A stretch of DNA of 64,000 nucleotides from an uncultured Clostridia bacterium. Its GTDB lineage: Bacteria; Bacillota; Clostridia; Oscillospirales; CAG-382. The notes beneath the pieces were generated by a model that saw only the letters and a program-made list of their open reading frames with translations, searched no databases and was not told the DNA's origin. The DNA lies in assembly GCA_947628695.1 (NCBI GenBank), contig CANRAV010000004.1:1-64000 (forward strand), written 5' to 3'. The stretch's first letter is position 1. Each line of letters begins with the position of its first letter. The translations under genes were made by a program, and so were the position numbers. Positions 1 to 64,000 of the stretch are shown here, piece after piece.

Positions 1-617
1 CGGCAGCTGATTGCCATATCGTCAATCGGTGTCAGAGGCGGTTCCTTGGAATAAACGACTTTTAGTTTCTTAATTCCGCGACGTCTCAGTTCGTAACGCA
101 TGACTTTTGCAAGAGGGCAAACGGAAGTGCTGTAAACATCCGCTACCTCAAAGGCTGTCGGATCGAGTTTGTTTCCCGCGCCCATGGAGCTTATGATCGG
201 TGTTCCCGTGCTGTCCGCATTGACTGCGAGAGCAATTTTTCCCGTTACGGTATCGATGGCATCTACAATGTAGTCATATTCGGAAAAATCGAACCCATTC
301 GCCGTTTCGGGCGTGTAAAAGGTTTTATGAATCGTAACCTTAACATCGGGATTGATTTCGTGAATCCTTTCAGCCGCCACATCCGCTTTGTATTGTCCGA
401 CGGTTTTTCTTGTTGCGTGAAGCTGCCTGTTAAGATTGGTCAGGCATACCTTATCGTCGTCAATGAGATCGATTGCACCGATCCCGGAGCGGACAAGAGC
501 CTCCACGGTATATCCGCCGACGCCGCCGATTCCAAATACGGCAACGCGGGAGGAGGCCAGCCGCTCCATCGCTTCTTTTCCAAATAATAGTTCGGTTCTT
601 GAAAATTGGTTCAACAT
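1..617 (-). CDS. tcdA: tRNA threonylcarbamoyladenosine dehydratase-like E1/ThiF-family protein (C-terminus beyond window edge)
   Basis: Not in the ORF track because it runs off the edge. Reverse-strand translation from ATG at 617 reads MLNQFSRTELLFGKEAMERLASSRVAVFGIGGVGGYTVEALVRSGIGAIDLIDDDKVCLTNLNRQLHATRKTVGQYKADV..., with the GxGGVGG nucleotide-binding motif and NRQ typical of TcdA/ThiF. Confidence 0.85.
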   Translation of the reverse strand, partial: MLNQFSRTELLFGKEAMERLASSRVAVFGIGGVGGYTVEALVRSGIGAIDLIDDDKVCLTNLNRQLHATRKTVGQYKADVAAERIHEINPDVKVTIHKTFYTPETANGFDFSEYDYIVDAIDTVTGKIALAVNADSTGTPIISSMGAGNKLDPTAFEVADVYSTSVCPLAKVMRYELRRRGIKKLKVVYSKEPPLTPIDDMAISC

Positions 618-650
618 AGTATCTTTTGGTCCCTTGAATTTTCGGTCACT

Positions 651-860
651 TTAACCGTGCAGATACTTTGCACGGTATTCCGCATTGATCTCGGAGATTT
701 CCTTTTTTCCGTCAATGTAGTCTTGGTACATTTCGTAGGGGTCTCCGCCGCCGAGGCAGCAGGAGGAACAGTTTTCACAGCCGCCTCCACCGCAGTCCAG
801 CGATCGGCGGATGATTTCTTCCCGTTCTTTTCGCGTCGTATCTTTGATTAAAATCTTCAA
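651..860 (-). CDS. Small Cys/Gly-rich protein (69 aa; CGGGGCENCSSCCLGGG)
   Basis: ORF overlaps the rhodanese stop by 4 nt and is co-oriented in the operon; cysteine-rich central motif. Confidence 0.7.
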   Translation of the reverse strand: MKILIKDTTRKEREEIIRRSLDCGGGGCENCSSCCLGGGDPYEMYQDYIDGKKEISEINAEYRAKYLHG

Positions 861-1195
861 GGGTCAACCCGCCTTTCAGGATAAATTCCGTTTTCTTCTC
901 CGACCTTTAGATTGTGTTTGAAATATTCGCGATAACCGCCTGTCAAATTACAGGCGTTATACCCTGCGTCGGAAAGCAGCTCGGCAAACTGACCGCTTAT
1001 CTCACCCACCTGACAGAAAAGATAAATCGGTTTGTCACTCGGCAGCCCGTAAAGCTCTCCGACCCGTTCCACCGGAATATTGATAGCCCCCGGAACGGTT
1101 CCGAAAGCATACACGGTTTCGCTGCGAAGATCGACGAGGATATCATCGTCCTCACGGTCTTTCAAGTATTCAAGGATGTCCAGCTCTCGCATCAT
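857..1195 (-). CDS. Rhodanese-like domain protein
   Basis: VDLRSETVYAFGTVPGAINIP ... LFCQVGEISGQFAELLSDAGYNACNLTGGY: rhodanese fold with a Cys active-site loop. Confidence 0.88.
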   Translation of the reverse strand: MMRELDILEYLKDREDDDILVDLRSETVYAFGTVPGAINIPVERVGELYGLPSDKPIYLFCQVGEISGQFAELLSDAGYNACNLTGGYREYFKHNLKVGEENGIYPERRVDP

Positions 1196-2031
1196 AAAGG
1201 AACGTCACTTCCTTCCGGCACAGAACATCCGCAGCTCGCCGGTTCGTATTCGGCGCGGTGTTCGGAAAGGGAAAAGGAAGCTCGTCCTCTGCCGCAGACC
1301 GGGCAATCCTCCCTCGCCGCACCGAACCGGATCGTCCGGGTACGCATGGTAAGGCCGTCGATGGAGAACACCCGCCCGGTGAGCAGTTCTCCGGCTCCCA
1401 GCAGGAATTTTATCGCTTCGGTCGCCTGCACACAGCCCAGTATTCCGGGGATCGTACCGAGAACTCCGGCCTCGGCGCAGCTGGCGGCATTTTCCGGAAC
1501 GCCGCCTAGCACACAGCGCAGGCACCCGCCGCGTCCCGGCACATAGGTCATTGCCTGCCCTTCAAAACGCACCGCACCCGCGTGAGAATAGGGCTTCTCC
1601 CTAAGCACACAGGCGTCGTTTATTAGAAACTTTGTTTCAAATCGGTCGGTGCAATCCAAGATGAAATCATAGGGAGCAATCACGGATTCGACGTTATCCG
1701 GCGTTACCCTTTTCGGAATAGTCTGTATCGTGACGTCCGGATTGAGAGCGGCAAGCGCTTTCTTTGCCGATTCTGTTTTGAAAGTTCCGATATCCGCCTG
1801 CCTGTGGATGATCTGACGGCTGAGATTGGTAAGCTCCACAAGGTCTCCATCGCAAATTCCGATCACACCGACGCCCGCCGACGCTAAGTAGAACAGCGCA
1901 CTCGATCCCAAAGCGCCCGCGCCGATCACCAAAACGCTCGACTGTAAAAGACGCTTTTGTCCGGACACGCCGATTTCCTTTAAGACAAAGTGGCGAGCGT
2001 ACCGTTCGGCCTGTTCCTTTGAAATCACCAT
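1192..2031 (-). CDS. HesA/MoeB/ThiF family adenylyltransferase
   Basis: VIGAGALGSSALFYLASAGVGVIGICDGDLVELTNLSRQIIH; ASCAEAGVLGTIPGILGCVQATEAIKFL; CLRC and CPVC zinc motifs. Confidence 0.9.
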   Translation of the reverse strand: MVISKEQAERYARHFVLKEIGVSGQKRLLQSSVLVIGAGALGSSALFYLASAGVGVIGICDGDLVELTNLSRQIIHRQADIGTFKTESAKKALAALNPDVTIQTIPKRVTPDNVESVIAPYDFILDCTDRFETKFLINDACVLREKPYSHAGAVRFEGQAMTYVPGRGGCLRCVLGGVPENAASCAEAGVLGTIPGILGCVQATEAIKFLLGAGELLTGRVFSIDGLTMRTRTIRFGAAREDCPVCGRGRASFSLSEHRAEYEPASCGCSVPEGSDVPL

Positions 2032-2072
2032 TGCTTACACCTCGCCTTCATTTGCTTCTTTCGGCGTTTTGT

Positions 2073-2645
2073 TCACACTGCGGTACGGATCATATCGAGA
2101 AAATACCGATGCACCCGCGTGTCTTCCAAAAGCTCCGGGTGGAACGCAGTGACGAGCTGGCTTTTTTGCTTTGCAGCAACGATATGGCCTTCCACGACCG
2201 ACAGCACCTGCACATTTTTTCCGACGCTCTCGATATACGGCGCGCGAATAAAGGTCATGGGTATACTGCCGAGTCCGTCGAATTCCGCCTCGGCGGAAAA
2301 GCTGCCCAGCTGCCGTCCGTAGGCATTGCGCATTGCCGTAATGTCCATTGTCGCAAAGTGCCGGCGTTCGTCATTTTCTATTTTCTTTGCGAGCAGCAGC
2401 AGTCCCGCGCAGGTACCGAACACGGGCAGTCCCGCCTCAATTTTCTCTTTGAGAGGCGCGAACAGCCCGAGGTCGCGCAGCAGCTTGCCCTGTACGGTGC
2501 TTTCTCCGCCGGGAAGGATAAGGCCGTCCATCGGTCGGGACAGGTCACTTTTTTGCCGTATTTCAAAGCAGGAGGCCCCAAGGCGGGAGAGCATCCGATC
2601 ATGCTCGATAAACGCGCCCTGCACGGCCAAAATGCCGATATTCAT
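2073..2645 (-). CDS. pdxT: Pyridoxal 5'-phosphate synthase glutaminase subunit
   Basis: MNIGILAVQGAFIEHDRMLSRLG, LPGGESTVQGKLL, FGTCAGLLLLAKK, FHPEL: class-I glutamine amidotransferase of PdxT type, adjacent to pdxS. Confidence 0.96.
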   Translation of the reverse strand: MNIGILAVQGAFIEHDRMLSRLGASCFEIRQKSDLSRPMDGLILPGGESTVQGKLLRDLGLFAPLKEKIEAGLPVFGTCAGLLLLAKKIENDERRHFATMDITAMRNAYGRQLGSFSAEAEFDGLGSIPMTFIRAPYIESVGKNVQVLSVVEGHIVAAKQKSQLVTAFHPELLEDTRVHRYFLDMIRTAV

Positions 2646-2646
2646 G

Positions 2647-3522
2647 TTATTTTCCCCGTTCCGCCATCAAAAGCTCGATCTCCTGCTCGTTTATGCCGAC
2701 CATGGCTTCGCCCAGATCCTCAGAAAGCTCAGCCAGCATTTTTGCGTCGTTATAGTTTGTAACCGCCTTGACGATAGCCGCCGCTCTCTTTTCGGGATTG
2801 CCGGACTTAAAAATACCCGAACCGACGAACACGCCCTCCGCGCCCAACTGCATCATCAGCGCGGCGTCGGCAGGGGTCGCAACGCCGCCCGCGGCGAAAT
2901 TCACCACCGGCAGTTTTTTGTTTTCGTGAACATACCGAACTAACTCATAGGGAACTTGAAGCTCTTTCGCAGCGTCAAATAATTCGTCCTCGGCCATGGA
3001 AGCGATACGCCGAATTTCCGCCTGCATCAGGCGCATGTGCCGCACCGCCTGTACCACGTCGCCCGTGCCGGGCTCGCCCTTGGTGCGAATCATGGAAGCG
3101 CCTTCATTGATACGGCGAAGCGCCTCGCCCAAATCCTTCGCGCCGCAGACAAAGGGAACGTCAAATTTAGTTTTGTCAATGTGGTACTTGTCGTCGGCGG
3201 GAGAGAGTACCTCGCTTTCGTCGATGTAGTCGATCTCAATGGCCTGCAGAATCTGCGCCTCGGCAAAATGTCCTATTCGGCACTTGGCCATAACGGGAAT
3301 AGAGACGGCGTTTTGAATGCCCTTGATCATCTTCGGGTCGCTCATGCGGGACACGCCGCCCGCTGCCCGGATATCGGCGGGAATGCGCTCCAGCGCCATG
3401 ACGGCGCAGGCGCCCGCCGCCTCGGCGATTTTTGCCTGTTCGGGCGTGGTAACGTCCATGATCACGCCGCCCTTTAGCATCTGCGCCAAATTTTTGTTCA
3501 GTTCAAATCTGTTGTTTTCCAT
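2647..3522 (-). CDS. pdxS: Pyridoxal 5'-phosphate synthase lyase subunit
   Basis: [51 protein letters not shown]; highly conserved PdxS sequence. Confidence 0.98.
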
Positions 3523-3554
3523 AATGCTTGACTCCTTTTTATGAGCATTTTATT

Positions 3555-4628
3555 TTATTGTATCGTTCCTCCGCCGACGACAACGTCGCCGTCATAGAAA
3601 ACGACAGCCTGTCCTTTTGTGATCGCCCGCTGCGGCTCGTCAAAAAGCACCCCCGCCGTGTCCGTGTCGATCTGTGTGACCGTCGCCCACTGTTCGCTCT
3701 GGCGGTAACGGATCTTTGCTTTGACTCTCATGGGGCGTTCTATTTGTTCGACAGCAATCAGATTGAGGTCGGCCGCGATAAGAGAGCGGGAATAAAGCGC
3801 GTCACTTCCACCGAGGGTGACAGTGTTCTTTGCAGGGTCGATCTTCGTTACATAGAGTGGAGCGGCGGCCGAAACACCAAGCCCCCGTCGCTGACCGACG
3901 GTATAGCGGATGACGCCTCCGTGCCGTCCGAGAACATGACCGTCCTCGTCCACAAAATCCCCGGGAGGATAGCGCTTTCCTGTATATCCTTCGATGAATT
4001 CGGCATATCTGCCGTTCGGGACAAAACAGATGTCCTGACTGTCATGCTTTTTCGCATTTTGGAAGGCCTGCTGCGCGGCGATTTCCCGCACCTGAGCCTT
4101 GCGGTATTCCCCCAACGGAAAGAGGGTGTGAGAGAGCTGCTCCTGCGTCATGGCATAGAGGACATAGCTTTGATCCTTTGCGGTATCAACCGCCTTTTTT
4201 AAAAGGTACCGCCCGCTTGCCCCATTCTTCTCAATGCGGGCGTAATGTCCGGTCACCACATAATCGCAGTCCAGTTCTCTTGCCCGACGGTAGAGCTTAT
4301 CGAATTTCAGAAATCGGTTGCAGTCAATGCAAGGGTTAGGCGTCGCGCCGTTTTCATAAGCGGCTACAAAGCGATCCATCACCTTTTCCCGAAACAGGTC
4401 GGAAAAGTTGAACACATAATGCGGTATCCCTATTTTATAGGCAACGCTTTTGGCGTCCTCGACGTCCTCCAGCGAACAGCAGGTACGCTCCCGTGACAGA
4501 CCGATGTCCTCGTTGTGATAAAGCTTCATGGTCGCCCCGATGCATTCAAAGCCACGCTTCTTCGTGAGATATGCCGCCACGCCGGAATCCACGCCTCCGC
4601 TCATGGCAATAATGGCTTTTTTATTCAT
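3555..4628 (-). CDS. mnmA: tRNA-specific 2-thiouridylase (copy 1)
   Basis: AMSGGVDSGVAAYLTKK PP-loop, NPCIDCNRFLKFD, VVTGHYARI, HDSQDICFVP, GQRRGLGV. Confidence 0.95.
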   Translation of the reverse strand: MNKKAIIAMSGGVDSGVAAYLTKKRGFECIGATMKLYHNEDIGLSRERTCCSLEDVEDAKSVAYKIGIPHYVFNFSDLFREKVMDRFVAAYENGATPNPCIDCNRFLKFDKLYRRARELDCDYVVTGHYARIEKNGASGRYLLKKAVDTAKDQSYVLYAMTQEQLSHTLFPLGEYRKAQVREIAAQQAFQNAKKHDSQDICFVPNGRYAEFIEGYTGKRYPPGDFVDEDGHVLGRHGGVIRYTVGQRRGLGVSAAAPLYVTKIDPAKNTVTLGGSDALYSRSLIAADLNLIAVEQIERPMRVKAKIRYRQSEQWATVTQIDTDTAGVLFDEPQRAITKGQAVVFYDGDVVVGGGTIQ

Positions 4629-4701
4629 GACGCGTTCACCTTTCGTATCCTTTCACAAAGCCGTAATTTCAAGTAAACAAAGCCTGCCTTTGTGATATGT
4701 T

Positions 4702-4730
4702 ATTATACTTGACTGCCCGCGTTTTGTCAA
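4702..4730 (-). promoter_or_regulatory. Sigma-A-type promoter for the mnmA operon
   Basis: Reverse strand TTGACA (4730-4725), 17-nt spacer, TATAAT (4707-4702): exact consensus. Confidence 0.85.
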
Positions 4731-4777
4731 TAGGGAAGTCAAAAAACCTTTAAAATAAAAGTTTTTGCGAATAGGGC

Positions 4778-4806
4778 TTGACAAAGGAAAAGCGTTGTGA
4801 TATAAT
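4778..4806 (+). promoter_or_regulatory. Sigma-A-type promoter for cysK-metY
   Basis: TTGACA (4778-4783), 17-nt spacer, TATAAT (4801-4806): exact consensus. Confidence 0.87.
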
Positions 4807-4853
4807 GCCTACAATGCTGATAGGCAAATAAACAACTTTGGAGGAAAAACGCC

Positions 4854-4892
4854 TTGATAATGCCGTATGAAAACCGTCGATGTTGCCGTTAG
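4854..4892 (+). CDS. Putative cysteine-codon leader peptide (TTG start 12 aa MIMPYENRRCCR; or ATG at 4860, 10 aa)
   Basis: GGAGG at 4840-4844, 9 nt before TTG 4854; codons ATG CCG TAT GAA AAC CGT CGA TGT TGC CGT TAG; lies between the cysK promoter and the cysK start codon. Confidence 0.55.
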   Translation: MIMPYENRRCCR

Positions 4893-4949
4893 GCAGTGCA
4901 TAACAGCTATTGTAAAAACAAATCAAATAATCGAAAGGAACTAAGCATT

Positions 4950-5879
4950 ATGAGAACATACGACAAGATAACCGACCTTATAGGCGGAACGCCGCTGTTA
5001 AAGCTTACAAACTATATAAAAGAAAAAAAGCTTGGCGCTGATATTTACGGCAAGCTGGAGTATTTCAATCCCGCAGGCAGCGTTAAGGACAGGATAGCGA
5101 AGGCGATGATCGACGATGCGGAGGCAAGGGGGCTTTTAAAGCCGGATTCTGTTATAATAGAGCCCACCAGCGGCAACACCGGCATAGGTCTTTCGGCCGT
5201 TGCGGCTGCGAGAGGGTACAAAATCATACTCACCATGCCCGAAACAATGAGCGTTGAACGCCGCAACCTGCTTAAAGCCTACGGTGCAGAACTGGTGCTT
5301 ACAGATGGCTCTTTGGGCATGAAAGGCGCCATAGCCAAGGCTAAAGAGCTTGCGGATGCAACCCCGCACAGCTTTATTCCAAGCCAGTTCACCAACCCCG
5401 CAAACCCGGAGATTCACCGCAAAACCACCGGCCCGGAGATCTGGGAGGACACCGACGGAGAAGTGGACATATTCGTCGCAGGCGTCGGCACCGGCGGAAC
5501 CGTGACGGGGGTAGGTGAATACCTGAAGTCTAAAAACCCGAACGTGAAGGTCGTCGCCGTTGAACCTGCAGGCTCGCCCGTGCTGTCAAAAGGGACGGCC
5601 GGCCCGCACAAGATACAGGGCATCGGCGCAGGCTTCGTGCCCGAAACGCTTAACACCTCCGTTTACGACGAGATAATAGCCGTGGAAAACGAGGACGCTT
5701 TTGAAACCGGGCGCACCTTGGCGCGCAAGGAAGGCCTGCTTGTAGGCATTTCTTCCGGCGCTGCCGTCTTTGCGGCGACCGAGCTTGCAAAACGTTCGGA
5801 GAACAAGGGCAAGCTAATTGTCGCCCTGCTGCCCGACACAGGTGAGCGGTACCTCTCCACCCCCATGTTTGCAGAGTAG
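4950..5879 (+). CDS. cysK: Cysteine synthase A
   Basis: [58 protein letters not shown] at 4950 with AAAGGAA upstream (the track start 4896 is too far upstream). Confidence 0.96.
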
Positions 5880-5901
5880 ACGACGACAGGAGGATAATAC
5901 A

Positions 5902-7206
5902 ATGTCTGACATTCGCGACCCCAAAAACTGGAGCTTTGAAACAAAGCAGCTGCATATAGGCCAGGAGCAGGCCGACCCCGCAACGGACGCAAGAGCGGTG
6001 CCGATTTACGCATCGACCTCGTTTGTGTTCCACAATTCGAAGCACGCGGCCGACAGGTTCGGCCTGAGAGACGCGGGCAATATCTACGGCAGACTGACCA
6101 ACCCGACGCAGGACGTTTTCGAGCAGCGCATTGCCTCGCTTGAAGGCGGCGTCGCGGCGTTGGCAACTGCATCCGGCGCAGCGGCGATAAACTACACCGT
6201 AAGCGCGCTGGCAAGAAGCGGCGAGCACATCGTCGCCTCCAAGACCATTTACGGCGGCACCTACAATCTGCTGGCGCACACGCTTCCGCTGTCTTCGGGC
6301 GTCACCACGACCTTTGTCGACCCCGATGAGGAAGGCGCCTTTGAGGCGGCTATAAAGGACAACACAAAGGCCATCTTCATCGAAACGCTCGGAAACCCCA
6401 ATTCTAATATCATAGACATTGAGGCAGTCGCAGCGATAGCGCACAGGCACGGCATACCGCTGGTTATCGACTCTACCTTTGCGACCCCGTATCTCATTCG
6501 CCCGATTGAATACGGCGCGGACATCGTCGTTCACTCCGCAACGAAGTTTATAGGCGGTCACGGCACCGCCATAGGCGGCGTTATAGTGGACAGCGGCAAT
6601 TTCGACTGGAAGCCTTCCGGCAAATACCCGTGGATTTCCGAGGCAAACCCCAGCTATCACGGCATTTCCTTTGCCGATGCTGTCGGTCCCGCGGCATTTG
6701 TCACCTACATCCGCGCAATTTTGCTGCGCGATACGGGATCAACGCTTTCGCCCTTCCACGCGTTTCTGTTCCTGCAGGGGCTGGAGACCCTATCTCTGCG
6801 CGTAGAGCGCCATGTGTCAAACGCGCTTAAGATAGTGGAGTATCTGAACGGTCACCCGCAGGTGGAAGCGGTGCATCACCCCTCGCTTGAAAGCGAGCCC
6901 AGCCACAAGCTGTACAAGAAGTACTTCCCGAACGGGGCCGGTTCAATCTTTACGTTTGAGGTCAAGGGCGACGCGGCGACTGCCCGGAAGTTTATCGATA
7001 ACCTTGCAATCTTCTCGCTTCTTGCCAACGTTGCCGACGTAAAGTCGCTGGTAATCCACCCTGCAAGCACCACCCATTCGCAGCTTACGGAAGAAGAGCT
7101 GCTGGATCAGGGCATCAAGCCTAACACCATCCGCCTGTCAATAGGCACGGAAAACGTAAAGGATTTGATAGCAGCCCTTGACGAAGCATTTAAGGCAATC
7201 GCGTAA
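5902..7206 (+). CDS. metY: O-acetylhomoserine aminocarboxypropyltransferase/cysteine synthase family
   Basis: FETKQLHIGQEQADPATDARAVPIYASTSFVF, IYGRLTNPTQDVFEQRIASLEGG, SATKFIGGHGTAIGG; ATG at 5902 after AGGAGG. Confidence 0.95.
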   Translation: MSDIRDPKNWSFETKQLHIGQEQADPATDARAVPIYASTSFVFHNSKHAADRFGLRDAGNIYGRLTNPTQDVFEQRIASLEGGVAALATASGAAAINYTVSALARSGEHIVASKTIYGGTYNLLAHTLPLSSGVTTTFVDPDEEGAFEAAIKDNTKAIFIETLGNPNSNIIDIEAVAAIAHRHGIPLVIDSTFATPYLIRPIEYGADIVVHSATKFIGGHGTAIGGVIVDSGNFDWKPSGKYPWISEANPSYHGISFADAVGPAAFVTYIRAILLRDTGSTLSPFHAFLFLQGLETLSLRVERHVSNALKIVEYLNGHPQVEAVHHPSLESEPSHKLYKKYFPNGAGSIFTFEVKGDAATARKFIDNLAIFSLLANVADVKSLVIHPASTTHSQLTEEELLDQGIKPNTIRLSIGTENVKDLIAALDEAFKAIA

Positions 7207-7234
7207 ATTGCTTTAAATTACACCGGTCTTTTGA

Positions 7235-7277
7235 AATGCACCTCTAAGCTTTGCTTTTGGGGTGCATTCCTTTTTTT
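7235..7277 (+). terminator. Rho-independent terminator of cysK-metY
   Basis: AATGCACC ... GGTGCATT stem followed by CC and a T7 run. Confidence 0.75.
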
Positions 7278-7326
7278 GTCATAAAAAGCAAAAAGCCGCA
7301 ATATTTAAAAATTGCGGCTCCATTTT

Positions 7327-7690
7327 CGCAGAGTTTATAACTCTATGACAAAGACGAAAAAAGCCCGCCGGTTGGCGGGCTTTACGGAAAATGTCGGCAG
7401 TTATGACGATTTGTTTGACGGCGAAATTAAAGCATTGAAAAAACGCCTGCAAGATGTCAGAAAGGGCTGCAAATTAAACTGTTTTTCGGCTTTTTTACTG
7501 ACGGCGGAATTGACGGCTGTTTAATGAAAAGAAGTGCCGATTTTGAGTTTTTAAAAGGCGTTCGCCTCATTTTTGGTGAAAAGATATAAAAATTTCCTCC
7601 AAATTGCCGTTGATTTTTTCGCTGAAACCATTGAAAAACTGCATTTGCTGTGATATAATTGCACTCGTAAAGTTATAAACTATGCGAAAG
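7327..7690 (+). repeat. Copy A of ~360-bp duplicated non-coding block upstream of giant adhesin 1
   Basis: Shares ordered blocks with 32362-32712: GAGT-N5-ACTCTATGACAAA-ACGAAAAAA; the exact 29-mer GTCGGCAGTTATGACGATTTGTTTGACGG (7393-7421); ACTGACGGCGGA; AAAAGGCGTTCGCCTCATTTTT-GTGAAAAG; CATTTGCTGTGATATAATTGCA. Confidence 0.85.
7631..7659 (+). promoter_or_regulatory. Sigma-A-type promoter for giant adhesin 1, inside the duplicated block
   Basis: TTGAAA (7631-7636), 17-nt spacer, TATAAT (7654-7659); same architecture in copy B. Confidence 0.8.
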
Positions 7691-7805
7691 TGGGCGTACG
7701 CTTTGCTTTATTTTTCGTTCGCAGTCGAGCGAAGACAGCAAGTAGAAAGCGTAAGTCTAATAATACAGACGATTTGAAACAGACGGGCTCTAAGGAGGTA
7801 TCTGA

Positions 7806-10800
7806 ATGAGGATGTTACATAATTCTAAGCACTGCAGGCTTGCAAGGAAAGGCGCTGGTGCGGTCGGGCATCACTGCCGCAGGGTTCTTTCTCTGCTTTT
7901 ATGCGTGTGCATGCTTGTGCCCATGATATGCAATTTTGACGGAATGACGCTGTCATCCTCGGCGGAGTATACAAACTATGCCCTTAACCGCATTGCAGAC
8001 GCAGGAACCATGAATTCTTACGTCGGCAAGCTGCTTTCCGAAGACTGGGGCAGTCGCTATGCCGGCCGTGTTTGGACGGACAAAAGCGTCTTTGCCTACG
8101 GCAGCGATATTGCCCTTACAAACAATTATGACGGTTATGAAGGCAAGGTCAGCTTCAATTCCGACTTTGGCACGGTGTTCTCCGCGCTGACCAGCTCGCA
8201 GGTTGTCAACGAGTATCCTCCTGCACCCATAGACCTGGTAATTGCGCTTGATATGTCTGCGTCCATGGCGCAGGATACCCGCTTCCCCATAAATGATGAC
8301 AACTATAAGAATAATTCCGCGAAAGAGCGCAGCATGGCAGATCGCATCAAAAACTCTCGTATTCAGCAAACGCTTGACGCGGTGAACTCAACCATTGACT
8401 CGCTGATGAAGCAGAATAAGGAAAACCGCGTTTCGGTTGTCGTTTACGGCGCGGGCGCGGCGGTGCTTATGCCGCTTGCACACTATGCGCGTGTGGGTGA
8501 CGCTCCGTATCTGACCGTCAGCGGCATGGAAACTCTGTATGATTTGGACGATTTGAAAATTGATGATGCGGAAGGCTGGGTGTGGGTTAATAACCGCGAC
8601 GCCTGCTATACAATCAAAGCCGACGCAATGTATTCGAATTTTGACAATCCGACCTTCGCCGAACGCCTGACCCACACAGTCAGCAACAATGTCGACAACC
8701 GCAACCCCAGAAATCCGGCGAAAGACCACATCGACTATACGGAAGTTGTAAAAGCAAACCCCGGCTATCCCGATCAGTCGGATGCGAATCACCATGAGTT
8801 TTCCAAAGATGAAAAGCAGCTTACAGCTGACGAATATGTAGGCTATTTTACAAACACGCAGGGCGGCGTCTACCTCGCCTATGCGCAGCTGGCGCAGTCC
8901 AAGGAAACCACATTTACCGCGAAGATTTCCACCGGTGAAGACGTTACCGTTGCCCGCATTCCCGCTGCAATTATTATGACCGACGGCGGCGCAAACTTTG
9001 CCTTCAACGAGATGGACGAGTGGAATAAATTCTACGGTGTCCACAGCTCGGCTTATGATAATGGCTTTCGTCACGATAATTCAGCAACGGATCATACCAA
9101 CCCGTCTTTAGGCTGGACAATGGACAGCACCGACTTCTCCCATCGTTTGGGAGAAAATGTGGGTGACGAGTGGTATAATGTCTATCTGCCCGGGCAGTTT
9201 GACGATGAATGTAAAATAACCTCTCTCTATAATATTGGAGTTGTAGATGGAACGGGAAAGTTAAATACCATGCCGTATTGGGATAACGCGGGTATTTTTT
9301 ACAGCAACGACAATGATCCGTTTGCTACCGGCGGCACGATCTTACAGCTTATCATGACGGCCGCTTATATGAAGTCTGTCGTCCAAACCCACTATACAAC
9401 CGGTTGGGACGATGGTCACGTCACCAAGGACAGCCGTTCTGATCTTTTGACCTTTACCATGAGTGTCGATTCCAAAAACGTTCCTCAGTGGGGCAGGCTG
9501 CGCCTATATCCGTCGCTTGACCCGGCGAATTACCTGTTCAGCAGCGATCGTTGGAGTAATGATGAGTTTAGCGGCGAACTTGAATCCGGTACGTATACTC
9601 CCGGTTTTGAGCGTGCCTTAAGAGCATGGGAAGATTGGAAAAGCACCGGTCAAACGTCAATCGTGATGGCGGCAAGCGGCTCGGTGGCAAATATGCTCTC
9701 CTTTGAAGAAGGCTATAAGGACGAGCGGTTCAACGTGCCCGTGTCAAATGCGGACGTTATAAGCAACATCGTATACACAAACGGCTTTTTCGACATTGCT
9801 TCGGGCGAGTTGGTAACAAAGTTTCAGCAGATACTTTCTGAAATCACCGGCAACGTATTCGTTCCCGTCTCGGGCGACAACGACGCAGGCGTTGGCGACT
9901 CCGTCACTTATCAGGACCCCCTGGGTGAGTATATGGAGCTTAAGCACGGCGTCATCACGGTTGACGGCGCTGTGACCGGTTCGAACGAAAATTCCTTCGA
10001 CATGTCCATGCTCTTCTTCGGGGAGATGCACGGGCTTGTTCGTGCAGGCGTTTACGACTATCAGTGGAATAACGCCTATATGCGTAATAATAAGAGCAAG
10101 CCGGGTTATCCCGAAGACGCCGGGAGAAATCCCGATAGTGACCCTCTTAGGATCGGCTGGTATAAAGGCGATGCGGAAACCGCTGTATACAGCTATGAAA
10201 GTAACGGTCTTCCCAAAGGCTGCACGTCTGCGAAGCAGGCGTGGGCAGAGGGCTGGGTTCTGCGGTTCAACTACAAAACCCTGGCGGAGTTTGTGCCCGT
10301 TTCCGGCATCACGGACGAAATGCTGCCGACCGAGGTGCCGGAGCAGATCCGGAACACAGTTTACACCTGCTACCGCTTTGCGGATTCGCAGGCAGAGCGC
10401 AACAGACTGCGCCGCAACCCCGTTTACGGCGACGGAGTGCCGCAGGATCTCGTCGACGAGTGGGACGCTTATTACGCTGAACACGGCTCCTATCCCGTAG
10501 GCATGGACCGTTATAAAGGCTACCCCGGCGTTTTCAGGCTGTCGGATATAAGGGTTTGGGCGGAGCATACCGGCGACTTTATCGACCAGACGGGCGCAAT
10601 CACGCCGGAGGACGAAAGCGGTTACGACGATTCGCTTTATATCAACATACCCGTTGCGGCGGTGCCGACACAGCTTGCCGAGATTACCCTCGGCGCAGAC
10701 GGCCCCATCGCCTACAAGGACAATTTGGGTAACAAAAAGCAGTCAACCCCGATCAGGCTGTTCTACGCCGTCGGGCTGACTGAGGATCTCATACTGCGCG

Positions 10801-13800
10801 ACTCGGGCGGGAGGCAGACCGGCGTTGACGTTGCGAAAATTTCGGGCGAATACATTGCCTCTCACAGCGACCCGGAAACCGGCAACATCTCCTTTATTTC
10901 CAACTGGTACTCCAACACCGTTTACCGCGGATACACCAGCGACGAGAGCAGCTACGGCTACAGCACCCGCGGCGACGCTGCGGTCAGCTTTTCGCCCGAC
11001 GTTAAGAACCGCTATTACCTCTTCCAGAAGGCGCTGCCTTTGATCGCCCACGCATACCGTGTTACGGACGCAAGCGGCAATGTCGCACCGGTGGATCGCG
11101 CAGACGGCCAATCCTTTGAAAAGGACGGCTCCGGCAACAGCAGGACCACGTGGGAGACGGTAGACGGCACGCCGCAGTCTGCGGCTGACTGGGTCGGCGG
11201 TGAGTTCATCGGTACGTATGAAGATGAAGCCGCCTTCAAAGCCGCGCTGGGCAGCAAACAGCAGCTTGTTGCAGGCAGCAGCATTCAGTATATCAAGGAC
11301 GACAAGGGGTATTACTACCCACTGCCTGCCGACATTACCGACGCAATCATAACCTATACAAAAGACCAGCTTTCAAACGTTGATTCCGACGAAAGCGGCA
11401 AGTATAAGGAAGGCTCCAACTCCTTCTCGTCCGACGACTATTTCTTCCTCTGCATTGAATATTATCTGCCGACGGAAGGCGTTGGCAAGGACATTGAAGG
11501 CAACGATGCCGCCGGCACCCGCGCCGTGCGCAAAATTAACCGCATGATCGCCCGCAAGGGCTCTGCATTCGGCTCCGGGCTGCATTCGAAAAATATCAAC
11601 AACGGCGATATGCTTTGCTGGTCGGATATCAACGGCAACTGCAATCTTGAAATAGAGTACAATTCCCGCACCGACACGGGCGACAATACCCGCGGCCGTC
11701 CCACGCTTGAAAAGCTGACGCTTACGGGTGATGACCTGCGTGCGTATCTGAAAAAATGCGGTCTTAGCGAAACATTGGGAGTGACCGTTACTGACGCGGC
11801 CACAGGGGCGGAAAGCTTTAAAAGCTACCTCGACCTTGACTGCGAATACTGGGAGAACGTCGTGCAGGCAGACCGGCACATGGCTGCGCTGATTGCCGAG
11901 CTTAAGGAAACGCCGGAAGTCGAAAGGCAGGAAAAATTCGACGAGATGTTCGACTGGTCGGTTTCGGCAAAAACAGGCGGCATACGCGTGGGCGACATGT
12001 ACAACAACGTTCAGCCCAAGGGCGGAAGTACTGCTATCGAGGAGGGCAGCACGGAGTTCTACGCAGGCAACAAAACCCACACCGCAAACAACTTTTACGT
12101 TCCGACCCTGTCTGAAACCTCAACTGCCGGCGAAGGTATGGTTATCAACAACTTCCTCGGCAACAACGGGCGTATGGAGATAGCAAACGACAACCTGATT
12201 GTGACCAAGACGCTTACTGCGCCCGACGGTTACAAGCTGACTGCAGCACAGGACGACGAGCTTTTCAACTATCAGGTGTATGTTCAGGGCTGGTCGGGAG
12301 AGCGCTTTGCACAGCGGCTTAAGTGGAACCCCTTCTCCCGTACCTGGCAGAGGCGTGTTGAAACGCTTGACATACTTACCGACAACTCGTCGCTGCTTGT
12401 CGACACCTCCGGCAAACGCGCGCTGTTCTGCCGCGCGGACGGCGGAGAGCCCACGCAGATTGTAGAGGAGTTTGTCGACGGCGTTGCAAATTATTACTAC
12501 GCTGACGAGAACGGTCAGTCCACCGGAGAGCCGTGCAACCATTCTACGGATGACTTTTTCTACCTGTATCTGCCCGGGGATGCGAGCGAGCTGGTTTATC
12601 ATCTGTTCGCCTCTACCTATGACGGCGGTACTACGGAGCTTGACGGCGTCGGCACCACCGCATATTACCCGCCGGAGTATGCCGGTCAGCTCCCCGAGGG
12701 CGATAACAGTGCGCAAAAGTTTGAAGAGGCCACCAAAGAACGCCCCGCCGGCAGCCGTGAGTATTGGTCTGCACAGGCAGAGCTTATCCCGTATAACGAG
12801 GTTCATGCAGCCGAAAGCTCTACGGATGACGCAGGCAGCGGTATTGCCGTTATGGCTTTAGAGGCGGAAAACGGCGGAGCCCGCTGGGATCACGACTTTA
12901 ACCACGGCGAAACAGCTATGCATCAAAAACTGGACAAGTTTGTGCTTGCTACGGTTATCCCGGACAGCGAAGGCGTAGAGTCTACGGTTTATTCGCCGTT
13001 CAGCAGCCGTACCCAGTATATGACAGCGGCGCTTTATTTCGGCTATAAGGCAGAGCTGACAGAGCACCTTGCTTCCGAGAACGAGACCTTCACGGCCTGC
13101 AGCCATTTGGACACGTATAAGCTTGATGCGACCGGGCTTTACGATCAAAGTATACCAACGGAAGAACGCTCCGACCTGTTCAATGCCGAAAGACGCAGCG
13201 ACACGCCAGCAAAGTTGGCTGCAAACACGGCCATGTTTACGCTTAAAAACGGCGAAGGCCTTCTGCTTACGGGACTTGGCAACGACGTTACATATCGCTT
13301 TACGGAGGATTTGACAAAAGCACAGCTTGCCCAGGGGCATAACCTGAAAGACGTCAACCACATAGAGCAGCCGGATTCCGACCCTCTGCCTGACAGAAGC
13401 CTTAATGACGAAACCGGCATATACTCCGTCTTCGGAAACACCGATTACTTTACAGAGCAGACCCACTACACCAACACCGTCGACCCGGAGCTGTTTGTGT
13501 TGACTAAAAAAGTGGTTGATGATGACAATAAGCAGGTCGACTCTTCTACGAGGGAGTTTACCTTCACCGTCACCTTTACACCAACGGACAGTGTCGCCAT
13601 GGTCGACGTGGACGACACACTCCACTACTGGAAGGGCAGCAAGGACACCTGGCAGAGCACCGAGGAATGGACGGACGGCAAAGGAAACACCTACAAAATG
13701 CCAAAGGAAGCGCCGAGGCTTGACGGGTACGAGCAATATCTTACAGACAAGACCTACCGTCTGAAAGACATAACCCCGGATGAAGGCAAGGACGGACACA

Positions 13801-14624
13801 CCTACACCGTCAAGCTCAAGGCAAACGAAGCTGTCGTTTTCTACGGCCTTATTGCGGGTACGCAGTTCACCGTCACCGAAGAGAAGGACGAGACGTACCC
13901 CGTTGTGAAGGACGAAGGCGAGGGTGTGTCCAACGACGGCTACACCAAATCCGGCACTATCCTTAGGGTAAGCGAAGACCCCAGAACCATGGACCCGAGG
14001 CAAACGCCGAACCGTGCAGACTTTACAGACCTTATGCAAAGCGGCTTACTGACGGTAGAGAAGTACATCCACGACGCCGACCGTTGGAGCGTGGAGGAAA
14101 AGTTTGAATTCACCGTAACTCTTACCGCCGAAAAGGATCAGGCAATAAGCGCTTCCTTCCTTACGGTGACAAAATTCACTAAGACCGAAGACGGGGAAGA
14201 GACAAGCGAAACGCTTACCGTGTACTGGAAAGAAACCGAAGACGGCGGCAAGGTGACCGCACTGACTGCTGTTTTCGAGCTGATGCAGGGACAGCGTATA
14301 GTCATAGACGGCATCCCCTACGGTACGGAATACACGGTTGCGGAGACAAACACCGGCTCTTACAACCTTGAACACGTTGCGGACAATTCGGAAGACAAAC
14401 CCGGCGATGACGGAAACTACCTCATAATGAACCGCAATGAAAACAGCGTAAGCGGTACCGTCACAAAGGAGCAAAGCGACGTATTCCTGCTCTTCGACAA
14501 CGCAAAGCCGATAGAAATGCCGTTTACCGGCGGCTTCGGGCTTGAAGCGTTCTACGCGGTAGGCGCTGTTCTCCTGCTTGCTTCCGGCGCAGTTTGCCTG
14601 TGCAGGAAGCGCGATAACGCGTAA
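7806..14624 (+). CDS. Giant LPXTG-type surface protein: signal peptide, vWA domain, Cna-B-like domains, MPFTG sorting signal
   Basis: AAGGAGG at 7792-7798; RRVLSLLLCVCMLVPMI signal; MIDAS-like IDLVIALDMSASM and MTDGG; C-terminal Cna-B-like repeats (LTVEKYIHDADRWSVEEKFEFTVTLTAEKD...GIPYGTEYTVAE); IEMPFTGGFGLEAFYAVGAVLLLASGAVCLCRKRDNA. Confidence 0.92.
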   Translation: MRMLHNSKHCRLARKGAGAVGHHCRRVLSLLLCVCMLVPMICNFDGMTLSSSAEYTNYALNRIADAGTMNSYVGKLLSEDWGSRYAGRVWTDKSVFAYGSDIALTNNYDGYEGKVSFNSDFGTVFSALTSSQVVNEYPPAPIDLVIALDMSASMAQDTRFPINDDNYKNNSAKERSMADRIKNSRIQQTLDAVNSTIDSLMKQNKENRVSVVVYGAGAAVLMPLAHYARVGDAPYLTVSGMETLYDLDDLKIDDAEGWVWVNNRDACYTIKADAMYSNFDNPTFAERLTHTVSNNVDNRNPRNPAKDHIDYTEVVKANPGYPDQSDANHHEFSKDEKQLTADEYVGYFTNTQGGVYLAYAQLAQSKETTFTAKISTGEDVTVARIPAAIIMTDGGANFAFNEMDEWNKFYGVHSSAYDNGFRHDNSATDHTNPSLGWTMDSTDFSHRLGENVGDEWYNVYLPGQFDDECKITSLYNIGVVDGTGKLNTMPYWDNAGIFYSNDNDPFATGGTILQLIMTAAYMKSVVQTHYTTGWDDGHVTKDSRSDLLTFTMSVDSKNVPQWGRLRLYPSLDPANYLFSSDRWSNDEFSGELESGTYTPGFERALRAWEDWKSTGQTSIVMAASGSVANMLSFEEGYKDERFNVPVSNADVISNIVYTNGFFDIASGELVTKFQQILSEITGNVFVPVSGDNDAGVGDSVTYQDPLGEYMELKHGVITVDGAVTGSNENSFDMSMLFFGEMHGLVRAGVYDYQWNNAYMRNNKSKPGYPEDAGRNPDSDPLRIGWYKGDAETAVYSYESNGLPKGCTSAKQAWAEGWVLRFNYKTLAEFVPVSGITDEMLPTEVPEQIRNTVYTCYRFADSQAERNRLRRNPVYGDGVPQDLVDEWDAYYAEHGSYPVGMDRYKGYPGVFRLSDIRVWAEHTGDFIDQTGAITPEDESGYDDSLYINIPVAAVPTQLAEITLGADGPIAYKDNLGNKKQSTPIRLFYAVGLTEDLILRDSGGRQTGVDVAKISGEYIASHSDPETGNISFISNWYSNTVYRGYTSDESSYGYSTRGDAAVSFSPDVKNRYYLFQKALPLIAHAYRVTDASGNVAPVDRADGQSFEKDGSGNSRTTWETVDGTPQSAADWVGGEFIGTYEDEAAFKAALGSKQQLVAGSSIQYIKDDKGYYYPLPADITDAIITYTKDQLSNVDSDESGKYKEGSNSFSSDDYFFLCIEYYLPTEGVGKDIEGNDAAGTRAVRKINRMIARKGSAFGSGLHSKNINNGDMLCWSDINGNCNLEIEYNSRTDTGDNTRGRPTLEKLTLTGDDLRAYLKKCGLSETLGVTVTDAATGAESFKSYLDLDCEYWENVVQADRHMAALIAELKETPEVERQEKFDEMFDWSVSAKTGGIRVGDMYNNVQPKGGSTAIEEGSTEFYAGNKTHTANNFYVPTLSETSTAGEGMVINNFLGNNGRMEIANDNLIVTKTLTAPDGYKLTAAQDDELFNYQVYVQGWSGERFAQRLKWNPFSRTWQRRVETLDILTDNSSLLVDTSGKRALFCRADGGEPTQIVEEFVDGVANYYYADENGQSTGEPCNHSTDDFFYLYLPGDASELVYHLFASTYDGGTTELDGVGTTAYYPPEYAGQLPEGDNSAQKFEEATKERPAGSREYWSAQAELIPYNEVHAAESSTDDAGSGIAVMALEAENGGARWDHDFNHGETAMHQKLDKFVLATVIPDSEGVESTVYSPFSSRTQYMTAALYFGYKAELTEHLASENETFTACSHLDTYKLDATGLYDQSIPTEERSDLFNAERRSDTPAKLAANTAMFTLKNGEGLLLTGLGNDVTYRFTEDLTKAQLAQGHNLKDVNHIEQPDSDPLPDRSLNDETGIYSVFGNTDYFTEQTHYTNTVDPELFVLTKKVVDDDNKQVDSSTREFTFTVTFTPTDSVAMVDVDDTLHYWKGSKDTWQSTEEWTDGKGNTYKMPKEAPRLDGYEQYLTDKTYRLKDITPDEGKDGHTYTVKLKANEAVVFYGLIAGTQFTVTEEKDETYPVVKDEGEGVSNDGYTKSGTILRVSEDPRTMDPRQTPNRADFTDLMQSGLLTVEKYIHDADRWSVEEKFEFTVTLTAEKDQAISASFLTVTKFTKTEDGEETSETLTVYWKETEDGGKVTALTAVFELMQGQRIVIDGIPYGTEYTVAETNTGSYNLEHVADNSEDKPGDDGNYLIMNRNENSVSGTVTKEQSDVFLLFDNAKPIEMPFTGGFGLEAFYAVGAVLLLASGAVCLCRKRDNA

Positions 14625-14634
14625 CACAGCCGTT

Positions 14635-15792
14635 ATGAGCGAAGTATACAGGAAAAAGGATTTGGTCGGCAAGCGCTTCGGCATGCTGACCGTTGCGGAA
14701 GATTCCGGCAAAAGGCAGGGGCACAGCATACTTTGGCGCTGCAAATGCGACTGCGGAGGCGAGGTTCTCGCCATCCGCTCGCACCTGCAAAGCGGCATTG
14801 TGGCCGACTGCGGCTGTTCGGCAAAACCGCGGGGACAGCAGGTGACCGACCTTATCGGTCAAAGGTTCGGAAAGCTTACCGTGACAGGCGATTCGGGCGA
14901 ACGTAAAAACGGGTGCATTTTGTGGACTTGCAAGTGTGACTGCGGAGGAGAAATCCGGCTTAAACGCGTAGACCTTACAAGCGGAAACGCTAAAAGCTGC
15001 GGCTGTGTTCCGAAGCAGTATGCCTCTAAGCTTAAGCCGGAGGATTTGACCGGGAGGCAGTTCGGGGATCTTACCGTCCTTCGCCCTGCCGAAAAGAACA
15101 AACAAAACCGCATCTGTTGGGTCTGCCTGTGCAGCTGCGGGAAAGAATGCACCGTCCCTGCTTTGCAGCTGAAAAGCGGGCGTGCCCGCAGCTGCGGGTG
15201 CAAACGGCACGCAAGCCCACTTAATAAAAAGGACATCACGGGCAAACGGTTCGGTCGTCTTATCGCACTGCACCCGGCAGAGAAAGACGGCACGTCCCGA
15301 AGGACCTTTTGGCACTGTCGGTGCGACTGCGGCAAGGAGCTTGACGTTGACACAATGAGCCTTGTGCACGGACGCACGCAAAGCTGCGGATGCCTAAGCA
15401 GAGAGCAAAGCGCAAAAATGCACGACCACATGCATTATCAGGACAACACATGCATCGAAACACTTAAGCGTATTCATGACGGCAGTCAGAAAAACGCAAA
15501 CGGCTTCCGCGGGCTGTTTCTTACCAAAAGCGGGAAATACCGCGCAAGCATCACCTTTCAGGGCGTCCACTACAATCTTGGGCATTATTCCGACATTGGG
15601 GACGCCATAAAGGCAAGGCTGGACGCAGAGGCCGTGATGCACGACGGATACATAAGCGCATACGACAGCTACTTAAAGCACGCGGAGGACGACCCGACAT
15701 GGGCTGAAAACAACCCGTTTTACTACAAGGTATATCGCACGGGCTCCGATTTTCAAGCTGTCACCAACGGCGACGGGGAAACAGCTGTGTAA
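14635..15792 (+). CDS. Four-repeat zinc-ribbon-like (CxCDCG...SCGC) protein with C-terminal AP2-like domain
   Basis: ATG at 14635. Four ~63-aa units starting at nt 14659, 14848, 15043 and 15232: D(L/I)xGxRFGxLTV...WxCxCDCG...SG...SCGC. C-terminal GFRGLFLTKSGKYRASITFQGVHYNLGHYSDIGDAIKARLDAEAVMHDGYI is AP2-like. Confidence 0.8.
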   Translation: MSEVYRKKDLVGKRFGMLTVAEDSGKRQGHSILWRCKCDCGGEVLAIRSHLQSGIVADCGCSAKPRGQQVTDLIGQRFGKLTVTGDSGERKNGCILWTCKCDCGGEIRLKRVDLTSGNAKSCGCVPKQYASKLKPEDLTGRQFGDLTVLRPAEKNKQNRICWVCLCSCGKECTVPALQLKSGRARSCGCKRHASPLNKKDITGKRFGRLIALHPAEKDGTSRRTFWHCRCDCGKELDVDTMSLVHGRTQSCGCLSREQSAKMHDHMHYQDNTCIETLKRIHDGSQKNANGFRGLFLTKSGKYRASITFQGVHYNLGHYSDIGDAIKARLDAEAVMHDGYISAYDSYLKHAEDDPTWAENNPFYYKVYRTGSDFQAVTNGDGETAV

Positions 15793-15803
15793 ATCATAAC
15801 GAA

Positions 15804-15845
15804 ACCGCAGACACACCGAACGGTGACTGTCTGCGGTCTTTTTTG
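15804..15845 (+). terminator. Rho-independent terminator
   Basis: ACCGCAGACA / TGTCTGCGGT perfect 10-bp stem, then CTTTTTTT. Confidence 0.85.
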
Positions 15846-15933
15846 TCGGTTCGGCTGCAGCAGCATCTTGAATATTGCTTTTCGGTGTGCTATAATCAAA
15901 TAAACGCAAGGCAAAAAAGGGAGGCGAGCTTTA

Positions 15934-16788
15934 ATGGACATAATCGACACATATTCTTCCGCACTAACCTCTTACGGCGACAACGGCTTTTCCTTTGAAA
16001 GGTGGGAAAAGTACATCGGCTCTGCACTCCCGGGACTTATGCCTATCCTCGTTTCGGATGTAAAGGAAGTTCTTCAAACGGGTGGATTTTCAAAGGAAGA
16101 TTATTTATCCGTTTTGAATCTTGTTCCTAAAAGAAGCAGCCTTATTGAAACCGCACACCGCTCGTTCCTGCAGGTGACGAAGAACATGGAAAGCGTTATA
16201 TACGAGCGCTTCGGCAAAAGCCTTGACGTTTCCGTCGTCTTTTATCTCGGCCTTTGCAACGGCGCCGGCTGGGTAACGGAATATCGGGGCAGAACGGCCA
16301 TACTGCTCGGCATGGAGAAAATAGCGGAGCTTAACTGGTGCAGTGTCGACGACATGCGCGGCCTTGTGTGCCACGAGCTTGGGCATGTATATCAAAAACA
16401 GTACGGGACATTGAAGCGCGAATTTGACAGAGACGAAGACACCTTGCTTTGGCAGCTCTTCACGGAGGGCGTGGCAATGTGCTTCGAGCAAATTGTAGTG
16501 GGCGATCCCGACTACTTCCATCAGGAAAAAGACGGCTGGAAGCAGTGGTGCGACGAACACTGCAGGCGGATAAAGCGCGATTTTGCTGAAGACTTAAAAA
16601 CCTTGCCGATTGCAAAGCAGCGCTACTTCGGCGACTGGGTAAGCTACAACGGACGCGGCGACGTCGGCTATTATCTCGGCAGCCGCTTTGTGCGTTACAT
16701 CATGACAATATACGGCTTTGACGAGATTATTTCCTTCGAAATTGGGCAGGTTAAGGCGATGTTTAACCATTTTACGGAGGATATATGA
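15934..16788 (+). CDS. Putative Zn-dependent protease-like protein (HExxH)
   Basis: GLVCHELGHVYQKQYG with downstream LFTEGVAMCFEQ, a gluzincin-like arrangement. Confidence 0.65.
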   Translation: MDIIDTYSSALTSYGDNGFSFERWEKYIGSALPGLMPILVSDVKEVLQTGGFSKEDYLSVLNLVPKRSSLIETAHRSFLQVTKNMESVIYERFGKSLDVSVVFYLGLCNGAGWVTEYRGRTAILLGMEKIAELNWCSVDDMRGLVCHELGHVYQKQYGTLKREFDRDEDTLLWQLFTEGVAMCFEQIVVGDPDYFHQEKDGWKQWCDEHCRRIKRDFAEDLKTLPIAKQRYFGDWVSYNGRGDVGYYLGSRFVRYIMTIYGFDEIISFEIGQVKAMFNHFTEDI

Positions 16789-17576
16789 GCTTCACAAATG
16801 AGGGCATTTTGCAAATTGCGCTTAAGCAGTCGGCAGCAGACGCCAACTGTAATCCCGAGGATTTTCTGCGCACGGAAAACGTCATTGTCGAATCTGCGAA
16901 AAACGCACACGCGAGGAAGTACTTGACTCTGCCTTTTGACTGCAGCCTTATCTCCTACGGGGCGAATATCGTAGCTTCCGTAAACGAAAAATACCGCGCT
17001 GTCGTGGCCGATTACATGGGCCGTTTCCCGGCGTACCACTGTTTTGAAACCCCGAACCTGCATGTCTTAAACGACGCACTTCAAAAGGAGGGACTGCGCA
17101 TATGCTTCATGGCGGAATATTTCCTGCCCGACCTTCGCGTGCTGAAGCCTCTTCCATGTCCCTGCAAATTGAAGCTGCTGCATAAGGAGGACTTTTCGGC
17201 ACTGTACACGCCGCAATGGAGCAACGCACTTTGCGAAAAGCGCAAAGAACTGGACGTTTTGGGCGTCGGAGCCTACGACGGAGACGCGCTTGTCGGCCTT
17301 GCGGCCTGCTCTGCAGATTGCGACGGTATGTGGCAGATAGGAATTGACGTGCTGCCCGAATACCGCAAACGGGGTATAGCCTCGGCGCTGACAAGCCGTT
17401 TGGCGCTTGAGATATTGGAATGCGGAAAGGTGCCGTTTTACTGCGCTGCATGGTCGAACATCAAATCCGTGCGGAACGCCATAAAAAGCGGCTTTCGCCC
17501 GGCCTGGGTTGAAATGACCGCGAAGCCCGCAGCATTTGTTGCGGATATGAACGGACAGCTGCCGATTTACAATTGA
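16785..17576 (+). CDS. GNAT family N-acetyltransferase
   Basis: IGIDVLPEYRKRGIASALTSRLALEIL acetyl-CoA binding motif in the C-terminal half; 4-nt overlap with the upstream gene. Confidence 0.8.
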   Translation: MSFTNEGILQIALKQSAADANCNPEDFLRTENVIVESAKNAHARKYLTLPFDCSLISYGANIVASVNEKYRAVVADYMGRFPAYHCFETPNLHVLNDALQKEGLRICFMAEYFLPDLRVLKPLPCPCKLKLLHKEDFSALYTPQWSNALCEKRKELDVLGVGAYDGDALVGLAACSADCDGMWQIGIDVLPEYRKRGIASALTSRLALEILECGKVPFYCAAWSNIKSVRNAIKSGFRPAWVEMTAKPAAFVADMNGQLPIYN

Positions 17577-17590
17577 ACGGAGGGACTTGT

Positions 17591-18259
17591 ATGCGATTTA
17601 GAGAGATAAGAAGCGTTCGGGATCTGCTTGACCTTGTTAATGACGCGGGGTTCCTGCCTTTCTTTGCAAATGCCATTCCCGGCTTTTCCGTAGAGGAATG
17701 CTGCCCGCGGGAGCTTTGGTTTGCAGCAGACGCTGACGGCCCGTGGGAGTGGAAGGGGCCTGCCGCAAGAAGCCGGGAATGCATATACGGCAAGTTTTTC
17801 GGCGGTAAGGCGGGCTTTGTAAGCAGGGAATGGGTGCCGGATTTTGTAAACCTTCGGCGCGACGGGTACGATTTTGACGCCCGCTTTGACGACGGGCTTG
17901 CATCCCTTAAAGACAAGGACGTGTACGACGTAGTTTCCGCCGGCGACATACTTTCCAAGGATTTAAAGCGCGCCTGCGGCTACTGCAAAGGCGGACTTAA
18001 GGGCTTTGAAACGGTGATAACCAGACTTCAAATGCAGACCTACATAACCGTTTCCGACTTTGTTTATATGCAGGACAGGCACGGCAAGGTTTACGGCTGG
18101 GGCGTTGCAAAGTACTCCACCCCGGAGACGATTTTGGGAAGCGACTTTACAACGTCGCGGTATTCCAACGCGCCTGCGAGGTCGAGGGAGAGGATAGAAG
18201 CACACCTGCGGCACCTTCTTCCCGACGCCGACGAAAGCAAGCTTTTAAAGCTTTTGTAA
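17591..18259 (+). CDS. Conserved hypothetical protein, possibly AlkZ-related
   Basis: ATG at 17591 with GGAGGG upstream; LWFAADADGPWEWKGPAARSRECIYGKFFGGKAGFVSREWVPDF resembles AlkZ-related family proteins (from memory). Confidence 0.6.
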   Translation: MRFREIRSVRDLLDLVNDAGFLPFFANAIPGFSVEECCPRELWFAADADGPWEWKGPAARSRECIYGKFFGGKAGFVSREWVPDFVNLRRDGYDFDARFDDGLASLKDKDVYDVVSAGDILSKDLKRACGYCKGGLKGFETVITRLQMQTYITVSDFVYMQDRHGKVYGWGVAKYSTPETILGSDFTTSRYSNAPARSRERIEAHLRHLLPDADESKLLKLL

Positions 18260-18270
18260 GGTTAGTCATA

Positions 18271-18306
18271 AAAAGACGCGGAAGACTTTTTGCCTTCCGC
18301 GCTTTT
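18271..18306. terminator. Bidirectional terminator between convergent genes
   Basis: AAAAGACGCGGAAG ... CTTCCGCGCTTTT. Confidence 0.75.
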
Positions 18307-18310
18307 AGTT

Positions 18311-18613
18311 TTACTTGTTTTTTGCTTCTTCAGCTTTCTCTCTTTTGCGGTTTATAAAGTAAAGAACCACGTCTGTGCTTACAACCAAAAGGTTTATTAT
18401 GTACAGTACAAGCACGAAGTTTATCTCTTTCTCGCCTGTGACATGGCCGACTACCTTTCCGGTTATGCCGGAAAGATAACCGATAATAATCGCAAAAAGG
18501 AAGACAACGCTTTTCCCCTTTGTAGACCTTGACTTGATGCTTTTATACACCGATATCGGCCAGGAGAGGCCGAAGCATACAAGCATTATCGCTTCAAAAA
18601 CCGCAGGGCTCAT
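18311..18613 (-). CDS. Small PQ-loop-like membrane protein
   Basis: Three hydrophobic segments; LVCFGLSWPISVYKSIKSRSTKGKSVVF. Confidence 0.6.
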   Translation of the reverse strand: MSPAVFEAIMLVCFGLSWPISVYKSIKSRSTKGKSVVFLFAIIIGYLSGITGKVVGHVTGEKEINFVLVLYIINLLVVSTDVVLYFINRKREKAEEAKNK

Positions 18614-19092
18614 CGTTTTTCCTCCTCGCTTGCGGCAAGCTCTTCAGCGATAAGCGCCGCAGTCTCTATAAATTTCAGGCACGGACGCTTTTTGTAAAAG
18701 CTTTCGTCCCTCTTTGTCGGTATGTAGCTTGGCGTTTCCTGCGGCGAAAGCCCCAAAAGCTCGCGGCATATAATAGAGCCGTGCTTTTCCTTAAACCTTG
18801 CCGCCATGTCCTGAACAAGCTTGTAGGTTTCCGCCTTCCTTTGGTCGTCGTGCTCGGCATAGCCCTTAAGCGCACCGGCGACAATAAGCATCCCGCTTAC
18901 CGCACCGCATACCTCGCGCAGCCTTCCCATACCGCCGCCGAAGCAGGAGGAAAGCCTTAAGCAAAGCCCCCTGTCAAGCTTCAAAACGTCGGAAAAGGCT
19001 GCCGTCACCGCCTGCGAACAGTTCGCCCCGTCAAGGAACAGACGGCAAGCCTCTTCGGCATATTTACCCATTTGCTTTACCGTTCTCCTCAA
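18610..19092 (-). CDS. C_GCAxxG_C_C family (putative redox) protein
   Basis: DGANCSQAVTAAFSD, SSCFGGGMGRLREVCGAVSGMLIVAGA, IICRELLG, RPCLKFI. Confidence 0.88.
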   Translation of the reverse strand: MRRTVKQMGKYAEEACRLFLDGANCSQAVTAAFSDVLKLDRGLCLRLSSCFGGGMGRLREVCGAVSGMLIVAGALKGYAEHDDQRKAETYKLVQDMAARFKEKHGSIICRELLGLSPQETPSYIPTKRDESFYKKRPCLKFIETAALIAEELAASEEEKR

Positions 19093-19903
19093 TCTTGTCG
19101 GTCAGTGCGTCAAGCCAGTCGCCCTCGTAAAGCTCTATCATGCCCTTGTCGCTTGCTGCGGAAAGCTTTGCGTCTATGGGCAGCTTTGAAACGCTGTCTA
19201 TACCGTAGCGCTCTGCCGTGTCGTCAATGTGGCTTTCACCGAAGATTTTATGCTTTTCTCCGCAGTTTCCGCAGACGTAATACGACATATTTTCCACCAG
19301 ACCGAGCACGGGTATATTCATAAGATTTGCCATCTTAACGGCTTTTTCAACTATTGTGGACACAAGCTCCTGCGGGGAAGCAACCACCACTATCCCCTTT
19401 ACGGGAAGTGACTGGAAAACCGTAAGCGGCACGTCGCCCGTTCCGGGGGGCATGTCCACAAACATAAAGTCAACGTCTCCCCAAACCACGTCCGTCCAAA
19501 ACTGCTTGACCGTGCCGGCTATTATGGGGCCGCGCCAAACGACCGGATCTGTTTCGTTTTCAAGAAGGTAGCTAAGCGACATAAGCTTAAGCCCCGTTTT
19601 GCTTACAACCGGGAAGATGCCGGCGTCACTGCCCTCGGCGCGAACGGCGCTTGTGCCGAAGGGACGCGCCACGGAGGGGCCGGTTATGTCTGCGTCCAAA
19701 ACACCCACCTCGTAGCCGCGTCTTCTCATATTTACGGCTAAAAGCGTTGTTACAAGCGTCTTGCCTACGCCGCCCTTGCCGCTGACCACAGCGTAAACAT
19801 TTTTAATGTTGGAAAGCGAGTTCTGCTCTTCAAGCATGCTTTCGCTTTGGCGCGAAGAACAGTTTGCAGAGCAGGTTTCGCAATTGTGCGTACATTCACT
19901 CAT
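19064..19903 (-). CDS. Mrp/NBP35 family P-loop ATPase (Fe-S carrier)
   Basis: VVSGKGGVGKTLVTTLLAVNMRRRGYEVGVLDADITGPSVAR, VDMPPGTGDVPLT, ENMSYYVCGNCG; ATG at 19903 preferred over the track start. Confidence 0.93.
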   Translation of the reverse strand: MSECTHNCETCSANCSSRQSESMLEEQNSLSNIKNVYAVVSGKGGVGKTLVTTLLAVNMRRRGYEVGVLDADITGPSVARPFGTSAVRAEGSDAGIFPVVSKTGLKLMSLSYLLENETDPVVWRGPIIAGTVKQFWTDVVWGDVDFMFVDMPPGTGDVPLTVFQSLPVKGIVVVASPQELVSTIVEKAVKMANLMNIPVLGLVENMSYYVCGNCGEKHKIFGESHIDDTAERYGIDSVSKLPIDAKLSAASDKGMIELYEGDWLDALTDKIEENGKANG

Positions 19904-20052
19904 AAAAAATCCTCGTTTCAAAAAATCTCTCTTATATTATAGCCTTTTTCTCCCTTATGTCAATAGCTTTTAAAGACGGCAAAAAAGATTGTTGCATTCG
20001 CGCCCTTTAAGTGGTATAATTCCTTAAAAGCAAAGAGGAGCGTGACTTAAAA

Positions 20053-20523
20053 GTGACGGTCAGATACGCGTCAGCCGGTGATATAGACGGGATAATGAAG
20101 CTGCTTTACCAGGTGGCGGAGGTTCACCACCGGGGAAGGCCCGACCTTTTCAAGGGCGGGTGCACAAAGTACGGGCCGGAAGAGCTTAAAAAGATAATTG
20201 AAGATAAAAACACCCCCGTCTTTGTCGCCGCAGACGGGGACGGAAATATTCTCGGTCACGCATTCTGTGTATTGAAAAGAACGGCGGAGACGCACGTACT
20301 TGAAGACAGGCTTACCATGTACATAGACGACATCTGCGTAGACGAAAATCACCGCGGAAAGCACATAGGCACGTCCCTTTGCCGCAAAGCCCTTGAGGCA
20401 GCAAAGGAGGCAGGCTGCTACAACGTAACGCTTAACGTATGGAGCCTGAACGCACCTGCAATGGAGTTTTACAAGGCCGTGGGATTTGCAGAACAAAAAA
20501 TAACTATGGAAAAGATACTGTAA
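20053..20523 (+). CDS. GNAT family N-acetyltransferase
   Basis: IDDICVDENHRGKHIGTSLCRKALEAAKEAGCYNVTLNVW; GTG start. Confidence 0.88.
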   Translation: MTVRYASAGDIDGIMKLLYQVAEVHHRGRPDLFKGGCTKYGPEELKKIIEDKNTPVFVAADGDGNILGHAFCVLKRTAETHVLEDRLTMYIDDICVDENHRGKHIGTSLCRKALEAAKEAGCYNVTLNVWSLNAPAMEFYKAVGFAEQKITMEKIL

Positions 20524-20529
20524 ACGTCG

Positions 20530-20925
20530 CTATTCTTCGAGAAAAGCAAAGAAGGCCTTGTAGGCGTCAAGCGCCTCTTCAAAGCCCTTAGGTTCCCCGT
20601 GCAGGTTGTTTGCCGCAAAGCACCTTCCGCTTGGGAACACCCCTTCCGCATTGAAAACGCTTGTGTCAAGGCTGAATGCAAAGTGGGAGTAAACCTTGTA
20701 CGCCTTCCAGCCGAAAACACCGTTTTCTTCCGTAAGCTTTTCAAGGCTTTTCCAAAAAGCTTTGTCTGCCTTTATGCCGTTTAAGGAATGCTTATTTCCT
20801 TCTTCGTCGCACCATTCCGCGTGGATGACGCCGTCGCTTACGGAAAAGGCAGCGCACTTTTCGGCCTCACGGCAGACGTAGTTTAACATAAACACTTCTT
20901 TTTTGGGGCTTTTTTTACCGAACAT
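20530..20925 (-). CDS. Hypothetical protein
   Basis: Well-formed ORF from MFGKKSPKKEVFMLNYVCREAEKCAAFSV; no family recognised. Confidence 0.6.
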   Translation of the reverse strand: MFGKKSPKKEVFMLNYVCREAEKCAAFSVSDGVIHAEWCDEEGNKHSLNGIKADKAFWKSLEKLTEENGVFGWKAYKVYSHFAFSLDTSVFNAEGVFPSGRCFAANNLHGEPKGFEEALDAYKAFFAFLEE

Positions 20926-21036
20926 TTCAGTTTCTCTTTCATTTTTTGCGTTTTTTTCAGTATAAAACTCTATTGTCAAATATAAGCCTATATTTTGTAT
21001 ATTTTCTATTAACACTTAAACAAAAGTGTTTGTTAT

Positions 21037-21074
21037 CAGTTAAAATATTGTTCGCATACAGTTAAGAATATTGT
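21037..21074 (+). promoter_or_regulatory. Tandem direct repeat CAGTTAA(G)AATATTGT, 22-nt period, overlapping a promoter
   Basis: CAGTTAAAATATTGT (21037-21051) and CAGTTAAGAATATTGT (21059-21074), followed by TGG-TAAAAT (-10 at 21077-21082). Confidence 0.55.
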
Positions 21075-21122
21075 GGTAAAATTAACACCAATACCGTGCG
21101 GATTTAAAGAGGGCGGCTTTAT

Positions 21123-21908
21123 ATGGATAAGCGCAAGGTAATATACTACAGCGACGAGCTTAATGACGAGTTCTCGGTTGCAAAGATAACGCCTAAAAAA
21201 ATAGACGCAAACTACAGGTATGTATACAGCTCGGCATTTAAGAGGTTTACGCGCTTTTTTTGGTATTATATTGTTGCAAAGCCGCTGGCGTTTGCTTACA
21301 TGAAGCTTTCTTTCCGCCAAAAGATAATAGGGGCGAAGAAGCTTAAAGAGTACAGGGACAGGGCGTATTTTATATACGGCAACCACACGCAGGATATAGG
21401 TGACGCACTTGTTCCGAGCCTTCTTGATTACAAAAAAAGCGTTTATGTCATAGTACACCCGAACAATGTGTCCATGCCCGTCGTCGGCGGGATAATGCCG
21501 TCACTCGGCGCGATACCTCTGCCGGACGGCAAGGACGCTTACAGGAACTTTATAAAAGCCATAGAGACGCGCATTTCGCAGAAGAACGCGGTTGCGATCT
21601 ACCCGGAGGCGCATATTTGGCCGTACTACACGGGCATACGCCCGTTCGGGGATGTTTCCTTTGATTATCCCGTGAAGCTGTCTGCGCCCGTTTTTTGCTT
21701 TACAAACACATATCACAAACGCCGATTCGGCAGGAAGCCGAGAATTGTTACTTACGTTGACGGCCCGTTTTTTGCGGATGACGGCATTCCTGTGCGGAAA
21801 AGGAAGACGGACCTTCGCGACAGGGTCTACGCCGTTATGTGCGAAAGGGCTAAATGCTCTACAGCCGAGACGGTAAAATACATAAAAAGGGAAGAAACCG
21901 ATGGTTAA
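21123..21908 (+). CDS. 1-acyl-sn-glycerol-3-phosphate acyltransferase-like (PlsC family)
   Basis: YFIYGNHTQDIGDALVP, IPLPDGKDAYRNF, AIYPEAHIWPYYTGIRPF. Confidence 0.8.
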   Translation: MDKRKVIYYSDELNDEFSVAKITPKKIDANYRYVYSSAFKRFTRFFWYYIVAKPLAFAYMKLSFRQKIIGAKKLKEYRDRAYFIYGNHTQDIGDALVPSLLDYKKSVYVIVHPNNVSMPVVGGIMPSLGAIPLPDGKDAYRNFIKAIETRISQKNAVAIYPEAHIWPYYTGIRPFGDVSFDYPVKLSAPVFCFTNTYHKRRFGRKPRIVTYVDGPFFADDGIPVRKRKTDLRDRVYAVMCERAKCSTAETVKYIKREETDG

Positions 21909-22740
21909 CATTTTGTTTTGCGGGAACGAGGGTGTTTTCGACGGGATGCTTACCTGCGCGCTTTCGATACTTAAAAGAACTTCTTCAAGCGAGCCCTTTG
22001 CGTTTTATGTCTTCACCATGGACGTTTCGCACTTAAACCCGGCGTACAAGCCGGTAAGTGACGGACAAATATCCTTCCTTAACGGCGTGGTCGCGGAATA
22101 CAACCCGGAAAACACCGTTAAAGCAATTGACGTTACCGGGCTTTACAAAAAGGAGTTCGCCGGCTGCCCCAACGAGGGCGCGTACTGTTCGCCCTACACT
22201 CTTATAAGGCTGTTTGCCGACGAGGTAGACTGTTTGCCGGATAAGCTTTTGTACCTTGACATAGACATACTTTTCAACCGCGATATTCACCTTTTGTACG
22301 ACATAGACCTTGCGGGGTACGAGTATGCCGCAGCAAGGGACCATTACGGCAAGTACCTTTTAAACCCGCACTACATTAACGCAGGCGTTTTGCTTTTAAA
22401 CCTCGGCTATATGAAACAAACCGGGCTGCTTTCAAAGGCAAGGCAGCTTATAAAGACAAAAAAGCTTGTATTTGCTGATCAAAGCGCTTTGATACGCTCT
22501 ACAACGAAGAAAAAGCTTCTCCCGCAGCGGTTCAACGACCAAAAGTTTTTACACAGGCATACGGTTATAAGACACTTTTCAAAAAGGCTGTTTTGGCTTC
22601 CGTATCCGCACACCGACAATATAAAGCAGTGGCAGGTAAGCAAGCTTCACAAAGTTTTTCGCTACTATTGCTTTGACGACATTCTTTACGAATATATATA
22701 TCTTAGAGAAAAGTTTAAGAGGGGGCAAGAATATGAATAA
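21901..22740 (+). CDS. Glycosyltransferase family 8
   Basis: MVNILFCGNEGVFDGMLTCALSILKRT, PDKLLYLDIDILFNRDI (DxD), YINAGVLLLNL. Confidence 0.88.
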   Translation: MVNILFCGNEGVFDGMLTCALSILKRTSSSEPFAFYVFTMDVSHLNPAYKPVSDGQISFLNGVVAEYNPENTVKAIDVTGLYKKEFAGCPNEGAYCSPYTLIRLFADEVDCLPDKLLYLDIDILFNRDIHLLYDIDLAGYEYAAARDHYGKYLLNPHYINAGVLLLNLGYMKQTGLLSKARQLIKTKKLVFADQSALIRSTTKKKLLPQRFNDQKFLHRHTVIRHFSKRLFWLPYPHTDNIKQWQVSKLHKVFRYYCFDDILYEYIYLREKFKRGQEYE

Positions 22741-24499
22741 AAACATCATACCGATTTTTTACGCATGTGACGACAATTTTGCAAAATACACCGTAGTTTC
22801 ACTGTATTCATTGAAAAAGAACGCCGACAAAGGCTTTAAATACCGTATTCATATCCTTCACAGCGAAATATCCGACGAGATGAGAAACCGCCTTGCTGAA
22901 ATGGCGGACGACAACTTTGAGATTTCGTTTGACGACGTAACAGAGTATTTGCTTTCCATTTCAGACAAGCTTCCCCTTCGTGACTACTACTCCAAAACCA
23001 CATATTACAGGCTGTTTATCGCAGAGATGTTCCCGGAGTACGACAAGGTCATATACATAGACAGCGACACGATAGTGCAGGCCGATATAAGCGAGATGTA
23101 CAATGTGGACATAGGCGACGCATACGTCGGCGCCTGTCACGACCGGGTGTTCCTTCAGGAAAACGTTTACGGTACCTATGCAGAGAAGGTTGTCGGCGTC
23201 TCCCGCTACAACTTTTTCAACGCAGGCGTCATTATGATAAACTGCGACAGGTTCAGGATACGCTTTGTGCTTGACAAGTTTATAGAGTACCTGCACATGT
23301 ACAACTTTGTCGTTACGCAGGATGAGGACTATTTGAACCTTATCTGCAAGGACCACGTTTATTGGCTTGACCAGCGATGGAACAGCCAGCTTTTCCGAAC
23401 GCTTCCGTACCCGATAGAGCAGGCAAATATCATCCACTACATAATGACAAACAAGCCTTGGCATTACGACAACTGCCCGCATGCCGACATTTTTTGGAGC
23501 TATGCGCGTGAAACAAAGGTATACGAGGCGATTCTCGAAGATCTGCACTCCTACACGGACGAGGAGAGGGAGAGGGACAGGATATCGGGCGACAACCTTC
23601 TTCAAACCGCGATAAACGAGACAAACAGAGAAGACAACTTCGTCAACCGCATGAATCTTTCCAAGCGCGCCAAGGACAGGGTAGAGGTGCTTAGAAAGAT
23701 AGAGCAGTACGAGCGGGAAGGGAAGTTTGACGTCGACGTAGAGCAGGACCCTCCCGGCCGTACGCTTATGCCCGACGAGATAGACTATATACACAAAAGC
23801 CGCTATGACAGGCTTAAAACAAAGGTTGCCTTTATGATAGCGCGCCGCTTTGTTGACAACCTTATAGAGGAAAACAAGCTGATAATAAAGGAAATAAGGG
23901 GAATAGAGCATTTCAAGAGCCTTAACAGCGGTGCGATAATAACCTGCAACCACTTCAACGCCTACGACAGCTTTGCAATACAGCTTGCCTACGAGGCCGC
24001 AGAACAGCCGAACAGAACCTTCTACAGGGTCATAAGGGAAGGGAACTACACGGCATTCCCCGGGTTTTACGGGTTTTTGATGCGTCACTGCAACACTCTT
24101 CCGCTTTCCTCGCACCACCGCACGCTTAAGAAGTTTATGGACGCTACAGACAAGCTTTTGCAGGACGGCAACTTTGTGCTTATATATCCCGAGCAAAGCA
24201 TGTGGTGGAATTACCGCAAGCCAAAGCCCTTAAAAAACGGTGCTTTTATGTTTGCGGCAAGGAACAACGTTCCTGTTCTTCCTTGCTTTATCACAATGAA
24301 GGACTCGCACATCATGGGAGAGGACGGATTTTTCGTTCAGGAGTATACAATACACATAAGCAAGCCTATATATCCGGAACCGGGACTTCCCAAAAATGCG
24401 AAGATCCAAAAGATGATGGACGAAAACTTTGCGGTTTGGAAGGCGATATACGAACACGAATATCAAATACCGCTGACCTATACGACAGAGAAGAAGTAA
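22733..24499 (+). CDS. Fusion: GT8 glycosyltransferase (N-terminal) and PlsC-type acyltransferase (C-terminal)
   Basis: MNKNIIPIFYACDDNFAKYTVVSLYSL, YDKVIYIDSDTIVQADISEMY, FFNAGVIMINCD (GT8). Then GAIITCNHFNAYDSFAIQ (HX4D) and VLIYPEQSMWWNYRKPKPLKNGAFMFA (PlsC). ATG at 22733. Confidence 0.88.
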   Translation: MNKNIIPIFYACDDNFAKYTVVSLYSLKKNADKGFKYRIHILHSEISDEMRNRLAEMADDNFEISFDDVTEYLLSISDKLPLRDYYSKTTYYRLFIAEMFPEYDKVIYIDSDTIVQADISEMYNVDIGDAYVGACHDRVFLQENVYGTYAEKVVGVSRYNFFNAGVIMINCDRFRIRFVLDKFIEYLHMYNFVVTQDEDYLNLICKDHVYWLDQRWNSQLFRTLPYPIEQANIIHYIMTNKPWHYDNCPHADIFWSYARETKVYEAILEDLHSYTDEERERDRISGDNLLQTAINETNREDNFVNRMNLSKRAKDRVEVLRKIEQYEREGKFDVDVEQDPPGRTLMPDEIDYIHKSRYDRLKTKVAFMIARRFVDNLIEENKLIIKEIRGIEHFKSLNSGAIITCNHFNAYDSFAIQLAYEAAEQPNRTFYRVIREGNYTAFPGFYGFLMRHCNTLPLSSHHRTLKKFMDATDKLLQDGNFVLIYPEQSMWWNYRKPKPLKNGAFMFAARNNVPVLPCFITMKDSHIMGEDGFFVQEYTIHISKPIYPEPGLPKNAKIQKMMDENFAVWKAIYEHEYQIPLTYTTEKK

Positions 24500-24501
24500 A
24501 A

Positions 24502-24539
24502 CAACAAAGGGTGCAAGCCGCGGCTTGCACCCTTTGTTG
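24502..24539. terminator. Perfect 38-bp palindrome, terminator-like
   Basis: CAACAAAGGGTGCAAGCCG immediately followed by its reverse complement CGGCTTGCACCCTTTGTTG. Confidence 0.65.
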
Positions 24540-24657
24540 AAATTAGAGGAGAATTATAATACGAAAACAATCAACAGTGCGTTAGCAACAGTGCTTGATT
24601 TCTTGTCTGTAAGATACAGCTTTTTTCTTAAATGAAGCTTAAGATAAATAAACTTTT

Positions 24658-25755
24658 TTATTTTTCTATGTAAATTCTCGGCACGCGCGGGGAAATACCG
24701 CACACGATTTCGTAATTTATCGTGCCTATTATGTCGGCCATTTGGCTTACCTCGCCGTCCTTGCCGAAGATACACACTTCGTCGCCTTCATGGCACTCTA
24801 TTTCCGAAACATCTATCATAAACATGTCCATGCAGACCCTGCCGATTATAGGCGCAGCTTTGCCGTTCACCTTCACGCTGTACCGGTTTGAAAGCAGCCT
24901 CGGCATGCCGTCGGCATACCCGAAAGAAACCACGGCCTTCTTTATTTTTTTATCTGCCCTGTATGTCCTGCCGTAGCTTATTGTGTCGCCCTCTTCAAGC
25001 GTCCCCACTGCGGAAATCTGCGCAAAAACGGACATTGCCGGCTTAAAGCAAAAGCCGGACGTGCACCTTTCAAGCCCGTAAAGGCCAATGCCCTGACGTA
25101 CCATGTCAAGCTGCATTTCCGGGAACCTAAGCGTCGCTGCGCTGTTGCAGCAGTGCCTTGTTCCGACGTCCATACCGTGTGCCTTAAGTGCTTCGCAAAC
25201 CGCCGTAAACGCCTTAAACTGTTTTCTTGTAAAGTCCTCGGTTTGGCCGTCCGCGTCTGCAAAATGGGTGAATATGCCCTCCACGTGTATGCCGGTTATA
25301 CCGAAAAGCGGAAGTATCTCTTTGGCGCACCTCTCCGCGTCCTCCCCGTCGTGGCAGTAAAAGCCGAGCCTGCTCATCCCCGTGTCAACTTTAATATGTA
25401 TCGCTATGTCACCGAATGCGGCTATTTTTTTCGCATAATCAACGCTGTCGCATGCCTGTGCGATTTTGTACCTTGCAAGATTGTCCGCATGCGAAACGGG
25501 CGTTTTTCCAAGGACAAGTATATTTCCACTTACCCCGCTTTTTCTAAGCTCTTCGCCTTCTTCTGCGGTTGCAACGGCAAAATCCCTTACACCTATCTGC
25601 TCAAGCGCCTTTGATACGCGAATCGACCCGTGGCCGTAGGCGTTTGCCTTGACAACCGCAAGCATCCTGCAGCCGTCGTGCAGCCTTTCCATCACGCCCA
25701 GGGCATTTTCCTTTACAGCGTTTAAGTCTATTCTCGCTTCCGCACGGTTATCCAT
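24658..25755 (-). CDS. alr: Alanine racemase
   Basis: MLAVVKANAYGHGSIRVSKALEQIG PLP-lysine motif, HIKVDTGMSRLG, GRVCMDMFMIDVS. Confidence 0.96.
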   Translation of the reverse strand: MDNRAEARIDLNAVKENALGVMERLHDGCRMLAVVKANAYGHGSIRVSKALEQIGVRDFAVATAEEGEELRKSGVSGNILVLGKTPVSHADNLARYKIAQACDSVDYAKKIAAFGDIAIHIKVDTGMSRLGFYCHDGEDAERCAKEILPLFGITGIHVEGIFTHFADADGQTEDFTRKQFKAFTAVCEALKAHGMDVGTRHCCNSAATLRFPEMQLDMVRQGIGLYGLERCTSGFCFKPAMSVFAQISAVGTLEEGDTISYGRTYRADKKIKKAVVSFGYADGMPRLLSNRYSVKVNGKAAPIIGRVCMDMFMIDVSEIECHEGDEVCIFGKDGEVSQMADIIGTINYEIVCGISPRVPRIYIEK

Positions 25756-25758
25756 GCT

Positions 25759-26238
25759 TTATGCCTCCGTTTTAATTTTATATTTCCTTTTTCTCGCTCC
25801 GCCGAAGAAAGTTATTTCGGTTAAATAACCGCCTTCTGTAACGGCTTCTGCGTACATTCCGCCGGCTTCGGCGTACAATGTGCTGCCGTTTTGTTCAAAG
25901 CCCGCGCCAAGCAGCTCCAGCGCTGCGGCAAAATCGCAGGCCGCCTTCACCGGCAGACCTGTGGATTCCGTTTCAATTCCGCCGAAGCTTAAAGCATATG
26001 TAACGCCGTCGTTAGTCTTTGCTGAAAGACCCTTTATAGTATTCGGCGCGGTGAAATTAAATTCCGCAAAGCTGCCGTCCAAAACAGCCGTAAAGGATAC
26101 GCCGCCGGACTCTTCCATAACTTCAAATTTTCCCCTTTGTGGGATCTCAAATCTTTGCTTTTCACTTGCGCAGCCGCAAAGTAAAAGCAGAAAAGCCGAC
26201 AAAATCCAGAATAAACGCTTCAAACAAAAATCACCCAA
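25759..26238 (-). CDS. Putative lipoprotein
   Basis: LKRLFWILSAFLLLLCGCASEKQRF lipobox-like signal. Confidence 0.65.
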   Translation of the reverse strand: MGDFCLKRLFWILSAFLLLLCGCASEKQRFEIPQRGKFEVMEESGGVSFTAVLDGSFAEFNFTAPNTIKGLSAKTNDGVTYALSFGGIETESTGLPVKAACDFAAALELLGAGFEQNGSTLYAEAGGMYAEAVTEGGYLTEITFFGGARKRKYKIKTEA

Positions 26239-27688
26239 AGTGCATTATTCGGCCTATTACATCGGGCAGCTCCGACGGCAGCATGGCATAAACACCCTTT
26301 TCCTCTGCAAGCCGCTCTGCCGCGGCACCGTGCAGGTACACGCCAAGGCGGGCCGCCTCGTACAGCGGAACGCCCTGCGCAGCAAGGGACGCGATAAGCC
26401 CTGCAAGCACGTCTCCGCTTCCGCCTTTGGAAAGCCCCGTGTTGCCAGTTGTGTTTATGCAAAGCCTTCCGTCCGGGGCCGCTGTGACGGTGGCCGCACC
26501 TTTAAGAACGGTCACGCAGCCGTACTCTTTTGCAAAGTCAAGCGCTGTTCTTACCCTGCTTGCGTTTACCTCTTCAACGCTTTTCCCGGTAAGACGTGCC
26601 ATTTCGGCAGGATGGGGAGTGACCGCAAGGGGAACCGTAACAGACCTGTATAAGTCTATGCGCCCCGCTATGCAGTTTATGCCGTCGGCGTCAAGCACTG
26701 TTGGTATGTTCTCATGTGTTAAAAGCTTTATTATAAGGTCGTCGTGTTCTCTGCCGCAGCCGCAGCCCAAAAGCAGGGCAGTGGCGCGTGCGTCTTTTAA
26801 GCTGATCTTCTCCGCGTCCGGCGATACAACCGCCTCCGGCACGCAGACTTTAACTGTTTTTGCGCATGCGGAATCCGTGTACAGCCGCACAAGGCCGATG
26901 CCGCTTTTAAGTGCCGCAAGCGTCGATAAAACCGCAGCGCCGGTGTACATCTCGCTTCCGCAAACTGACGCAAGTGTGCCGAAGCTTCCCTTGTGCCCCT
27001 CCGCGTCCCTTGCCGGCAGCAGCTTTAAAAGCTCGCTCCCCGCAAGGTCGGCAAAGGGCTTCTGCGCGCCTAAGACTGACGCGCCTATGCCGATGTCTTC
27101 AAGGTAAACCTTGCCGCAAAATCGCTTAGCAGGGTAGCTGACAAGCGCCAATTTAAAGGCAGTAAAAGTGCAGGTCGCGTCAGCACGAACGCAAAGCCCG
27201 GGAAGCCCGTCACTGTCGGCCGTCACGCCGCTTGGCAGGTCAACGGACAGCTTAAAAGCACCGCTCTTGTTCACGGTCTCAATTGCTTCGGCATATCTGT
27301 CGCAAACATCCCCGGAAAAAGAGAAGCCGAAAATACAGTCCACCAGTGTGTCTGCATTCAAAATTTCACAAATATCCCCCGTGCATCTTCCGCCCATGGA
27401 GAGAAAACGATTCCTGTACTTCACTGCAAGGGGAGACGCGGGCTCCTCAACCGCAACGGCTGCAACATCCTCTCCACGCTGCAGAAGCATACAGCACACA
27501 GCGTAACCGTCACCGCCGTTATTGCCCTTACCGCACACAACGCGTATCTTCCCGGGGGAGAGGTTTACATAATACAACCTTTTAACAACGGTATCGGCGG
27601 CATTTTCCATCAGAGTGCCGCAGTCAATGCTGCAGCCTTCATCCATTGCTTTAAATTGAGCAGAAAGATAAACCCTGTTTGAAGTCAT
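26231..27688 (-). CDS. nnrD: Bifunctional NAD(P)H-hydrate epimerase / ADP-dependent dehydratase
   Basis: VVCGKGNNGGDGYAVCCML (epimerase), DAEGHKGSFGTLASVCGSEMYTGAAVLS, NTGLSKGGSGDVLAGLIASL (dehydratase). Confidence 0.94.
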   Translation of the reverse strand: MTSNRVYLSAQFKAMDEGCSIDCGTLMENAADTVVKRLYYVNLSPGKIRVVCGKGNNGGDGYAVCCMLLQRGEDVAAVAVEEPASPLAVKYRNRFLSMGGRCTGDICEILNADTLVDCIFGFSFSGDVCDRYAEAIETVNKSGAFKLSVDLPSGVTADSDGLPGLCVRADATCTFTAFKLALVSYPAKRFCGKVYLEDIGIGASVLGAQKPFADLAGSELLKLLPARDAEGHKGSFGTLASVCGSEMYTGAAVLSTLAALKSGIGLVRLYTDSACAKTVKVCVPEAVVSPDAEKISLKDARATALLLGCGCGREHDDLIIKLLTHENIPTVLDADGINCIAGRIDLYRSVTVPLAVTPHPAEMARLTGKSVEEVNASRVRTALDFAKEYGCVTVLKGAATVTAAPDGRLCINTTGNTGLSKGGSGDVLAGLIASLAAQGVPLYEAARLGVYLHGAAAERLAEEKGVYAMLPSELPDVIGRIMHFG

Positions 27689-27689
27689 G

Positions 27690-28229
27690 TCAAATCACTT
27701 TGTAAGCTGTGGAATTGTAGAATTTTAAGACGGTTTTAGCCTTTTTCTGCACTTCGAAGTAAGCGGCGCATTTGTTGCCTGCGTCGTCCTTGAAGACCAT
27801 GCAGACTATTTCCGGTGCCGACATCGAGGAAACGCAAATGAAGACTCTCGCCGCTCCTCTTGCCTCTGCCGGCTCGGTTCCGCTGTAGCCGACAATTGCC
27901 TCGGCAGAGGAAATGCGCGTTTCAAAAAGCTCTGTGCGCTTTCTGCCGCCGTATACGGCGCACATTTTAAGCTCCCCACCGGCGATGGTGTAGTCGAACG
28001 AGACGTTTGTGTATTTCCAAAACTGGAAGGCGACAAACACTGCCAGAACCATAACAAGCGGGAAGCCCATTATAAAGGGCTTTGCGAAATTGTAAATTAC
28101 AAGGAACAGCGCAACGGCGACAGCGACTGTAGCAAGCACGATTATTGCCTTAAGACGCTTTGTCTTTCCGTTCGGTTTTTGCACAACCGAATATTCGACG
28201 TAGTTGGGGGAACCCATATCTTCGCTCAC
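27690..28229 (-). CDS. Hypothetical membrane protein with two hydrophobic segments
   Basis: GTG start at 28229 with GGAGG 8 nt upstream; IIVLATVAVAVALFLVIYNFAKPFIMGFPLVMVLAVFVAFQF. Confidence 0.6.
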   Translation of the reverse strand: MSEDMGSPNYVEYSVVQKPNGKTKRLKAIIVLATVAVAVALFLVIYNFAKPFIMGFPLVMVLAVFVAFQFWKYTNVSFDYTIAGGELKMCAVYGGRKRTELFETRISSAEAIVGYSGTEPAEARGAARVFICVSSMSAPEIVCMVFKDDAGNKCAAYFEVQKKAKTVLKFYNSTAYKVI

Positions 28230-28315
28230 AGTAAACACCTCCGGGAGATTTTATACTTATACAATATCACACATCTTCTCCCTTTTCAAGTGCAAAGGTG
28301 CAAATTTATTTGACT

Positions 28316-29053
28316 TTAGCAAAGCGTGGGGGCATTTGTCGAAACCGGCTTTAAGCTTCCGCCGTCGTATACCGGCACAAGGTACGTATAGGGATACCCC
28401 TTGCCTATAAGGGCATAGACCGTGCCGTCGTTCCCGTCGCAAAACGATTTAAATCTAAGCCCCTTTGGAATAACGTATCCTTCCTCGCTGCCGCCTGTCA
28501 GCCTTATGACCGTTTGTTCGTTTTCCTCTGTCGCCACGAGAAAGCCGCAGGAAAGCGGAAAACAGCTTAAAAGCCGCGTTCCGTCGCTTGCGGTGCCGAC
28601 AACTTCAAGAGTTCTCCCTTCGGTGCTTATCTTTACCGCCTCTTTTGCGCCGGTTATCAGTATACCGCTCCCGTCCGGGTACATAAATGCGCTTTGCGGC
28701 GTCTCGTCCAACGTACCGGGCGTTATAGACCCCGTTTCTTCAAAGCATTGGTTAAGGACGTATATCCGGCTTTCACACTTTCCCGAAAGCGCAAGGAATC
28801 CGCCGCACGGCAGGCTTGACAGGAAACGGTAAGGTCGTGCTGCCATGATGCTTTCCTGCCCGCTTGCACCCAAAATCTCGTTTGTAAAAGCGTTTGAGGA
28901 AAGCAGACCTTCGCCGTTTACAACTGCGCAGTCCGCAGGTATGCAGCCGGGTGCTGCAATAGGTATGTTCATACCGCGTCGAGCGGCGTTTTTGCCGCCC
29001 ATCCTCCTGTAAGATTTCATTAGCATTTTATGCTCTTGCATTATTTTTGACAA
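28316..29053 (-). CDS. Hypothetical protein
   Basis: Long uninterrupted ORF; no recognised motifs; possible repeated beta-blade-like segments. Confidence 0.55.
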   Translation of the reverse strand: MSKIMQEHKMLMKSYRRMGGKNAARRGMNIPIAAPGCIPADCAVVNGEGLLSSNAFTNEILGASGQESIMAARPYRFLSSLPCGGFLALSGKCESRIYVLNQCFEETGSITPGTLDETPQSAFMYPDGSGILITGAKEAVKISTEGRTLEVVGTASDGTRLLSCFPLSCGFLVATEENEQTVIRLTGGSEEGYVIPKGLRFKSFCDGNDGTVYALIGKGYPYTYLVPVYDGGSLKPVSTNAPTLC

Positions 29054-29146
29054 AGATGTAAAAATGTGCTAACATATATGTGTGTATAAAGCGAAGAAAA
29101 ACAAACACCATAAAGCAAATACAGCTTACTGAAAGGTTGTTGTTTA

Positions 29147-30127
29147 ATGAAAAAAATATATTTTCCGGCGCTTGTTCTGACCTTTGCGGCGGCGCTTTCC
29201 TCTTGCGGCACTACTGCAGCCCCGCAGGAATCCCTCCCCGCAGATTCTATTGACGACACTACCGAAGCTTACATTGAAAGCCGGGAGGAAATCGACGTGC
29301 AGACCTTCTGCGGAGGAATTTACGACGGAAGAGAAAAAATTAAATTTGTGGCTCTCGGAGACTCAATAGCACGCGGGCACGGGCTTTCCGACCCGGAAAA
29401 TTGTGCATACCCGGCCATAGTTTGCGAATCCGTAAGGCAAAACTTACCGGACACGGAGGTGGACTTTTACAACTATGCACATGACGGGGACACCACCGGA
29501 AACCTTCTTGAAATTGTGAAAAACGGCGCTCCCGAGCTTGACGGTGCCGATATTGTGACCGTAAGCATCGGTGCCAACAACATCCTTCTGCCGTTTTTCT
29601 CCTGCCTCAGTCGGCTTACGTCTGTTTTGGGTCTGTCACCTTCGGCTTCCGAAAGCACCGATATTGCTGACAGGGTTGAAAATGTATTTGAAAGCGTAAA
29701 CAGCTTCCTGAAAAGCGAAGAGTTCGCGTCCTCAATGTCGCAGGGGGTAGAGACGGCAAAGTCGGATTTAAGCGAAATATTTGCGGAGATAAAAAGACGC
29801 GCACCCTCCGCCAAGGTGCTTGTGATGCTTGTCTACAGCCCTTATCACAACACGGTTATATCTCTGCCTTATATAGAGCAGAAAATCGACCTCGGCACTC
29901 TTTGCGACCTGTGGGTTTCAAGGCTCGATGCGGTGTTAAGAGATGCGTCTTTGACTTCCGGATTTTACATGGTTGACTGTTACACGCCGATGCTTGACAA
30001 AAAGGGGCTTTTAAACGTCGCAATAAGTCTGTTCCCTCCGAGGTTTTCGATTGACCCGCACCCGAACGTTTCCGGGCATGTAAGCATTGCCAACCTTCAT
30101 ATCGATGTTTTAAACAGTATTAAATAA
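29147..30127 (+). CDS. SGNH/GDSL-type hydrolase lipoprotein
   Basis: LTFAAALSSCGTT lipobox; FVALGDSIARGHGLS block I; VSIGANN; DPHPNVSGH block V. Confidence 0.9.
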   Translation: MKKIYFPALVLTFAAALSSCGTTAAPQESLPADSIDDTTEAYIESREEIDVQTFCGGIYDGREKIKFVALGDSIARGHGLSDPENCAYPAIVCESVRQNLPDTEVDFYNYAHDGDTTGNLLEIVKNGAPELDGADIVTVSIGANNILLPFFSCLSRLTSVLGLSPSASESTDIADRVENVFESVNSFLKSEEFASSMSQGVETAKSDLSEIFAEIKRRAPSAKVLVMLVYSPYHNTVISLPYIEQKIDLGTLCDLWVSRLDAVLRDASLTSGFYMVDCYTPMLDKKGLLNVAISLFPPRFSIDPHPNVSGHVSIANLHIDVLNSIK

Positions 30128-30208
30128 GTCACTGCCGGCACTTGACTTTCTCTCTGCGGCGTGGTAAAATTTAAAAAACCGCAATATATGTTAGGAGCGT
30201 TACTGAAA

Positions 30209-32017
30209 ATGGAAAATTTACTTGAAAAGCTGAGCTTAAGGGAAAAAATAGGTCAAATGCTTATGTTTGACTTCCGCAAGTGGCAGAATGCCGACGAAGA
30301 CAAACAGTATGACTATACCGTTATGTCCGACGAGGTAAAGGGCATGATTCGCCGCAACAAGCTCGGCAACGTCATACTTTTTGCGGAAAACTTTGAATCT
30401 GTTGAGCAGATAACCCGCCTTAACCACGCGTTTCAGTCCTGCGTGGAAAACGGCATACCGATGCTTATCGGCGTTGACCAGGAGGGCGGAAGGGTTGTAA
30501 GGATGAGCAACGGCTGCTCTCTCCCCGGCAATATGGCGCTTGCAGCCTCCGGCAATGTTGACAACGCTTACACAGCCGGCTACATAACGGGGAAAGAGCT
30601 TGCGGCTGTCGGCATAAATGCGGACTTTGCGCCCTCTGTCGATATCAACAACAACCCGAACAACCCGGTAATAAACGTAAGGTCATTCTCCTCCGATCAG
30701 AACGTAACCGCCCGTTACGGTACCGCAATGGCAAAGGGTCTGCAGGCTGCCGGTGTCGCAGCGGCTGCAAAGCATTTCCCGGGTCACGGCAACACGGCCG
30801 TGGACTCGCACATAGGCCTGCCGTTTATAAACTCTACATATGAAGAGCTTATGAATTTTGAAATTGTGCCGTTTGCAGATGCCATAAACAACGGCTGTCA
30901 GATGATCATGAGCGGGCATATACAGTTCCCCAATATCGAAAAGACAACGGTTGTTTCAAAGCAGGACAAGCGTGAAATGACACTTCCCGCAACGCTTTCC
31001 AAGCGCTTTCTTACCGACATACTCAGGGACGAGCTTGGCTTTAAAGGCGTGCTTATTACCGACTCTATGCAGATGCAGGCGATATCAAGCCACGTCGGGT
31101 CGGAGCAGGCGACGATCCTTGCGATAAACGCAGGCGTTGACATTCTGCTTATGTGCACGTCTCTGCGTTCCCTGAAGGACGAGGCGAAGCTTCGCGCAAT
31201 AATTGACAACATCGTCGCAGCTGTAGAGGACGGGCGCATCCCCATGGAGCGCATAAATGAATCCACACTTCGCGTACTTAAGCTTAAAAAGGAGCTTGGC
31301 TTGTTTGACGCACCTGCCGTTGACGTAGAGGACGCAGTTAAAAATGCGCTTTCCGTTGTCGGGTGCGAGGAAAACCGCGCTGCAGAACGGCTTATCGCTG
31401 CGCAGTCCGTCACGGTGCTTAACAACAACGGCGTTCTGCCTATACAGACAGAGGGCAAAAAAACTGCGCTGTTTGCAGCCTACGCCAACAAGGTTAATGC
31501 CTTTGACCTTGCTGTAAATCGCCTGAAGGAAGAGGGAAAGATCGGTGACGTTGACTGTTCCGTGTACGTTTACTCTGGCAAGACGGAGCTTGACGCGGAA
31601 GCGAAGCGCGCAATAGACGAGTGCGACAATCTCCTTCTCCTTACGGAAACAGAGGCAAATATGGCACATTCAAATTGGTACGTTTCTTTCCCGAAGGCTG
31701 TGTGCAGCTATGCCGCTTCTGTCGGTAAGAAGGTCGTGGTTATAAGCGCATTTATGCCTTATGACGCCTCGATATACCGCAATGCGGACGGCCTTGTGCT
31801 TTGCTACTGCGCAAAGGGCGTTCCGGCTGCCGTTGCAAAGGACGTGCATTCCTCGCTTGCTTACGGCGTGAATATACCCGCCGCTTTTGAGGTTGTGCTC
31901 GGCAAGGCACATTGCTGCGGACGGCTCACCATTGACATACCGGAGATGGATGAGAAAGGCTCTTTCGATACGTCAAAGGTGGTTTATCCCATCGGCAGCG
32001 GCATTGATTTAAATTGA
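30209..32017 (+). CDS. Glycoside hydrolase family 3, beta-N-acetylhexosaminidase (NagZ-like)
   Basis: LSLREKIGQMLMFDF, IGVDQEGGRVVRM, AAAKHFPGHGNTAVDSHIGLP, GVLITDSMQMQAI; ATG at 30209 preferred. Confidence 0.93.
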   Translation: MENLLEKLSLREKIGQMLMFDFRKWQNADEDKQYDYTVMSDEVKGMIRRNKLGNVILFAENFESVEQITRLNHAFQSCVENGIPMLIGVDQEGGRVVRMSNGCSLPGNMALAASGNVDNAYTAGYITGKELAAVGINADFAPSVDINNNPNNPVINVRSFSSDQNVTARYGTAMAKGLQAAGVAAAAKHFPGHGNTAVDSHIGLPFINSTYEELMNFEIVPFADAINNGCQMIMSGHIQFPNIEKTTVVSKQDKREMTLPATLSKRFLTDILRDELGFKGVLITDSMQMQAISSHVGSEQATILAINAGVDILLMCTSLRSLKDEAKLRAIIDNIVAAVEDGRIPMERINESTLRVLKLKKELGLFDAPAVDVEDAVKNALSVVGCEENRAAERLIAAQSVTVLNNNGVLPIQTEGKKTALFAAYANKVNAFDLAVNRLKEEGKIGDVDCSVYVYSGKTELDAEAKRAIDECDNLLLLTETEANMAHSNWYVSFPKAVCSYAASVGKKVVVISAFMPYDASIYRNADGLVLCYCAKGVPAAVAKDVHSSLAYGVNIPAAFEVVLGKAHCCGRLTIDIPEMDEKGSFDTSKVVYPIGSGIDLN

Positions 32018-32050
32018 AAAAATAAAAGAAGAAAAAAGCGAAAAAAGTTA

Positions 32051-32079
32051 TTGACTTTTCGGACATAACGTGATATAAT
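32051..32079 (+). promoter_or_regulatory. Promoter of tRNA-Pro
   Basis: TTGACT (32051-32056), 17-nt spacer, TATAAT (32074-32079). Confidence 0.75.
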
Positions 32080-32107
32080 ACCCCTCGCAGTCAAAGGACT
32101 GCGACTT

Positions 32108-32184
32108 CTGGGTGTGGCGCAGTTTGGTAGCGCGCTACCTTGGGGTGGTAGAGGCCGCTGGTTCAAGTCCAGTCACTCAGACCA
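32108..32184 (+). tRNA. tRNA-Pro(GGG)
   Basis: CTGGGTG acceptor / CACTCAG; D-arm GCGCAGTTTGGTAGCGC; anticodon stem-loop CTACC-TTGGGGT-GGTAG (anticodon GGG); GGTTCAAGTCC T-loop; encoded CCA. Confidence 0.93.
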
Positions 32185-32190
32185 TAACGC

Positions 32191-32227
32191 AAAAATCCCT
32201 GTAAAGCTTGTCTTTACAGGGGTTTTT
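32191..32227 (+). terminator. Terminator after tRNA-Pro
   Basis: CCCTGTAAAG cttgt CTTTACAGGG followed by GTTTTTG. Confidence 0.85.
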
Positions 32228-32361
32228 GTTATATTGTGAACAGTCCGTTCAGCGAGTCTGCTACCGGCATTTTTCGGGCGCTGCCATAGTGAGGGTAAAT
32301 TTCAGAATCCAAAATCGAAAATCGGCACGGCGTGCTTTTTTGTAGACAAAAAACGCCTTTC

Positions 32362-32712
32362 GCCGAGTCCGTTACTCTATGACAAAAACGAAAAAATTCC
32401 GCTGTTAATCGAGTTCTTGGGGGAATTGTCGGCAGTTATGACGATTTGTTTGACGGTGAAACGGCAACGCGGCAAACGCCGCAAAAGCGCCGTAAAGCTC
32501 ACAATCAAGCCATTTGCTTGGTTTACCTGACGGCGGAGCTGAAGGCAAAGCCGTTAATAAAAGTACAATTTTTTAGTTCAAAAAGGCGTTCGCCTCATTT
32601 TTAGTGAAAAGCAATAAAAAATTCCTTCAAATATTCGTCGATTTTTTCGTAAAAACCATTGAAAATCGGCATTTGCTGTGATATAATTGCATTTGTATAG
32701 TTATAGACTATG
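32362..32712 (+). repeat. Copy B of the duplicated non-coding block upstream of giant adhesin 2
   Basis: Collinear with copy A (7327-7690); exact 29-mer at 32428-32456; same AGGCG-TT-CGCCT hairpin and same promoter core at its 3' end. Confidence 0.85.
32659..32687 (+). promoter_or_regulatory. Sigma-A-type promoter for giant adhesin 2, inside copy B
   Basis: TTGAAA (32659-32664), 17-nt spacer, TATAAT (32682-32687). Confidence 0.8.
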
Positions 32713-32976
32713 TGTAGGTAGGCGTGTGCCCACACTGTGCAGACACGGCGCGGCCGGCGGAGGTATTCTTTTCCACGCTGCTTACTGCGGCCTTCCCGGT
32801 ATGCCGCGGCATATCGCCAAACGACGGGACAACGGCAGAGAACGGCTTTCTCACGCTCAGCGGAATATTTTCCTTTTGGGCGGGCGCAGGCTCTGCAAAA
32901 AGCGTGAACGCTTAAGACAGGTATAAGAAATCAGTTATTGATACAGACCTTTTTTGACAAGGAGGCAAACGAAAAA

Positions 32977-35900
32977 ATGAGAATTTCAGATAGTGCAGCA
33001 AGAAAAGAAGGACGCGGCAGCGGCGCTTTTTGGCCGTGCGCATTGCGCGTGCTTTCGCTTTTGCTGTGTCTTTGCATGTTCGCGTCCGTTATATTGGATT
33101 ACGGCGGGAATTTGCTTCGCTCGTCGGCAGAGCCTACGGATGCGGAGTATGTTATCGACCGCAAGGCCGACAATCAAACGATGGACGACTATATAATGCA
33201 GCTATTGTCTCAGCAGTGGGGCTCCCGTTACGCGGGGCGCATCTGGACGGATAAAAGCGTGTTTGCCTACGACGGGGCGAAGTCTGCCGCCGACAATAAG
33301 ATCGTACTTGATATGGCTACCGACGGCTACACGGGGGAAGTTAAATTTTCCGCAGACTTTGCGCATGTTTTCAGCGCACTTGCAAGCTCGCAGGTTGTGC
33401 ACGAGTGGCCGCCTTCCCCTATCGACATGGTGCTGGTTCTCGATATATCGTCTTCAATGGGCAATGCAACAGATCCCGATCCAAGCTCTCCATTCGGGCA
33501 GGCGCGCGCCGCGCTTGTAGAGTACTTTAAAGGCGAAGGCTCAAGTACCATAGACAACGATGACTTTAAAAAATATTACAGTGACAAGCACTACACCCGT
33601 TACGACATTGCCGATTCAAAAGGAAACGACTACCTTCAGGTTTTCTTTTATTCAGATGCGCTTGAAAAAAGCTTCCTTGCCGGTGAAACTATAGTTGTTG
33701 CGGATCATCCGGGTGAAATAGAGATAAAGCCGGACGGAAACACGGCCGCAAGTGCCGTACCGGATCGTATAACTCTTAATGAAAACGGAACTACCGCAAA
33801 GCAGAGGGAAGACAGAACAGGTGAATTTTGGGGGAAAACCCTGGAAGAGGTTGCCGCCGCAAGGGCATTGCCCTATACACGGTATTCTAACCTCGTTTAT
33901 TCCGCTGACCGCGTTATAACCGCGCTTATGAAGAATAACCCGGAAAACCGCGTCGCAGTTGTCGTGTACGATCGCCGCGCATCCGTTGTTATGCCTCTTG
34001 CGCACTATACTCCCAATGAAGTGCCGATTTCACAAATGGACGGTAATTCAAATGCCTACTATGACTATCACTATTTGGACGGGCACCCGGGCAAGACGCC
34101 TGAAAATGCCGATGCGGTAACGAGGATTGTTTCCGGTTACGTTAAAGACCTTGTCTTCGGTTATCTGTGCCCGTATATTGACGGCCACGGGATGAAACCG
34201 GCTGAAAACCACCCCACTAACTATGTCGACTTGAGCACAAAAATTCAGGTTGTTTGCTCGGCGGAAGAGGGTGTAACGACCCGCAACGTTGCCGATAGCT
34301 CATCAAACGGGGTTGTCCGCATTTCCGGTACGAACACACACGCGGGGCTTACAGCCGGTTTTGAACAGCTTGCGGACGCAAAAGAGACCACTTTCTCTGC
34401 ACAGCTTACCTCCGGCAGAACCGTGACGGTGCCGCGTATTCCTGCGGCTATCGTAATGACAGACGGCGGCTCCAACACCGTTGCAAACGGCCCCTGGTAC
34501 GATCCCGATTGGGCAGACCCGGTGCAGAGGAACGACAATAAAACATCCTGGTCGTCCGTTGTTGACACACAGTACCTTTTGACTGCGGCTTACTTAAAAT
34601 CCGCAGTTGAGAAAAACTATTCGGCATACATGGAGGTTAACGAAGGCGAGCAGGACTTCCCGGTATACACCGTCGGTGTCGACCTTCGAGACGACAGTGA
34701 CGCCTGGGTTCCCGCAAGACTTTACCCCATGCTTGACCCGGCTAATTTCTTCAAGGAAGCGGCCGCTCTGCCGGATTACGCAGGCAACCCAAGCACCCTA
34801 ACCGGCGATGTTGCTTTGGACAAAACGACAAAGAATCACATAGGCGAGGCTTATAAAGACTGGCTTGAGTGGGCAAGCGGAGACACCGCACAGCCTACCG
34901 AAGACTTCGAGGTTGTTCACTGGAGCTCTACAAACAGAGTGCCGACCCATCATTTCCAGCAAGAGGACGAAAACAACCAATACCCCATCCCGTTTGAGCA
35001 GGACGTAGGCGAGGACGGCAAGGAGGCAAACAGCAAAAACTGGAACCCCGACTATACGGGCAATAAAGAAACAAGCTATGCGGCTGACAGCAGCGGTACG
35101 CGTTTCAACCTTACCTGGCACGGCTGGACTTCAGAAACCCTCAACGACAAAGGCGCAGGTGATCCACAGGTTTGGAGCGATTATGGCGTAAACAGTGACG
35201 CAACGGCAATTTGGGGTCGTGCTACTTACTGGTCGTTCGCCAATGCCTTGGCTGCTGCAAACGCAAGCGGCGGCGCAGACACTGCGGCGGGTTATATGCT
35301 TGACCGCAACGTACAGTACACGGACGACGTAAGCAAATTGACGCAGACCCGTCCCGTAGCGGCCGTTACGCAGTCGGACATAATCTCCAACATCAACTAT
35401 GTGACGGAGTTCTACAATGTAACCTCGTCACAGATGGAATCGATATTCGAGCAGATTTTGACCGCAGTAATCGGTCAGGTGTTCGTACCCATCGCGGGTG
35501 AAAACGAATCCGGCGTTTCCAACTCCATAACCTATCAGGACCCGCTTGGCGAGTATATGGAGATAAAGAACGAGTCTATTAAAGCTACACCTTACCACGT
35601 TGACGACCCCACCGTCGCCGATAAAGGGGAGCAGACTTACGACATGGCAATGCTCGTCTTCGGCGAGATGCACGGCCTTGTTCGCGCAGGCGTTTACGAC
35701 TGGAACTGGAACGACACTTGGATGTTCCTTAACGAAGCTGAGGCTCAGGGTATTAAAGCTTTCCCCATGGGCTGGTATAAAGGCGAGCCTAAGAAAGGAC
35801 AATCAGCCCTTCCCAATGACAAAATAAAAGTTGACAGTGACGGTTCAAGCACATATCCCGCTTGTGATTATCCCGACAATCCCGATAAGACGTACACCAG

Positions 35901-38900
35901 TGCGCAGGACGCGCGAGACGACGGATGGGTATTCCGGTTCGACTTTGCAACGATGTTGCAATTCGTTCCCCTTAACGAGAACGTTGACCCCAGTACGCAC
36001 CCAAGCGACCTGTCACCGCAGATAAAGAACACCGTTTACACCTGCTACCGCTTTGCCGGTTCGCAAACGGACAGGAACGAGCTTAGGCGCAACCCCATTT
36101 TCGAAGAGGGCGTACCTGCGGATCTGACGGCAAACTGGGACAAGTACTACGAAGAACACAACCACAAATACCCGGACACGGACGAAATGTATAGGGACGT
36201 TCCCGGTGTTTACCGTCTTTCCGATATCCGCGTTTGGGTTGAGGAATACGGCGACTTCAAGGACAGCGAGGGCGCAATTACGCCTAACCAGGGCTACGAC
36301 CGCTCGCTGTACATGAACATCCCGGCGGGTGCCGTGCCTACACAGCTTGCTACCATTACCCTTGACGTGGACGGCGTACAGTCCTACAAGACCAACCTTG
36401 CGACAGACAAGGGGCTTGCCGAAGGCAGCGAGGAATATAAGGCGTTCAGCCGTCAGTCCACGCCGTTAAGGCTGTTCTATTCTGTCGGCCTCGAGGAGGC
36501 GGTTTTAATCCGCGATGAAGATGGCAATCAGATAGGCGTTGATGTCAACAAGCTGTCTGCAGAATATGTAACCGATCACACCGTTGCGGAGAACAACCGC
36601 ATTTGGTTTATCTCGAACTACTACTCAGGCACTACGTATGACAATTACGTGACGGATACTGCGTCTTACCGCACGCGCGGCGACCCGACAATGACCTTCT
36701 CTCCGAGTATAGAGAACAGGTACTATGTCTTCCAAAAGCCGCTTCCGCTTTACGCGCACGCGTACAAGCAGGTTAATCCCGAAAACAGCAATCAGCTTGC
36801 GGCTGTCGATATAAAGGATGGTTTTTGGCGGCAATGGGATACTCCCGGGCAGGCGGGCGGCAACTGGAACTGGTCGCCGGCTCATCCCAACGGCGGCGGT
36901 AACGGCAGCACCACCTGGGAAAACGGCACCACCGGCGGTACCTGGGTCGGCACCAATTTCATGGGCACGTACAAGGACGGCGCTTCTTTCGGAATTGCAA
37001 AAGAAGAAATGCAGAAAAACGGCCCCGACGAATTTGGCAACAGTTATATTACAGACGACCACGGTTCGACCTACCTTTACACCGACGACGGCATAGTGTT
37101 CTTTGAGGACGACGTGATGGACAAGGTCACGACAAAGAAGGACGGCAGCGGTTACGAGGAGGATTCCAATTCCTTCAATTCCGAGGACTACTACTTTATA
37201 CTTATAGAGTACTATGTGCCCGACGGTACGGTTGGCTCCGGCGTTGATGAAAAGGGCAACCCTGTGCAGTACTCTTACGGCGGCCACATGGTGCAGCATG
37301 TTGTTGCAAGGCGTGGCAGCGAGTTCGGCTCCGGTTACGTGTCCGACAAGATTAACAACGGCGATATGCTTTGTTGGAGCGATATGACCGGGCAGTTCGA
37401 TACGCAGTTTGAGTATCTCTCCTACTCCGAGACCGGCGACCGCACACGCGGCGAACCTACCTTTGAAAAGCTTACTTATACGGAAGAGACACAGCTTCGC
37501 AATTATCTGGAAAACGAATGCGGCATAAAGCCCGACGTTACAATGGATAATCCGAATTACAATGCCGACACAGACCCCGAAGACGCAAAGACAATAAGCG
37601 TGCTTGACTGGCAGGTGCAGTATTGGCTTGGCATTCAGCAGAACCCGCAGGTTGCGGCTGCGCTTGAAACGGCGCGGATGCTTGCGGACGAAGCGGGCAC
37701 GGAGTTTAACGCAAGCGTCTTCAACGAACGCTTCAAGTTTGCCGTATCGGCGCGTCCGGGCGGCATACGCTCCGGCGATATGTCAAACAACCGCCACGCA
37801 AAGGGCGAGAACATCACCGGTACTGCGGGCAACTACTACGTTCCGACGATTTCCGACAACTCCGGCATCGGCAACGGCGTTATAATCAACAACTACATGG
37901 GCAACAACGGATACCTTGAGATAGGCAACGAGACGCTTCATGTCACCAAAACGGTGGAAGCACCCGAGGGCTTTGAGCTTATCGAAGGTTACGAAGACGA
38001 GGAATTCAACTATCAGGTATACGTTGAGGGTCTTACCGGCACGCGCAGCGCCGTGCGCACAACCTACAACATTTACGGCAAGGTTTGGGAACGCGAGCTT
38101 GCCTATATAGACGTGCTTACCGACAACGGCGACTTGGCACTTGACAACAACTCCAACCGTGCGCTGTTTATATCCGCTGAAATCGGCGCCGGGTTGATGG
38201 GGAAAGTGCAGAGCGCCAAGATGATTGTTGCCAACGGCACATACGAGGACGACGGAAGCCCGATTTACTACATCGCGAACGAGGACGGCACGGTACCGCT
38301 GGATGCAACCGGTTCGCCGGATTCAACGAAGATTGTTGACAAAGGGACGCAGCTTTACTACCTCTACCTGCCGCCTATTAACCTCAACAAGGAGTCCGGT
38401 CTTGCTCCGGAGTCGGAAACTCCGACACAGCACGTACGCAGACTGTATCAGAACAAGAAGTACGACGGGACTGCGGAGGGCTATCCCGGTACTTATGAAG
38501 ACGATTCGGAGAACTACGACGCTATCTTCCGGCCCAACGGAATAACGACCTTTGTGGACGAAGAACATTCTGCCGATGTAACCGGCACAGAACCCGGTGC
38601 CGATAACCGCGACAGCCGCCGTATGGAAACGGCAGACCGTCCCGCCGGCACCAAGACCTACTGGGCACAGAATGCGGAGCTTATCCCCATAGAGGAGGTT
38701 ATGGAAGCCGAAGCTGCGGACAGCGCGCTTGGCACCGAACAGCCCGGCGGTATTGCGCTTATGGCCATTCAGGCGACAACGGGCGCTACTTGGACACACG
38801 GTGACACTTGTGACGGCCACATCCACTTGAAGTACTACAACCTCTTCATCAGGCGTCCTTCGGAGGAGTCCAGTAAGACGGATTATGTATCTCCGCTTTC

Positions 38901-40500
38901 GACGCGCACGATGTACCTGACGCAGGAGATGAACTTCGGTTATAACTCCAACGAAAACGACGGCGGAGCGTCCGCTCCCGGTGAAGCTTTGTCGGTGGAT
39001 GACCTTTACGACCAAACCATCCCGAGCGACACCAATCTGTTTGACAGGACATCGCTACAAAGAATAGCCCGCAACACGGCAGAGTTCACGCTTAAGCACA
39101 ACGAAGGCTTGCTGATTACCGGTCTAAGCGACAATTCCGTTTATCGCTTTACTGAAAAGCTTACGGCAGAGCAAATTGCAAAAGGCTATAAGCTTAAGCA
39201 GATAAGCCAAATAGAGCAGGAGGGCGAGGAAAAAATATACGAGCCCGGCGAGCAGAAGGGCGTGTATACCGCCTACGGTGACACCGGCTTGTTTGAGGAA
39301 CAGGTTAGCTACATCAACACCGTCGAGCCTGAGATGCTTGTCATAACAAAGCAGCTTGTTGACGAAAGCGGGAACCTGATTGAAGCCCCGCTTAACGTAG
39401 AGTTTACGTTTACGCTTACGATTACGGACGAAAGCGGTGCGATTATAAAGGACGCTGACGGAACTTTGTACCTGTGGCGAGGAAATAAGGAAGGCATGAC
39501 AAGTGCTTTGACCTGGACGGATGCTTCGGGCGCCGTGCACAAGATGCCGTCGACAGCACCGCAGCTTGACGCGTTTGAGGACTACATCCTTCCGGAAACG
39601 GGCGCAGACGAGAACGCGGGCTATCTGCAGCCGCTTGAGCTTGTCGAAGACACGGAAAACACCTACACCGTAACGCTTAGGGGCGGGGAGGCTGTTGTAA
39701 TTTACGGCCTTGCTGCAGGTATGAAATACACCGTGACCGAGACAAAGGCAGACGGCTATCCCGCAGTCAGCAAAGCCGCGCCGCATTTGGACGCGGATGC
39801 AGCGGAAAATTACGTGCAGGAAGGCACGGTTACGCACAATCCCGACGACAACATTGCGTTTACGCCAAGCCTTACTGCAAACCGTAACGACTTCTTCAAC
39901 CAAATAACCACAAGCTTTATCACGGTTGAAAAGGTCATCGGCGACGACGACTGCTGGGAAGTAAGCACGGAGTTTACGTTTACCGTAACTCTCACGGACG
40001 ACGGCAGAGAGCTTCTTGACAGCACAAGCCTTACGGTAGTGAAATACAAGAAGGCAAAAGACGGCACGGAGACAAGCGAGGAGATAAGCGGCGTCACCTG
40101 GACACCCGGAAAAGACGCAGAGAAGACGACTTACACCGCCGAATTTACACTTAAACACGGCGAGAGGATCGTTATATCCGGCGTTCCCTACGACACCGTT
40201 TACAAGGTTGCAGAGTCCGGTACAAACGGCTATAACCTGCAGCACGTTGCGGGCAATTCAGCCGACGAGCCGGACGAATACGGCCTCTACTTAACGCTTG
40301 ACCGCAGAGACAACAGCGTTACCGGCACGGTCACGAAGGACGGAGCGGAGGCATATCTGCTCTTCAACAACACCAAGCCGCCGGAACTTCCGTTTACGGG
40401 CAGCTTCGGGCTTCTTGCGTTCTATGCGATAGGCGCAGTTGCGCTTTCGGCTTCTGTCACCGGCTTTGTGGTGTACCGCAGAAAGCAGCAGGACATCTAA
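32977..40500 (+). CDS. Giant LPXTG-type surface protein 2 (vWA, Cna-B-like, LPFTG), paralog of 7806-14624
   Basis: ATG 32977 with AAGGAGG at 32959-32965; RVLSLLLCLCMFASVILDYGG; WGSRYAGRIWTDKSVFA shared with paralog; IDMVLVLDISSSM, MTDGGSN; ELPFTGSFGLLAFYAIGAVALSASVTGFVVYRRKQQDI. Confidence 0.92.
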   Translation: MRISDSAARKEGRGSGAFWPCALRVLSLLLCLCMFASVILDYGGNLLRSSAEPTDAEYVIDRKADNQTMDDYIMQLLSQQWGSRYAGRIWTDKSVFAYDGAKSAADNKIVLDMATDGYTGEVKFSADFAHVFSALASSQVVHEWPPSPIDMVLVLDISSSMGNATDPDPSSPFGQARAALVEYFKGEGSSTIDNDDFKKYYSDKHYTRYDIADSKGNDYLQVFFYSDALEKSFLAGETIVVADHPGEIEIKPDGNTAASAVPDRITLNENGTTAKQREDRTGEFWGKTLEEVAAARALPYTRYSNLVYSADRVITALMKNNPENRVAVVVYDRRASVVMPLAHYTPNEVPISQMDGNSNAYYDYHYLDGHPGKTPENADAVTRIVSGYVKDLVFGYLCPYIDGHGMKPAENHPTNYVDLSTKIQVVCSAEEGVTTRNVADSSSNGVVRISGTNTHAGLTAGFEQLADAKETTFSAQLTSGRTVTVPRIPAAIVMTDGGSNTVANGPWYDPDWADPVQRNDNKTSWSSVVDTQYLLTAAYLKSAVEKNYSAYMEVNEGEQDFPVYTVGVDLRDDSDAWVPARLYPMLDPANFFKEAAALPDYAGNPSTLTGDVALDKTTKNHIGEAYKDWLEWASGDTAQPTEDFEVVHWSSTNRVPTHHFQQEDENNQYPIPFEQDVGEDGKEANSKNWNPDYTGNKETSYAADSSGTRFNLTWHGWTSETLNDKGAGDPQVWSDYGVNSDATAIWGRATYWSFANALAAANASGGADTAAGYMLDRNVQYTDDVSKLTQTRPVAAVTQSDIISNINYVTEFYNVTSSQMESIFEQILTAVIGQVFVPIAGENESGVSNSITYQDPLGEYMEIKNESIKATPYHVDDPTVADKGEQTYDMAMLVFGEMHGLVRAGVYDWNWNDTWMFLNEAEAQGIKAFPMGWYKGEPKKGQSALPNDKIKVDSDGSSTYPACDYPDNPDKTYTSAQDARDDGWVFRFDFATMLQFVPLNENVDPSTHPSDLSPQIKNTVYTCYRFAGSQTDRNELRRNPIFEEGVPADLTANWDKYYEEHNHKYPDTDEMYRDVPGVYRLSDIRVWVEEYGDFKDSEGAITPNQGYDRSLYMNIPAGAVPTQLATITLDVDGVQSYKTNLATDKGLAEGSEEYKAFSRQSTPLRLFYSVGLEEAVLIRDEDGNQIGVDVNKLSAEYVTDHTVAENNRIWFISNYYSGTTYDNYVTDTASYRTRGDPTMTFSPSIENRYYVFQKPLPLYAHAYKQVNPENSNQLAAVDIKDGFWRQWDTPGQAGGNWNWSPAHPNGGGNGSTTWENGTTGGTWVGTNFMGTYKDGASFGIAKEEMQKNGPDEFGNSYITDDHGSTYLYTDDGIVFFEDDVMDKVTTKKDGSGYEEDSNSFNSEDYYFILIEYYVPDGTVGSGVDEKGNPVQYSYGGHMVQHVVARRGSEFGSGYVSDKINNGDMLCWSDMTGQFDTQFEYLSYSETGDRTRGEPTFEKLTYTEETQLRNYLENECGIKPDVTMDNPNYNADTDPEDAKTISVLDWQVQYWLGIQQNPQVAAALETARMLADEAGTEFNASVFNERFKFAVSARPGGIRSGDMSNNRHAKGENITGTAGNYYVPTISDNSGIGNGVIINNYMGNNGYLEIGNETLHVTKTVEAPEGFELIEGYEDEEFNYQVYVEGLTGTRSAVRTTYNIYGKVWERELAYIDVLTDNGDLALDNNSNRALFISAEIGAGLMGKVQSAKMIVANGTYEDDGSPIYYIANEDGTVPLDATGSPDSTKIVDKGTQLYYLYLPPINLNKESGLAPESETPTQHVRRLYQNKKYDGTAEGYPGTYEDDSENYDAIFRPNGITTFVDEEHSADVTGTEPGADNRDSRRMETADRPAGTKTYWAQNAELIPIEEVMEAEAADSALGTEQPGGIALMAIQATTGATWTHGDTCDGHIHLKYYNLFIRRPSEESSKTDYVSPLSTRTMYLTQEMNFGYNSNENDGGASAPGEALSVDDLYDQTIPSDTNLFDRTSLQRIARNTAEFTLKHNEGLLITGLSDNSVYRFTEKLTAEQIAKGYKLKQISQIEQEGEEKIYEPGEQKGVYTAYGDTGLFEEQVSYINTVEPEMLVITKQLVDESGNLIEAPLNVEFTFTLTITDESGAIIKDADGTLYLWRGNKEGMTSALTWTDASGAVHKMPSTAPQLDAFEDYILPETGADENAGYLQPLELVEDTENTYTVTLRGGEAVVIYGLAAGMKYTVTETKADGYPAVSKAAPHLDADAAENYVQEGTVTHNPDDNIAFTPSLTANRNDFFNQITTSFITVEKVIGDDDCWEVSTEFTFTVTLTDDGRELLDSTSLTVVKYKKAKDGTETSEEISGVTWTPGKDAEKTTYTAEFTLKHGERIVISGVPYDTVYKVAESGTNGYNLQHVAGNSADEPDEYGLYLTLDRRDNSVTGTVTKDGAEAYLLFNNTKPPELPFTGSFGLLAFYAIGAVALSASVTGFVVYRRKQQDI

Positions 40501-40512
40501 TCTTTAAATGAC

Positions 40513-40567
40513 AAAAGGCATCGGCAGCCCTCTAAAAAAGGGCAAAGGCCGGTGCCTTTGTTTTTTT
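40513..40567 (+). terminator. Terminator after giant adhesin 2
   Basis: AAAGGCATCGGC ... GCCGGTGCCTTT with inner GCCCT/AGGGC hairpin, then T8. Confidence 0.75.
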
Positions 40568-40568
40568 A

Positions 40569-40607
40569 ATAAAGCCTATTGACAAAATAGGCTTTATGTG
40601 CTAAAAT
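40569..40607 (+). promoter_or_regulatory. nifS-nifU promoter with a 12-bp dyad centred on the -35 element
   Basis: ATAAAGCCTATT-gacaa-AATAGGCTTTAT (40569-40597); TTGACA 40579-40584, 17-nt spacer, TAAAAT 40602-40607. Confidence 0.7.
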
Positions 40608-40647
40608 AAATCAGACAAAAACAGTAGATTATTATGTGAGGTGAGAT

Positions 40648-41838
40648 ATGAACATTTATATGGACAACGCCGCGACGACGAAAATGTCCGCGACGGCGAT
40701 AAATGCAATGCTCCCGTATTTTGACGGCGTGTACGGGAACCCCTCCAGCCTCCACAGCGTTGGTCAGGCAGCAGCGGAAGCGCTGGCAGATGCGCGCGGG
40801 AGAGTTGCCGCCTGCCTCGGATGCGCCGCAAACGAGGTATACTTTACCTCCGGCGGCAGCGAGGCGGACAATCAGGCGATTGTATCTGCGGCAATGAACG
40901 GTGCCAAGAAGGGGAAAAAGCACATAATTTCCACAGCATTCGAGCACCATGCGGTTCTCCACACGCTGAAAAAGCTTTCCGGTGAGGGCTTTGACATAAC
41001 GCTTCTCGACGTGCACGAAAACGGTGTAATTGACCCCTTGCAGGTAGAGGAAGCAATACGCGCCGACACCTGCCTTGTAACGGTTATGTACGCAAACAAC
41101 GAGATAGGGACCGTTCAGCCCGTGAAGGAGATTGGAAGAATATGCCGCGAAAAGGCCGTCACCTTCCATACGGACGCCGTGCAGGCCGTTGGACATCTGC
41201 CGATAAACGTAAATGATGACAACATCGACATGCTTAGCCTTTCTGCGCACAAATTCCGCGGGCCGAAGGGCGTAGGCGCGCTTATTGTACGCAGAGGAAC
41301 CCCTCTTTCAAGCCTCATCGAAGGCGGTGCACAGGAGCGCGGCAGGCGCGCAGGGACGGAAAACGTCCCCGGAATTGTCGGCATGGCCGCTTCTCTTGAG
41401 GAGGAGCTTAAGCACAGGGCTGAAAACGCAGAGAAAACCGCAAAGCTGCGCGACAGGCTTATTTCGGGGCTTTCCGAAATACCGCACTCCGTCCTGAACG
41501 GGGACAGGGAAAGACGGCTTCCGGGGAACGTAAGCTTTTGCTTTGAGGGCATAGAGGGCGAATCGCTGCTTCTTCTGCTTGACGAAAAAGGCATCTGCGC
41601 GTCCTCCGGCTCTGCATGCACATCCGGATCTCTTGACCCAAGCCATGTGCTGCTTGCAATAGGCAGGGTTCACGATATAGCCCACGGTTCGCTGCGGCTT
41701 ACTCTTTCGGCCGACAACACCGAGGAAGAAGTAAAATACGTCATAGAAGCGGTGAAGGAAGCGGTAGAACGGCTTAGAAGCATGTCTCCTATATGGCGCG
41801 ACCTTGTGAACGGAAAAAGACAATTTATAACAAAGTGA
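40648..41838 (+). CDS. nifS: Cysteine desulfurase (NifS/IscS family)
   Basis: IYMDNAATTKMSATAINAMLPYFDGVYGNPSSLHSVGQ, SLSAHKFRGPKGVGALIVR, ICASSGSACTSGSLDPSHVLLA. Confidence 0.95.
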   Translation: MNIYMDNAATTKMSATAINAMLPYFDGVYGNPSSLHSVGQAAAEALADARGRVAACLGCAANEVYFTSGGSEADNQAIVSAAMNGAKKGKKHIISTAFEHHAVLHTLKKLSGEGFDITLLDVHENGVIDPLQVEEAIRADTCLVTVMYANNEIGTVQPVKEIGRICREKAVTFHTDAVQAVGHLPINVNDDNIDMLSLSAHKFRGPKGVGALIVRRGTPLSSLIEGGAQERGRRAGTENVPGIVGMAASLEEELKHRAENAEKTAKLRDRLISGLSEIPHSVLNGDRERRLPGNVSFCFEGIEGESLLLLLDEKGICASSGSACTSGSLDPSHVLLAIGRVHDIAHGSLRLTLSADNTEEEVKYVIEAVKEAVERLRSMSPIWRDLVNGKRQFITK

Positions 41839-41848
41839 GGGATTTAAT

Positions 41849-42271
41849 ATGGCTCTTTACAGTGAAACGGTTATGGAACATTTTCGCAATCACCGCAACG
41901 TCGGCGTAATAGAAAACGCAGACGGTGTCGGCGAGGTGGGCAACGCCAAATGCGGCGACATCATGAAAATATACCTAAAAATCGATAACGACATCATAAC
42001 GGACGTCAAATTTGAAACCTTCGGCTGCGGCAGCGCCATCGCTTCAAGCTCTATGGCAACGGAGATGATAAAGGGTAAGCCCGTAGGTGAGGCATTGGAG
42101 CTTACAAATAAAGCAGTTGCAGAGGCTCTCGGCGGGCTTCCCGCGCACAAAATGCACTGCTCCGTCCTCGCCGAGGAGGCGATAAAAAAGGCACTGCTCG
42201 ACTATTATGAAAAATCGGGAAAGGACTATGACCGCAGTTTGTTTATTGATTGCGGCTGCTGCGGAGAATAA
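41849..42271 (+). CDS. nifU: Fe-S cluster assembly scaffold NifU/IscU
   Basis: YSETVMEHFRNHRNVGVIENADGVGEVGNAKCGDIMKIYLKI, FGCGSAIASSSMATEMIKGK, KMHCSVLAEEAIKKAL. Confidence 0.95.
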   Translation: MALYSETVMEHFRNHRNVGVIENADGVGEVGNAKCGDIMKIYLKIDNDIITDVKFETFGCGSAIASSSMATEMIKGKPVGEALELTNKAVAEALGGLPAHKMHCSVLAEEAIKKALLDYYEKSGKDYDRSLFIDCGCCGE

Positions 42272-42290
42272 CGCGCGATAATATTCGGCT

Positions 42291-42321
42291 CCTGCCGGCG
42301 TTTTCGTCGGCAGGAATTTTT
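42291..42321 (+). terminator. Terminator after nifU
   Basis: CCTGCCG ... CGGCAGG then AATTTTT. Confidence 0.75.
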
Positions 42322-42330
42322 ATGCTTCAA

Positions 42331-42359
42331 TTGAACTAAGCGGAAAAATGTGATATAAT
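42331..42359 (+). promoter_or_regulatory. Promoter of ABC exporter operon
   Basis: TTGAAC (42331-42336), 17-nt spacer, TATAAT (42354-42359). Confidence 0.7.
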
Positions 42360-42393
42360 CGTGATGTAAAGGCTTAAGAAAAGGGGCTTTAAT

Positions 42394-43098
42394 ATGCTTG
42401 AATTATCACACGTTACAAAAAAATACGGCAAGGTTTTGGCTTGCAGCGACGTAAGCTTCAGCCTTGAACCGGGAAGCGTTGCCGTTCTTCTCGGGCCAAA
42501 CGGGGCGGGCAAAAGCACGCTTATGAAGTCTGTAATAGGCTTTCTGCGCTTTGACGGCACTATAACCGTCGGCGGGTTTGAAAACAAATCGGTAGAGGCT
42601 CGAAGGCTTTTAGGATATATCCCGGAAATGCCGTCGCTGTATCCGAATCTCACCGTGGCAGAGCACATGGAGTTTTTGGCGCGTGCTTACAGGCTTACGG
42701 ATTATAAGCAGCGCGCGGAGGAGCTTTTGGAAAGGTTTGAGCTTACCGACAAAAAGAAAAAGTTCGGTGACGAGCTTTCAAAGGGCATGCAGCAGAAGCT
42801 TAATATCTGCCTCGGCGTCCTGCCGCAGCCGAAGGTGCTGCTGCTTGACGAGCCGATGATCGGCCTTGACCCCAAGGCCATAAAAGAGCTTAAAAATATG
42901 CTGGAGGAAATGCGCTCCTCCGGCTGCACCATGCTTGTAAGCACACATATCATTGACAGCATAGACATGCTTTGGGACAGAACGATAATAATGCGTGGCG
43001 GTTCTGTCCTTGCAAACGTAAGACGAAGCGAGCTTGAAAAAAGCGGAAAGACGCTTGAGGAGCTGTATTTCGAAGTAACGGAGGGCAGCGCGCAATGA
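42394..43098 (+). CDS. ABC transporter ATP-binding protein
   Basis: LLGPNGAGKSTLMKSVIGFL Walker A, LSKGMQQKLNICLGVL signature, VLLLDEPMIGLDP Walker B. Confidence 0.94.
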   Translation: MLELSHVTKKYGKVLACSDVSFSLEPGSVAVLLGPNGAGKSTLMKSVIGFLRFDGTITVGGFENKSVEARRLLGYIPEMPSLYPNLTVAEHMEFLARAYRLTDYKQRAEELLERFELTDKKKKFGDELSKGMQQKLNICLGVLPQPKVLLLDEPMIGLDPKAIKELKNMLEEMRSSGCTMLVSTHIIDSIDMLWDRTIIMRGGSVLANVRRSELEKSGKTLEELYFEVTEGSAQ

Positions 43099-44759
43099 GG
43101 CTTTTTGTTTACTACGCCCTGCATACCTTCAAGAATCAGATAAAAAAGCTTTTTAAAACCTGGGTCTTGGTCTTCCTTGCCGTTTGCGTCGGGATAAGCA
43201 TTATAATAGGCATTATGACCGGAATTGCCGATAACTCCGCGGAAGAAGACCTGCCGCAGATAGAGGAGCCTGCGGAGGACGAGGAGAGCTTTTTTGATAC
43301 GCTTGAAGTTGAAAAAACGGATGTGCTGGAGCTTGCCGCAGGAGGCATAGTGCTTGCGGTGCTGGTATTCACAGCCCTCGGCGCCGATAAAAGCGGCAGC
43401 CTGATATTTAAGCCTGCCGACGTAAATTTGCTTTTTTCGTCCCCAATGCGCCCGCAGTCCGTGCTTTTGTTCAGGCTTGCAACGCAGTTCGGCGTTGCCT
43501 TTCTAAGCGGGTTTTACATGCTTGCGCAGATACCTGCGCTTAAAGGCGGTTTCGGTATGAGTACTGCGGCGGCTGCGGCGATTGTCCTTGCCTGGTGTCT
43601 GACCATTGCATATTCCTTGCTTATACGCATGCTTCTTTACACGCTCTCTTCCGCCCATCTAAAGTTAAAAAAGCTGCTTCGCCCGGCGATATTGGCTTTG
43701 CCTCTGCTTGCGGCCGGAGGCTTTGCGCTTTACAGGCAGTCGGTCGGCGGAAGCGTTCTTAAAGCCGCTGTTTCGTTCTTCAACGCCCCGTTTACAAGAT
43801 TCATACCCGTTTGGGGCTGGCTTAAGGGACTTTGCGTCTTTGCAGCGGAAGGGAACACAGTCGGCGCGGTGCTTTGTCTTGCAGCGCTTGCCTTGGGCTT
43901 TGCGGCAATTATATACGCGATATGGCACATAAAGGCGGATTTTTACGAGGACGCGATGGCAAAGTCCGAAGACACTGCTGTTCTTATGGAAGCCGCACGG
44001 TCGGAAGGCGGCGGTGCCGTGGCCGTTCGCCGAAAAAAGGAAAGAAGTGAAAGGATACGCCGCGACGGCTTTAATCGCGGCAGAGGCGCAAACGTCTTCT
44101 TTTTCAAGACGATGTACAACCGTTTCCGTTTTGCACACCTCGGCGTGTTTACGAAAACCTTAGAGCTTTACATCGTCCTTGCTGCGGCAGTCGGCTTTTT
44201 CGTTCGCCGCAGCGCCGATACAAAAAGCGTTGTCCCCATAGTGTTTGCTTTGGCCGTCTGCGTGTTTTACCGCACCTTGGGCAACCCGCTTGAACAGGAC
44301 ACTTCTGTCGATTATTTCAGGCTTGTGCCCGAAAGCTCTTGGGCTAAGCTGTTTTGGTCGCTTGCCGGCGGAACGGTGTGCTGCGTTTTGGATGTCCTTC
44401 CCGCGTTAATTGTCGGTGCGCTGTTTGTCGGCAGCAATCCTTTTGCGGCTTTGCTTTACGTCCCGCTTTTGGCGTCTCTTGACTTTTATGCGACAAATGT
44501 CGGTGCGTTTATAGGGCTTTCCGTGCCCGTGTCGGCAGGAAAGACCTTAAAACAGGTAATTCAGCTTATGTTTGTGTACTTCGGGCTTATACCGGACATT
44601 ATCGTCGTCGCCTTTGGTTACACTTTGGGTGCGCAGGCGCTTTCACTTATAATTGCCGCGCTTATCAACACGGGCTTGGGATTTCTGTTTTTTGCCTTCT
44701 CCCCGTCGTTTTTAGAGCCGAAGTGCGGAAGAGTCTACATAAAAAATGCCGGGAGGTGA
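43095..44759 (+). CDS. Putative ABC exporter permease
   Basis: Multi-TM protein overlapping the ATPase gene; LLFSSPMRPQSVLLFRL typical of this exporter family. Confidence 0.82.
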   Translation: MRLFVYYALHTFKNQIKKLFKTWVLVFLAVCVGISIIIGIMTGIADNSAEEDLPQIEEPAEDEESFFDTLEVEKTDVLELAAGGIVLAVLVFTALGADKSGSLIFKPADVNLLFSSPMRPQSVLLFRLATQFGVAFLSGFYMLAQIPALKGGFGMSTAAAAAIVLAWCLTIAYSLLIRMLLYTLSSAHLKLKKLLRPAILALPLLAAGGFALYRQSVGGSVLKAAVSFFNAPFTRFIPVWGWLKGLCVFAAEGNTVGAVLCLAALALGFAAIIYAIWHIKADFYEDAMAKSEDTAVLMEAARSEGGGAVAVRRKKERSERIRRDGFNRGRGANVFFFKTMYNRFRFAHLGVFTKTLELYIVLAAAVGFFVRRSADTKSVVPIVFALAVCVFYRTLGNPLEQDTSVDYFRLVPESSWAKLFWSLAGGTVCCVLDVLPALIVGALFVGSNPFAALLYVPLLASLDFYATNVGAFIGLSVPVSAGKTLKQVIQLMFVYFGLIPDIIVVAFGYTLGAQALSLIIAALINTGLGFLFFAFSPSFLEPKCGRVYIKNAGR

Positions 44760-44763
44760 GAAG

Positions 44764-45435
44764 ATGTACAAATGTCTTATAGTTGAAGACGACAGGAATA
44801 TTGCCGAAGGCATCAAAGCGCTTGCAGGGCGTTGGAGCATAGAGTGCGAAATTGCAGAAGACTTCAGAAACGTCCTTTCCGAATTTGCCGCACGGCAGCC
44901 GCACATAGTGCTTCTTGACATAGGGCTTCCCGTGTACAGCGGCTACTATTGGTGCGGCGAGATACGGAAGGTTTCCAAAGTGCCCGTTATATTCATATCC
45001 TCCGCGTCTGACAATATGAACATCGTCATGGCAGTCAATATGGGCGCAGACGACTACATAGTCAAGCCCTTTGACGGGGAGGTGCTTATTGCAAAAATGC
45101 AGGCGCTTTTGCGAAGAACCTACGATTTTGGCGGACAAGCGCATATTTTAGAGCACAAAGGCGCGTTTCTTAACACCGAGGACGGGACGCTTCTGTATGA
45201 GGGCAAAAACATACCGCTTACAAAAAACGAACACCGCATCCTTCTTTGCCTTATGGAAAACAAGGGAAAAATAGTAAGCCGAGACCGCCTTATGCTTAAA
45301 CTTTGGAAAACTCACCGGTTTGTCGACGACAATACGCTTACCGTAAACGTCGGCAGGCTTCGCAAAAAGCTTGAATCTTTCGGCCTTGTCGGCTTTATAA
45401 CGACAAAGCCCGGGGACGGCTATCTTGTTGAATAA
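44764..45435 (+). CDS. OmpR/BceR-type response regulator
   Basis: MYKCLIVEDDRNIAEGIKALA, VLLDIGLPVYSGYYWCGEIR, PVIFISSASDNMNIVMAVNMGADDYIVKPF plus C-terminal winged helix; ATG 44764. Confidence 0.93.
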   Translation: MYKCLIVEDDRNIAEGIKALAGRWSIECEIAEDFRNVLSEFAARQPHIVLLDIGLPVYSGYYWCGEIRKVSKVPVIFISSASDNMNIVMAVNMGADDYIVKPFDGEVLIAKMQALLRRTYDFGGQAHILEHKGAFLNTEDGTLLYEGKNIPLTKNEHRILLCLMENKGKIVSRDRLMLKLWKTHRFVDDNTLTVNVGRLRKKLESFGLVGFITTKPGDGYLVE

Positions 45436-45452
45436 ACGGAGGAAGCAGGGCG

Positions 45453-46442
45453 ATGAAGCTTTTTTTGAAATATCTGAAGTATCACGCTTTAACTGCCTTG
45501 GCATATGTGCTTTTCACAGGCATCTTTGCGGCGGCATTTGCGCTGTACCGTGTGCCTTTAGGCGCGGTTTTGTACCCGGCACTGCTTTGCGCTGCTTTAG
45601 GGCTTATTTTTGCCGCAGCGGATTTTTTCAAGGCTAAAAAGAAGCACAAAGCGCTTTCGGATTTGAAAGAGCTTAAGTCCTCTATGATGACCTTCCTCCC
45701 GAAGGCCGACACGGCAGAGGAGGAGGGTTATACAGAGCTTGTGGAAGCACTGCGCACACAGATAAGCGAGGAAAGGGAGGCGGCTGCCGCGCGCTACCGC
45801 GACGCTGTAGAATACTTCACGGTATGGGCACATCAGATAAAGACGCCGATAACTTCGATGCGTCTTACACTTGACAGCGAGGACAGCGAGTGCGCGGGAA
45901 GGCTTTCTGCCGATTTGTTTCAAATTGAGCAATATGCGGAAATGGTGCTTGCGTTTTTAAGGCTGGATTCCGAAACAAGCGACTATGTGTTTAAAGAGCA
46001 GCCGCTTGACCCGATCATAGAAAACGCCGCCGCAAGGTTTGCGGAGACGTTTATCGCAAAGAAGATAAAGCTTGTCTACACGCCAACAAATCTTCGCGTT
46101 GTGACCGACGACAAATGGCTTTCTTTCGTTTTAGAACAGCTTTTGTCAAATTCGCTTAAGTACACAAAGGAGGGCGAGGTACGCATATATCTTCGCCCCG
46201 AAAAGACGCTTGTAATAGAGGACACGGGTGTCGGCATATCCGCTTCCGACCTTCCGCGCGTTTTTGAAAAGGGCTACACAGGCTGCAACGGAAGAACCTA
46301 CAAAAGGGCAAGCGGCATTGGGCTTTACCTCTGCCGCAGGATTTGCGGCAAAATCGGCGTTGGTATAAGCATAGAATCCGAAGAGGGAAAGGGAACGTCT
46401 GCCTTACTGAACCTTGAACAGTACAGGCCTTACAGCAAGTGA
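45453..46442 (+). CDS. BceS-like sensor histidine kinase
   Basis: Two N-terminal TM segments; FTVWAHQIKTPITSMRLTL H-box; LLSNSLKYTKEG N-box; DTGVGISASDLPRVFEKGYTG. Confidence 0.92.
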   Translation: MKLFLKYLKYHALTALAYVLFTGIFAAAFALYRVPLGAVLYPALLCAALGLIFAAADFFKAKKKHKALSDLKELKSSMMTFLPKADTAEEEGYTELVEALRTQISEEREAAAARYRDAVEYFTVWAHQIKTPITSMRLTLDSEDSECAGRLSADLFQIEQYAEMVLAFLRLDSETSDYVFKEQPLDPIIENAAARFAETFIAKKIKLVYTPTNLRVVTDDKWLSFVLEQLLSNSLKYTKEGEVRIYLRPEKTLVIEDTGVGISASDLPRVFEKGYTGCNGRTYKRASGIGLYLCRRICGKIGVGISIESEEGKGTSALLNLEQYRPYSK

Positions 46443-46443
46443 C

Positions 46444-46459
46444 CTTACAAAAATGTAAG
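46444..46459. promoter_or_regulatory. Putative BceR/VirR-type operator
   Basis: CTTACA-AAAA-TGTAAG perfect inverted repeat upstream of bceA-like gene; additional TGTAAG half-site near 46475. Confidence 0.5.
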
Positions 46460-46550
46460 AAAGATGGCGGGAAATGTAAGCCGAAATTATGGCAAAGCGT
46501 TTCCCGTTTCTGCTATCATTGAGGCAGATCAATTGTAAGGAGAATACTTT

Positions 46551-47315
46551 ATGAGCATTTTAGAGGTCAAAGGCCTTGAAAAGGTCTATGTTTCCCGCTT
46601 CGGCGGAAGCAGGGCAGAGGCATTAAAAAACGTTAATTTCAGTGTCGAAGCAGGCGAGTACGTCGCCATAATGGGCGAATCGGGCAGCGGGAAGACTACG
46701 CTTCTCAATATAATTGCAGCTCTCGACAAGCCCACGCAAGGCGAGGTCTTTCTTGACGGGCAGAACATGAACGCACTTAAGGAGTCCTCGGCAGCCACAT
46801 TCAGAAGAAACAACTTAGGCTTTGTTTTTCAGGAATTCAACCTGCTTGACACCTTCACAATAGAGGACAACATTTACCTTCCTCTTGTGCTTGCGGGAAA
46901 AAGCTTTAAGGAAATGAGCGGACGGCTGAAGCCCATAGCTGCACAGCTTGGAATATCGGACATACTTAAAAAATACCCTTACGAGGTTTCCGGCGGGCAG
47001 AAACAGCGCGCAGCCGCTGCCAGGGCGATGATAACCATGCCGAAGCTGATACTTGCCGACGAGCCTACGGGAGCTTTGGACTCGCGCTCCTCCGACGAGC
47101 TGCTTCACCTGTTTGCACAGATAAACGCCTCTGGCCAGACTATTATAATGGTCACGCATTCCGTAAAAGCCGCAAGCACGGCCGGCAGGGTTCTGTTTAT
47201 CAAGGACGGGGAGGTCTTCCACCAAATTTACCGCGGGAACGACACGGACGAGCAGCTATTCGAGAAGATAAGCGACACGCTTACAATGCTTGCGACCGGG
47301 GGGATGAGAAAATGA
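46551..47315 (+). CDS. BceA-like ABC transporter ATP-binding protein
   Basis: AIMGESGSGKTTLLNIIAALDKPTQGEV, YEVSGGQKQRAAAARAMI, LILADEPTGALDSRSSDEL. Confidence 0.95.
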   Translation: MSILEVKGLEKVYVSRFGGSRAEALKNVNFSVEAGEYVAIMGESGSGKTTLLNIIAALDKPTQGEVFLDGQNMNALKESSAATFRRNNLGFVFQEFNLLDTFTIEDNIYLPLVLAGKSFKEMSGRLKPIAAQLGISDILKKYPYEVSGGQKQRAAAARAMITMPKLILADEPTGALDSRSSDELLHLFAQINASGQTIIMVTHSVKAASTAGRVLFIKDGEVFHQIYRGNDTDEQLFEKISDTLTMLATGGMRK

Positions 47316-49327
47316 AAGCACAGCTTTACCCCCGTCTTGCCGTTCGCGGCATAAAAAACAACAAGCGCGTGTTTGTCCCTTTTATTCTGACCTGTGCCGG
47401 CATGGTCATGATGTTTTATATAATCGTATACCTGGCGGTAAGCCCGGCGCTTGACGGCATTATCGGTGCCGAAACGCTTAAGCAGATGTTTGCTTTAGGC
47501 AGCTGGGTTATTGCCGTCTTTTCCGCTGTGTTCCTGTTTTACACTCACGTATTTTTAATACGCAGAAGGAAAAAAGAGTTCGGCCTTTACAATATTCTCG
47601 GCATGGATAAGCACAATATTGCAAAGGTTCTGCTTTGGGAAACGCTGTTTACGGCCATCGTTTCCGTAAGCGCAGGCCTTGCCGCAGGGATTGCGCTTTC
47701 CAAGTTTGCAGAGCTCGGCATGGTTAACATAATGCGCGGAAAGGTGAGCTTTTCCTTCATTGTGTCTCCGCTTGCCATTCTCCGCTGCGTGCAGATTTTC
47801 GGTATTATTTTTGTCCTTTTGTATCTCAATTCCGTAAGGCAGATAAGGTTTTCAAGCGCGATAACTCTGCTTCGCAGCGAAAGCGCGGGAGAAAAGCCTC
47901 CGAAGGGGAACTTTTTTGCGGGGACTTTGGGCTTACTGCTTCTTACGGCGGCTTATATTATAGCCGTAAAGATAAAGGACCCCGTGTCTGCTTTGGCTAT
48001 GTTTTTTGTAGCTGTTTTGATGGTCATTGTCGGGACGTATCTCGTCTTCATATCCGGTTCGGTATTCTTCTGCCGCCTGCTTAAGAAAAACAAAAGCTAT
48101 TACTACAAGCCGAATCACTTCGTCTCCGTCTCTTCAATGTCGTACAGGATGAAGCGCAACGGAGCAGGCCTTGCATCCATAAGCATACTTGCAACGATGG
48201 TTTTGGTAATTGTGTCGTCCACAACGTGCATGTACTTTGGGGAGGAAAGCGCCGTCAACGCGCGCTATCCCCGTGAGATAAACGTTTATTTTAATTACGA
48301 CTCGCCCAACAGCATTCCGGATTTAGATACAATAAACAACTGCCTTTCGGAAAACGGCATACCCGCAGAGAACACCGTTTACTACCGCAATGCATCGTTT
48401 TACGGCATAGTTCGCGGAAGCACCGTTGACCTTAGAACAGACAGAGCAAGCGCCTCTGAGGCTTCAAGCTCGATGCGCCTTTTCAATATCGTTTCGGTTG
48501 ATGACATAAACCGTGCACTCGGCACGGGTGAAACGCTTGCAGCAGATGAAGCGCTTGTCTACACGGACGAGTGCAGTTTAGATGTTGAAGAGCTTTCGAT
48601 ACCGCAAGTGGGTACTTTCAGAATAAAAAAGCAGCTTGACCGCTTTATAGAAGGCATTTCCGGAACCTTGCCCACTATAATTCTCGTCGTCCCCGACTTT
48701 ACAGCCACTGTAGACGCAATATCGCACTCCTTCGACTTCGATGAGGATTTTATGTTCCTCATAAGGCTTAATTACGGCTTCGACACGGGCCGTGGAGTTG
48801 ACGGGCAGACCTCTCTTTACAGAAAGATGTTTTTGCTTGTCCAGGAGGAGAATGTAAAGGAAAGCTTCGGCAGATACAACGGCTATTCCGTATCCGCGCG
48901 CGAGGTTGAAAGGGAAGACTTTTACGCCGTATTCGGAACGCTTTTCTACCTGGGGATAATACTAAGCATTGTCTTTGTACTTGCCGCCGTGCTTATCATC
49001 TACTACAAGCAGATTTCGGAAGGGTACGAGGACGAACGGCGTTTTGAAATAATGCAGAAGGTGGGAATGACCGAACGCGAGATAAGAAAAAGCATAAATT
49101 CACAGCTTCTTACGGTTTTCTTCCTTCCGCTTGCCTTCGCCGTGATGCACGTGTCCTTCGCCTTCCCGATGATAAGAAAGCTTTTGCTTTTGCTGTCTCT
49201 CAACAACTCTTCGCTTTTCGCCGTTACGACCGGAATAAGCGCCGTCGCCTTCGCCGTGTTTTACGCCGTAGTATACAAATTGACCTCAAGCGTGTATTTT
49301 AAAATCGTAAGAGGTGCGTCTCAGTAG
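47312..49327 (+). CDS. BceB-like FtsX-domain permease
   Basis: Multi-TM 671 aa; RRKKEFGLYNILGMDKHNI and ERRFEIMQKVGMTEREIRKSINSQLL motifs of BceB-type permeases. Confidence 0.92.
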   Translation: MKAQLYPRLAVRGIKNNKRVFVPFILTCAGMVMMFYIIVYLAVSPALDGIIGAETLKQMFALGSWVIAVFSAVFLFYTHVFLIRRRKKEFGLYNILGMDKHNIAKVLLWETLFTAIVSVSAGLAAGIALSKFAELGMVNIMRGKVSFSFIVSPLAILRCVQIFGIIFVLLYLNSVRQIRFSSAITLLRSESAGEKPPKGNFFAGTLGLLLLTAAYIIAVKIKDPVSALAMFFVAVLMVIVGTYLVFISGSVFFCRLLKKNKSYYYKPNHFVSVSSMSYRMKRNGAGLASISILATMVLVIVSSTTCMYFGEESAVNARYPREINVYFNYDSPNSIPDLDTINNCLSENGIPAENTVYYRNASFYGIVRGSTVDLRTDRASASEASSSMRLFNIVSVDDINRALGTGETLAADEALVYTDECSLDVEELSIPQVGTFRIKKQLDRFIEGISGTLPTIILVVPDFTATVDAISHSFDFDEDFMFLIRLNYGFDTGRGVDGQTSLYRKMFLLVQEENVKESFGRYNGYSVSAREVEREDFYAVFGTLFYLGIILSIVFVLAAVLIIYYKQISEGYEDERRFEIMQKVGMTEREIRKSINSQLLTVFFLPLAFAVMHVSFAFPMIRKLLLLLSLNNSSLFAVTTGISAVAFAVFYAVVYKLTSSVYFKIVRGASQ

Positions 49328-49344
49328 TTCTTAAGCCTAAAAAA

Positions 49345-49372
49345 TAACGGGGGCGGAAAACCGTCCCCGTTA
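49345..49372. terminator. Hairpin between convergent genes
   Basis: TAACGGGGGCGG aaaa CCGTCCCCGTTA. Confidence 0.7.
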
Positions 49373-49388
49373 ATAGTATATCGGTGTT

Positions 49389-50534
49389 TTATACAAAATC
49401 AGGCCGCGAGTAAAACAGCGGTAGCGGAAGGTTTGCGCGCAGCCCCGCAGGCAGGTCGTCCCTAATCCCCACAAATGCGCTGTTGCCGAAAATGACACGT
49501 GTCGCCTCTATGGGCGTCAAAGCGCAGTCTGCAGCCTTGTCCGTCTCATAAACCCTAAAGCCGTCGTTGTCTATATCGATGGCAATTCTGCAGCGGTCCT
49601 TTATTTCAATAACGGCACTGCAGGGGTACAGGGAGGCGCAGCTTGCCTTTAGCGCAAGGAAGGCCTCCGTTATTTTCACGTAGTCGTGTATAAGAAAGCT
49701 TTCGCTGCAGGGTATGTACATCCCCTCGCAGACGCTGTCAAGCGCCTTAAGCTTTGCCTTTTCAAACATAAAAATTCCGCCAACCGTAACGCCTCTAAGA
49801 TCATAAGCTTTCAAGTATGCGGCAAGAACCGCAGGCAGCTTTTCGGTTTCAAGAAGTTCAATTTCGTTAATTGCTTTTCCTTCACCGTTCACTGCGGCAT
49901 AGCCGTAAAGCTTGCCGTCTTTTTTTATGCAAATCGGCGTTGAACGGCAGGTTCTAAGCATAGTCAAAAAATTGTCGTCTTTACGCACAACTCTTGCAGG
50001 ACGTCTGCAATACAGCTTGTTGAAGAAACGCGCCTCCTCTTCCGTTTTTGCTTCACAGAATGTGAAGCTTTCTACATCCGGGTCATGCACGCCGTGCTTT
50101 GCATTGTCGCTGTTGAAGGAAAAAGAAGCCGCAACGCCGGACGGCGTAAAGCCGAAGTATTCGTACCTCTGCCGTCTGCCGCCGAGGAAGGCGATATCTG
50201 CCCTTTCCCGTGAAGCGCTTACAGCGGTGTTCATTATGTCCTTCATATAGCCCTTGCCGCGTGCGCTTTTCACAACGCCCATTGTACCGAAGCCGTCGAC
50301 CTTGATTTTTCTTCCGCAAACGTCCATTTCGGCGGGAAAAACACCAAGCATGCCTTGTATACCGTCCTCTGTGCGGACGATAACATGCTCTTCGGCAGAG
50401 TTCCTAACTTCGTAAAGCTTAGGGTGATACAGCTGAAAATAGTCTGTGTTGCCCTCACCGCCGAATATTATGTCAGCCTTTTCAAGTATTTCGTTAAAAT
50501 CCTCTTTTTTAGCCCATTCGGCCAATTTAAACAC
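49389..50534 (-). CDS. GNAT/Eis-like N-acetyltransferase
   Basis: VDGFGTMGVVKSARGKGYMKDIMNTAV followed by FLGGRRQRYEYFGFTPSG, typical of this two-GNAT family. Confidence 0.85.
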   Translation of the reverse strand: MFKLAEWAKKEDFNEILEKADIIFGGEGNTDYFQLYHPKLYEVRNSAEEHVIVRTEDGIQGMLGVFPAEMDVCGRKIKVDGFGTMGVVKSARGKGYMKDIMNTAVSASRERADIAFLGGRRQRYEYFGFTPSGVAASFSFNSDNAKHGVHDPDVESFTFCEAKTEEEARFFNKLYCRRPARVVRKDDNFLTMLRTCRSTPICIKKDGKLYGYAAVNGEGKAINEIELLETEKLPAVLAAYLKAYDLRGVTVGGIFMFEKAKLKALDSVCEGMYIPCSESFLIHDYVKITEAFLALKASCASLYPCSAVIEIKDRCRIAIDIDNDGFRVYETDKAADCALTPIEATRVIFGNSAFVGIRDDLPAGLRANLPLPLFYSRPDFV

Positions 50535-50539
50535 TTCCT

Positions 50540-51694
50540 TTACAGTGAAATTTTTCCTAAAACGGCCTCGTATTTTGCACCGGTCGCCGTCGGCAGATTG
50601 CTTGGCAGCCCGGCCATTGTGTAGTATGCAAGCAGGGCAAAGGCAACCGCCTCCTTGGCGTCGCTGTTTTCACCCAGATCCTCCTGCGTGCACACTTTGA
50701 CGTCATATTCCGCCATTTCCGCTTTCAAAAAGCTCATAAGCGTTTTGTTGTAGCTTCCGCCTCCGCCGACAATAAGCTCGTCCGCTTTGCAGCGCGGAAG
50801 AATAAAGTCGCGGTAACTGTCGGATATTGTCTTTGCGGTAAGGAAGGTCGCCGTTGCAACAACGTCCTCCTTCGGCAAGCCCATTGAAAACGCGGTTATT
50901 CTCTTGCAGTACTGATTCCCGAAAAGCTCCCTGCCGGTGGTTTTCGGCGGCTGCTTTTTGTAGTACGGCTCGTCAAGCAGAAAGGACAAGAGCCTTTCGT
51001 CAATCTTCCCGGATGCGGCAATTTTACCGCCAATGTCCATATCCAAGCCGTAAAGCTCTTCACAAAGGCCGTCTATAAGCATGTTTCCGGGCCCGTTGTC
51101 AAAGGCAAAAACCTCGTCTTTTCCACAGCCTTTTTTAAGGACGGTGCTGTTGGAGATACCGCCTATGTTTTGAAGGACAACGCTTTTTTCGTCGCTTGCA
51201 AATAGAACGTACTCCGTAAACGGCACAAGAGGCGCGCCGTTGCCGCCTGCCGCTATGTCCGCCGTTCGGAAGTCGGATACGCACGGAATGCCCGTAAGCC
51301 TTGCTATAACGCTTCCTTCGCCGATTTGAAGCGTGTTGGGAACGACACCCTCCGGCTCGTGATAAACGGTCTGCCCGTGCGAGCCTATGGCGGCAATGCG
51401 ACCCTTCGGTATACTAAAGCTTTCGATAAGCGCGTTTGCGGCCTCCCCGTACAGACGGCCGAGAAGGAAGTTCATCCTGCTTATTTCGTCCGCAGCAGTT
51501 GACGCGGTGTTGAAAAGCCGAAAAATCCTTGTCCTCACTTCGTCCGTGTACGGAAAGTTTTTAAACGCCAAAAGCCTATACTTCGGGCGGACATATCCGC
51601 CGGTGATTTCTACGGCAGCCACGTCTATTCCGTCGGCGCTTGTGCCCGACATAAGCCCTATGTATATGTTTTTAAGGTTCTTTTCCTCTTTCAT
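50540..51694 (-). CDS. anmK: Anhydro-N-acetylmuramic acid kinase
   Basis: IGLMSGTSADGIDVAAVEI, GSHGQTVYHEPEG, FDNGPGNMLIDGL, ELIVGGGGSYNKTLM. Confidence 0.94.
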   Translation of the reverse strand: MKEEKNLKNIYIGLMSGTSADGIDVAAVEITGGYVRPKYRLLAFKNFPYTDEVRTRIFRLFNTASTAADEISRMNFLLGRLYGEAANALIESFSIPKGRIAAIGSHGQTVYHEPEGVVPNTLQIGEGSVIARLTGIPCVSDFRTADIAAGGNGAPLVPFTEYVLFASDEKSVVLQNIGGISNSTVLKKGCGKDEVFAFDNGPGNMLIDGLCEELYGLDMDIGGKIAASGKIDERLLSFLLDEPYYKKQPPKTTGRELFGNQYCKRITAFSMGLPKEDVVATATFLTAKTISDSYRDFILPRCKADELIVGGGGSYNKTLMSFLKAEMAEYDVKVCTQEDLGENSDAKEAVAFALLAYYTMAGLPSNLPTATGAKYEAVLGKISL

Positions 51695-51956
51695 TTTTTA
51701 TCTCCGAGTATTTTCGTTTTGTGGCGTTCCCGCCGCGTATGTGCCTTTCGTGAAGGTTTTCGTCAAGCAAAACGCATATCTCTTTGTACATCTCTCTGTC
51801 CACATCTCTAAGCCTTACAGACAAGTCCTTATGTACCGTGGACTTTGAAAATCCAAAGTGTTTGGCCGTAGCCCTTACCGTGCTTTTGTTTTCAAGCATA
51901 TATTCCGCAAACAGCAAAACGCGTTTGTCTATAGATAAAAGCTTTTCATAAGCCAT
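51672..51956 (-). CDS. spoIIID: Stage III sporulation protein D
   Basis: RVLLFAEYMLENKSTVRATAKHFGFSKSTVHKDLSVRLRDVD; ATG at 51956 (track ORF start is 51 codons too far upstream). Confidence 0.92.
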   Translation of the reverse strand: MAYEKLLSIDKRVLLFAEYMLENKSTVRATAKHFGFSKSTVHKDLSVRLRDVDREMYKEICVLLDENLHERHIRGGNATKRKYSEIKNERGKEP

Positions 51957-52116
51957 ACAAGCACCTCTCGGTAAATTATGGTACAGCTTATGATAAAAAT
52001 TAACTTTATATGAAAAAATGAAGCACTGAGACGCGCTGAAGCATATTATATATCGGCGGTACAGCCTGAATACCGACACAATTATACAATTTTTTCTCTT
52101 GCAATACAATAGTTTG

Positions 52117-52145
52117 TTGAAAACATTTTTTCAGTGTGTTATAAT
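52117..52145 (+). promoter_or_regulatory. Promoter of metallophosphoesterase gene
   Basis: TTGAAA (52117-52122), 17-nt spacer, TATAAT (52140-52145). Confidence 0.75.
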
Positions 52146-52168
52146 GCTGACACACAGGAGGGAATTAT

Positions 52169-53023
52169 ATGGTTTTGAATGCTGCCCTTTGCACCGCTGC
52201 CGCGCTGGCCTGCGCCGGTGTATCCGTTTATTCCAACAGCTTTTTGGGCGTAACCGAGTACGCCTTGTCTTTTTCAAATCTGCCGAAGGAATTTGACGGC
52301 TTCCGCATTCTTCAGGTAAGCGACCTTCACAACAAACGCTTTGGAAAAAATCAGGAATATCTGCTTAAAGCCTTATCGTCTGTAAACCCGGATATTATAG
52401 CCGTAACGGGCGACATAATCCACGACAGAAAAAGCATGAAAGCCACCGAAAAAAGGCTTTGCAAGGTTCGCCCCTTTTTGCGCGGAGCGCTTAAAATTGC
52501 GCCCGTATACTACGCGACGGGAAACCACGAGATAGAAAGCGGCTTCCCGAAATACATATGGAAAGAGATAAAAAACTGCGGAGCTGCGGTTTTAATTAAC
52601 GAAAGCACACACCTTGAAAGGGGAGGGAAGCACATTGCGCTTATAGGCGCTGCCGACCCATTTGTTTACGGTGAAAGAAAAATGTATGCCCCCTTAAAGG
52701 ACGACATAAAAAAGCTTTGCGAAGCCGAGGACTGTTTTAAAATTGTGCTTGCCCACCGTCCGGAAGCGCTTGACATTTACGCCGACTGCGGTGCAGACCT
52801 TGTGCTTACAGGGCATGCTCACGGCGGACAAATTAGAATCCCCTTTACCTCGCAGGGGCTGTTTGCACCCGACCAGGGAATACTTCCGAAGTATACGCAG
52901 GGCGTACACGCCTGCGGCAAAACGCAGATGGTTATAAGCCGCGGCCTTGGCAACAGCGGCTTCCCGCAAAGGCTTTTCAACCGGCCGGAGCTTGTTTTGG
53001 TGACGCTTAAAAAGAAGGCTTAA
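52169..53023 (+). CDS. Membrane-anchored metallophosphoesterase
   Basis: ILQVSDLHNKRFG, AVTGDIIHDRK, YATGNHEIE, VLTGHAHGGQIRIP. Confidence 0.93.
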   Translation: MVLNAALCTAAALACAGVSVYSNSFLGVTEYALSFSNLPKEFDGFRILQVSDLHNKRFGKNQEYLLKALSSVNPDIIAVTGDIIHDRKSMKATEKRLCKVRPFLRGALKIAPVYYATGNHEIESGFPKYIWKEIKNCGAAVLINESTHLERGGKHIALIGAADPFVYGERKMYAPLKDDIKKLCEAEDCFKIVLAHRPEALDIYADCGADLVLTGHAHGGQIRIPFTSQGLFAPDQGILPKYTQGVHACGKTQMVISRGLGNSGFPQRLFNRPELVLVTLKKKA

Positions 53024-53046
53024 AGCCGTTTTAGCTTTATCTACTT

Positions 53047-55209
53047 TTAAGATTCCTTCCACTTTTTAAGCTGTTCGGCAAGTGAATTGTTTATTGTCTT
53101 CTCTTCACTTTGCTGCTTTTTTAAGAAGCTTTTTACTTCAAGCTTGCCGGCTCCGTCCTTCTGACGACGCGCTTCAAAGTCCGAAAGCTTTTCGCGGTAC
53201 CCGCAGACGCAGTAGAACGCCCTTTTGTCGCCCTCTCCGCGCAGCTGCATTTGCTTGTGGCACTCCGGGCAGCGCGCGTTCGTGTTTACGGATATAGTGC
53301 GGCGGTATCTGCATTCCGGGTTGGAGCATACGTATAGCCTGCCTTTTTTGCCGTTTACGTCAAGAAGTACCTCGCCGCACTCCGGGCAGCGTTCCTTTGT
53401 AGCGTTTTCGTGCGTGTATTTTTTGTCCGACGCTTTAATCGAAGAGATAAGTCCTTTCGTGTACTCCTCTATTTCGGCTACAAAGCTTTCGCTTTTTGCG
53501 TCACCCTTGGCGATAAGAGCAAGCTTTTCCTCCCATTTTGCGGTAAGTACGGCGGATTTTAAATCGTCGGGAACAAGGTTCACAAGCTGAATGCCCTTTG
53601 TTGTGGGATGAATCTCTTTGTCCTTGCGCTCGACGTAAAATGCCGAGAACAGCTTTTCTATTATGTCGGCCCGCGTTGCCGGCGTGCCAAGCCCGCTTGT
53701 TTCGGTAAGCACCTTTGAAAGATCCTTGTCGTCTACAACCGGATGCTCCATTGCGGAAAGAAGCGTCGCCTCGGTATACCTTGCAGGCGGCTTTGTTTTT
53801 CCCTCTGTTATTTTTACGCTGTCCACGGAAACGCTTTGCCCCTTTTTAAGTGGAGGCAGGCACTGTGGCTTGTCGTCCTCGTCCGCGTCCTCGTCGTCGG
53901 AAACAATGGCACCGTATGCCGTCTTCCAGCCCGGTGAAATCGGCACCTTTCCTTTTGCGTGGAAGTTAAAGCCTTCGCAGCTTATAACAAGCTTTGTTTC
54001 CTCGTACACAAAGGGCTCCATCAAAACTGCGAGGAAACGGCGAACAACCAGCTCGTACACAGCCCTTTCCTTAGCCGACATCTGTGAAAAATCCGGACGC
54101 TGCTCTGTCGGTATGATGGCGTGGTGGTCGGTCACCTTTGCAGCGTTTACAATGCATTTTGTGCGGATCTTTTGCTTTAAAAGGCCCCTTGCGGCTTCCG
54201 CAAACGGCGTCATCAAAAGGCTTTTCAGCCTTTCGGGTATAGTCTCCGCAACATCTTCGGTTATATAGCGTGAATCGGTCCTCGGATAAGTAAGAACCTT
54301 GTGATATTCGTACAGCGACTGCATCGCAGCAAGCGTTTCCTTTGCGGTGTAGCCGTATTTTTTGTTGGCGTCGCGTTGAAGCTCCGTAAGGTCATAGGCC
54401 GCCGGAGGGGGAGTCTCCCGCTTAGAGCTGACAAGCTCTGTTATTTTCCCCGTCTTGCCTTTTACGGCTGCAGCAATTTTTTCAGCTTCCGTCTTTTCGT
54501 AAAGCCTTGCAATGCCGCCCTTGGCCTTGTAAAGCGCGTTTATCCCCTCGGTTTTGATGTTTACAGTGTAATAGTCCTTCGGGCGAAAGCTTTTAATGGC
54601 GTTTTCGCGTTCCACAATAAGGGAAAGTGTCGGCGTTTGAACCCGTCCTGCCGAAAGGGAAGTGTTGAACTTGCACGTGAGCGCACGTGAAACGTTAAGC
54701 CCCACCACCCAATCCGCGTGCGCACGAGACGCCGCGCTTTTGTAAAGGTTGTCGTAAAACTTAGCGTCCTTTAAAGAGGCAAAGCCCTCCTTTATTGCCT
54801 TGTCTGTCTGCGACGATATCCAAAGCCTTTTGGTCTGCCCCTTCCAGCCGCATTTGGCAAGTATCCAGCGGGCGACAAGCTCGCCCTCGCGGCCGCTGTC
54901 CGTGGCAATCACAAGCTCGCCCACGTCCTTGCGCTTTGTAAGGGCGCTTACCGTGCGGTATTGCTTTGAAGACTGTTTTATTACGGTAAGCTTCATCTTT
55001 TTAGGAAGCATCGGAAGGTAGTCCATGCTCCATTTTTTGTACTTTTCGTCGTACTCTTCCGGGTCCGCAAGCGTAACAAGGTGCCCCAAAGCCCAGGTCA
55101 CAATGTACCTGTCACCTTCAAGATACCCCTCTCCCTTTCGTTTGCAGCCCAAAACCCTTGCAATCTCTTTGCCCACAGACGGCTTTTCCGCAAGAACAAC
55201 AGTCTTCAT
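53047..55209 (-). CDS. topB: DNA topoisomerase III
   Basis: MKTVVLAEKPSVGKEIARVLG, TDSGREGELVARWI, LSAGRVQTPTLSLI, YPRTDSRYITEDV, C-terminal Cys4 zinc motifs; ATG at 55209. Confidence 0.95.
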   Translation of the reverse strand: MKTVVLAEKPSVGKEIARVLGCKRKGEGYLEGDRYIVTWALGHLVTLADPEEYDEKYKKWSMDYLPMLPKKMKLTVIKQSSKQYRTVSALTKRKDVGELVIATDSGREGELVARWILAKCGWKGQTKRLWISSQTDKAIKEGFASLKDAKFYDNLYKSAASRAHADWVVGLNVSRALTCKFNTSLSAGRVQTPTLSLIVERENAIKSFRPKDYYTVNIKTEGINALYKAKGGIARLYEKTEAEKIAAAVKGKTGKITELVSSKRETPPPAAYDLTELQRDANKKYGYTAKETLAAMQSLYEYHKVLTYPRTDSRYITEDVAETIPERLKSLLMTPFAEAARGLLKQKIRTKCIVNAAKVTDHHAIIPTEQRPDFSQMSAKERAVYELVVRRFLAVLMEPFVYEETKLVISCEGFNFHAKGKVPISPGWKTAYGAIVSDDEDADEDDKPQCLPPLKKGQSVSVDSVKITEGKTKPPARYTEATLLSAMEHPVVDDKDLSKVLTETSGLGTPATRADIIEKLFSAFYVERKDKEIHPTTKGIQLVNLVPDDLKSAVLTAKWEEKLALIAKGDAKSESFVAEIEEYTKGLISSIKASDKKYTHENATKERCPECGEVLLDVNGKKGRLYVCSNPECRYRRTISVNTNARCPECHKQMQLRGEGDKRAFYCVCGYREKLSDFEARRQKDGAGKLEVKSFLKKQQSEEKTINNSLAEQLKKWKES

Positions 55210-55280
55210 CTTCGACCCTCCGAAATCTTTTTGTTTATTATACACCAACGAATTTAAACCGTCAATAACCGAATTAAAAG

Positions 55281-55309
55281 TTGACAAAACGCGTCTTTGA
55301 CGTTATAAT
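55281..55309 (+). promoter_or_regulatory. Promoter of DUF2812-mnmA2-hprK-ROK-lon-engB-lysA gene string
   Basis: TTGACA (55281-55286), 17-nt spacer, TATAAT (55304-55309): exact consensus. Confidence 0.85.
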
Positions 55310-55348
55310 ATAACTTGTATTGTTTTATATTTAAGTACGGAGGGCAAT

Positions 55349-56059
55349 ATGGCTGACGTAAGTATCAATTCAAAAGCATCCCAAAAAATAAAAATCGACG
55401 GCACGACTGTCCTTACACCTTACGGCGACGGGTCTTATATGGCAGACAAGCTCTTTTTCTCCGCTGTTAAGGAGGAGGAGTGGCTATGTTATATGGCATC
55501 CAAGGGCTACGCTTTAAAGGGCAGAAAGTTTAAGGGATACATTTTTGACCGGGATGCAAATGCCTCTAAATACTATTATTCCGTGTGTCTTCTTCCTGCC
55601 CAGGCAGAGACGGATTATGCAAAGGATTACATGGAGAATAAATCTAAGCACGGCACGTCTCCCGTCTGCACCTTCTCAAACAAGGCGTATTACAGGACGC
55701 CTGTTACCGAGAAGAGCAACGGTATTGTGAATGATGCAGTGCTGAAGTACAAGCATCTAAGACGCGCTTTTGCTTTCCATTTCGGTTTTCTTCTGTTCTG
55801 GCTGGGGCTTCTGTGCTACAACATTTCCTACTGGGTGCGTTTTGATGCAGCCGGTGTAACTGTTGAAAAGAAGGCGGCTATTTGGAAATACACGATAAAT
55901 ATGACAAAATTCTTCGGCAACTATCCCACTACGCCGTATATATCCCTCTTTATTTGCATCGTGATTCTGTGCATACCCTTTACCGTTTATTATCTTGACC
56001 AGTTTATGTACTCGCGCTTTTTCCTTAAGCGTGTTCAAAAAATATGGCGAAAAAGGTAG
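55349..56059 (+). CDS. DUF2812-like membrane protein
   Basis: KEEEWLCYMASKGYALKGRKFKGYIFDRDANASKYYYSVCLLP followed by two TM segments. Confidence 0.7.
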   Translation: MADVSINSKASQKIKIDGTTVLTPYGDGSYMADKLFFSAVKEEEWLCYMASKGYALKGRKFKGYIFDRDANASKYYYSVCLLPAQAETDYAKDYMENKSKHGTSPVCTFSNKAYYRTPVTEKSNGIVNDAVLKYKHLRRAFAFHFGFLLFWLGLLCYNISYWVRFDAAGVTVEKKAAIWKYTINMTKFFGNYPTTPYISLFICIVILCIPFTVYYLDQFMYSRFFLKRVQKIWRKR

Positions 56060-57078
56060 TTTTGGGGCTTTCCGGCGGTGTCGACAGCGCGTATGCGGCT
56101 TTGAAGCTTAAAGACATGGGCTATGAAGTTGTCGGCGTAAACCTTGTTATGAAGCAAAGCTGTGACAGTTCGGAAGAGGCGTCTGCACTTGCCGGCAGGC
56201 TTCAAATCGATTTCCGCGTCATTCACGCGGAGAAGGAGTTTGAGGAAAAGGTAATAAGGCCATTTGCATCGGCATATGCGTCGGGCTTTACGCCCAATCC
56301 CTGCATTTTGTGCAACCCCGGCGTCAAGTTCAAAAGCCTCTTTTCGTTTGCCGACAGCATTGGGGCGGAAGCTGTTGCAACCGGTCATTACGCCGTAGTT
56401 GCCGAACACTTCGGCAGGTACACATTTTCCCCGGCTGCGGACGCTTTGAAGGATCAGGGCTATTTTCTCTACGGCCTGCCTCAGGAGATGATAAAAAGGC
56501 TCGTGCTTCCTCTCGGTGGAGTTTTGAAAAGCGATGTAAAGGCGTTTTTTGCAAACAATGAAGGCTTTCAGCTCTCTTCGGGGCAGGAAAGCGAGGACAT
56601 CTGTTTTGTCGGCAAAAGCGGCTACAAAACCGTGGTGGAGGAGTATGCCGGCCTTCCTCCGGAGGGGAACTTTATAGACGCAGAGGGGCGCATACTCGGC
56701 CGTCACAAGGGCGTGCACAATTACACTTTAGGTCAGCGCAAGGGGCTTGGCATTGCCCTTGGCGTGCCGGCTTATGTCAGCGAGGTGAACGCCGCAGACA
56801 ACACGGTCACGCTTTCTTACGGCGCACCTCAGCATAGGCGAAGCTTTAAAGTAAGGAATTTGAATTTTCTTTCGGCAGAGACGGTTAATGTAGGGGACAG
56901 GTTTAAAGTCCGCACAAGATATAGGGCAAGGCCCTTAAACTGCGTAATCGAAGAATGCAGCGGGGGTTTTATAACCGTTTCTTTTGAAGGTGAAGGGTGC
57001 ATTGCGGCACCCGGGCAGTCCGCAGTCTTTTACGACGGCAGCGGCTGCATAGCTTTTGGCGGTACCGTTTTTTTGTAA
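56044..57078 (+). CDS. tRNA 2-thiouridylase-like protein (second MnmA paralog)
   Basis: VLGLSGGVDSAYAALKLKDMGYEVVGVNLVMKQ, NPCILCNPGVKFKSL, VATGHYAVV, GQESEDICFVGKSGY, GQRKGLGI. Confidence 0.88.
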   Translation: MAKKVVLGLSGGVDSAYAALKLKDMGYEVVGVNLVMKQSCDSSEEASALAGRLQIDFRVIHAEKEFEEKVIRPFASAYASGFTPNPCILCNPGVKFKSLFSFADSIGAEAVATGHYAVVAEHFGRYTFSPAADALKDQGYFLYGLPQEMIKRLVLPLGGVLKSDVKAFFANNEGFQLSSGQESEDICFVGKSGYKTVVEEYAGLPPEGNFIDAEGRILGRHKGVHNYTLGQRKGLGIALGVPAYVSEVNAADNTVTLSYGAPQHRRSFKVRNLNFLSAETVNVGDRFKVRTRYRARPLNCVIEECSGGFITVSFEGEGCIAAPGQSAVFYDGSGCIAFGGTVFL

Positions 57079-57093
57079 GCACGGAGGCGTTTT

Positions 57094-58026
57094 ATGGAAT
57101 ACAGTGTTAAGCTTTTAACCTTGGTAAAGGAGTTTTCGTTAAAGGGCATTGTCGTCCCCGACAACATCGAAGAAATTGAAGTTGTCCGCTCGGACGTAAG
57201 CCGCCCGGGTCTTCCGCTTTGCGGGTATTTCGAGTATTTCGAGGGCGGAAGAATACAGATAATGGGCAAGATGGAGATGAGCTATATAGAGGGGCTCTCT
57301 TACGAAAAGCGCGTAGAGTCTTTAAGCAATTTCCTGTCACGCGGGGTCGTCTGCGTCGTAGTTACAACAAACCTAAGTATTTGCAAAGAGCTTGTGGAGC
57401 TTTGCGAAAAGTACAAAACCCCGCTGTATCTGACAACGGACAACACCTCGTACTTTATGGCTGCTCTTATTGCATCGCTTAACATCCATCTGGCTGAAAG
57501 GATAGCCCTTCACGGCGTGCTTGTTGAGGTGTACGGCGAGGGCATCCTTCTTCTCGGCGACAGCGGCATGGGTAAAAGCGAAACGGCAATAGAGCTTGTC
57601 AAAAGGGGCCACAGGCTTATCGCCGACGATTCCGTAGAGATAAAGCGCGTGTCTGCAAAGTCGCTTGTCGGTTCCGCACCGGAGCTTATAAGGCATTACG
57701 TTGAAATGCGCGGTATAGGCATAGTCGACATACGCCGTATCTTCGGCATGGGTGCGATAAAGCTAAGCGAAAAAATCGACCTCATAATCAATATAGAAAA
57801 CTGGGTACAGGGCAAACAGTACGAAAGATTCGGCCTTGATGACGAGTACACGGAGATTCTCGGTATAAAGATACCTTCCATTACCGTTCCGATAACGCCC
57901 GGCAGGAATCTTGCCGTAATCATAGAAATCGCTGCGATGAACCACCGCCAGAAGAAGATGGGCTACAACACCGCAGAGGAATTCAACAAAAAGCTTATGT
58001 CAATGTACGGCGAAGGAAAAGACTGA
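57094..58026 (+). CDS. hprK: HPr kinase/phosphorylase
   Basis: ILLLGDSGMGKSETAIELVKRGHRLIADDSVEIKRV, MRGIGIVDIRRIFGMGAI. Confidence 0.96.
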   Translation: MEYSVKLLTLVKEFSLKGIVVPDNIEEIEVVRSDVSRPGLPLCGYFEYFEGGRIQIMGKMEMSYIEGLSYEKRVESLSNFLSRGVVCVVVTTNLSICKELVELCEKYKTPLYLTTDNTSYFMAALIASLNIHLAERIALHGVLVEVYGEGILLLGDSGMGKSETAIELVKRGHRLIADDSVEIKRVSAKSLVGSAPELIRHYVEMRGIGIVDIRRIFGMGAIKLSEKIDLIINIENWVQGKQYERFGLDDEYTEILGIKIPSITVPITPGRNLAVIIEIAAMNHRQKKMGYNTAEEFNKKLMSMYGEGKD

Positions 58027-58028
58027 TT

Positions 58029-58973
58029 ATGTACACGATAGGGATTGACCTTGGCGGCACAGGTATTAAGGGCGGTTTGTGCGACGAAAACGGCAGCATA
58101 ATATTCAGGACGAGCGTTCCTACCGGAAAGGGTGTATCTGCGGACGATATTACGGATTCCATTGTCTCGATATGCCGCAGACTTATGAGCCTTTCGCACG
58201 GCGTCGAATACATCGGCGTTGCCGTTCCCGGTACGGCAGACCTTGAAAACGGGAAGCTTGTCTTTTGCAACAACTTGCCGTTTTTAAACTATCCCTTGTT
58301 AGAGGAGCTTAAAAAGCGCCTTCCGGACTGCCGGTTTTATATCGAAAACGACGCCAATGCGGCTGCTTTGGGCGAGGCGATGTGCGGCGGAGCAAAAGGA
58401 TGCAGGGACATGGTTCTTATAACACTCGGCACCGGCGTCGGCAGCGGCATTATTATAGACGGCAAGATCTTTTCCGGCTTCAATTATGCCGGCGGTGAGC
58501 TTGGTCACATGGTTGTAAACGCAGGCGGCAGGCAGTGCACCTGCGGCAGGCGCGGCTGTTGGGAGGCGTATTCCTCCGCAAGCGGGCTTATACGCTCCAC
58601 TCTCGAAGCCATGAACAGGCACAAAGAATCCGCACTGTGGGACGTTTGCGGCGGAAGCGAAGACAAGGTAGACGGTCAGACGGCCTTCAGGGCAGCGGAC
58701 ACAGGCGACAAAACGGCAAAATACGTTGTAAAGCAATACATTAAACACCTTGCCTGCGGCATTATCAACACCATAAACATACTTCAGCCGGAGGTTTTGT
58801 GCATAGGCGGCGGTATATCAAACGAAGGGGACAACCTCTTCCTTCCGCTTATAAAGGTGATAGAGAAAGAGCAGTATTCAAGGTACTGCGAGAAGAAGAC
58901 AGAAATACGCATAGCCTCGCTTGGGAACGACGCCGGCATTATAGGCGCCGCAATGCTTGGCAGACAGAAATGA
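58029..58973 (+). CDS. ROK family sugar kinase (glucokinase-like)
   Basis: YTIGIDLGGTGIKGGLCDENG, GGELGHMVVNAGGRQCTCGRRGCWEAYSSASGL. Confidence 0.93.
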   Translation: MYTIGIDLGGTGIKGGLCDENGSIIFRTSVPTGKGVSADDITDSIVSICRRLMSLSHGVEYIGVAVPGTADLENGKLVFCNNLPFLNYPLLEELKKRLPDCRFYIENDANAAALGEAMCGGAKGCRDMVLITLGTGVGSGIIIDGKIFSGFNYAGGELGHMVVNAGGRQCTCGRRGCWEAYSSASGLIRSTLEAMNRHKESALWDVCGGSEDKVDGQTAFRAADTGDKTAKYVVKQYIKHLACGIINTINILQPEVLCIGGGISNEGDNLFLPLIKVIEKEQYSRYCEKKTEIRIASLGNDAGIIGAAMLGRQK

Positions 58974-59010
58974 AAGGAGCGTGCCTATTCCGGGCACGGC
59001 TGCACATAGA

Positions 59011-61344
59011 ATGCAAAAAATTACAGAGCAAATTGAGATTATGACCTTGCCGACCATCGCGCTGCGCGGCATTGTCGTTTTTCCCAATATTGTTACAAGC
59101 TTTGAGATTGCAAGGAAGCAGTCGGTAAAAGCTTTAAAAACTGCGCAGGACGGCGACGGAAGGATATTCCTTGTAACTCAGGACGACCCTTCCATACTGG
59201 AGCCGAAGGCCAAAAATCTTCAGTCCGTCGGTGTTATCGCAAAAATTGACCACAGCTTTAAGCTTCCGGACGGGAACATCCAGGTAATTGCCGAGGGTAT
59301 TGCCAGGGCAGAGCTTAGGACTCTTGAGGAAGGCGACGGGGAGCTTGTAAGCACCGTTTATGTGCGCGAAATACAGTACGAGGAGATCGGCATAACAGAG
59401 CAGCTTGAAGCGATGAAGGACGCGTGGGCTGCATTGACCGAGTACCTTAAATATGCTCCCAACCGTTCAAAGGAAATAACCGACTCTGCGCGTTCCATAA
59501 CCGACGCAGGCATGCTTGCGGACTTTTTTGCCTCTTCGTTCCTGATTAAGACCGAGGACAGGCAGGCCGTTCTCGACGTTTACGACCCCATTGAAAGGCT
59601 CAACAAGTTTACGTCTATCATCAAGGCTGAGCTTGAGTACATGTACATAGACTCTGAAATTCAGAACAAGGTCAGGTCGACGCTTCAGAAAAATCAGAGG
59701 GACGCGTACCTGCGCGAGCAGCTTAGGGTCATCAGCTCGGAGCTTGGTAATTCCGACGAAGAAGGATACAGCGACGACGAGGAGCTTGTCGAAGCCATAA
59801 AAAGCCGGAATCTTCCGTTAGAGGTGCGCGCAAAGCTCATGAAAGAGGCTTCCAAAATCGCAAAAATGCCTTTCGGTTCGCAGGAAGCTACTGTCATAAG
59901 GAACTACATCGACGTGTGCCTTGAGCTGCCATGGAACAAATATTCTAAGGACAGGCTGGATGTTGAACGCGCAAGAAAGATACTTGAAAGCGACCACGAC
60001 GGGCTTAAAAAGGTAAAAGAGCGCATACTGGAGTACATTGCCGTCAAGAAGCAGACAAAGGAGCTGGAGGGACAGATACTTTGCTTTGTCGGCCCTCCCG
60101 GCGTGGGCAAAACCTCTATAGCGCGGTCGATAGCGCGCGCTCTTAACAGGAAGTACGTGCGCATTGCCCTTGGCGGTGTGCGGGACGAAGCGGATATAAG
60201 GGGTCACAGAAAGACCTATGTGGCTTCTATGCCCGGGCGTATTGTCAACGGCCTGAAGCTTGCGGGCACCATGAACCCGGTGATGCTTCTCGACGAGATA
60301 GACAAGCTCGCGGTTGACGCGCACGGCGACCCGTCTTCGGCACTGCTGGAGGTTTTGGACTCCGAACAGAACAAAACCTTCCGCGACCACTTTATAGAGC
60401 TGCCCATTGACCTTTCAAAGTGCCTTTTCATCACTACCGCGAACAGCGTGGAAACCATACCGGACGCACTTCTTGACAGGCTTGAGATAATACAAATGGA
60501 CAGCTATTCCGAAGAAGAGAAGCTGTCCATAGCAAAGAACCACCTTATACCGAAGCAGCTGAAGAAGCACGGGCTTACAAAAAAGGCTCTGCGCTTTACA
60601 GACGGCGGCATAAAGCTGCTTATAAACTCCTACACAAAGGAAGCCGGCGTAAGGTCGCTTGAGCGTGAAATTGCAAACATATGCCGCAAGGTGACCATGC
60701 TTTACATAAGCGGTAACGACAAAACTTTTACGGCTGACGAAGCGCTTATAAAGTCACTCCTGGGGGCAGAGCATTTTACCCCCGACAGGATCTACAGCGA
60801 AAACGAGGTAGGCGTTGTAAACGGCTTGGCGTGGACGTCTCTGGGTGGGGAAATGCTTCGCATAGAGGCACTGTCAATGCCGGGAAGCGGGAAGCTGGAG
60901 CTTACCGGGAATCTGGGCGACGTCATGAAGGAGTCGGCAAAGGCTGCAATTAGCTATATACGCGCTAACAGCGAGTATTTGGGCGTTGACGCGTCTTTTA
61001 CCGAAAAAAGGGACATCCACGTTCACGTGCCTGAGGGGGCAGTTCCGAAGGATGGGCCAAGTGCCGGCATCAGCATATGCACGGCTCTTGTTTCCGTGCT
61101 GTCACGCAGGGCCGTAAAGCAAAGCATAGCAATGACGGGGGAGCTGACTCTTACCGGCCGGGTTTTGAAAATCGGCGGACTTAAGGAAAAGTCCATGGCG
61201 GCATACAAGGCGGGTGTAAGCACCGTTATAATACCGGCCGAGAATTTGCCGGACGTTGAAGAATTTGACAGCGAAATAAAGGCCGCTTTAAATTTTGTGC
61301 CTGTAAAGAGCTTTTCCGAAGTGGCGTCTCTTGCTCTTGAGTAG
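59011..61344 (+). CDS. lon: ATP-dependent protease La
   Basis: LPTIALRGIVVFPNIVTSFEIARKQSVKAL, FVGPPGVGKTSIARSIARAL, PKDGPSAGISICTALVS catalytic Ser; start ambiguous (TTG 58957, GTG 58981, ATG 59011). Confidence 0.95.
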   Translation: MQKITEQIEIMTLPTIALRGIVVFPNIVTSFEIARKQSVKALKTAQDGDGRIFLVTQDDPSILEPKAKNLQSVGVIAKIDHSFKLPDGNIQVIAEGIARAELRTLEEGDGELVSTVYVREIQYEEIGITEQLEAMKDAWAALTEYLKYAPNRSKEITDSARSITDAGMLADFFASSFLIKTEDRQAVLDVYDPIERLNKFTSIIKAELEYMYIDSEIQNKVRSTLQKNQRDAYLREQLRVISSELGNSDEEGYSDDEELVEAIKSRNLPLEVRAKLMKEASKIAKMPFGSQEATVIRNYIDVCLELPWNKYSKDRLDVERARKILESDHDGLKKVKERILEYIAVKKQTKELEGQILCFVGPPGVGKTSIARSIARALNRKYVRIALGGVRDEADIRGHRKTYVASMPGRIVNGLKLAGTMNPVMLLDEIDKLAVDAHGDPSSALLEVLDSEQNKTFRDHFIELPIDLSKCLFITTANSVETIPDALLDRLEIIQMDSYSEEEKLSIAKNHLIPKQLKKHGLTKKALRFTDGGIKLLINSYTKEAGVRSLEREIANICRKVTMLYISGNDKTFTADEALIKSLLGAEHFTPDRIYSENEVGVVNGLAWTSLGGEMLRIEALSMPGSGKLELTGNLGDVMKESAKAAISYIRANSEYLGVDASFTEKRDIHVHVPEGAVPKDGPSAGISICTALVSVLSRRAVKQSIAMTGELTLTGRVLKIGGLKEKSMAAYKAGVSTVIIPAENLPDVEEFDSEIKAALNFVPVKSFSEVASLALE

Positions 61345-61359
61345 AAGGAGAGTTTGCGC

Positions 61360-61968
61360 ATGAATATGGTTTTCGGCGGGCTTAATCTGCACAATACGGA
61401 GCTTGCGGTCACCGCAGGTCTTCCCGGCCAGCTTATAAAGCAAGGCCTTCCGCAGGTGGCGTTTTCCGGCCGCTCGAATGTGGGGAAAAGCTCGCTTATA
61501 AATTCGATCCTCTGCAGAAAAAAGCTTGCCCGTGTCAGCTCCGAGCCGGGGAAGACGATAACCGTAAATTACTATCTCGTTGACAAAAAGCTTTACCTTG
61601 TCGATCTGCCGGGCTATGGCTATGCCCGCAGAAGCAAGTCGGACATTGCGCGCTGGTCGCGGCTGACACAGGGGTATTTTGAAAGCAATTCGGCAATAAA
61701 GCTTGTTTTGCAGCTTGTAGATTCACGCGTCGGGATAACCGACGACGACAGGGTGATGCTGGAGTGGCTTTCTCACTACTCGGTGCCGTATATTGTTGTC
61801 GTCACCAAGTGCGACAAGCCAAATAAAACGCAGCTTGCGAAAAGCGTCGGGAGGATAGTAAACGACCCGTCTGTCATGCCGGGGACGCAGTGCGTGCTGT
61901 ATTCGTCTTTAAAGGGACTGGGCAGAGAGGCCCTTATAGAGAGTGTTGTTGAGAGGGTGATTAACTGA
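61360..61968 (+). CDS. engB: Ribosome biogenesis GTP-binding protein YihA/YsxC
   Basis: QVAFSGRSNVGKSSLINSIL, SSEPGKTITVNYYLV, LVDLPGYGYARRSK; ATG 61360 after AAGGAG. Confidence 0.95.
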   Translation: MNMVFGGLNLHNTELAVTAGLPGQLIKQGLPQVAFSGRSNVGKSSLINSILCRKKLARVSSEPGKTITVNYYLVDKKLYLVDLPGYGYARRSKSDIARWSRLTQGYFESNSAIKLVLQLVDSRVGITDDDRVMLEWLSHYSVPYIVVVTKCDKPNKTQLAKSVGRIVNDPSVMPGTQCVLYSSLKGLGREALIESVVERVIN

Positions 61969-61969
61969 T

Positions 61970-63265
61970 ATGCTTCATAAAAACTTGTCTGTAAACGATA
62001 ACGGCCATTTGGCGATAGCGGGCTTTGACACCGTAGAGCTTGCAAAAAAATACAAAACGCCGCTTTACGTGCTTGACACCGACAGTGTGTACGAAAGCTG
62101 CGTTAAGTATAAAACGCTGATAAGCAAATATTTTGCCGAGGGAAGCAAGCCGCTTTTCGCAAGCAAGGCGCTTTCCTGTACGGAGATTTACAGAATTGCG
62201 GAAAAAGCGGGAATAGGCATAGACGTTGTCTCCGGCGGGGAAATATACACCGCAAAGAAAGCGGGTTTTCCGCTTAAAAACGCGTATTTCCACGGAAATA
62301 ACAAAACCGACGCGGACATTGCCTTTGCGCTTGACTGCGGCGTCGGCTGCTTTGTGGTTGACAATACCGAGGAGATAAACGCACTTCAGGCGGAGGCGGA
62401 GCGTCGGGGCATTTCCGTCCGTGTGATGCTTCGCGTCAGCCCCGGCATAGACCCGCACACGCACAAGGCTGTGGTCACAGGCTCCGTCGACTCTAAGTTC
62501 GGTATAGCAATAGAAACCGGCCAGGCGCTTGAAGCGATAAAGCTTATATCGGGATGCAAAAATCTCCTGCTTGAGGGGCTGCATTGCCACATAGGCTCGC
62601 AGATCTTTGAATACGACCCATTTGCGGAAGCCGCGGCGGTGCTTATACGCTTTGTTTCCGAGGTCAAGGCAAAGCTCCGCATATCCGTTAATGCATTAAA
62701 CCTTGGCGGAGGCTTCGGTGTGCGGTACACCGATGAAGACCCAGAATTTGACTACGAGGCTGTCCTTTCAAAGATCTCCGCATCGATAAAGAAAAGCTGT
62801 GCCGAATGCGGCGTGGAAGAGCCGAAGATATACTTTGAACCCGGCCGTTCCATAGTGGCGGCTGCCGGACTTACGCTTTACACCGTAGGCTCCTTCAAGA
62901 CCATAAAGGGCTACAAGTCCTACGTTTCCATAGACGGCGGCATGCCGGACAACCCGCGCTATGCGCTTTATCAATCAAAATACACCTGCCTTATTGCAAA
63001 TAAAGCAGGTGAAGAAAAAAGCGTATGCGCAACCGTTGCCGGCAGGTGCTGCGAAAGCGGCGACCTCATACAGGAGGACGTCAAGCTTCAGCACTGCGAG
63101 CGCGGGGACATACTTGCCGTTCTCGTAACCGGTGCGTACAACTATTCAATGGCATCAAACTACAACCGCCTGCCAAGGCCGGCGATGGTTGCAGTCGGCA
63201 GGGAAGGCGACCGCGTTATAATAAAGCGTGAAAGCTATGAAGACCTTGTCAGAAACGATATTTGA
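61970..63265 (+). CDS. lysA: Diaminopimelate decarboxylase
   Basis: TPLYVLDTDSVYESC, FASKALSCTEIYRIAEKAGIGIDVVSGGEI, HCHIGSQIF, LNLGGGFGVRYT, EPGRSIVAAAGL. Confidence 0.95.
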   Translation: MLHKNLSVNDNGHLAIAGFDTVELAKKYKTPLYVLDTDSVYESCVKYKTLISKYFAEGSKPLFASKALSCTEIYRIAEKAGIGIDVVSGGEIYTAKKAGFPLKNAYFHGNNKTDADIAFALDCGVGCFVVDNTEEINALQAEAERRGISVRVMLRVSPGIDPHTHKAVVTGSVDSKFGIAIETGQALEAIKLISGCKNLLLEGLHCHIGSQIFEYDPFAEAAAVLIRFVSEVKAKLRISVNALNLGGGFGVRYTDEDPEFDYEAVLSKISASIKKSCAECGVEEPKIYFEPGRSIVAAAGLTLYTVGSFKTIKGYKSYVSIDGGMPDNPRYALYQSKYTCLIANKAGEEKSVCATVAGRCCESGDLIQEDVKLQHCERGDILAVLVTGAYNYSMASNYNRLPRPAMVAVGREGDRVIIKRESYEDLVRNDI

Positions 63266-64000
63266 AAAGCTTTAAAAAATCCGGTTTCGACGCGTAAAAC
63301 TCCTTACCGTCGAGGTAGGAGAGGCTGTCCTTTTCGGACCGCAAAAACTCAATTCTGTAAGCACACAAAGACTGGTGGCAAAATCCCTGCCGCCTGTCTT
63401 TTTTGTTTACGGCGTATTTACCGTCGCCAAGCAGCGGATATCCCGCACCGGCAAGCTGCGCACGTATCTGGTGCGTCCTGCCCGTCACAAGCTCTGCAAG
63501 CACAAGGGACAAGCCGTTTTGGCTTTCAAGAACTTTGTACTTGGTAACGGCTTCCTTCTCGTCTGCGCTCGTCTTTTTGCCGCTTAAATAAACACGGTTT
63601 GCACCGCTGTCCTTCGATAAAAAGCCTCTAAGCGTCCCCTCCTTCGGCTGCGGCGTGCCGTGCACGGCCGCAAGGTATTGCTTTTTGACAAGGCGTTTCT
63701 TAATCCTGAGGTTCATGTCCCTAAGCGCGTCCCCGGTTTTCGCCGCAATGACAAGCCCGCAGGTGTTGCGGTCAATGCGGTTGCAAAGTGCAGGCGCAAA
63801 CGCCCCTCCGGGGGTGTACTCCCCCTTCTCGGAGAGATAGGCCTTTATGTGGTTTATAAGCGTGTTGTAGCCTTCCTTGTCGTCGGAGTGGCATATAAGC
63901 CCGGCCGGCTTGTCTGCAATTATTATGTTTTCGTCCTCATATACTACCTTTAAGTCCGGCTTTATGTGCGTGTATGCGGTCTCCTCCGCCGTCTCCGCAA
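63249..64000 (-). CDS. RluA-family pseudouridine synthase (N-terminus beyond window edge)
   Basis: Track shows only an internal fragment; reverse frame continues to the edge: VVYEDENIIIADKPAGLICHSDD...FAPALCNRIDRNTCGLVIAAKTGDALRDMNLRIKKRLVKKQYLAAVHG. Confidence 0.9.
   Translation of the reverse strand, partial: AETAEETAYTHIKPDLKVVYEDENIIIADKPAGLICHSDDKEGYNTLINHIKAYLSEKGEYTPGGAFAPALCNRIDRNTCGLVIAAKTGDALRDMNLRIKKRLVKKQYLAAVHGTPQPKEGTLRGFLSKDSGANRVYLSGKKTSADEKEAVTKYKVLESQNGLSLVLAELVTGRTHQIRAQLAGAGYPLLGDGKYAVNKKDRRQGFCHQSLCAYRIEFLRSEKDSLSYLDGKEFYASKPDFLKLFKYRF

Follow-up and report, generated by a model that had tools for sequence, protein, structure and literature searches.

Non-coding blocks upstream of two giant adhesin genes of a Clostridia bacterium as probable integrase-less invertible promoters

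Why should two genes for giant surface proteins be preceded by copies of the same non-coding sequence? The question is raised by the 64,000-nucleotide stretch of DNA from an uncultured Clostridia bacterium analysed here (the window), in which one such block precedes each of two paralogous genes for repeat-rich proteins on the plus strand, namely adhesin A (7806-14624, 2272 aa), with a signal peptide, a VWA-like region, DUF7601/DUF5979 and an MPFTG-type sorting signal, and adhesin B (32977-40500, 2507 aa), with the same architecture and an LPFTG sorting signal. An earlier note on this DNA reported the duplication, and the copies A (7327-7690) and B (32362-32712) are indeed there, 74% identical over about 370 bp (BLASTN, E about 1e-56). 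The ordered series of islands described in that note is also borne out, as the GAGT-N5-ACTC hairpin, an identical 29-mer, TGACGGCGGA, AGGCGTTCGCCT and the promoter island are all found in both blocks. With up to three mismatches allowed, the 29-mer occurs twice in the window, once in A and once in B, with 0 occurrences expected in shuffled sequences, and identity reaches 87% in the island columns of the alignment vs 62% elsewhere in the block (Fisher P=1.6e-7, with islands chosen by function). The further suggestion of selection on the DNA itself, and not on an encoded peptide, holds as well: the 70-aa ORF of block A (7312-7524, TTG start) has no counterpart in B, and we reject the peptide reading of this ORF for that reason.

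What the earlier note missed is that the two ends of block A form an inverted-repeat pair, 29 nt long and 86% complementary, none of 500 dinucleotide shuffles being as good. Taken together with the homology of these ends to an integrase cassette on contig C30 of the same genome (see below) and with the geometry of the sites, this delimits block A as a predicted integrase-less invertible promoter segment, or inverton, in the ON orientation (7326-7693, plus strand). Its left core (crossover) site, CGCAGAGTTTATAACT, is the GAGT-N5-ACTC hairpin (7327-7342, plus strand) and its right core, in inverted orientation, reads CGCATAGTTTATAACT on the minus strand (7671-7686); both are assigned through their 16-mer class and the match between their spacers, which are identical left and right. 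In the right core, binding may be weakened by two changes at outer positions (CGCATAGTTTATAACTTT). The left arm-type repeats lie in the 29-mer (7393-7421, plus strand), in the form of TGACGA (7404) and TGACGG (7416) spaced 12 bp apart, and are recognized by comparison with other cassettes, whose left ends have an equivalent TGACGG pair; the right arm-type repeats, TGACGG (7499) and TGACGG (7511), occupy 7499-7516 on the plus strand and are identified by a distance that is kept among the cassettes. The only strong promoter-like site in the block is the outward promoter TTGAAA-17-TATAAT (7631-7659, plus strand), whose -10 element is preceded by TG; it points toward adhesin A, and a matching promoter is present at the corresponding end of the cassettes in C30, G079 and G099. 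Two predicted terminators are on the minus strand, a leftward internal one just inside the left repeat (7360-7383), called from its sequence, and an external one just outside that repeat (7292-7321), which has a similar hairpin at C30. The palindrome AGGCGTTCGCCT (7556-7567, plus strand), conserved between A and B and weakly in C30, is our guess for an accessory-factor site; no other island lacks a firm assignment. Judged by sequence, the remaining islands fall into place one by one, the GAGT-N5-ACTC hairpin as the left core, the 29-mer as the left arm pair, TGACGGCGGA as part of the right arm pair and CATTTGCTGTGATATAATTGCA as the promoter.

Block B (32361-32714, plus strand) is a second integrase-less cassette, delimited by BLASTN homology and by comparison of the sites. 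The latter comparison, with that of the spacers, places the decayed left core CGCCGAGTCCGTTACT at 32361-32376 on the plus strand and the right core, CACATAGTCTATAACT on the minus strand, at 32699-32714. The left arm-type repeats (32428-32456, plus strand) follow from the 29-mer match and the comparison of arm pairs, and the right ones, TGACGG and TGAAGG (32528-32545, plus strand), from the alignment. The palindrome AGGCGTTCGCCT (32584-32595, plus strand), identical to that of block A, is again a candidate accessory-factor site, and the sequence gives an outward promoter TTGAAA-17-TATAAT directed toward adhesin B (32659-32687, plus strand). Of the properties by which invertons and substrates of tyrosine-recombinase inversion are judged, a predicted promoter inside the segment that faces a surface gene is common to A and B, whereas bounding inverted repeats and identical crossover spacers are found in A and not in B, where the shuffle comparison yielded no inverted repeat above chance and the core spacers agree at only 5/8 positions (CCGTT vs CTATA). 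Because these spacers have diverged, we predict that block B is probably locked ON. Just upstream of block B, a tRNA-Pro-like gene was noticed by eye (window:32110-32185); its terminator (32189-32229) is bidirectional and could act as an OFF-side terminator for this block.

So which enzyme could act on these sites? A whole-genome search with the block A region, of the kind suggested in the earlier note, led to two places on contig C30, where the left and right ends of the block find their respective matches 1.4 kb apart, with a gene for a 370-aa tyrosine integrase between them; in 60 relatives, BLAST with the block returned short fragments only, with the matches in G015 and G026 falling on the internal terminator region. 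The C30 cassette (C30:9197-10650) ends in perfect 17-bp inverted repeats, TCGCAGAGTTTATAGCT, and the sequence CGCANAGTTTATANCT is present in exact form at only four positions of the genome, a pair in A and another pair in C30; the sole other match has one mismatch. The central TTATA spacer is common to A and C30. The C30 cassette precedes a TetR gene and a gene for a 2244-aa adhesin paralogous to those of the window, and its promoter points away from these genes, toward a hairpin terminator, a state opposite to that of A. This hairpin, AAAGCCGCAAT..ATTGCGGCTTT, lies outside the promoter end of C30 and is similar to the external terminator of block A; likewise, a GC-rich stretch resembling the internal terminator of block A follows the integrase stop codon in C30 and G079.

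Two additional integrases of this kind are encoded in the same genome. That on contig C20 (L019:5627-6889) is 78% identical to the C30 integrase, and its locus has kept the right-end promoter and site and lost the left inverted repeat; it is an orphan, possibly trans-acting or possibly decaying. The one on C7 is 40% identical to that of C30 and belongs to a cassette (L020:4251-5778) with near-perfect long inverted repeats, GCGTAGAACATAAACTTCTACGC. The C7 cassette is self-contained, with an outward promoter, TTGACG-17-TAGAAT, that faces a terminator; on its other side lies an operon resembling FHA, zinc-ribbon and PP2C phosphatase genes, and these putative signalling genes may be phase-variable, too. 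In the integrase alignment, R204, K251, H314, R317, H340 and Y350 are invariant, which we take to be the catalytic positions; the C30 and C20 integrases carry these RKHRHY residues and are the candidate cognate recombinases. The integrase profile matches the solved 'Int protein' chains 6EMY/6EN0, presumably the Tn1549 Int.

The C30 cassette is far from being alone. Relatives of its integrase are encoded at 4 places in the same taxonomic family and in 7 other genomes of the class, as well as on a Vescimonas plasmid and on one metagenomic contig listed as phage; nothing was found when viral contigs were searched with the adhesin and the integrase. All 13 relatives that were checked in other genomes (13/13) lie inside inverted repeats of 15-29 nt. 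For comparison, five unrelated integrases of the same genome score 8-11 for inverted repeats, and random 1.1-kb intervals rarely score >14, the few higher-scoring ones being assumed to overlap real cassettes. The order of elements is core, leftward terminator, TGACGG pair, integrase gene (as in C30), second TGACGG pair, promoter and inverted core, and most cassettes have a TGACGG pair, with its repeats 12-13 bp apart, at either end. The distance from the right TGACGG pair to the right end is 191/179 bp in A, 187 in B, 188 in C30, 191 in G079 and 192 in G099; across these five, the alignment of the promoter and right core is nearly gap-free, and arm repeats, promoter and core account for the conserved columns in the right-end and left-end alignments of five cassettes. 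In 16/17 units, B being the exception, the two ends share one 8-bp core spacer, which varies between units, and 0/20,000 shuffles came near this agreement (the spacers are hand-anchored and relatedness is ignored, although a few cassettes are close relatives). In tyrosine recombinases, strand exchange demands identical overlap sequences, so equality of the spacers within a cassette is to be expected. The neighbours of the cassettes are mostly adhesin or SipW/TasA-like genes, that is, giant secreted proteins, TetR with an adhesin, and operons for SipW signal peptidase with camelysin/TasA-like proteins; these names come from recognition of the predicted proteins, except for TetR, identified by a family search just under the Pfam curated cut-off, and one signal peptidase, named in the record's own annotation.

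Several observations concern the periphery of this family. The integrases of R. albus (39%) and of an E. gilvus plasmid (36%) were rejected as members, given the absence of the perfect inverted repeats typical of the family, and mark its edge; on this Enterococcus gilvus plasmid, pCR1A (L069), the 36% integrase is encoded directly before WxL cell-surface genes. In the G012 cassette (L031:1-23, 1459-1480, 1502-1524), one core site is tandemly duplicated, so that inversion could proceed in two alternative ways; here, the integrase match is reported with one in-frame stop. The TetR-adhesin operons in G079 (L064:1100-1320) and G080 (L065, upstream of the adhesin) combine a fixed promoter with one remaining site-like sequence (AACTTGCAGAAG / AAACTTGCGAAAA), and it is possible that these promoters are locked-ON fossils of the switch.

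Does any of these cassettes invert? Between the orthologous loci of G033 and G079, the flanks are collinear at 91-93% identity and a 1,486-bp segment, 95% identical, is inverted, such that the promoter is directed toward the adhesin in G033 and away from it in G079. These opposite orientations between collinear flanks imply that the cassette family does invert. Orientations resembling ON and OFF are both present across the cassettes; the occurrence of both at one locus is seen for this family member between two species, A and B being known from one assembly.

Combining the anatomy of the blocks, their homology to integrase cassettes, the spacer identity within cassettes and the natural inversion of a family member, we consider it highly probable that the blocks are non-autonomous invertible promoters that switch the giant sortase-anchored adhesin genes on or off and make them phase-variable, having descended from integrase cassettes and being flipped in trans by the C30 or C20 integrase. 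Under this scenario, the ancestor would have been a Tn916/Tn1549-like tyrosine integrase gene between two inverted cores, with the end upstream of the integrase gene carrying an outward promoter. Neither A nor B contains an integrase gene, and they are therefore classed as integrase-less derivatives; the loss of this gene would have left both cores, both arm-type pairs and the promoter. The C30 integrase, or its 78% identical C20 relative, would bind the arm repeats, synapse the cores and, acting in trans, invert the segment; for A, C30 ranks first among the candidates because its core and arm sequences match, with C20 coming second. In the assembled state, promoter A faces adhesin A, which corresponds to ON. 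After flipping, it would run leftward into the terminator at 7292-7321, leaving the adhesin silent, and the internal terminator (7360-7383) would move to the adhesin side. In this chain, we infer that A flips in the organism, that C30 or C20 provides the enzyme and that the promoter drives the adhesin gene. Such integrase-less derivatives appear to be rare, since one strict arm-repeat pattern without an intervening integrase, applied to 388 genomes of the class, gave convincing matches only at A and B, and none in the other genomes; the remaining matches look coding by eye, unlike the block, and were discarded. In A and B, the sequence between the arm pairs yielded no convincing trace of an integrase gene.

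Can the same facts be accommodated in other ways? Both blocks could be fossils of a switch, fixed as ordinary promoters with their sites unused, such that the conservation would reflect promoter function only. The mismatched core spacers of B and its non-significant inverted repeat are what such a history predicts, and locking does happen, to judge from the adhesins on G079:C29 and G080:C1, whose promoter is fixed and accompanied by just one site-like remnant; however, the core spacers of A are identical and its inverted repeat is far above chance, arm-type repeats that a promoter does not need are conserved in both blocks (the 29-mer without a single change), and the genome encodes two related integrases that appear intact, so that we deem this explanation unlikely, though worth serious consideration. 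We find it distinctly improbable that the block is a small mobile element, transposable or integrative (MITE-like), moved by the integrase to sites upstream of adhesin genes. Mobilization of elements is the usual activity of such integrases, in many families the cassettes recur before unrelated surface operons, and A and B are bounded by their own repeats, but the cores are inverted rather than direct, which implies inversion rather than excision; the spacers differ between cassettes, which does not fit a single att site; the sole orthologous pair compared differs by inversion and not by presence or absence; and exact sites in the genome are limited to A and C30. The "mobile promoter cassette" or "regulatory landing pad" of the earlier note pointed the right way, and the block does carry the adhesin promoter; the mechanism that was missed is the probable one, an invertible promoter with recombinase sites.

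The two other readings had likewise been anticipated, and to neither do we attach more than a sliver of credence. A structured RNA or sRNA, encoded by the block or forming a leader that acts on the adhesin mRNA, would be compatible with the short palindromes, among them the two mini-hairpins of the earlier note. Yet nearly the whole block is upstream of the promoter and thus outside the adhesin transcript, the palindromes correspond to the recombinase core and to an accessory-like site, both common to the integrase cassettes, and a dedicated sRNA promoter is not evident, the sole strong promoter-like site being the outward adhesin promoter; the proposed upstream sRNA is accordingly unsupported, the conserved features being explained as DNA sites. 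That the blocks are functionless by-products of adhesin gene duplication, as would follow if they occurred only here and decayed neutrally, might be suggested by their position before paralogous genes but is already contradicted on both counts, as the site columns are conserved well above the spacers and both the sites and the block ends are found again on C30 and in the integrase cassettes of further genomes.

If blocks A and B are invertible promoters acted upon in trans, how do they compare with the known switches? The recombinases of fimS, FimB and FimE, are encoded adjacent to the switch, whereas here the relatives hold the integrase inside the segment, and A and B would rely on one encoded elsewhere; moreover, the present cassettes have TGACGG arm-type repeats and a Tn1549-like enzyme with an N-terminal region of arm-binding size. 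What is shared with fimS of E. coli, an invertible segment of 314 bp (PMC9993118), is a short stretch bounded by inverted repeats, with the promoter of an adhesin operon inside and a tyrosine recombinase as the enzyme. In Clostridioides difficile, the cwpV, flagellar and Cdi loci have integrase-free invertible segments upstream of surface genes that are acted upon in trans by the tyrosine recombinase RecV (PMC5903667). A and B are likewise integrase-free and upstream of surface genes, and would be flipped in trans as well, but RecV is a master recombinase located outside its switches, unlike the C30 integrase, which is inside its own cassette, and A and B are deletion derivatives of integrase-bearing cassettes. 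Hin is a serine invertase with a Fis-dependent enhancer, in contrast to the tyrosine integrase with core and arm sites considered here. In its H segment in Salmonella, the recombinase gene is inside the invertible segment (PMC5903667), a likeness to C30-type cassettes that extends to the outward promoter at one end.

The integrases of Tn916/Tn1549 are the best structural relatives (6EMY, 6EN0) and share the arm-type direct repeats at both ends; those enzymes move conjugative transposons, whereas here the sites enclose no transposon, and in place of direct-repeat ends, circle excision and cargo, we find inverted ends with only a promoter and an integrase gene inside. Gut invertons detected with PhaseFinder/PhaseFinderDC are, in the parts of the catalogue available to us, promoters that are bounded by inverted repeats and lie close to surface genes, often also to site-specific integrases, and include inverted-repeat groups from Clostridia (PMC11892184); as far as these parts go, the integrases are near the invertons, in contrast to the integrase inside and the integrase-less descendants in the present family. 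In the open literature, of which our coverage is partial, we found no description of a Clostridia tyrosine-integrase family inside its own invertible promoter with integrase-less descendants. The inverton principle is thus already known from the Fim, CwpV and Hin switches, and the integrase-inside family with integrase-less descendants would be a new variation. We lean, if only slightly, toward the more general proposition that Clostridia-type integrases residing inside their own invertible promoters at adhesin and biofilm-matrix operons seed integrase-less daughters that are flipped in trans.

In functional terms, the switch explains an odd non-coding duplication as an on/off device for very large adhesins in little-studied bacteria. 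Should it operate as proposed, one integrase would co-ordinate several giant adhesins in this organism, with C30 OFF and A ON in the present assembly, and the common TTATA spacer would also make crossovers between the A and C30 loci possible. The recurring cassette, with its integrase, two cores, four arm repeats and outward promoter, is recognizable from sequence alone, and therefore ON and OFF states can be read from assemblies and metagenomes. Furthermore, the integrase-less copies offer a natural test of trans-acting control and of the locking of switches.
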